Below, one piece after another: positions 1-26,349 of a stretch of 26,349 nt of DNA. A model generated the notes under the pieces. It saw nothing but the letters and a program-made list of their open reading frames with translations, had not been told where the DNA came from and searched no databases. The stretch comes from a virus: the IMG/VR virus record IMGVR_UViG_3300025719_000005, positions 1 to 26,349 of that record; one strand, given 5' to 3'. The translations under genes were made by a program, and so were the position numbers. Positions within the stretch are counted from its first letter, which is position 1, and every line of letters starts with the position of its first letter.

Positions 1-14
1 AAGGAAGTAAATAA

Positions 15-962
15 ATGACAATTAAAATTACAACCCCAAATGGCGGATCAGATAGCTTAGACTTTGGCTGCGCTCAGACTCCTGTTGTAGCCACAGTTAC
101 AGGCACAGAGGTATCTAGTGGTGAGGGCAAGTTAGAATTAAAGACAACTACTGGTGGTACTAGTGCTACTAAGGCTACGATATTAGCTAATGGTGATGTT
201 GGTATAGGTACTACTGCCCCGATGAGTGATTTACATTTAGGAAGTAGTAATGCTCAACCATCAACTTCTGGGGATATGGCGAATAATGGTCTTACCGTTA
301 GTAATGGCTTAGGTGGAAGAGCTATCCAAATCGGCGTAGATGATACAAATTCTAGAAGTTATATTCAGGCAGGGTATGTAAATAGCGCTAATACTGCAAA
401 TCACTTATCATTTCTAAGTGGGGCAACTGAAAGTATGCGTATCACTTCCACAGGTAATGTGTTGGTGGGAACTACTAGTTCAGTTGCAAATACAAGAATG
501 TCTGTTGAAAGAATTGGTGGTGTGGGAAACGAAGCTACCATTGGATTTACATCTAGTGGAACAGCCAAATGGAAAATTGGAAATAACGCATCTGATGCTT
601 TTGTTGTATACACACCATCAGATGCAGGAGTTTATATATCGTCAGGAGCAACATCATGGACAGGTACTTCAGATGAAAGACTAAAAAACATTACTGGCAA
701 TATTGAAAATGCTTTAGATGCTGTTCAAACATTAAGAGCAGTTAAATTTACATGGATTGCAGATGAAGAAAATAAATCTCAAGTAGGTTTAATTGCACAA
801 GATGTTCAAGCTGTATTACCAGAAATTATATCAGAAGATGCAGAAGGATATTTAGGTATTAGATATACCGAAACAATCCCACTTCTTGTAGCAGCAATTA
901 AAGAACAACAAGCAATAATAGAAACACTAACAACAAGAATAGAAGCATTGGAGGAGAAATAA
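15..962 (+). CDS. Tail fibre protein with C-terminal S74 intramolecular chaperone
   Basis: 315 residues. The N-terminal two thirds are Ser/Thr/Gly-rich and beta-prone, typical of a trimeric fibre shaft. It includes the phrase GDVGIGTTAP (about 60-69) often seen in S74-type fibres. The C-terminal ~100 residues match the peptidase S74/endosialidase chaperone: TSDERLK at 218-224 supplies the Ser219/Lys224 pair with the same spacing as the known auto-cleavage dyad. This is followed by the GLIAQDVQAVLPE segment and a terminal coiled coil (about 292-315). In this family the chaperone trimerises the fibre and then cuts itself off. No T7-type tail-attachment domain is visible at the N-terminus, so attachment may depend on a protein encoded further left. 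AAGGAAG at 1-7 is the ribosome site. The stop overlaps the next start (TAATG). Domain call strong; receptor unknown. Confidence 0.85.
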   Translation: MTIKITTPNGGSDSLDFGCAQTPVVATVTGTEVSSGEGKLELKTTTGGTSATKATILANGDVGIGTTAPMSDLHLGSSNAQPSTSGDMANNGLTVSNGLGGRAIQIGVDDTNSRSYIQAGYVNSANTANHLSFLSGATESMRITSTGNVLVGTTSSVANTRMSVERIGGVGNEATIGFTSSGTAKWKIGNNASDAFVVYTPSDAGVYISSGATSWTGTSDERLKNITGNIENALDAVQTLRAVKFTWIADEENKSQVGLIAQDVQAVLPEIISEDAEGYLGIRYTETIPLLVAAIKEQQAIIETLTTRIEALEEK

Positions 963-2101
963 TGGCATCTAGTATAGAAACTACAAGCACAACTACTACG
1001 CTAAAGAATAACGGCAATACTTATCTAAGTGTGGATACTAATGATGACGTAGCTATTACTAATACGTTAACAGCTACTAGCCCTACATTTGTAACTCCTA
1101 ATATTGGTGCTGCAACAGTTACCTCACTTAATGGTGGTCAGTTAGCAGGGAATAGGAATCGTATTATTAATGGTGATATGCGGATTGACCAGAGAAACGC
1201 AGGGGCTGCTGTCACTCCTACAGATGGTATATTTTCAGCAGACAGATGGAGATGTGGATTAAATCAGGCATCTAAGTTCTCAATTCAACAACAATCAGAA
1301 GCCCCTGTGGGATTCAGTAGTTCATTAAAGATCACTTCGTTAAGTGCTTATTCATTAGCAGTTGGTGATTTATTCCTATTTGAACAACGAATTGAAGGGT
1401 TTAACTTTTCTGATTTAGCGTGGGGAACAGCTTCTGCAAAAGCAGTCACACTTTCTTTTTATGTGCGGTCTAGTCTTACAGGAACTTTTGGAGGATCAGT
1501 ACGAAATGCTGCAAACGCTAGGAGTTACCCATTTAATTATACAATTTCATCAGCAGATACATGGGAACAGAAGACAATTAGCATCGCAGGAGATACATCA
1601 GGAACTTGGGTAACTACTAATGCCCATTCTGCCACAGTTGGATTTGGGTTGGGTGTGGGAACAAACTTTACCGCCTCCGCAGGGTCGTGGGTAGGATCGG
1701 CTGAACTATCAGCAGATAGCTCGGTATCGGTAGTTGGAACAAATGCAGCAACCTTTTACATAACTGGAGTCCAACTAGAAGAAGGCTCAGTAGCCACACC
1801 ATTTGAACATAGAAGTTATGGAGAAGAGTTAGCTTTGTGTCAGCGGTATTACCAAGAAACAAGGACAGGCTGGTCAGGAAATACAGCGGATAACGAGTTT
1901 TATCGCGCCCATTATCAACTTCCTGTAACTATGAGAGCCGCCCCTACAATTGTTTGGGCAGATGTCAATGTAGCTGGATTTGATGGTGCTTATAGTAGTG
2001 AAAGTACTGCTGTAAATGGAGGGGCTGTTTATAGACAAGCAAATACTACCGCCAACGGTAGACTGTTTACAGTATCAGGTAAGTTTACTTCGGAGCTATA
2101 A
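962..2101 (+). CDS. Probable tail fibre / receptor-binding protein
   Basis: 379 residues. The N-terminus (1-60) is a low-complexity Thr/Asn/Ala-rich stretch resembling the start of other fibre subunits. NRNRIINGDMRIDQRNAG at 64-81 is a signature I associate with phage fibre proteins carrying a jelly-roll, carbohydrate-binding-like region. The central part (about 90-290) is beta-rich, ending in GVQLEEGSVATPFEHRSYGE from 269, the usual closing motif of that module. The last ~80 residues look like a separate tip. Translation is coupled to the preceding fibre gene: GGAGGAG at 950-956 sits 5 nt before the ATG, and the stop and start overlap. It probably forms part of the adsorption apparatus with its two neighbours. 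The fold assignment comes from motif memory, not a search. Confidence 0.7.
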   Translation: MASSIETTSTTTTLKNNGNTYLSVDTNDDVAITNTLTATSPTFVTPNIGAATVTSLNGGQLAGNRNRIINGDMRIDQRNAGAAVTPTDGIFSADRWRCGLNQASKFSIQQQSEAPVGFSSSLKITSLSAYSLAVGDLFLFEQRIEGFNFSDLAWGTASAKAVTLSFYVRSSLTGTFGGSVRNAANARSYPFNYTISSADTWEQKTISIAGDTSGTWVTTNAHSATVGFGLGVGTNFTASAGSWVGSAELSADSSVSVVGTNAATFYITGVQLEEGSVATPFEHRSYGEELALCQRYYQETRTGWSGNTADNEFYRAHYQLPVTMRAAPTIVWADVNVAGFDGAYSSESTAVNGGAVYRQANTTANGRLFTVSGKFTSEL

Positions 2102-2124
2102 ACTATGTATCCTAAAGGGAAATA

Positions 2125-2979
2125 ATGGCAAAACTTACATTAAATGACGTAACCACTGGTTATCAATCAACGACAGCAGCTAATACTAACAATACGTTAA
2201 TAGAAGCAGCATTAGAGAATACTGTTTCTAGGGACGGAACTGCTCCAAACACAATGACAGGTTCATTGGATATGAATGGACAGAATATTCTTAATTTAGG
2301 TAATCCAATTACTATTGAAGGATGGGTTTGGGAAGGGCCGTGGGCAACTACTACTGCTTATGTAATAGGAGATGTTGTTGAGAATAGTGGAACAAGTTAT
2401 ATTTGTATTTTAGCACATACATCTGGTACATTTAGTACAGATTTAAGCAATGTTAAATGGCAGTTAGTAGCTACAGCTAACTTACCTACTCAAACATCTC
2501 ACAATGGTAAGTACTTAACAACTAATGGAACGAGTGCTGATTGGACAACATTACCTACTTATCCTACTTCTGCAATTCCTGCGGGTACTGTCATGCTATT
2601 TTGGCAAGCCAATGCACCAACAGGGTGGACTAAGATAACTTCTCAGAATGATAAAGCATTTAGAGTAGTATCGGGAACTGGGGGAGGTACAGGTGGCTCA
2701 GTAGCTTTTGAAACAGCTTTTGCTAGTCAGACTCCAAGTGGTACAACTGATGCAATTGCACTTACAGTAGCACAGATACCTGCCCATACTCATACTGGTG
2801 GTATTAACACCTCTGTTGCGGGAGTACAAGGTGGCGCACAAACCTATACAGCTACTTCTACTAGTGTAGCCACAGGTAGTGCGGGTAGTGGAGCAACACA
2901 TAGCCACGCCTTTACTGGGAGTGCTATTAATTTAGATGTCTCATACATTGACATAATTTTATGCAGCAAAGATAGCTAA
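2125..2979 (+). CDS. Tail fibre with carbohydrate-binding-like and tail-collar domains
   Basis: 284 residues in three parts. Residues 1-60 resemble podovirus fibre/spike N-termini (PNTMTGSLDMNGQNILNLGNP, an MxG..DMNGqnI pattern). Residues 66-116 (WEGPWATTTAYVIGDVVENS onward, ending KWQLVA) look like a small chitin/carbohydrate-binding module of the CBM5/12 type with spaced aromatics. Residues 150-284 fit the phage tail-collar domain: AIPAGTVMLFW..APTGWTK, then HTH at 221-223 and HSH at 259-261. In related fibre tips such HxH pairs coordinate iron along the trimer axis. The protein ends with the collar-type closing strand DVSYIDIILC. AAAGGGA upstream is the ribosome site. Likely a receptor-binding tip; ligand unknown. 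Confidence 0.75.
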   Translation: MAKLTLNDVTTGYQSTTAANTNNTLIEAALENTVSRDGTAPNTMTGSLDMNGQNILNLGNPITIEGWVWEGPWATTTAYVIGDVVENSGTSYICILAHTSGTFSTDLSNVKWQLVATANLPTQTSHNGKYLTTNGTSADWTTLPTYPTSAIPAGTVMLFWQANAPTGWTKITSQNDKAFRVVSGTGGGTGGSVAFETAFASQTPSGTTDAIALTVAQIPAHTHTGGINTSVAGVQGGAQTYTATSTSVATGSAGSGATHSHAFTGSAINLDVSYIDIILCSKDS

Positions 2980-3299
2980 TGGATGTAGAAACTGGAGAAT
3001 GCCCTTTAGGGGCTAAATGTGAAGAAGTTAAAACCGTTAATGGTAAGCAAGTTATAGTTCGTTGCCCTTGGTACATTAGAGTATCAGGTAAAAATGTTAA
3101 TACGGATGAAGACACAGATGATTGGGGTTGTGCTATTGCATGGATGCCCGCCTTATTAATTAACACTGCAAATGAAGCCCGTAAAGGAGCATCAGCTACA
3201 GAGAGTTTTAGAAATGAAATGGTAACAGAGGGGGCTAAGACAAGACAGATTCTTGCTACTCCTTTTAATTCTAGAGTTCGATTAGTAAATGATACTTGA
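2979..3299 (+). CDS. Hypothetical protein with four conserved-looking cysteines
   Basis: 106 residues, start overlapping the preceding stop (TAATG). Cysteines lie at 8, 14, 29 and 51: CPLGAKC, then RCPWYIRV, then WGCAIAWMP. This spacing could bind a metal or an iron-sulfur cluster, but no named family is claimed. A segment rich in small and hydrophobic residues follows (AIAWMPALLI, about 52-61), then a charged helix containing ESFRNEM. I recall similar proteins as hypotheticals near tail or lysis genes of other phages, without a known function. It lies between the last fibre gene and an iron-dependent oxygenase, and may be translated with both. No signal peptide is seen. Confidence 0.6.
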   Translation: MDVETGECPLGAKCEEVKTVNGKQVIVRCPWYIRVSGKNVNTDEDTDDWGCAIAWMPALLINTANEARKGASATESFRNEMVTEGAKTRQILATPFNSRVRLVNDT

Positions 3300-3840
3300 G
3301 TATCCTAATTTTGTTAGTAATGAAGATATAGACAGTATACTAAGTGGTATTCATCCTTATGTGAATAAGGGTGATACTCATATGTATAACAGGGACGGAA
3401 AAACTGTCAACATTACAAAAACAGAAGGATTAAGTGAGGTAGATAAATTATTACAAAAAATATTTGCTAATCTTCAAGAATCTTTAATATCAAGAAGGTA
3501 TAAACCGATAAGAGAATCAGCAGACCAAGATTATGAATATCATAGATATGATAAAGGACAGATTTGTCATTATCATACGGATGGAGAGTTTGGTGGAAAT
3601 GTTAATGAAGGATGCTTGTTAAGATATGCTTCTGTTGTATTGCATCTTAATACTGTTAAAGAGGGTGGGGAGTTAATATTTCCTGCTCAGAATAAAGCAA
3701 TAAAAACAGAGAAGGGAAAGATTGTTGTTTTCCCGCCTCACGCAACTCATGGACACTATACCACTCCTTCCCCAGAGGTTAGAGAGATTGTAGTAACATG
3801 GTTTGTTTATTCCGACATAATTGTAAGGACTAATAAATGA
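3289..3840 (+). CDS. 2-oxoglutarate/Fe(II)-dependent oxygenase (prolyl-4-hydroxylase type)
   Basis: 183 residues, the usual size of a minimal single-domain 2OG oxygenase. The double-stranded beta-helix motif is readable: HxD as H96-T97-D98, the GGELIFP strand at 126-132, FPPHATHGH (148-156) with the distal iron His most likely H154, and R165 as the 2-oxoglutarate-binding basic residue, followed by the VVTWF strand. Members of this superfamily hydroxylate amino-acid side chains or other substrates using O2 and 2-oxoglutarate; the substrate here cannot be read from sequence. The start overlaps the upstream gene by 11 nt without an obvious Shine-Dalgarno, suggesting coupled translation. Such genes occur as accessory genes in marine phages. 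Position next to tail and lysis genes leaves open a virion or host-protein substrate. Confidence 0.85.
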   Translation: MILEYPNFVSNEDIDSILSGIHPYVNKGDTHMYNRDGKTVNITKTEGLSEVDKLLQKIFANLQESLISRRYKPIRESADQDYEYHRYDKGQICHYHTDGEFGGNVNEGCLLRYASVVLHLNTVKEGGELIFPAQNKAIKTEKGKIVVFPPHATHGHYTTPSPEVREIVVTWFVYSDIIVRTNK

Positions 3841-4100
3841 GTAAAGATCGAAGTTGGGCTATGGAGTGGTTGGTAAATCAACCTGCACACTGGGCTACAG
3901 CCTTTGTACCCGCATTATTAATACTATGGCAACCATTATGGTTTGTCTGGTTAGTAATATTATTCCCTTTAAGCAGGGAGTATTATCAGCACCATCGGAA
4001 AGTAACGGTTTGGCGAAGGGATTTATGGTTCGCTTATGCAGGTATCATCTGCGCTTATGTAGCATATTTTATAGGGATTTATTATGTTGAATTGGCTTAA
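3837..4100 (+). CDS. Small two-helix membrane protein, possible lysis accessory
   Basis: 87 residues, start overlapping the oxygenase stop (ATGA). Two hydrophobic segments are visible, about residues 22-46 (AFVPALLILWQPLWFVWLVI) and 63-84 (LWFAYAGIICAYVAYFIGIY), joined by a basic loop containing REYYQHHRK. The N-terminal EWLVNQPAHW plus REYYQH recalls small membrane proteins found beside holins in other phages. Its place just before a holin-like gene and the spanins suggests a role in lysis (holin, antiholin or accessory), but this rests on context. A 78-codon reading frame inside it (3854-4090) is a shadow. Confidence 0.65.
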   Translation: MSKDRSWAMEWLVNQPAHWATAFVPALLILWQPLWFVWLVILFPLSREYYQHHRKVTVWRRDLWFAYAGIICAYVAYFIGIYYVELA

Positions 4101-4275
4101 AGGAAGACTTAAAGAAAAGAGTACCCAAACAGCAGTAGTTGGTGCTTTAATTTGGGGTGGCGCACACTTTGGATTAACACTAACAGTAGAACAAGAATTA
4201 CAACTAACCACTGTCATAGCATTTGTATTTGGCTTGGTTGTTACTGCTATTAAAGAAAAAGATTCAATAGATTAG
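4084..4275 (+). CDS. Holin-like protein (two transmembrane helices)
   Basis: 63 residues. A short amphipathic basic N-terminus (NWLKGRLKEK) precedes two hydrophobic helices, about 16-34 and 39-56, with a short turn (TVEQE) and a charged tail KEKDSID. Size and topology fit class II phage holins, which oligomerise in the inner membrane and fix the time of lysis. AGGG at 4073-4076 lies 7 nt before the ATG, and the gene overlaps the preceding membrane-protein gene by 17 nt. It is followed at once by the i-spanin gene, which matches the T7 order (17.5 before 18.5). No lytic enzyme lies beside it. Confidence 0.7.
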   Translation: MLNWLKGRLKEKSTQTAVVGALIWGGAHFGLTLTVEQELQLTTVIAFVFGLVVTAIKEKDSID

Positions 4276-4276
4276 T

Positions 4277-4651
4277 ATGGATGTAATGACATACGTTCTA
4301 TTAGCTTATACAATTATCCTTGGCGGAATGTATGGATGGAGACAATATACAGCCCGTCAAAGGGATACAGCTAGAAAGGAACTTGCGGGATTACAAGCAC
4401 TAGGGAAATATCAATCAGACTCTAGTAATAAAATTAATAAACATAATGATAAACTTAAAGAGGAACTTGATGAGAAATTTAACAATATTATTGACCATAT
4501 TGATGCTGACAGGGTGTCAAACGCTTCTCGCCCCCGCAATTTGTCCAGATCCATTGAGCAGCTTTCCAGAAGTGAATTACTCAAACGATTGAGTAAAGCA
4601 GAGACAGCTTTAAAGATAATACACGAATGGAGAAATAGAGTTCGTGGTTAG
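4277..4651 (+). CDS. i-spanin (Rz-like inner-membrane spanin subunit)
   Basis: 124 residues. One N-terminal transmembrane anchor (about 4-20, YVLLAYTIILGGMYG) is followed by a charged, helical, coiled-coil-prone periplasmic region (about 25-80) and a basic C-terminal segment. This is the architecture of Rz-type i-spanins, which reach across the periplasm, bind an outer-membrane lipoprotein and fuse the two membranes at the end of lysis. The call is greatly strengthened by a complete o-spanin lipoprotein gene embedded in the +1 frame (4470-4592). Codon use changes in the shared part (GC-rich around 4520-4545), as expected where one stretch codes twice. The gene follows the holin-like gene by 1 nt and overlaps the terminase start, as Rz precedes TerL in T7. 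Confidence 0.8.
   Translation: MDVMTYVLLAYTIILGGMYGWRQYTARQRDTARKELAGLQALGKYQSDSSNKINKHNDKLKEELDEKFNNIIDHIDADRVSNASRPRNLSRSIEQLSRSELLKRLSKAETALKIIHEWRNRVRG
4460..4463 (+). promoter_or_regulatory. Internal Shine-Dalgarno for nested o-spanin
   Basis: GAGG, in the context AAGAGGAA (4458-4465), lies 6 nt before the ATG at 4470 and inside the i-spanin reading frame. It selects this ATG over the in-frame ATG at 4446, which has no comparable site and would put extra charged residues in front of the signal sequence. Confidence 0.75.
4470..4592 (+). CDS. o-spanin (Rz1-like) lipoprotein, nested in the i-spanin gene
   Basis: A 40-residue gene lying wholly inside the i-spanin gene in the +1 frame. It starts MRNLTILLTILMLTGC: a basic n-region, a hydrophobic core and a lipobox LTGC with Cys16 as the lipidation site. 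The mature part is only 25 residues with four prolines (22, 26, 28, 33), the size and proline content typical of Rz1 proteins. GAGG at 4460-4463 lies 6 nt upstream of the ATG, a good Shine-Dalgarno inside the i-spanin coding sequence. The frame ends with TGA at 4590-4592. It would be exported, lipidated and placed in the outer membrane, where it pairs with the i-spanin. Fully embedded Rz/Rz1 pairs are known from lambda. Too short for usual gene-finding cut-offs, so easily left out of annotations. Confidence 0.88.
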   Translation: MRNLTILLTILMLTGCQTLLAPAICPDPLSSFPEVNYSND

Positions 4652-6176
4652 CTCTAGAGTAGAACAGATTAGGGTATTGGCGGAGAACAACTTTATCTCC
4701 TTTGTGAGGCTAGTTGCTCCGCATCTCCTAATAGGATTAATCCATGAGGAACTAATGCAATGGCTTACTAGGCAAGATGCAAAGCCTAATAGACTTGTAT
4801 TGCTACCTCGTGGTCACATGAAAAGTAAACTTGCTGCATATTATACTGCATGGAAGATAACAAAGAATCCTGCCATTACAGTATTGTATATATCAGCAAC
4901 CGCACCTTTAGCAGAAAAACAATTATATCAAATTAAGTTAATATTGGATAGCGAAATCTATGCAAGATATTGGCCTGAGATGTTAAAAACAGAAGAGGGA
5001 AAGAGAGAGAAATGGGCTGTAGAAGAAATATGCGTAGATCATCCAATCAGGAAAAAAGAGGGTGTTAGGGATAGTACGGTTAAGGCTGCTGGAATTACTG
5101 CTAATGTTACTGGTTTCCATGCAGACTTGGTGGTTTTGGACGATTTGGTCGTGCCTAATAATGCCTATACTCAGGATGGCAGAGATAGGGTAGAAGCTTT
5201 ATATTCTCAACTTGCATCTATTGAAAATCCTAATGCAGAAGAAGTGGCAGTAGGAACTCGATATGATCCTAGAGACATCTACAGTAACTTTATTAGTATG
5301 CAAGTGACTATATATGATGATGAGGGAAATGAAGCAGATACAGACAATGTATATGAGGTCTTTGAACGGCAAGTAGAAACAGAAGGTGAGTTTCTATGGC
5401 CTCGGAAACAAAGGACTGATGGACAATGGTTTGGATTTAACCAGAAGATACTTGCAGGTATTAAAGCTAAGTATTTAATACATGAACATTTTTATGCACA
5501 ATATTATAATAATCCTAATGCTATAGGAAGTGGGGGAATTAACCCAGAGAAGTTTCAATACTATGAACCTAGACTTTTAACAAAGAATGGGGAGTATTGG
5601 TTTATGGCTAGAGAGAAATTATCTACTTATGCAGCGATAGATTTCGCATTCTCCTTAAAGAGAAAAGCTGATTATACAGCACTGGTAACTGTAGGTGTAT
5701 CTTCCTCTGGTAATTTCTATGTACTAGACATTGATAGGTTTAAGACAGATCGTATTGTAGAGTATTTTAATCATATTGTTAAAGCACAAAACAAGTGGGG
5801 ATTTAGGAAGCTATGTGCAGAAGTAACAGTGGCACAACAGCAAATAGTAAACGAACTTAAAGAAAGCTATATCAAACCTAATGGATTGCCTTTAGTAATA
5901 GATGAGTATAGACCATCTAGACAAGAGGGTGATAAAGAAGAAAGAGTATCAGCTATACTCGAACCTAAGTATGAGAATCAATCTGTGTGGCACTATAAGT
6001 CAGGTAACTGTCAAATACTAGAAGAAGAATTGATACTTAAACGACCACCACATGATGATGTAAAAGAAGCCCTATCTAATGCTATTAAGATTGCCGTTAT
6101 CCCTAGACAATGGGCAAATAATGTTGTGAGTATTGATAGTCTTAAAGTTCACCCTAGATTTGGAGGTATGATGTAA
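4644..6176 (+). CDS. Terminase large subunit (packaging ATPase/nuclease)
   Basis: 510 residues. N-terminal ATPase: Walker A-like PRGHMKS at 55-61 (the PRGxxKS form found in T7-like terminases), Walker B LVVLDD at 162-167 and a coupling-type motif VAVGTRYDP at 201-209. C-terminal RNase H-like nuclease: AAIDFAF with Asp333, Glu393 in CAEVT, and Asp471/Asp472 in PPHDDVKEA as likely metal ligands. The protein powers DNA packaging through the portal and cuts the concatemer. The start is GTG, overlapping the i-spanin stop by 8 nt; the next in-frame ATG would remove conserved-looking N-terminal sequence. The overlap with the spanins and the portal nearby repeat the T7 neighbourhood (18.5/18.7-19). 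Confidence 0.9.
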   Translation: MVSSRVEQIRVLAENNFISFVRLVAPHLLIGLIHEELMQWLTRQDAKPNRLVLLPRGHMKSKLAAYYTAWKITKNPAITVLYISATAPLAEKQLYQIKLILDSEIYARYWPEMLKTEEGKREKWAVEEICVDHPIRKKEGVRDSTVKAAGITANVTGFHADLVVLDDLVVPNNAYTQDGRDRVEALYSQLASIENPNAEEVAVGTRYDPRDIYSNFISMQVTIYDDEGNEADTDNVYEVFERQVETEGEFLWPRKQRTDGQWFGFNQKILAGIKAKYLIHEHFYAQYYNNPNAIGSGGINPEKFQYYEPRLLTKNGEYWFMAREKLSTYAAIDFAFSLKRKADYTALVTVGVSSSGNFYVLDIDRFKTDRIVEYFNHIVKAQNKWGFRKLCAEVTVAQQQIVNELKESYIKPNGLPLVIDEYRPSRQEGDKEERVSAILEPKYENQSVWHYKSGNCQILEEELILKRPPHDDVKEALSNAIKIAVIPRQWANNVVSIDSLKVHPRFGGMM

Positions 6177-6532
6177 TGGCACAGAAAAAAATAGTAGCAG
6201 GAAATGCTTATAAAAAATCTCGAAAGGATGAGGCAGAATCACGGGCTAAAGCTCTAGGATTACCTCCAAAAGGATTAAAAGTATATACTGATGCTGAGAT
6301 TGAAAAGGAATCTAAAAGACAAGGCAAAAAAGTCTCTAAAGATAATACTAAAAGTAGAACAATAGCAATGCAGAATAAGGGTAAAAGAAAAACAGCAGGT
6401 CTTCCTGTAAGTAAAAAGAAATTGGATTTAGCAGGAGAACTTAAATACGTTAATAAAAATAAAGATAAAACAGAAAAAAAGAAAAAAACAGCAGCTAAGA
6501 AAGCAACAAAAAATAAAAAGAGGAAGACATAA
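6176..6532 (+). CDS. Lysine-rich basic hypothetical protein
   Basis: 118 residues, close to 30% lysine, with runs such as TEKKKKTAAKKATKNKKRK at the C-terminus and few hydrophobic residues, so probably largely disordered. GGAGG at 6162-6166 gives a strong ribosome site; start and stop overlap both neighbours (TAATG at each end). Lying between terminase and portal, it could bind DNA during packaging or be packaged with the genome, but composition is the only evidence. It does not show a helix-turn-helix or other sign of a small terminase. A-rich runs in its 3' half make transcriptional slippage possible. Confidence 0.6.
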   Translation: MAQKKIVAGNAYKKSRKDEAESRAKALGLPPKGLKVYTDAEIEKESKRQGKKVSKDNTKSRTIAMQNKGKRKTAGLPVSKKKLDLAGELKYVNKNKDKTEKKKKTAAKKATKNKKRKT

Positions 6533-8295
6533 TGGCAGGTGACGTAGCTAGTATTAATAATTTATTGCAGCCTGAAGGTGAAGCTAGGCAGATTAGCCAA
6601 CTTTATCGTAAATGGAAAATGCAGAAACAATCTAAAGAAGAAGAGTGGAAGGAGTTAAGAAACTATCTTTTTGCTACTGACACCACGACTACCTCTAACA
6701 ATCAAGGTGGGTGGAAAAATAGAACCACTATTCCTAAACTAACCCAGATTAGGGATAATCTTCATGCTCATTATTTGGACTCTATGTTTCCTAATGATAA
6801 TTGGTTAGAATGGTATGGGGAAACCGAGAGTGATGTTGTAAAAGTTAAAGCCGACACTATTAAAGCCTATATGAAGAATAAGGTACAACAAGGTGGATTT
6901 ATGGAGACTATATCAGATTTGCTCCATGATTATATAGATACAGGCAATGTATTTGGTCAAATAATATGGGTAAAGGATGCTATAGTAGATGAAGAAACTG
7001 GCGATGAAACTATTAATTTTATTGGCCCAAAGCTTATGCGTGTGTCTCCTTATGACATTGTGTTTAATCCTGCTGCCTCTAGCTTTGAGGCATCCCCAAA
7101 GATTGTTAGGACACTCAAAAATATAGGAGAACTAAAGAAAGAAATTAGAACAAGACCAGATCTTCAATATAATGAAGCGGTACTAAATAAAGCTATGGAT
7201 CGTAGAAATAATGCGTTAAGTTCTTTTAGTATAGAAGAAATTAATAAAGCAGAAGGAATAGCTTTTGATGGATTTGGTTCTTTATCTGAATATTTACAAT
7301 CAGGACTTGTAGAAATTCTTGAGTTTAAAGGAGATCTATTCGATCAAGATAAAAATGAATTAAAAGAAAATGTAATCATTACAGTTATTGATCGACAATT
7401 TACCCTACGTAGTATTGAAAATCCTAGTTGGATGGGTAGAGATGACATGGTTCATGTTGGATGGCGGGAACGTCCAGATAACCTCTGGGCAATGGGGCCT
7501 CTAGATAATTTAGTAGGATTGCAATATAGATTAGATCATCTAGAAAATCTTAAAGCAGATGCGTTTGATTTAAGTGTATTTCCTATGATAGCTCTTAAAG
7601 GAGCAGTAGAACCTTTCTCATGGCAGCCTAAAGGCATTGTACATCTACCTGAAGATGGTGCTGTACAAATGCTTAACCTTAATCCACAAGCTTTAGCAAC
7701 TAATAATGAGATTGGTGGATTGATGGGTACTATGGAAGAACTAGCAGGTAGCCCTAAGAATGCTCTAGGTATTCGTACACAAGGAGAAAAGACAGCTTTT
7801 GAAGTAGAAAAACTAGATAATGCAGCACAACGAATCTTCCTTAACAAAACAAATAAATTTGAACGTAGATTCTTAGAAAAAGCTTTAAATAAAATGCTTG
7901 AGGTTTCTAGGAGAAATTTAGATACATCAGATCTTATTCGTGTCATGGATGAGGATATTGGTGTAGTTGAATTTATGGATATTGAGAAGACAGACATAAC
8001 TGCAAAGGGTAAGTTAATCCCTATGGGGGCAAGACATTTTGCATCAAGAAATCAATTAATTCAGAATGTTATGGGAATCTTTAATGGCCCAGTAGCGGGA
8101 GTAATAGCTCCCCATGTGTCTTCTATAGCCTTGGCTAAGATGTTAGAAGAAGCAATGGGTCTTCAGAAATTCCAGTTAATTAGCCCTAATATAGCTATAC
8201 AAGAGCAAAAAGAAACACAAGGGGCAGCACAACAAGCAGAAGTTCAATTACAAAATGAACAATCAATTCCTTTAGAAGAAGAGATGATTGATTAA
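6532..8295 (+). CDS. Portal protein (T7 gp8-like head-tail connector)
   Basis: 587 residues, similar in length to T7-type portals (about 540). It has the familiar early segment QISQLYRKWKMQKQSKEEEW..LRNYLF, then WKNRTTIPKLTQIRDNLHAHY, a sequence type common to podovirus portals. Later come HVGWRERPDNLWAMGPLDNLVGLQYRLDHLENLK and TQGEKTAFEVEKLDNAAQRIF. The C-terminus is Gln/Glu-rich, as in many portals. The protein forms the dodecameric ring at the capsid vertex that nucleates assembly and serves as the DNA channel. It follows the lysine-rich gene directly and is the last gene before the intergenic promoter at 8312-8340. Confidence 0.85.
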   Translation: MAGDVASINNLLQPEGEARQISQLYRKWKMQKQSKEEEWKELRNYLFATDTTTTSNNQGGWKNRTTIPKLTQIRDNLHAHYLDSMFPNDNWLEWYGETESDVVKVKADTIKAYMKNKVQQGGFMETISDLLHDYIDTGNVFGQIIWVKDAIVDEETGDETINFIGPKLMRVSPYDIVFNPAASSFEASPKIVRTLKNIGELKKEIRTRPDLQYNEAVLNKAMDRRNNALSSFSIEEINKAEGIAFDGFGSLSEYLQSGLVEILEFKGDLFDQDKNELKENVIITVIDRQFTLRSIENPSWMGRDDMVHVGWRERPDNLWAMGPLDNLVGLQYRLDHLENLKADAFDLSVFPMIALKGAVEPFSWQPKGIVHLPEDGAVQMLNLNPQALATNNEIGGLMGTMEELAGSPKNALGIRTQGEKTAFEVEKLDNAAQRIFLNKTNKFERRFLEKALNKMLEVSRRNLDTSDLIRVMDEDIGVVEFMDIEKTDITAKGKLIPMGARHFASRNQLIQNVMGIFNGPVAGVIAPHVSSIALAKMLEEAMGLQKFQLISPNIAIQEQKETQGAAQQAEVQLQNEQSIPLEEEMID

Positions 8296-8311
8296 ATAAT
8301 TAAGAAATAAC

Positions 8312-8340
8312 TTGACTTTTAAGCTGTTTCGTGTTATAAT
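8312..8340 (+). promoter_or_regulatory. Strong sigma70-type promoter
   Basis: TTGACT at 8312-8317 and TATAAT at 8335-8340 are separated by exactly 17 bp, with an extended -10 element TGT at 8332-8334. Predicted transcription starts near 8346-8348, giving a leader of about 47 nt before the ATG at 8394. It lies in the only sizeable gap between the portal and scaffold genes (8296-8393, about 98 nt). It would let host RNA polymerase transcribe the scaffold/capsid genes independently of upstream read-through. Confidence 0.85.
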
Positions 8341-8393
8341 AGTAGAGTACATAAAAACGTAGCTTTATATAACTATTACTTTAAATATAATTT

Positions 8394-8624
8394 ATGAATA
8401 AGTTTTTACGTGTAGATAAAGAAGAATGGGGAAAGATGTCGAAGCAGGATGTGGTAAATATCCTAAGAAAATATTTAGAAGAAGAAAAAGCCACCTCTTA
8501 TCGAAAGATGATCTCCGAAGAAAGTTTTTCAAGTCCATCATGGGCGGAACAACAATCCTTTCTATTAGGCGATTTAAAACGCATTGAAAGGTTACTTAAT
8601 TTTTTACCTGACAAAGGGAACTAA
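8394..8624 (+). CDS. Small hypothetical protein preceding scaffold
   Basis: 76 residues, charged, predicted mostly helical (KEEWGKMSKQDVVNILRKYL and a second helix LLGDLKRIERLLNFL). No family recognised. It is the first gene of the transcript from the promoter at 8312-8340 and lies just before the scaffold. The ATG at 8394 has no Shine-Dalgarno (upstream is all A/T). The in-frame ATG at 8436 (Met15) has GGGGA at 8428-8432 and may be the true start, giving 62 residues. A role in head assembly is suggested by location only. Confidence 0.6.
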   Translation: MNKFLRVDKEEWGKMSKQDVVNILRKYLEEEKATSYRKMISEESFSSPSWAEQQSFLLGDLKRIERLLNFLPDKGN

Positions 8625-8626
8625 AA

Positions 8627-9334
8627 GTGAGCGAAGAAACAATATTTGAAGGTGACAAACCTGAAGAGAAAGTAGCAGAAGCACCAGTATTAGATACTCC
8701 AACCACACCAGTAATTCCGACTGAATTGCAGGGTATAGTAGGGGAAGGGAAGAAGTACTCAACAGTTGAAGCAGCTTATGCTTCTATAGAACCTGCCCAG
8801 AATCATATTGCAACTATTGAAGCAGAAAACGCTTCATTAAAGCAAACATTGGAAGGACAGAGAACAACTAGAGAACTTGTCGATGAATTGAGATCTACCC
8901 AAGCAACAGGGGAGACAACTCCTAGAGCAGAAGTAAATCAAGAACACATTTCTACGATGGTTAATCAAGAGTTAACCAAAATAGAGCAAAGTAAAGTAAA
9001 GGCTCAGAATAATAGCACCGTAGCGCAAAGATTTATAAAGCAATATGGTACTAAAGGCGAGGAAGTTTATAACAAACTTGCCAAAGATTCTGGTCTTACT
9101 GTAGCTGATTTGAATATAATTGCTGCCAATTCACCTACTGCTGTTTTTAAAATGGCAGGATTTGAACAAAAACAAACTGATGTTTCTCCTACTATGGGGT
9201 CTGTTAATACACAAGCGTATCAAGCAGAACCTACAGGAGATCTTAATTCTAAAGTAAAAAGTTTTGATACTAAAGATGTTAAGACAGCTTGGGCAATTGC
9301 AGGAGAAAAAGCTAGAAAGAATCTTGGTTTATAA
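8627..9334 (+). CDS. Capsid assembly scaffolding protein
   Basis: 235 residues, GTG start 2 nt after the previous stop. The acidic, Pro/Thr-rich N-terminus is followed by helical coiled-coil-like sequence (IATIEAENASLKQTLEGQ, then a Gln/Glu/Lys-rich stretch). A basic-ended C-terminus (AIAGEKARKNLGL) would be the capsid-contact helix. Composition, length and placement between portal and major capsid gene match T7 gp9-like scaffolds. The protein would form an internal core guiding procapsid assembly and then leave. Sequence identity with known scaffolds is usually low, so synteny carries much of the call. Confidence 0.8.
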   Translation: MSEETIFEGDKPEEKVAEAPVLDTPTTPVIPTELQGIVGEGKKYSTVEAAYASIEPAQNHIATIEAENASLKQTLEGQRTTRELVDELRSTQATGETTPRAEVNQEHISTMVNQELTKIEQSKVKAQNNSTVAQRFIKQYGTKGEEVYNKLAKDSGLTVADLNIIAANSPTAVFKMAGFEQKQTDVSPTMGSVNTQAYQAEPTGDLNSKVKSFDTKDVKTAWAIAGEKARKNLGL

Positions 9335-9355
9335 TTAACTTAAAGGAAATATTTT

Positions 9356-10351
9356 ATGTCTCAATTGACAAGTAACTCATCTGCTTTTATTGAAGCAGAA
9401 CAGTATAGTCAGTTTATTCTTGATAATCTACAAACATTTGCCCTTCCTGACGGATTGTGGCGTGATGTGACGGATTTCGGGAGTGGAACGACTTTAAACA
9501 TTAAAACAATCGGTACTGTAACGATCCAAGATGGTGCAGAAGATACACCACTTGATTTCAATGCAATCGATAACAATACCCTTACTCTCTCAATCACAGA
9601 TTACAAAGCTGATGCTTGGCGTGTATCTGATGAACTTAGGGAAGATGGGGCGCAAGTAGAAGCTCTTATGAGTATGCGGGCAGTGGAATCTACTAGGGCA
9701 TTAGCAGTAAACCATGAAACTCGTTTCTTGGCGGTAGCAGGTAGTGAAAGTGGAACTGGACAAACCAATGCTGATATTAATTTGGTTAATGGACAGCCTC
9801 ATCGTTGGGTTGCAGGTGGTGCATCAGCAACTACTCGCGTAATGACGATGGATGACATTATCGCTGCTAAACTATCTATGGATAAAGCAGGAGTTCCTGC
9901 CAATGGTCGTATTATGATTGTTGATCCAGTTGTAGAAGCAACTTTTAACAGTCTTAGTAACTTGACAAACGTAAGTAATAACCCTCATTTTGAAGGTATT
10001 ATTACTGAAGGTTTTTCTAAGGAACATAAGTTTGTTAAAAATATATTCGGGTTTGATATTTGGACAAGTAACTTCCTACCAGTAAAGACTGCTACTGAAG
10101 CACTAAATGCTTCTAGTTACAATCTAGCAAATGATACTGCTGAAATTGGGGATGTTATGAATATTGCAATGTGTGTTGCAGATGATAACTGCAAGCCAGT
10201 TATGCACGCATGGCGCAGACAACCACGTACAGAAGGTTGGCGCGATCCAAATAATCGCGGTGATAATTTCCAAGTAACTTCACGTTTTGGGTTAGGTGTT
10301 CAGCGAACAGATACTTTGATCGCTATTGCTACTCACCCTACTAACTACTAA
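9356..10351 (+). CDS. Major capsid protein
   Basis: 331 residues, close to T7 gp10A in size and following the scaffold after a 21-nt gap with AAGGAAA as ribosome site. The N-terminal arm-like segment precedes an E-loop-like region (LNIKTIGTVTIQDGAEDTPL). Then come a helix-rich section with VSDELREDGAQVEALMSMRAVE, the RIMIVDPVVEATFNSL segment typical of P-domain strands in HK97-fold capsids, and a C-terminal part ending RFGLGVQRTDTLIAIATH. It would build the icosahedral shell. No slippery site or extended second product like T7 10B is evident at the stop. It sits in a promoter/terminator-bounded unit suited to high expression. Confidence 0.88.
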   Translation: MSQLTSNSSAFIEAEQYSQFILDNLQTFALPDGLWRDVTDFGSGTTLNIKTIGTVTIQDGAEDTPLDFNAIDNNTLTLSITDYKADAWRVSDELREDGAQVEALMSMRAVESTRALAVNHETRFLAVAGSESGTGQTNADINLVNGQPHRWVAGGASATTRVMTMDDIIAAKLSMDKAGVPANGRIMIVDPVVEATFNSLSNLTNVSNNPHFEGIITEGFSKEHKFVKNIFGFDIWTSNFLPVKTATEALNASSYNLANDTAEIGDVMNIAMCVADDNCKPVMHAWRRQPRTEGWRDPNNRGDNFQVTSRFGLGVQRTDTLIAIATHPTNY

Positions 10352-10363
10352 AAGGAGATTATT

Positions 10364-10870
10364 ATGGGATTCGAGACAAATTTAATTAGAAACGTAGAAA
10401 ATCATTATGGGCCAAGGAGTACCGACAAGAAGTTTGGCGGTGTAATTCCTTCTCAAGGGCCAACCAAAAAAGCGGTATGGACTTTTGACTATAGTGATCT
10501 TCCTGTAAGTGACACTACCAATAAAATGGTATTGCGTTTACCTGCAAATACATATATAACTGAAGCATATTTTCAAGTTATTACTGCTTTCGCAGGTGGC
10601 ACAAGCTATGATATTGATTTCGTTGAAACTGATGCTACGGCTATCGGCACAGGCGAAGATAAACTGTGGGATGCTCTTGTACTAGCAGAAATTGATGGCA
10701 GTGAAGTTATTGCTGCATTGAAATCTTCTACTCATGGCGGTACTAATTCTGGTAATGCTGTTATGGGCAAACTAGATGCAGTAGGTCAACTACAAGTCGT
10801 AGCTACAGGTACATTTACCGCAGGTAGAGCGCAAATCATTGTTGAATACTTAGACGTTCCTGCTGCTTAA
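10364..10870 (+). CDS. Probable capsid decoration / minor head protein
   Basis: 168 residues, beginning 12 nt after the capsid gene with AAAGGAG as a strong ribosome site. The protein is beta-rich with a central pattern LPANTYITEAYFQVITAFAG, then a Gly-rich segment and a C-terminal hydrophobic beta stretch GQLQVVATGTFTAGRAQIIV. The next gene (10953-11411) shows the same order of elements, so the two may be related. Coupling to the capsid gene and position before the terminator argue for a head protein needed in large amounts. No named family is recognised; role inferred from context and fold-like pattern. Confidence 0.65.
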   Translation: MGFETNLIRNVENHYGPRSTDKKFGGVIPSQGPTKKAVWTFDYSDLPVSDTTNKMVLRLPANTYITEAYFQVITAFAGGTSYDIDFVETDATAIGTGEDKLWDALVLAEIDGSEVIAALKSSTHGGTNSGNAVMGKLDAVGQLQVVATGTFTAGRAQIIVEYLDVPAA

Positions 10871-10889
10871 TGGGAATGAATAATATTCA

Positions 10890-10917
10890 TTGATGTAAAT
10901 TAAAGGGAGGGTATAAA
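10890..10917 (+). promoter_or_regulatory. Possible weak promoter overlapping the terminator
   Basis: TTGATG at 10890-10895 (4 of 6 consensus) and TATAAA at 10912-10917 (5 of 6) are spaced 16 bp. The -10-like element lies in the terminator loop, so transcription would start at about 10924 inside the 3' arm. This could resupply transcripts to the tail genes without rebuilding the terminator RNA. In AT-rich DNA such matches arise by chance. Confidence 0.3.
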
Positions 10918-10932
10918 AGCCCTCCCTTTTTT
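10902..10932 (+). terminator. Rho-independent terminator after capsid/decoration genes
   Basis: GGGAGGG (10905-10911) and CCCTCCC (10920-10926) form a perfect 7-bp G/C stem, extendable by three A-T pairs (10902-10904 with 10927-10929). The loop is TATAAAAG, and T residues run on to 10932. It lies 31 nt after the decoration gene stop and before the next gene, and should end or reduce transcripts from the promoter at 8312-8340. It occupies the same functional position as T-phi after gene 10 in T7. Confidence 0.92.
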
Positions 10933-10952
10933 CTTAATAAAGTCTAAAACTT

Positions 10953-11411
10953 ATGACAATAGAACATAAAAATATTACTAATGCAGAGCTACATGAAACT
11001 AAAGGTGTGTCGGCAGCTACTACAAATCAGACCCTTCATGCTAATTCAGGGGCAGGATTGTGGAAATTCCAAGAGTTTGCTCTTAATGTAACTATTCCAG
11101 ATATTGTGGCAGATCAAACTTACTATCTAGCTACTCCTTATGCAGGAACAATTACTAGTATTACAAGTGTAATTGATAATGCTTTTGCTACTGCTGATTG
11201 CACAATAACAGCTAGAATAGGAACAACGGCAGTAACAAGTGGTGTTATAACTATTACTCAATCAGGTAGTGCTGCGGGTGATGTAGACACAGTATCCCCA
11301 AGTGGTGCTAATACTTTAACAGCAAATCAAGCAGTAAATTTTGTGGTTACAGGAAGTAACACAACTGCTACCGCTTGTACTATAACTGTTATTCTTCGTA
11401 GGACAGCCTAA
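10953..11411 (+). CDS. Probable structural protein, decoration-like, related in pattern to the preceding gene
   Basis: 152 residues, rich in Thr/Ala/Ser and beta-prone. The segment PYAGTITSITSVIDNAFA followed by alternating hydrophobic strands, then NTLTANQAVNFVVTG and a closing strand TACTITVILRR, aligns in order with the preceding gene (AxTxIT..xxVIxxAFA). Both may be beta-sandwich capsid decorations or one a head-tail accessory. There is no clear Shine-Dalgarno before the ATG, so translation may be weak. It is the first gene after the terminator; expression depends on read-through or on a weak promoter-like element at 10890-10917. Its stop overlaps the start of the gatekeeper gene (TAATG). 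Confidence 0.6.
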   Translation: MTIEHKNITNAELHETKGVSAATTNQTLHANSGAGLWKFQEFALNVTIPDIVADQTYYLATPYAGTITSITSVIDNAFATADCTITARIGTTAVTSGVITITQSGSAAGDVDTVSPSGANTLTANQAVNFVVTGSNTTATACTITVILRRTA

Positions 11412-12172
11412 TGCCTTCAATGACGTTACTAGAACTAACACAGGACATATTATCTGATTTAGATTCAGATAATGTATCAGATATTTCTGATACTGTAGAA
11501 AGTACACAAGTAGCTCAAATAATAAAAACATCATACTATAATCTAATTGATGGGAAAGATTGGCCTCAATTAAAAAAGTTTATCCGACTAGAGGCTGCTA
11601 CTGCTGCTAGACCTACTCACATGAAAATACCAGATAATGCTATTGACATTGAATGGGTTAAATATAATACTAAGACAGCAGCAGATACATTTGATAAATA
11701 TATAGATATAAAATATAAAACTCCTAAAGAATTTGTAGATTTAATAGCAGTAAGGAAAAGCGATGATGCAACTGTAGATGTTGTTGTAGATGCTACTGGA
11801 GTTTCTCTAAATATTAATAATGATGCTGCTGCTACTTTTTATACATCATTTGATGATGAGTATTTAATCTTTGATTCTTATGATTCAGCTATAGATACTA
11901 CTAATATGCAACAAAGTAAATCACAATGTTTTGGTAAAGTACAGCCTACATGGTCTGCTACTAATACTTTTACTCCTGATTTACCATCACAAGCATTTAG
12001 CTATCTTTTAGCGGATGCAAAGACTGCAAGTTTTGTAATATTGAAACAAAGTGAGAATCCAATTGCAGCGCAACAATCAGTAATACAAAGAAGAAGAATG
12101 TCTCAAGAGGCATTCAGAGTAAGTAATGGAATTGACTTCGCAGGTTTTGGAAGAAAGGGGAAAAAATACTAA
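11411..12172 (+). CDS. Tail tubular protein A / gatekeeper (T7 gp11-like)
   Basis: 253 residues. The N-terminal LLELTQDILSDLDSDNVSDI..DTVESTQVAQIIKTSYYNLI resembles head-tail adaptors of podoviruses, in which N-terminal helices pack against the portal. A central beta section and a C-terminal helix with AFSYLLADAKTASFVILKQS and QRRRMSQEAFRV follow. It would form the ring between portal and nozzle that closes the channel after packaging. It is somewhat longer than T7 gp11 (196). It lies between the decoration-like gene and a small gene directly before the nozzle, consistent with T7 order 10-11-12. Confidence 0.75.
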   Translation: MPSMTLLELTQDILSDLDSDNVSDISDTVESTQVAQIIKTSYYNLIDGKDWPQLKKFIRLEAATAARPTHMKIPDNAIDIEWVKYNTKTAADTFDKYIDIKYKTPKEFVDLIAVRKSDDATVDVVVDATGVSLNINNDAAATFYTSFDDEYLIFDSYDSAIDTTNMQQSKSQCFGKVQPTWSATNTFTPDLPSQAFSYLLADAKTASFVILKQSENPIAAQQSVIQRRRMSQEAFRVSNGIDFAGFGRKGKKY

Positions 12173-12378
12173 TGTTAATGTACACAACAGCAGCAGGAAA
12201 AGAACTTCACTTGGGCGTAGATCCTAAATCGCCTTTACTAGCTTTTAAATGGAATAGTGGTGGAGAGATTCCCCAAGAATTACAGGGATTATTTACGGCA
12301 GAAGATATGGCTAAGAAAGCATTTAATATGTGGAGAGCTAAAAAAGAAGCAGTAAAAGGATTGGAAATAGATAAGTAG
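12172..12378 (+). CDS. Small hypothetical protein between gatekeeper and nozzle genes
   Basis: 68 residues, overlapping the previous stop (TAATG), with AAGGGGA as ribosome site. A second in-frame ATG at 12178 could also be used. Sequence: a short beta-like N-terminus (LHLGVDPKSPLLAFKW), then helices with AEDMAKKAFNMWRAKKEAVK. No family recognised. Its place between the two tail-tube genes suggests a tail assembly or accessory role, but nothing in the sequence proves this. Confidence 0.55.
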   Translation: MLMYTTAAGKELHLGVDPKSPLLAFKWNSGGEIPQELQGLFTAEDMAKKAFNMWRAKKEAVKGLEIDK

Positions 12379-12380
12379 TC

Positions 12381-14630
12381 ATGGCAAAGGCTAGTTCAGA
12401 GAAACAACATAATAACTTTGTCAGAGGGTTAATTACTGAAGCGACTGCTTTAACCTTTCCAGAAAGTGCCTCTGTAGATGAAGACAACTTTGTCCTAGAA
12501 CGGACGGGTAGACGTTTGCGTAGATTAGGAGTAGATTATGAAACTAACTATGTAAAGAAAGCTACGGGACTTACTGAAACTGTATTGGCGGGATCGAGAC
12601 AAAGCCTACATCATTGGAATAGTCCTGATGGTGATACATCTAAAGTGGTAGGTATTATACGATCTTTTAATAAACTTTGGTTTATTAATTTATTAAATGT
12701 ATCTCCTACTACTGAATATCTTAATAGTGGCAATCCTATAACAATAACAGGACTTGCTAATTCAGATATACAGGTTACAACTATTAATAATAATGTTGTA
12801 CTGGTTTCTGCTGATATAGATGACCCTATATTACTAACTTATAATAGAGTAACTGAGGCAGTTACTCAGTCAACTCTTACTCTAAAAATAAGAGATGTGT
12901 GGGGAATAGATGATGGTTTAGCTGATGATTTCAGACCTACAACTCTTTCTGATGAACATTTTTATAATTTAAGAAATCAAGGATGGTCTCCTAAAATTGT
13001 ATCTACTTGTGGTTCAGATGCAATCAATTGTACATTTACAACTCTCGCTGAATATCCTAGCAATTCTGATGTTTGGAGTTTTGGTAAAGAGGCAGATACT
13101 ACAGATTCAGCTACTTTTGAAAAGTATAATCCTACTATTATGGATAGGGCTTTTCAAGATAATGCTCCCGCAGGTAAAGGACATTATGTTATTGATGCTC
13201 TCCATCGTGGTGCTTCTAGAGTAACTGAAAGTGGTATTGCTTCCTTACCTACGGATAAAGAAACGGGTAATTTAACTACTGTAGCTACTTATGCGGGTAG
13301 AGTATTTTATTCAGGAGTCTCTTCATCTGTAGAAAGCGGTGATTCCAAATCTCCTTTTTATTCTGGCTTTGTATTTTTTACACAAGTAGCAACCTCTACT
13401 GATGCTTTAGATAAATGCTATATGTCAGCAGACCCTACATCACCAGAAATTAGTGATATTATAGATACAGATGGGGGAACTATTCAACTGCCAGATATTA
13501 CTAAGGTAGTTAAACTTGTTTCTACTAAGTCTTCATTATTAGTATTTGCAGAAAATGGCGTATGGGAAATCTTTGGTGATTTGGGCGGATTTAAAGCTAC
13601 CTCATTCCAAGCATCCAAAGTAACTTCTATAGGAACAGAAAGTCCTAGAAGTATTATAGAAGTAAATGGATCAGTAGCTTACTGGTCAAGATCGGGTATT
13701 TTTATCCTAACCCAAGACAATACTACAGGTAGGTATCAATCAGAATCAATAACTTTGACAACTATTCAGGGTCTTTATAATAATATATCTAATATAGCAA
13801 TACAAAATGCAGTTGGGATGTATGAAGAACAAGAAAATAGAATTAGATGGCTATATAATGATGATGAAGACTATGCCACTAATAATTACATAAATAAATA
13901 TAATAAAGAACTTGTACTTGACTTAACATTAAAATCTTTCTATCCTAATACAATTAGTCCACTAGCAAGTGGCAGTCCTTTTATAGCAGATTATATACCA
14001 CTTCCTAGATTTACGTCTACGGATAGTACTGAAGATGTTATTGTAGGTACAGATGTAGTACTAGCTGCCACTGTAGGAGTTACTGTTACAACCTCTCTTA
14101 GGTCTAACAGACGAACTACATATGCTTTTCTAGTATCAGCAGGTACAGATATTACAATAGGAAGGTATAGTAATACTTCCTTCCTAGATTGGTATACAGA
14201 AAATACTGCGGGAGTAGATTATTCTAGTTATCTTATAACAGGATACGATATATTTGGTGACTTAATGAGGAAAAAGTATGTTCCTTATTTATTCATGTAC
14301 TTTGATAGGACAGAGGATGGGTTTACTGACGTAGGGGGTGCTTTAATGCCTGACAATCCATCAGGTTGTCTGGTACAAGCACAATGGGATTGGGCAGATA
14401 GTATTAATAGTGGCAAGTGGGGTACAGCTTTCCAAACATATAGATATAAGAGAAACTACATTCCTACAGGTGCATCAGATATATTTGATTATGGTAAGAA
14501 TATAATTGTAACGAAAAGTAAATTAAGAGGAAATGGTAAATCACTTTCATTGAGAATAGAATCTGAAACAGGAAAAGATTGTAAACTTCTAGGATGGGCT
14601 GTATTAATGGAAGCACCTGCAAGACCTTGA
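12381..14630 (+). CDS. Tail tubular protein B / nozzle (T7 gp12-like)
   Basis: 749 residues, close to T7 gp12 (794). The N-terminus NNFVRGLITEATALTFPESA followed by DEDNFVLERTGRRLRRLG is a signature I recognise from nozzle/stabilisation proteins of marine podoviruses. The body is beta-rich with repeated blade-like segments (for example LLVFAENGVWEIFGD and GSVAYWSRSGIFILT, resembling beta-propeller strands), as in T7 gp12. It would form the conical nozzle through which DNA leaves and to which fibres attach. Start ATG 2 nt after the previous stop; its 3' end overlaps the GNAT-like gene by 37 nt. Confidence 0.83.
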   Translation: MAKASSEKQHNNFVRGLITEATALTFPESASVDEDNFVLERTGRRLRRLGVDYETNYVKKATGLTETVLAGSRQSLHHWNSPDGDTSKVVGIIRSFNKLWFINLLNVSPTTEYLNSGNPITITGLANSDIQVTTINNNVVLVSADIDDPILLTYNRVTEAVTQSTLTLKIRDVWGIDDGLADDFRPTTLSDEHFYNLRNQGWSPKIVSTCGSDAINCTFTTLAEYPSNSDVWSFGKEADTTDSATFEKYNPTIMDRAFQDNAPAGKGHYVIDALHRGASRVTESGIASLPTDKETGNLTTVATYAGRVFYSGVSSSVESGDSKSPFYSGFVFFTQVATSTDALDKCYMSADPTSPEISDIIDTDGGTIQLPDITKVVKLVSTKSSLLVFAENGVWEIFGDLGGFKATSFQASKVTSIGTESPRSIIEVNGSVAYWSRSGIFILTQDNTTGRYQSESITLTTIQGLYNNISNIAIQNAVGMYEEQENRIRWLYNDDEDYATNNYINKYNKELVLDLTLKSFYPNTISPLASGSPFIADYIPLPRFTSTDSTEDVIVGTDVVLAATVGVTVTTSLRSNRRTTYAFLVSAGTDITIGRYSNTSFLDWYTENTAGVDYSSYLITGYDIFGDLMRKKYVPYLFMYFDRTEDGFTDVGGALMPDNPSGCLVQAQWDWADSINSGKWGTAFQTYRYKRNYIPTGASDIFDYGKNIIVTKSKLRGNGKSLSLRIESETGKDCKLLGWAVLMEAPARP

Positions 14631-15004
14631 CATTCTATGTAGATTTACATGATGGGGGTTCAATTCCTACCATTATAATAGTTATGAGAAAGGATGATCT
14701 AGCTATAGGGCAAATAGTTTTAGTGCCTATATCTTACGAATGTTATCAAATACATATATCACCAGTAATAAAGAAAGAAAGAGGTCATACATTAGCTTTT
14801 TCAAGAGAAGCATTAAGGGTGGGATTTGCTTCTATACCTAAGATAAAAAAAGTATTTGCTCTAATTCCTGTTCATAATAGATTAGTAATAAAACTAGCAC
14901 AAAAATGTGGCTTTAAAAAAGAAGGTAACTTAACAAATAGTTTTTTATATGATGGAACTATGGAAGACCAAGTAATGTATTCACTTAACAAGGAGAATTT
15001 ATAA
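14594..15004 (+). CDS. GNAT-fold-like protein in the T7 gp13 position
   Basis: 136 residues. The C-terminal half reads as a GNAT acetyltransferase: alternating strands (TIIIVMRKDDLAIGQIVLVP), a helix with ALRVGFASI, strand KVFALIPVHN, and the hallmark N95-RLVIKLAQKCGF-107. The acetyl-CoA pyrophosphate loop (Q/RxxGxG/A) is not clear, so enzymatic activity is doubtful. T7 gp13, encoded at the same place between gp12 and gp14, belongs to a GNAT-like group of internal virion proteins, so this may be a virion or assembly protein rather than an enzyme. The start at 14594 overlaps the nozzle gene; a TTG at 14627 would give a more usual N-terminus. Confidence 0.65.
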   Translation: MGCINGSTCKTLTFYVDLHDGGSIPTIIIVMRKDDLAIGQIVLVPISYECYQIHISPVIKKERGHTLAFSREALRVGFASIPKIKKVFALIPVHNRLVIKLAQKCGFKKEGNLTNSFLYDGTMEDQVMYSLNKENL

Positions 15005-15558
15005 TGCCCACAATGGGACTAATGGAGGGTATACTATTAGCAGGAGTGGTGGTTGCTGCGGGCGGAGTTGCTGCAAGTACTGCTGTTTCTGCATCGGGTG
15101 CGGATAAGCAAAACAGGATAGCAAAGAAGAAATTCGCTGCTGAACAAGAGGCGAGACGAGTTGCACAAAAGAGAGATAAAATAGATGCAGCTAGGGCAAG
15201 AATGGCCCAGTTACGAGAGAAGCGCAGAATCGAGGGACAGATCAGAAATGAAAGTGTGCTTGCGGGAGTAGGTGGTTCTACGTCTGGTGTTATGGGAGCA
15301 ATATCTAGTCTATCCACGACAACAGGACGAGAGCAAGGTAATACTAATTTAAGAGGTGGTTTTGCTGATGAACTTAGTCGCTTATCTAGTTTATCTGCCC
15401 AGTATTCAAATAAATATGATAAAATTGGACGGAATACAAGAAATCTTCAAAGCATATTCCAAGGAGTAACTTCAATAGCAGGAGCAGCAGTGTCAGCGGG
15501 CGGGGGAATGGAACAGTTTGGTGCGAATATTAAAAGTGGTGCATATTCATGGTCATAG
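15004..15558 (+). CDS. Internal virion protein (T7 gp14-like)
   Basis: 184 residues. Hydrophobic N-terminal segment (about 8-31, EGILLAGVVVAAGGVAAS), then a strongly charged coiled-coil helix (about 35-80, KKKFAAEQEARRVAQKRDK onward). A Gly/Ser-rich region with GGSTSGVMGAISSL and a second hydrophobic tail near IAGAAVSAGGG follow. Size and architecture match T7 gp14 (196), which is ejected first and forms the pore in the outer membrane. AAGGAGA precedes the ATG. The start overlaps the stop of the GNAT-like gene and its own 3' end overlaps the next gene by 10 nt. Confidence 0.75.
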   Translation: MPTMGLMEGILLAGVVVAAGGVAASTAVSASGADKQNRIAKKKFAAEQEARRVAQKRDKIDAARARMAQLREKRRIEGQIRNESVLAGVGGSTSGVMGAISSLSTTTGREQGNTNLRGGFADELSRLSSLSAQYSNKYDKIGRNTRNLQSIFQGVTSIAGAAVSAGGGMEQFGANIKSGAYSWS

Positions 15559-18500
15559 GTACAAAAGAAAGAGAAATAGTAGTAGAATATATAGAGCCAG
15601 AGGGTGGGGCTGATACTGGTCTTACAAATCAGGAAGGGAAAGTAGAGCAATTTCCTATTCAAGAAGATGCTTTACCTACTATTGATAAAAAGAGTAATGT
15701 TACTCCTTTTAGGATTCCTGCTCCTGATGAAGCACAGCAGACAGTACAAGAGTACCGATTGGAAGCAGAAAATAATAGAATACCTCCTCCAGAGGCAAAG
15801 CCGTTACCTGCTAAGACACAAGAGCAAGCTAACCAAGAAACTTTTTTCGCCCTTAGTCAATTAGGTGGAGGAGATAACATTGAAAGCGATAAAAATCAAT
15901 CAGTTACCCAACTAATCAATGATGGAAAAAGTGATATAGTAACAAAAGCAGAGTCACAAGCAGCAGTAATAAATGAAGAGGAAAGAATAACAGTTATGGA
16001 GTCTTTTATGGCTGATCCCACTGTTAATTCTGATGCTAAGAAAAAGGTACTAACAAGACATAGTCGTGGTGGATACTTACCATCAAGTTTAAAAGAAAAC
16101 TATATAAATAAACTATCTAAACCAAATCCTAATTTACCTTCTAGTTTAAGGGAATCTCAAAATATAGTACAAACACAGATGCCTCAGAGAGTCCTCACAC
16201 ATTATGATAGAATACTGGATGAAGACGTAAGCAAAAGAGGTGTACGAGGACATATCTCTGCTTTCTTTGAGGGGATTGACCATGTATGGGATGGATCAGA
16301 GCTTCAAATATTAGGTGGTTCTAAAGCAGAATATGATGCAGGAATGATAGAGTTTCGTAAAACTCAAGAAGAGTATAGAGTAGCTTCAGCATTGGGTCAC
16401 ATGACAGGGATAATAGCACCTGCTAGTCTTGCGTTATTCACGGGCGGATTTATTGTTCCTATAGCTACCGCTGCCTTTATAGCAGCAGTAATAGATGGTA
16501 CATCTAGATTTTCTGAATTAGATTATGAGGGTGTAGATTATGATACAGCATTAAAAGCTTCATTAGCTCAAGCAGTTACCACGGGTGTTGACTTTACAGT
16601 ACCTATTATTCGCGCAAGCACAATAATTTCTCGTATGTTATGGAATGGTGGGATAAATGTAACCCTTGGTGAAATGAATACAGCAATGCAGAATTACATA
16701 TTAGAAGCTTATCCTGCTCTCAGACAGCCTCAATTTGATGTAATGAATATGTCAATTAACGCACTGGCGGGTATTATTATTGGCGGCATTTTTGGTCGCA
16801 ATACAAATAGCTTTGATAAACGTATGCCTGATATGGATGTGCCTCATAATAGTATATATGAAACTATGAATGTAGCTAATCCTCTTGAAGCAAGAAAGAT
16901 AATAGCTGAAAATATAAAGAAGGATAGTACAGGCAAACTAACTAAAGAAATGTCAGGCGGAAGAGATATACATGGTGTTTGGAAATCCATGGCACTTGCT
17001 AGGATACATAGGCCACACCCAACTGATAATCAGCTTAGTCCTGAAATAATAAACGAGATGAATGAAGTTGGTGGAAATATGGCGGAACAGGCAGAATGGG
17101 CTTTTACATCCACCCAATATGATCCTTTTTTTATAAATGTAACTAAGCGTAATGCAGATGTAGCTGCGGTATTTGACATTAAAAGAGAACTTATAGTTAA
17201 GGGTAATATGCTTCCTGCTAATAGTTACCTTGGTGGAGTAAATATTAATAATAATGTTTCAGAGGGAACAGATTTATATGGTACAACTAAACAATTACCA
17301 TTTCCCACTGAACTTGGTGCAAAGAGATTCTTAATAACATTAGAGAAAAGAATTGAAAGAGGACAAGTCCCTATAGAAAGTACCCTTGAAGTTATTCCAA
17401 AGGGTGGGGGATATGTTGTCGCATGGAATTGGAAACAACTATATGAACCAGTAAGTTTAACTGATACACACGTACAAAAGATAGGTATGGGTATTGGGCC
17501 AATAAAAAAAGATGTTACTGATTTGGCTCGAAGTACGTGGTTTGACAATATTTCAAAAGTTGGAAGATTAAATCCACCGATGGAAAATGCAGGAATAGTC
17601 AATCAGGAAATAGAACGAGCAATATTTACAAACTTAACAAAAAATCTTAATGAGGCTCTTCTTAAAAATAAAAAATATAATAGAGAGTTAGATGAAGTAA
17701 TAAATCATGCAGAACAGAATGCACATTTAAGGACTGACGGTGCTTTTTATGATATGAAAAGTTTGTCTGTAATGTTTCCTCACCTTGGAGTACCCGCATT
17801 AGAACGTCTTCATGCAACTCATCAAATATGGCGGAGAGCAGTAAAGATTGAATATCTTTTTGATAACAGAGAATATAGAAATAAACTTGCATATCAAGGT
17901 ATGGAAGCTTTGTGGAGAGTAAATGAAAAAGATGGAAAAGTAGACGAACTACTGGGTGTGGTAACTAAGCAGTTACAACCAAATGATATATCATCGTTGT
18001 TAGCTCGTGAAGGTAAGGGCAACACTATGTTATGGGATTATGATAGGAACTTAGCTGTTGAATATAATAAAGAAGCTTTTGATGCAGAGAATAAAATTAT
18101 AGTTAAATTAAATGAAGATATTAAGATAGATAAAACTGATGCAGGTCAACTTGTTCGTACATATAAATATGGTGTGGTAAAACAAGATGGAAATCTTAAA
18201 TTTAATTATTTACCTGAATTTATCCTAGACGAAATAGATGGCTACTCTCCTAGAGCAGTTAAAGAAAATTACTTTGTTGATGCTTTCCCTGAAAAAGCAA
18301 TTATGGATGGAAAACTAGTAACTAGTCATGCTGCTTTATATAAAATTAAGACAACATTAGGAGGATTCCGTACAAAGGCGGATGCTGATGAATTTATATA
18401 TAGATATATAAAAGACTATCCTAATATGATATTAGTACCAAGGGAAGATACTGGTTCGGTATCTATGAGAAAAATAGAAGATCTTTATAGACTTAAAAAA

Positions 18501-20744
18501 TCTGAACGTCTTCATGCGAAAAGAAAACGAGAAAAGATGCTTTCTTTAAAGGGATTTGCTAGAAATGAAGATAGATGGGTTTCTATTACAGATAGCTATC
18601 GTACTTTAGCAAAACACGCTGCCCATGGGGATCATGGTCTTGCAATAAAAGAGTCGTTTATTCAGAATTTTGGAGACATGATTCCGTCCCATTATGTAAA
18701 TGAAATGCCAGATTTTATAGAAGAACTTATTCCTCCCACACCTAACACTAAAGAAAATCAGATTAGATTACAGGAAGCACAGGCTTATTTTAAATATAAC
18801 CAAAGGTTCAATCAAATTCAACAAGCAGGAGATTTTAGATGGAATAGATGGTGGCATAGTGTGGCTAATTCAGCAGAGAGATTAATTGTCCCTGAGAATA
18901 TAAGTAAAATGTTTCATAAAGAATCAAAGGGGATGGTAGATAAATTATATCTTTTATCTAGACAAGGTAATATCCCTTATAAATGGGCAACGCAGTTCGT
19001 TACAATGAATATGATTTCAATGAATATTCTGCGACAATATATGATTCAACCCGCAGAAATGCTAGTGATGCACTCACTATTCCCTAATCAGTGGGGAAAA
19101 ACTATGGCTCAAATGATGTCCTTTAGACTAGCTCTTACGGCTACTTCACATGATTTGGGGCCAATATCGCGCTTAATAATGTACCACGCTAGACGAGGTT
19201 CTGGATTGTCAGATCAGGAATTTGATGAGACAATGGCATGGTTTGAGGAGTCTGGTTTGTTATCAGGATTTGATTCCCATGCTTATGTTAGTGATATGAG
19301 TAATGATGCTAAAAATATGCTTGTAGAAGATTATACAGATCTTGGATTAAAATATATAAATAAAGTAGGATTATTCGCTCCCCGCGCTGCTAGAAAAGTA
19401 GGTTATGATCCTGCCGAATTAACACAAAGAGTGGGTAATCTGACAATGGCGAAGCATCTATGGCAAAGAAAGAATCCAACATTAGATTGGAGAACTCCAG
19501 AAAATAAAGCAATCATTGCAGCAGAAGGTTTAAAACTTTCTGGATCAATGAATAAGGGTGCTTCTTATGATTATCAACATAACTGGTTAAAACCATTCTT
19601 ACAGTTCCAAGCCATTATACAGAAACAAACAATGAATCAGCTTCAAGATACTGCAACTATAATGAATGATGATGATAGGGCAAGACTAGCTTTAGCACGA
19701 ATCATCCTATTCGGCGATGCAGGTCTTGTAGGAGGAACATTAGCTGCTATTATTTATGATCTTTTAAATGATGAGGAGGGTGCGCCTTTCGTTTCCGATC
19801 CTAAGTGGAGAATGGCACTTGAAACTGGAATAATAGATCCAATAATGAATAAGTCTTATGATCTGGCAATTAGTGTGTATAGGTCTAAAATGGGTTTAGA
19901 AAAGGATGATAGTACATCAACAGTGATGATTGGTAAAAGTATCTCACCTGTTGCTGAATATGGATTTCCCCATATTGCAGGAATAGCAGAGATTCTTAAA
20001 CTTACAAATGGAAATCCTTCTGATAATCCAAGGTTTCCTGTTCTCCACATGGGAGCATCTTTATTTAAAACTTACCATGAAATTAAAAGTTGGACACATA
20101 TAAAACCCATAACTACTGCTGAACAGTTTGAATTTATTTTAAGAGAAGCTCTTGAGACTGCCACAATATTTGGCAATATGGAAAAAGCATTGGTAATGAT
20201 GGAAGCCAGACAATACCTTTCATCAAAAGGCAAAAGCCTTGGTCTAGCACCTAGTTATGCTGATATTATTTATAAAGGGATGTTTGGTGGAGAAAATCAA
20301 AAACAATATAAAATGTTTGAAGTAAGTAATTATATGATGGAACTTGGTAAAAATGAAAAAGAAATAGCTAAAAAAGTATATACATTGCTACAAAATGTCT
20401 ATTCAAAACAAAAAAATGGTGCAGAATTAAAAGAAGATAAAGCTGCTCATATAAGTAAACTATCATCTTTTTTAACTATGGTAGCTCCCACCATTGGTCG
20501 GCAAAGTAGAGAAAATATAATGGATCACTTTATGACTATGGATAAACAATCTCAAAATAATGTAGGTCAATCAATAGTAAATTCTATTTTGAAAAATCAA
20601 ACGAGGTCAACTAGTGAGCTTTTACATAAAGCATTATCAGGATTAGAAGATATAAAGCACCCTGCGCTGCCTGAAATCAAGAAAATCTTAGAACTAGTAA
20701 GAGATCCAGAGACAGAACCTCTATATTTACAAGAAGGCAAATAA
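15549..20744 (+). CDS. Very large internal virion (core/ejection) protein
   Basis: 1731 residues, larger than T7 gp16 (1318) and gp15 (747). The N-terminal ~120 residues are Pro/Glu/Gln-rich and likely disordered; most of the remainder is helical and charged. Hydrophobic segments lie at about 287-315 (GIIAPASLALFTGGFIVPIA onward), 401-416 (MSINALAGIIIGGIFG) and 1387-1407 (ILFGDAGLVGGTLAAIIYDL), possible membrane-spanning parts during ejection. No transglycosylase or protease motif was found in it. It follows the gp14-like gene and precedes the transglycosylase-bearing core protein, so together the three correspond to the T7 14-15-16 ejectosome. There is no good Shine-Dalgarno; a 10-nt overlap suggests translational coupling. 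Confidence 0.7.
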   Translation: MVIGTKEREIVVEYIEPEGGADTGLTNQEGKVEQFPIQEDALPTIDKKSNVTPFRIPAPDEAQQTVQEYRLEAENNRIPPPEAKPLPAKTQEQANQETFFALSQLGGGDNIESDKNQSVTQLINDGKSDIVTKAESQAAVINEEERITVMESFMADPTVNSDAKKKVLTRHSRGGYLPSSLKENYINKLSKPNPNLPSSLRESQNIVQTQMPQRVLTHYDRILDEDVSKRGVRGHISAFFEGIDHVWDGSELQILGGSKAEYDAGMIEFRKTQEEYRVASALGHMTGIIAPASLALFTGGFIVPIATAAFIAAVIDGTSRFSELDYEGVDYDTALKASLAQAVTTGVDFTVPIIRASTIISRMLWNGGINVTLGEMNTAMQNYILEAYPALRQPQFDVMNMSINALAGIIIGGIFGRNTNSFDKRMPDMDVPHNSIYETMNVANPLEARKIIAENIKKDSTGKLTKEMSGGRDIHGVWKSMALARIHRPHPTDNQLSPEIINEMNEVGGNMAEQAEWAFTSTQYDPFFINVTKRNADVAAVFDIKRELIVKGNMLPANSYLGGVNINNNVSEGTDLYGTTKQLPFPTELGAKRFLITLEKRIERGQVPIESTLEVIPKGGGYVVAWNWKQLYEPVSLTDTHVQKIGMGIGPIKKDVTDLARSTWFDNISKVGRLNPPMENAGIVNQEIERAIFTNLTKNLNEALLKNKKYNRELDEVINHAEQNAHLRTDGAFYDMKSLSVMFPHLGVPALERLHATHQIWRRAVKIEYLFDNREYRNKLAYQGMEALWRVNEKDGKVDELLGVVTKQLQPNDISSLLAREGKGNTMLWDYDRNLAVEYNKEAFDAENKIIVKLNEDIKIDKTDAGQLVRTYKYGVVKQDGNLKFNYLPEFILDEIDGYSPRAVKENYFVDAFPEKAIMDGKLVTSHAALYKIKTTLGGFRTKADADEFIYRYIKDYPNMILVPREDTGSVSMRKIEDLYRLKKSERLHAKRKREKMLSLKGFARNEDRWVSITDSYRTLAKHAAHGDHGLAIKESFIQNFGDMIPSHYVNEMPDFIEELIPPTPNTKENQIRLQEAQAYFKYNQRFNQIQQAGDFRWNRWWHSVANSAERLIVPENISKMFHKESKGMVDKLYLLSRQGNIPYKWATQFVTMNMISMNILRQYMIQPAEMLVMHSLFPNQWGKTMAQMMSFRLALTATSHDLGPISRLIMYHARRGSGLSDQEFDETMAWFEESGLLSGFDSHAYVSDMSNDAKNMLVEDYTDLGLKYINKVGLFAPRAARKVGYDPAELTQRVGNLTMAKHLWQRKNPTLDWRTPENKAIIAAEGLKLSGSMNKGASYDYQHNWLKPFLQFQAIIQKQTMNQLQDTATIMNDDDRARLALARIILFGDAGLVGGTLAAIIYDLLNDEEGAPFVSDPKWRMALETGIIDPIMNKSYDLAISVYRSKMGLEKDDSTSTVMIGKSISPVAEYGFPHIAGIAEILKLTNGNPSDNPRFPVLHMGASLFKTYHEIKSWTHIKPITTAEQFEFILREALETATIFGNMEKALVMMEARQYLSSKGKSLGLAPSYADIIYKGMFGGENQKQYKMFEVSNYMMELGKNEKEIAKKVYTLLQNVYSKQKNGAELKEDKAAHISKLSSFLTMVAPTIGRQSRENIMDHFMTMDKQSQNNVGQSIVNSILKNQTRSTSELLHKALSGLEDIKHPALPEIKKILELVRDPETEPLYLQEGK

Positions 20745-20747
20745 ATC

Positions 20748-23700
20748 ATGGCTAGTAGAATAGATTATAACAAGAAAAAACAAACACAAGCTGCTCAATT
20801 TGGCGCACCGACTGACAATCGACTAAAAGTCAAGGCTGACAGAATTGATACTGTATATGACGGAGTAAAAAGAAAATACAGTAGTTTGGGAGCAGATGCC
20901 ATACAGATTGGGACGGAGGGAATTACCAGTGGTATAGGTTATCTAAAAGAAATGCACGATGGAATGGTGCTTGAGGAGACTAAGCAAAAAGCAGCAGCAG
21001 CAATAGATTCCTTTATGCCTAATGAGCAAAGAGATTCTATAATAGAAAAGCAAGAGGGAGAACTAGCTCAAGAGAGGAATATCGGAGATTGGTATGAAGA
21101 AGAGGCATATAGAACTCTCGGTGGGAGTACTCCTGATGGGATAAAGATTACTGGAACTGAAGCAATAGCATCAATTAATCTAGTTAGAGATAATACAAAA
21201 GCAAAGATGGATAAAATGCGTCTTGGTCATGTGCAGGGAAAGTTAAGCGAATCACAATATCAAAATAAGATGAATGAAATTGTTAAGGAAGCTGTCTCTA
21301 GACACCCTTCATTACAAGACGAAATTATTTCAGATATGAATTATATGCACAAAATTTCAGGAGTTAGTGACTACACAGACCAATTAAAAAAACAAAGAGA
21401 TGCTGTTAATGCAGATATATTATATAACCAAAAAAAGGAAGCAGAACAGTTTTTAAAAAGAGAAGCTAGCCTACCCCGACTAAAAAACGGACAAACTAAT
21501 TGGCCTATAGTCTTTGAAAAAAATCAGACATACAACAGAACTGTAGGAAGCGCACAACGAGCAGCAGCCGATTTACAAACGTATGCTAAATTAGAGGAAG
21601 CAGAGAAGATAGAAGTCAGAAATAAAATGCTTAAAAAAAATGAAGATGGTTTTTCAGATTTAGACAATCTTACATGGCTTGAGCTTGAAGGAATAAATCA
21701 GAAGTGGGGAAATTTACCTGATAATATACCCCTAGAGGAGCAGGGTGCGGTAGTAGCTAATATCGAGAAAGAATATAGTGCTGCCCTAACACAGGCTAGA
21801 CTATCTGCAAGTGCGCTAGCAGGAGATGAAAGTGTTGCTAAAAATTTAGCACTGTTTGAGAATCAACTGACAGCATCGAAGACAGCTACACTAGCAAAAA
21901 TCAACGGAACAGATAAAAGCAAGCGTTTAGAGAATAGTGTAAAAATAATTAACAATGCTGATTTTAGAAAATTTCTTGTTGATACTGGTATACCACAACA
22001 AAGAGCAGTCTTTATGATGACTATGTTTCGTGAATTTGGAGGCGCAACAGAGATGCTTTCAGGAAAAAACGCCACTGACGAAACAAGGAAAATTGCAAGA
22101 AAGTTTTTTGAATTTATGAGCAATAACATAGCTGTGGTTGAATCTACTGTATTAAAAAAATCAAACAACGATCTAAGTGATAAGGACAATGATATAGATG
22201 CTGCTGTTGAAGGAACAAAGTTAATAAAACAAGTTCTTGCATCGGGTAGAGGTGAGGAAATGTTTTCTGAAAATCCTGATTGGAAACGGGATATGACAAG
22301 TCAGGCAGTAGTGGATGGTTTAAATAGCATAACCGCAAATGCAGAAAGATTTAAAAACCCAACTGGAGTTGCCTTTAAAAATACGGAAAAACTATTTGAT
22401 GAGTATATAGCAGGTGATGATCCCGCTTTTTTATCTTCTTTAACTAACACAGCTAAAGGGAAAGTGGAGGATACTGCTAGAAACTGGATAAAGCAAATAG
22501 ATGATGATATTAATATTGAATTAAAAAATCTTAGCAAACAAGGTATTGAGATTAAAACTACAATTAATAACGGTAGGCTTAGTTTTCGTAGTTTATCTAT
22601 AGATAAATTTATAGATGGTAGTGCAGCAGCAGCCGACAATATGAATGCAATGTATTCAGAAAGATTTCAGAAATTCACTAAACTTATTTCTAAATTAGAT
22701 AATAAAAATACTGGTACTGGTGACGAAAGTTTCTTAAAAGATAATATTATGGAATCAGTTCCTTATCTTAGTAGCTTAACTGGGTTAGTAAAAGAAACGC
22801 CTAGTTCGCCCTCTGCTCCTAAAGAGCAAACTCAGGGAATGAAACTACCTCCCACTCCCACTAGGGAACAACTATTAGAAGCGTTGGACAAAATAGATAA
22901 GATGCCCTATGATCCTATACCAGAGGGACAGGTAAAAAAAAAAGATACCTCTGAGGACGTTATAACTGCTACTTCTATCTATGTTAAAAATAACAATAAA
23001 GACTTAGGGTATGGGGTTAGGAATGATCCAACTCAAGGACACAAAGGTGAGGGCTTTGCAGCAGGGAAGCACACTGTAACAATGGAAGATGGAGAGGAAG
23101 TTCAAGTAACTGAATATACCGTTGGGGTAACAATAGATGGTAAGATAGTTGATGTTCCATCAGTTAATGGTTATACCACCGATTTAGATATGGAAGCAAT
23201 TCTTGAGTCAGTTAGAACAGGAAAACCATTGCCTAAAGAAATAGAAGAGAAAGCAAAGAAACACGCATTAGATCGTATAGAAGCAGGTAAATCTATCTAC
23301 TTAGAAGATGGGGAAGAACAAGTACCTCTTACAATAGAGAGGTTCGAGGATGCTAAAGACTTGACAGATGAAGTAGAGAATCTAAAGAAAGCGAACAAAC
23401 CACCAAAGGTGGGAGCAAGTGTAATATTGGGTAATCGTTCAAATGATAATAATGCTAAAGAAAATTTAAGGAAATTCATAAAGGCTGTTCATCTTGTTGA
23501 AAGTAATGGAGGAGAGGATCAATATAATGAATCCTCAACTGCTGCGGGACATTTTCAATTTAAAAGGTTAACAAAGGATAAAAAGAAAAAAGGTTCTGCA
23601 TTTCAAACAGGATTACAAAGATTAATAAATTTATATACGGATGAAGACAAAGTTATTCCAAGTTGGGTTAAAGAAGCAAAAAAACATAATGACCCTAGAA

Positions 23701-23912
23701 AATTAACTTATTCTCAACAAGAAGAAGTGTTTTTAATTAATCTTCAAAAACAACTAGGATCTGATGAATTTCTTCAAGGTATGTTAGATGGAGATATGGA
23801 TAAAGCAATGCACCTATATGGAAAATATCATCACACAAATCTAAAAGTTTTACAAGATAAAGAAATAAGAATAAAATTTAATGAAGCCTATGAAACTAAT
23901 AAAGGAAAATAA
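20748..23912 (+). CDS. Large internal virion protein with C-terminal lytic transglycosylase
   Basis: 1054 residues. About 1-680 is helical, charged and without recognised domains. A Pro/Ser/Lys-rich linker spans about 680-735. About 754-830 (GYGVRNDPTQGHKGEGF and TEYTVGVTIDGKIVDVPSV) is a module I recognise from many phage virion proteins, of unknown function. About 907-1050 is an SLT/lysozyme-like fold: VHLVESNGG with Glu918 as the likely catalytic acid, AAGHFQF as the GxxQ-type strand, and late helices with MHLYGKYHH. This would cut peptidoglycan glycan strands during genome entry. In T7 gp16 the domain is N-terminal; here it is C-terminal. Start ATG 3 nt after the previous stop. Confidence 0.8.
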   Translation: MASRIDYNKKKQTQAAQFGAPTDNRLKVKADRIDTVYDGVKRKYSSLGADAIQIGTEGITSGIGYLKEMHDGMVLEETKQKAAAAIDSFMPNEQRDSIIEKQEGELAQERNIGDWYEEEAYRTLGGSTPDGIKITGTEAIASINLVRDNTKAKMDKMRLGHVQGKLSESQYQNKMNEIVKEAVSRHPSLQDEIISDMNYMHKISGVSDYTDQLKKQRDAVNADILYNQKKEAEQFLKREASLPRLKNGQTNWPIVFEKNQTYNRTVGSAQRAAADLQTYAKLEEAEKIEVRNKMLKKNEDGFSDLDNLTWLELEGINQKWGNLPDNIPLEEQGAVVANIEKEYSAALTQARLSASALAGDESVAKNLALFENQLTASKTATLAKINGTDKSKRLENSVKIINNADFRKFLVDTGIPQQRAVFMMTMFREFGGATEMLSGKNATDETRKIARKFFEFMSNNIAVVESTVLKKSNNDLSDKDNDIDAAVEGTKLIKQVLASGRGEEMFSENPDWKRDMTSQAVVDGLNSITANAERFKNPTGVAFKNTEKLFDEYIAGDDPAFLSSLTNTAKGKVEDTARNWIKQIDDDINIELKNLSKQGIEIKTTINNGRLSFRSLSIDKFIDGSAAAADNMNAMYSERFQKFTKLISKLDNKNTGTGDESFLKDNIMESVPYLSSLTGLVKETPSSPSAPKEQTQGMKLPPTPTREQLLEALDKIDKMPYDPIPEGQVKKKDTSEDVITATSIYVKNNNKDLGYGVRNDPTQGHKGEGFAAGKHTVTMEDGEEVQVTEYTVGVTIDGKIVDVPSVNGYTTDLDMEAILESVRTGKPLPKEIEEKAKKHALDRIEAGKSIYLEDGEEQVPLTIERFEDAKDLTDEVENLKKANKPPKVGASVILGNRSNDNNAKENLRKFIKAVHLVESNGGEDQYNESSTAAGHFQFKRLTKDKKKKGSAFQTGLQRLINLYTDEDKVIPSWVKEAKKHNDPRKLTYSQQEEVFLINLQKQLGSDEFLQGMLDGDMDKAMHLYGKYHHTNLKVLQDKEIRIKFNEAYETNKGK

Positions 23913-23917
23913 TAATA

Positions 23918-24229
23918 ATGGAACACGCAAATCATGCCGAGTGGCTTTTTGAATTATTAGTAGCAGCAGCAGGACTATTAGTAGCAGCAGGGCTATGGTT
24001 TGGTAGATTCTTATTAGTAAAGATTACAGAGTGTAGAGCGCAAGGTAGAATTACTTGTGATAAACTTGCTGTATTAGAGTTGAAAATTGCAGAAGAATAT
24101 GTTAGCGCACTCACCTTTAAAGAAGCTATTAACTCCTTTAAAAGTGAAGCACTCCAACATCATAAAGAAATACAAGATCGCTTTGCTAAACTAGAAAACT
24201 ATATGATGAAACGTAGGGGTGGGGATTAA
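23918..24229 (+). CDS. Small membrane-anchored coiled-coil protein
   Basis: 103 residues. One long hydrophobic segment (about 10-34, LFELLVAAAGLLVAAGLWFG onward) is followed by a charged helical tail with coiled-coil character (about 45-97), including EYVSALTFKEAINSFKSEAL and HKEIQDRFAKLENYM. Single-span phage proteins with cytoplasmic or periplasmic coiled coils include class III holins, antiholins and spanin-like factors; none is established here. AAAGGAAA precedes the ATG. The DNA for the membrane segment contains a 15-bp direct repeat. It is the last gene of the plus-strand block and its TAA stop overlaps the stop of the converging gene. Confidence 0.6.
   Translation: MEHANHAEWLFELLVAAAGLLVAAGLWFGRFLLVKITECRAQGRITCDKLAVLELKIAEEYVSALTFKEAINSFKSEALQHHKEIQDRFAKLENYMMKRRGGD
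23955..23990 (+). repeat. Short in-frame direct repeat in membrane segment
   Basis: TATTAGTAGCAGCAG occurs twice, at 23955-23969 and 23976-23990, exactly 21 bp apart, encoding the repeated peptide LLVAA(A)G inside the transmembrane helix. The period is seven codons, so recombination between copies would lengthen or shorten the helix in frame. Confidence 0.8.
24226..24229. other. Shared stop tetranucleotide at a convergent gene junction
   Basis: TTAA serves as TAA on the plus strand (24227-24229) and as TAA on the minus strand (24226-24228). The two transcription blocks therefore meet with a 4-nt overlap and no intergenic terminator. Confidence 0.9.
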
Positions 24230-24609
24230 GTTATATTCCTTTTTATAACCATGACTTGTTTCCCTGTCTTCTGAGAATATTTAATACCATGCTCAGTCCC
24301 CTTGGAAACCCCGTCCCATATTGCTAACACTCGATCCGCATTGTCAATGATTTGTTTATTACGGATAAAGAAATGTCTAGCTGAATAAGTGGAAGCCCTG
24401 TCTAGTTTAAAGTATGGGATGAACTCTACGTGATCCATACTCCATTTACTAGCATAAGACTTAGCGAATCCATCTATTCCCTCTGCGCCACCTGAAATAA
24501 GGGTAATGGGAACTCCCTCAACTGCGTGACCTGTAACAAAAGTATGGATAACTTCCCACACCATTTGTTCTTCTTTTAATGACCGACTACCTATTATTGC
24601 AAGTTTCAT
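24226..24609 (-). CDS. DUF2493/SLOG-type nucleotide-binding protein
   Basis: 127 residues. Rossmann-like SLOG/DprA-type motifs are clear: MKLAIIGSRS (GSRS at 7-10), LISGGAEGID (SGGAEGID at 39-46), RHFFIRNKQI (R83-N84) and ADRVLAIWDGVSKGT (WDGxSxGT at 98-105). This is the DUF2493/YspA-like branch, whose members are thought to bind nucleotides or nucleotide derivatives; substrate unknown. In phages it sits among nucleotide metabolism genes, as here downstream of nrdJ. GAGGG lies about 9-10 nt before the ATG, and the gene starts 1 nt after the preceding minus-strand stop. Its TAA stop overlaps the opposing gene's stop. Confidence 0.8.
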   Translation of the reverse strand: MKLAIIGSRSLKEEQMVWEVIHTFVTGHAVEGVPITLISGGAEGIDGFAKSYASKWSMDHVEFIPYFKLDRASTYSARHFFIRNKQIIDNADRVLAIWDGVSKGTEHGIKYSQKTGKQVMVIKRNIT

Positions 24610-24610
24610 A

Positions 24611-24832
24611 TCAATGTACCCTCTTATCTATTTCGGTTTCTAGAACTGAATCCTCATCTAACTCCTGTACCACTATCTGAAAATACAGATTAGGTACATC
24701 AGGATATTCTATCTTTAGTATTACTCCTTCTTCCAAATTAGCATCATCTAGATCTCTTAACTGGGCTGCTAGAAGCATCAGTTGTTTCTTTAATTCTAGA
24801 TTGAAGTTTGTCTCTTGCTCTAATTCCATCAT
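24611..24832 (-). CDS. Small acidic hypothetical protein
   Basis: 73 residues, acidic, with an N-terminal helix (NLELKKQLMLLAAQLRDLDD) and a beta-like middle (VILKIEYPDVPNLYFQIVVQ). No family recognised. The ATG at 24832 is supported by AGGAG (plus-strand 24840-24844) 7 nt upstream, although this places the first 89 nt inside the 3' end of the DUF1289-like gene in another frame. A second ATG follows directly (24829). It ends with TGA 1 nt before the SLOG gene start, so the two are probably co-translated. Confidence 0.6.
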   Translation of the reverse strand: MMELEQETNFNLELKKQLMLLAAQLRDLDDANLEEGVILKIEYPDVPNLYFQIVVQELDEDSVLETEIDKRVH

Positions 24833-24965
24833 CCTTTATCTCCTGTAGAGTTCGCCCACAACTAACACACGCATTCCCTTCTTCATTCAGAAAGCACTCA
24901 AGGATACAACCTGTATTTGTTGAAACTTCTGCCAAGGCAGCATCAATTACAGCCCTAGATCTCAC
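24744..24965 (-). CDS. DUF1289-like four-cysteine small protein
   Basis: 73 residues from the GTG at 24965. The motif C20-ILE-C24, followed by GNACVSCGRTLQEI (C33, C36; CGRTLxEI at 36-43), matches the DUF1289 pattern CxxxC...CxGCgRTlxEI, a small bacterial family with an unproved metal or Fe-S-binding role. The GTG start overlaps the nrdJ stop (GTGAGATCTAG) and has AGGGG 3 nt upstream. A longer version from a TTG at 25022 would run 68 nt into nrdJ and adds a basic, non-matching N-terminus. The last third, after the motif, overlaps the next gene in another frame. Function unknown; placement after nrdJ suggests a link to the reductase or simply genome compression. Confidence 0.65.
   Translation of the reverse strand: MRSRAVIDAALAEVSTNTGCILECFLNEEGNACVSCGRTLQEIKDDGIRARDKLQSRIKETTDASSSPVKRSR
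24840..24844 (-). promoter_or_regulatory. Shine-Dalgarno inside the DUF1289-like gene
   Basis: Reads AGGAG on the minus strand, 7 nt before the ATG at 24832. It decides that the 73-residue gene starts within the upstream coding sequence instead of at a later codon. Confidence 0.65.
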
Positions 24966-26349
24966 AAGCCCCTGCCACACACGCAAGAGTTTGTGATGCT
25001 TCCGTATTATCCTTATCCTCAATCATAGCACTCCAATCAATCTCTGTAGGCATTTTAGAAAGCATTTCCTCATATTGTTCTTTCGTAATGTCCTCGTAAG
25101 GTGCTTGTTGGTATACGTGGTCAGAATGGGGCAAAAAGCTTATTCCTGAGATGCGATCAAATCTCTCCCAGACCCATGCGCCTACCCCTACCCATTCATC
25201 TTCCTTCACGTACACAGTACAACTAGGCTTATGTTCACACCAATCGTCTTGATACATCAACCATAGTTCCATCTGCTCTATTGCTGTTTGGCTACCCCTA
25301 CATACTGCCCCTTCAGGTGCTTTCATAGGGAAACTAGCCACCATTGTTGTTTCCTTCTTAGCTTCATAATCAACTAGAGGAAATCCATTGTCTAATAAGA
25401 ATTGACATACTGGATCTTTCTTATCTAATTGAATACGGCGTATGTAGTAAGGGGCAAACCTAGCATGAATCCCACTAGCAGAGTTACACAACTGAGAAAC
25501 AGTCCCAGAAGGCTTAACGCAAGTAATAGCAGTAGAAACAGGTATGTTAAGTCTCTCAGCCCATTTAATATTAACCTTCCTAGCATGATCTCTTAACTCC
25601 TGTAGTAATGTAGGTAGTCCCCGTACCAATTCCCTATGTTGTAGCACCGCATCTTTAGCCCCATTCAGTAACGGGCTATCCATAATACCTGTCAGGCTAA
25701 CTCCTAGCAGCCTTTCTTCGTCTGTATTCTTCTTCCATTCTTCGGATAAGAACTTGAAATCCGTAAGGGTTGATTGATATGTTCCAAGTATTGTTGCCAG
25801 TTCAATCTTCTTCTTGAGTTCATTATATGTATCTGATTGTCTAACAACAACCTCTGTAAGGTTACAGAATTGTTTATCTCGTAGTATAATTTCTGAGCAT
25901 GGATTGCATCCGTAATCAAGATCAGCACTACGTCTTCCCCAACGAGAGGCTTGATTTTGTGCAGCAATGCGGTTAAAGATCCCCCTCTCCCCAGACCCCG
26001 ACTTAACGAGACTGAGCCATTCTTCCAAAAAAGTTTTAGCATCGGGCTGCTCCGTGTAACATACTGAATTATTAGCTAACATCCTATGTGGATTTCCGCC
26101 GTCTTGTACTGGTAGATACCATTGACCTGTCTTAGCATCACGCATTCTGTGGTCAGTTAGATTAGATAGACCAATCAATGCACTACGTCTCACACCACCA
26201 ACAACAACAATGTCACCAATCATACATATAATATCATGTACTTCTAGACTATTCAGCTTACGTCCTTTAGCCCCCTTAAATGTCTCTGTTACAAATGTAA
26301 ATAGATTTTGTAATGGAAGTGGGCCAGAAGCACGACCACCAAATGTTTT
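24955..26349 (-). CDS. nrdJ: Adenosylcobalamin-dependent (class II) ribonucleotide reductase, 3' part
   Basis: The frame is open from the right edge to TAG at 24955-24957: 464 codons seen, 42 of them upstream of the first visible Met (26223), so the 5' end is outside the window. Reduces ribonucleotides to deoxyribonucleotides for phage DNA synthesis. Sequence marks: TFGGRASGPLPLQNLF near the edge, NNSVCYTE, GCNPCSEI with the thiyl-radical Cys (codon 25897-25899), a Cys exactly 11 residues later (the C408/C419 spacing of monomeric RTPR), and C-terminal CVAGACEI with two Cys 5 apart, as the C731/C736 redox pair. This fits the monomeric B12-dependent type and needs host cobalamin. No intein at the NPC site. 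The stop overlaps the DUF1289-like start. Confidence 0.92.
   Translation of the reverse strand, partial: KTFGGRASGPLPLQNLFTFVTETFKGAKGRKLNSLEVHDIICMIGDIVVVGGVRRSALIGLSNLTDHRMRDAKTGQWYLPVQDGGNPHRMLANNSVCYTEQPDAKTFLEEWLSLVKSGSGERGIFNRIAAQNQASRWGRRSADLDYGCNPCSEIILRDKQFCNLTEVVVRQSDTYNELKKKIELATILGTYQSTLTDFKFLSEEWKKNTDEERLLGVSLTGIMDSPLLNGAKDAVLQHRELVRGLPTLLQELRDHARKVNIKWAERLNIPVSTAITCVKPSGTVSQLCNSASGIHARFAPYYIRRIQLDKKDPVCQFLLDNGFPLVDYEAKKETTMVASFPMKAPEGAVCRGSQTAIEQMELWLMYQDDWCEHKPSCTVYVKEDEWVGVGAWVWERFDRISGISFLPHSDHVYQQAPYEDITKEQYEEMLSKMPTEIDWSAMIEDKDNTEASQTLACVAGACEI

Follow-up and report, generated by a model that had tools for sequence, protein, structure and literature searches.

The described systems closest to the locus reported here are the two-component spanins of phages lambda and T7 and, with regard to the packaging gene, those of the cobaviruses. 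In lambda, the gene of the o-spanin Rz1 lies wholly within that of the i-spanin Rz, in its +1 frame, and encodes a lipoprotein of 60 aa whose mature part (40 residues, 10 of them proline) has at its position 10 a cysteine, Cys29, that forms a homotypic disulfide (PMC6139136). Rz carries two periplasmic cysteines, and within the lambda group conservation is stronger in the i-spanin than in its partner (PMC6139136). The same source reports at least one cysteine able to make an intermolecular disulfide in 507 of 528 spanin pairs, and indicates that embedded o-spanins are often missed, 196 of the 528 being unannotated (PMC6139136). The T7 pair 18.5/18.7 is likewise embedded, in a +1 register according to its coordinates, and immediately precedes the gene of the large terminase (order 18.5/18.7/19), with an o-spanin of 83 aa that has a long N-terminal extension. 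Cobaviruses (Zobellviridae), marine podoviruses whose terminase is 51-52% identical to the one encoded here, have spanins that are encoded far from terL and described as unimolecular, combining a lipoprotein N-terminus with a membrane helix at the C-terminus (PMC6775973).

The DNA analysed here, referred to as the window, comprises the 26,349 nucleotides of IMG/VR virus record IMGVR_UViG_3300025719_000005. The features of interest are listed in Table 1. A preliminary description, made from the sequence alone, had placed at 4470-4592 a complete o-spanin gene of 40 codons in the +1 frame of an Rz-like gene, with a Shine-Dalgarno sequence, an LTGC lipobox and a 25-residue, proline-bearing mature part, and all of this proved correct when checked against the sequence. 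Translation of the embedded ORF gives MRNLTILLTILMLTGCQTLLAPAICPDPLSSFPEVNYSND; from the ATG at 4470 to the stop at 4592 the product can be written as MRNLTILLTILMLTG followed by CQTLLAPAICPDPLSSFPEVNYSND, with four prolines in the mature part. Judged with simple patterns, it has the signal expected of an o-spanin, namely the lipobox cysteine, Arg2, a hydrophobic core and Gln at +2, and the Pfam lipid attachment site LPAM_1 matched the signal with an E value of 0.023, under its curated cut-off. The in-frame upstream ATG at 4446, which would give 48 aa, was rejected as a start, and 4470 is taken as the conserved one, because a TAG directly precedes it in four diverged homologues.

Table 1. Coordinates of the lysis region in the window.
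Feature	Position	Strand	Remarks
Membrane protein heading lysis cassettes, 87 aa	3837..4100	+	Homologues 67-93% identical, heading cassettes with endolysin and/or Rz/Rz1
Membrane protein, holin candidate, 63 aa	4084..4275	+	Weak PHROG holin matches, E 0.02-0.28
Putative i-spanin (Rz-like) gene, 124 aa, without Cys	4277..4651	+	ORF; homologues; weak PHROG Rz-like spanin matches, E 0.02-0.1
Shine-Dalgarno aaagagg for the embedded gene	4457..4463	+	6 nt before ATG 4470 (sequence)
Putative embedded o-spanin (Rz1-like) lipoprotein gene	4470..4592	+	40 aa; +1 frame of 4277-4651
Lipoprotein signal sequence, residues 1-15 (Arg2, hydrophobic core, LTG)	4470..4514	+	Sequence
Lipobox Cys16, predicted lipidated mature N-terminus	4515..4517	+	LTGC at 13-16; invariant in homologue alignments
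Second Cys, Cys25, candidate for an intermolecular disulfide	4542..4544	+	Mature position 10; invariant in alignment
Large terminase gene	4644..6176	+	PHROG 38, E 1e-86; directly after, and slightly overlapping, the spanin gene

The arrangement resembles that of lambda in that the inner gene lies entirely within the outer one and in its +1 frame, the frame on which selection acts (see below), and spans a fraction of 0.51-0.84 of it, compared with 0.48-0.87 in lambda, also in agreement with published statistics. Cys25 and Rz1 Cys29 occupy the same mature position, and the invariant Cys25 would supply the cysteine usual in spanin pairs. The systems differ in that no sequence similarity to the lambda or T7 proteins was detected, in the smaller size of the window o-spanin, and in the lack of cysteine in its partner, although pairs of a Cys-less i-spanin and a Cys-bearing o-spanin are common. 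The gene had been called very short, which applies to the o-spanin (25 mature residues versus 40 in lambda) but not to the pair, whose approximately 125 periplasmic residues fall within the published range of 62-300. No C-terminal hydrophobic segment was found in the 40-aa product, which thus lacks the hallmark of a unimolecular spanin; cobaviruses, which belong to the same family as phage MEP402, are described as having that kind of protein far from terL, whereas the window has an embedded two-component pair beside it.

The outer protein has a predicted N-terminal membrane helix at about residues 3-21 (hydrophobic 5-20), followed by a helical, charged remainder. An AlphaFold model of low confidence (pLDDT 65), too low to base a fold search on, has a helix at 3-73, a linker at about 74-97 and a second helix at 98-123. 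The codons of the mature o-spanin overlap outer residues 80-104, mostly predicted linker in this model, which would explain how the outer frame tolerates the constraint imposed on it. The charge pattern is unusual, with no positive charge before the membrane helix and several after it, so that the positive-inside rule does not favour an N-in topology.

The surroundings of the pair are those of lysis genes: holin-like neighbours, related cassettes and a T7-like position before terL. The 87-aa membrane protein is the best conserved gene of the cassette and was used as a probe to find the IMG/VR contigs L056, L059 and L064, where its homologue also heads a cassette that includes an Rz-like gene with a +1-frame, Rz1-like lipoprotein. 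These cassettes differ from that of the window in having spanins of other sequence families, with inner ORFs of 78 to 107 codons, and extra genes that separate the head gene from the spanin genes. Their Rz/Rz1-type genes matched the Rz-like spanin family PHROG 456 (E 8e-7 in L059, 1e-4 in L064 and 5e-4 in L056), and L059 additionally gave a match to Pfam LysC (Rz1-like) with an E value of 3.5e-4, under the curated cut-off. In a further contig, L068, a phage lysozyme gene (PF00959, E 6e-34) is directly upstream of the homologue of the 87-aa protein. Since related cassettes carry lysozyme or Rz/Rz1 genes, the region can be regarded as a lysis cassette; an endolysin was not recognised in the 26 kb window. 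The 87-aa protein itself, with no match in Pfam, PHROGs or isolated phage records, may be a holin, an antiholin or a lysis regulator. Its core is almost invariant (AFVPALLILWQP.WF.W.V.LFPLSREYYQ) among the window, L056, L059, L064 and L068, where the downstream genes are quite different. As for the lysozyme (L068:2074-2553), it has an N-terminal hydrophobic stretch (RRAGLAIMLSGSGLSTIAL) and resembles a signal-arrest-release endolysin.

In view of this context of holin-like, endolysin and Rz/Rz1-type genes, the previously proposed reading of 4277-4651 and 4470-4592 as an embedded two-component spanin pair of the Rz/Rz1 kind finds support, and we consider it highly probable, the lysis function being deduced from sequence and neighbourhood. 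An alternative is that the inner ORF is a genuine lipoprotein gene of another kind, for superinfection exclusion (Cor-like) or some other moron function, placed in the lysis region. The best PHROG match of the 40-mer is indeed Cor superinfection exclusion (PHROG 1119, E 0.011), and the charges of the outer protein, which disfavour an N-in topology, would also be in line with a lipoprotein that is not a spanin. However, the match is limited to residues 1-25 and does not extend over the mature protein; being essentially a match to the signal peptide, it led us to discard a Cor-like function for the 40-mer. We know of no Cor gene embedded in such a way, and the arrangement is that of a spanin, with an enclosing gene encoding one N-terminal membrane helix and a helical, periplasmic-type part, and with related cassettes that contain endolysin or Rz/Rz1 genes. 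A lipoprotein of this other kind is therefore unlikely.

For the spanin pair, we infer by analogy with lambda where the two proteins reside, that they form a complex and a disulfide, and that they fuse the membranes. The product of the outer gene would be anchored by its N-terminus in the inner membrane as the i-spanin, and translation of the inner gene, in the +1 frame, would start at a ribosome-binding site of its own. The resulting lipoprotein would cross the inner membrane through Sec, be processed by cleavage before Cys16 and, given the Gln at +2, be transported to the outer membrane. In the periplasm the C-terminal parts of the two proteins would make contact, a Cys25 disulfide may hold dimers together and, after removal of the cell wall by an endolysin, the complex would fuse the inner and outer membranes.

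Outer-protein homologues were found in about 19 IMG/VR contigs (L001-L010, L016, L040 and L065-L071), from 100% down to 55% identical, all the close ones being metagenomic contigs. The inner ORF is present in every homologue that covers the region, with a length of 40-47 codons and a start MRNL or MKNL, and the examination of the +1 frame that had been suggested as a check found it open, with the lipobox cysteine, in all of them. Also kept in these sequences are the ATG (M1), Cys16, Cys25, PxPLxSFP and Tyr37, and the residue at +2 is always Gln. In the representative alignment Cys16, CQT, ICP (24-26), PL (28-29) and SFP (31-33) are invariant, with variation at positions 27 and 30, and a Shine-Dalgarno sequence, aa[ag]AGGAA, is at the same site in 7 of the 7 homologues compared. 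In L040, L068, L010 and L016 there are many stops in the +1 frame outside the 40 codons, one of them just before the ATG, and yet the 40 codons stay open.

Within the overlap, the lipoprotein is better conserved than the outer frame, with identities of 85 versus 59% between the window and L040, 70 versus 51% with L010 and 68 versus 44% with L016. Third positions of the outer frame, in comparisons with the window, showed an identity of 0.76-0.93 inside the overlap versus 0.26-0.58 outside; with L040 they were the most conserved positions inside (0.93) and the least conserved outside (0.52/0.26). Synonymous variation in the outer gene, the second check suggested earlier, turned out to be suppressed over the overlap: pooling two separate pairs (window-L040 and L010-L016), synonymous changes affected 7 of 42 codons inside and 54 of 91 outside (one-sided Fisher p 2.7e-6). 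Overlapping-gene counts were made in the manner of OLGenie with our own script rather than the published program, on five related sequences whose pairs are partly non-independent, and gave for the lipoprotein frame a dNN/dNS of 0.33 (bootstrap 0.20-0.52). For the outer frame, dNN/dSN was 0.98 in the overlap, with a wide interval (0.58-1.85), and 0.31 (0.21-0.45) in the N-terminal part outside it. Since the non-coding +1 frame of the non-overlap segment also gave a ratio of 0.63 (0.44-0.92), part of the dNN/dNS signal is code background, and it is the contrast between segments, rather than the raw ratio, that carries the argument. Purifying selection acts on the lipoprotein frame, and no constraint was detectable on the outer frame in the overlap. 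The inner ORF is thus a genuine gene, maintained by selection, for a protein that has the features of a lipoprotein, and it lies in a lysis-type cassette. It is the o-spanin rather than the i-spanin that is the conserved partner, a mildly surprising reversal of the situation in the lambda group.

The lack of detectable constraint on the outer frame could also mean that only the inner gene has a functional product in the overlap, the C-terminal part of the outer protein having little function and the lipoprotein acting alone or with another partner. We consider this very unlikely, given that all full-length homologues have the outer frame open over the same length of 124, that its N-terminal part is constrained and that the last 19 residues of the outer protein are still 53-89% identical to those of the window in diverged comparisons; the interval of the ratio in question is, besides, the wide one given above.

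Expectation by chance was evaluated by recoding the outer gene with the protein fixed and synonymous codons sampled from the phage's own usage, in 20,000 trials per sequence. An alternative-frame lipoprotein ORF arose in 9 of the 20,000 trials for the window (0.045%), in none for L010 (0%) and in 2 for L016 (0.01%), and the +1 identity observed for L040 or L016 was never attained by recoded sequences, even with the shared codons retained. With the same thresholds, 4470-4592 is the sole lipoprotein ORF of its type on both strands of the whole 26 kb window, looser ones adding an unconvincing minus-strand ORF at 25425-25586. Short ORFs within genes are common, but that this one is an untranslated by-product of the outer gene's codons is extremely improbable and, to judge from the alignments, already refuted in effect by conservation, as the frame opening, lipobox and identity far exceed what recoding yields, the inner frame is selected, and the diverged homologues keep the 40 codons open behind a stop while the +1 frame is interrupted elsewhere.

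Neither spanin protein of the window was matched above cut-off by any profile family of Pfam or PHROGs, and when both spanins (tblastn) and both membrane proteins were compared with 50,697 phage records, no match of significance was obtained. Homology to the lambda Rz1 or T7 18.7 families was accordingly not detected in those records, and PHROG spanin matches had E values of 0.02-0.21. Embedded spanins as such are well known, and this pair is a sequence family absent from the 50,697 records. An o-spanin alignment scan of the genome collection retrieved only L046, an unrelated lipoprotein of 341 aa from a Dehalococcoides MAG that shares the signal peptide.

The window terminase is 61-62% identical to those of the Methylophilales phages MEP401/402 (Zobellviridae) and of isolate ctOsX528. 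The host had been stated to be Gram-negative; we would word this as probable, in keeping with the closest isolated relatives by terminase, which infect Methylophilales. Directly upstream of terL, no comparable embedded lipoprotein ORF is present in MEP402, ctOsX528, ICBM1, ICP2 or CRP-5. In MEP402, the complete genome was scanned in a simple way and likewise showed no lipoprotein-like ORF, so that this isolate, which infects a Gram-negative host, may be without a recognisable spanin.

In L040/L041, L068, L069 and L071, the last of which contributes just the end of its spanin gene, the spanin cassette adjoins a gene for an HslV-family peptidase, and a T7-type maturase/terminase is found where the contig extends to it. 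The L041 terminase, which shares as much as 54% identity with its counterparts in Roseobacter phages (CRP-171 among them), is of a type different from that of the window. The spanin cassette is, judging by these sequences, common to phages with unrelated packaging genes, which points to exchange of lysis cassettes between lineages. This sharing is, like the reversed conservation, mildly surprising. A broader proposal can be put forward tentatively, with chances a little short of even: that Zobellviridae-like and T7-like marine phages swap a mobile lysis cassette with reversed roles in the overlap, the sequence of the common DNA being set by the 40-codon o-spanin and the i-spanin linker fitting around that gene while being little constrained itself. 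If this is true, the pair would include one of the smallest natural o-spanins and offer a natural test of the minimal lipoprotein for membrane fusion. The locus brings in a spanin family of uncultured marine phages that had escaped annotation, with clear comparative proof of coding for a gene of 40 codons, and indicates that a spanin pair can move as one block among phages whose packaging genes are unrelated. With about half of its 25 mature residues invariant, this o-spanin would be a compact system for defining those needed in membrane fusion.

Other genes of the window deserve mention. Directly upstream of the lysis cassette, 3289-3840 encodes a 2OG-Fe(II) oxygenase-like protein (PHROG 61, E 1e-22), and the tail-fibre-like protein of 2125-2979 contains a carbohydrate-binding module of family 5/12 (PF02839, E 1e-6), possibly involved in binding to the host surface. 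Finally, a ribonucleotide reductase fragment has in its vicinity, at 24229-24609 on the minus strand, a gene for a SLOG/DprA-like small protein (YAcAr PF10686, DNA_processg_A PF02481); SLOG proteins of this sort may act as nucleotide sensors.
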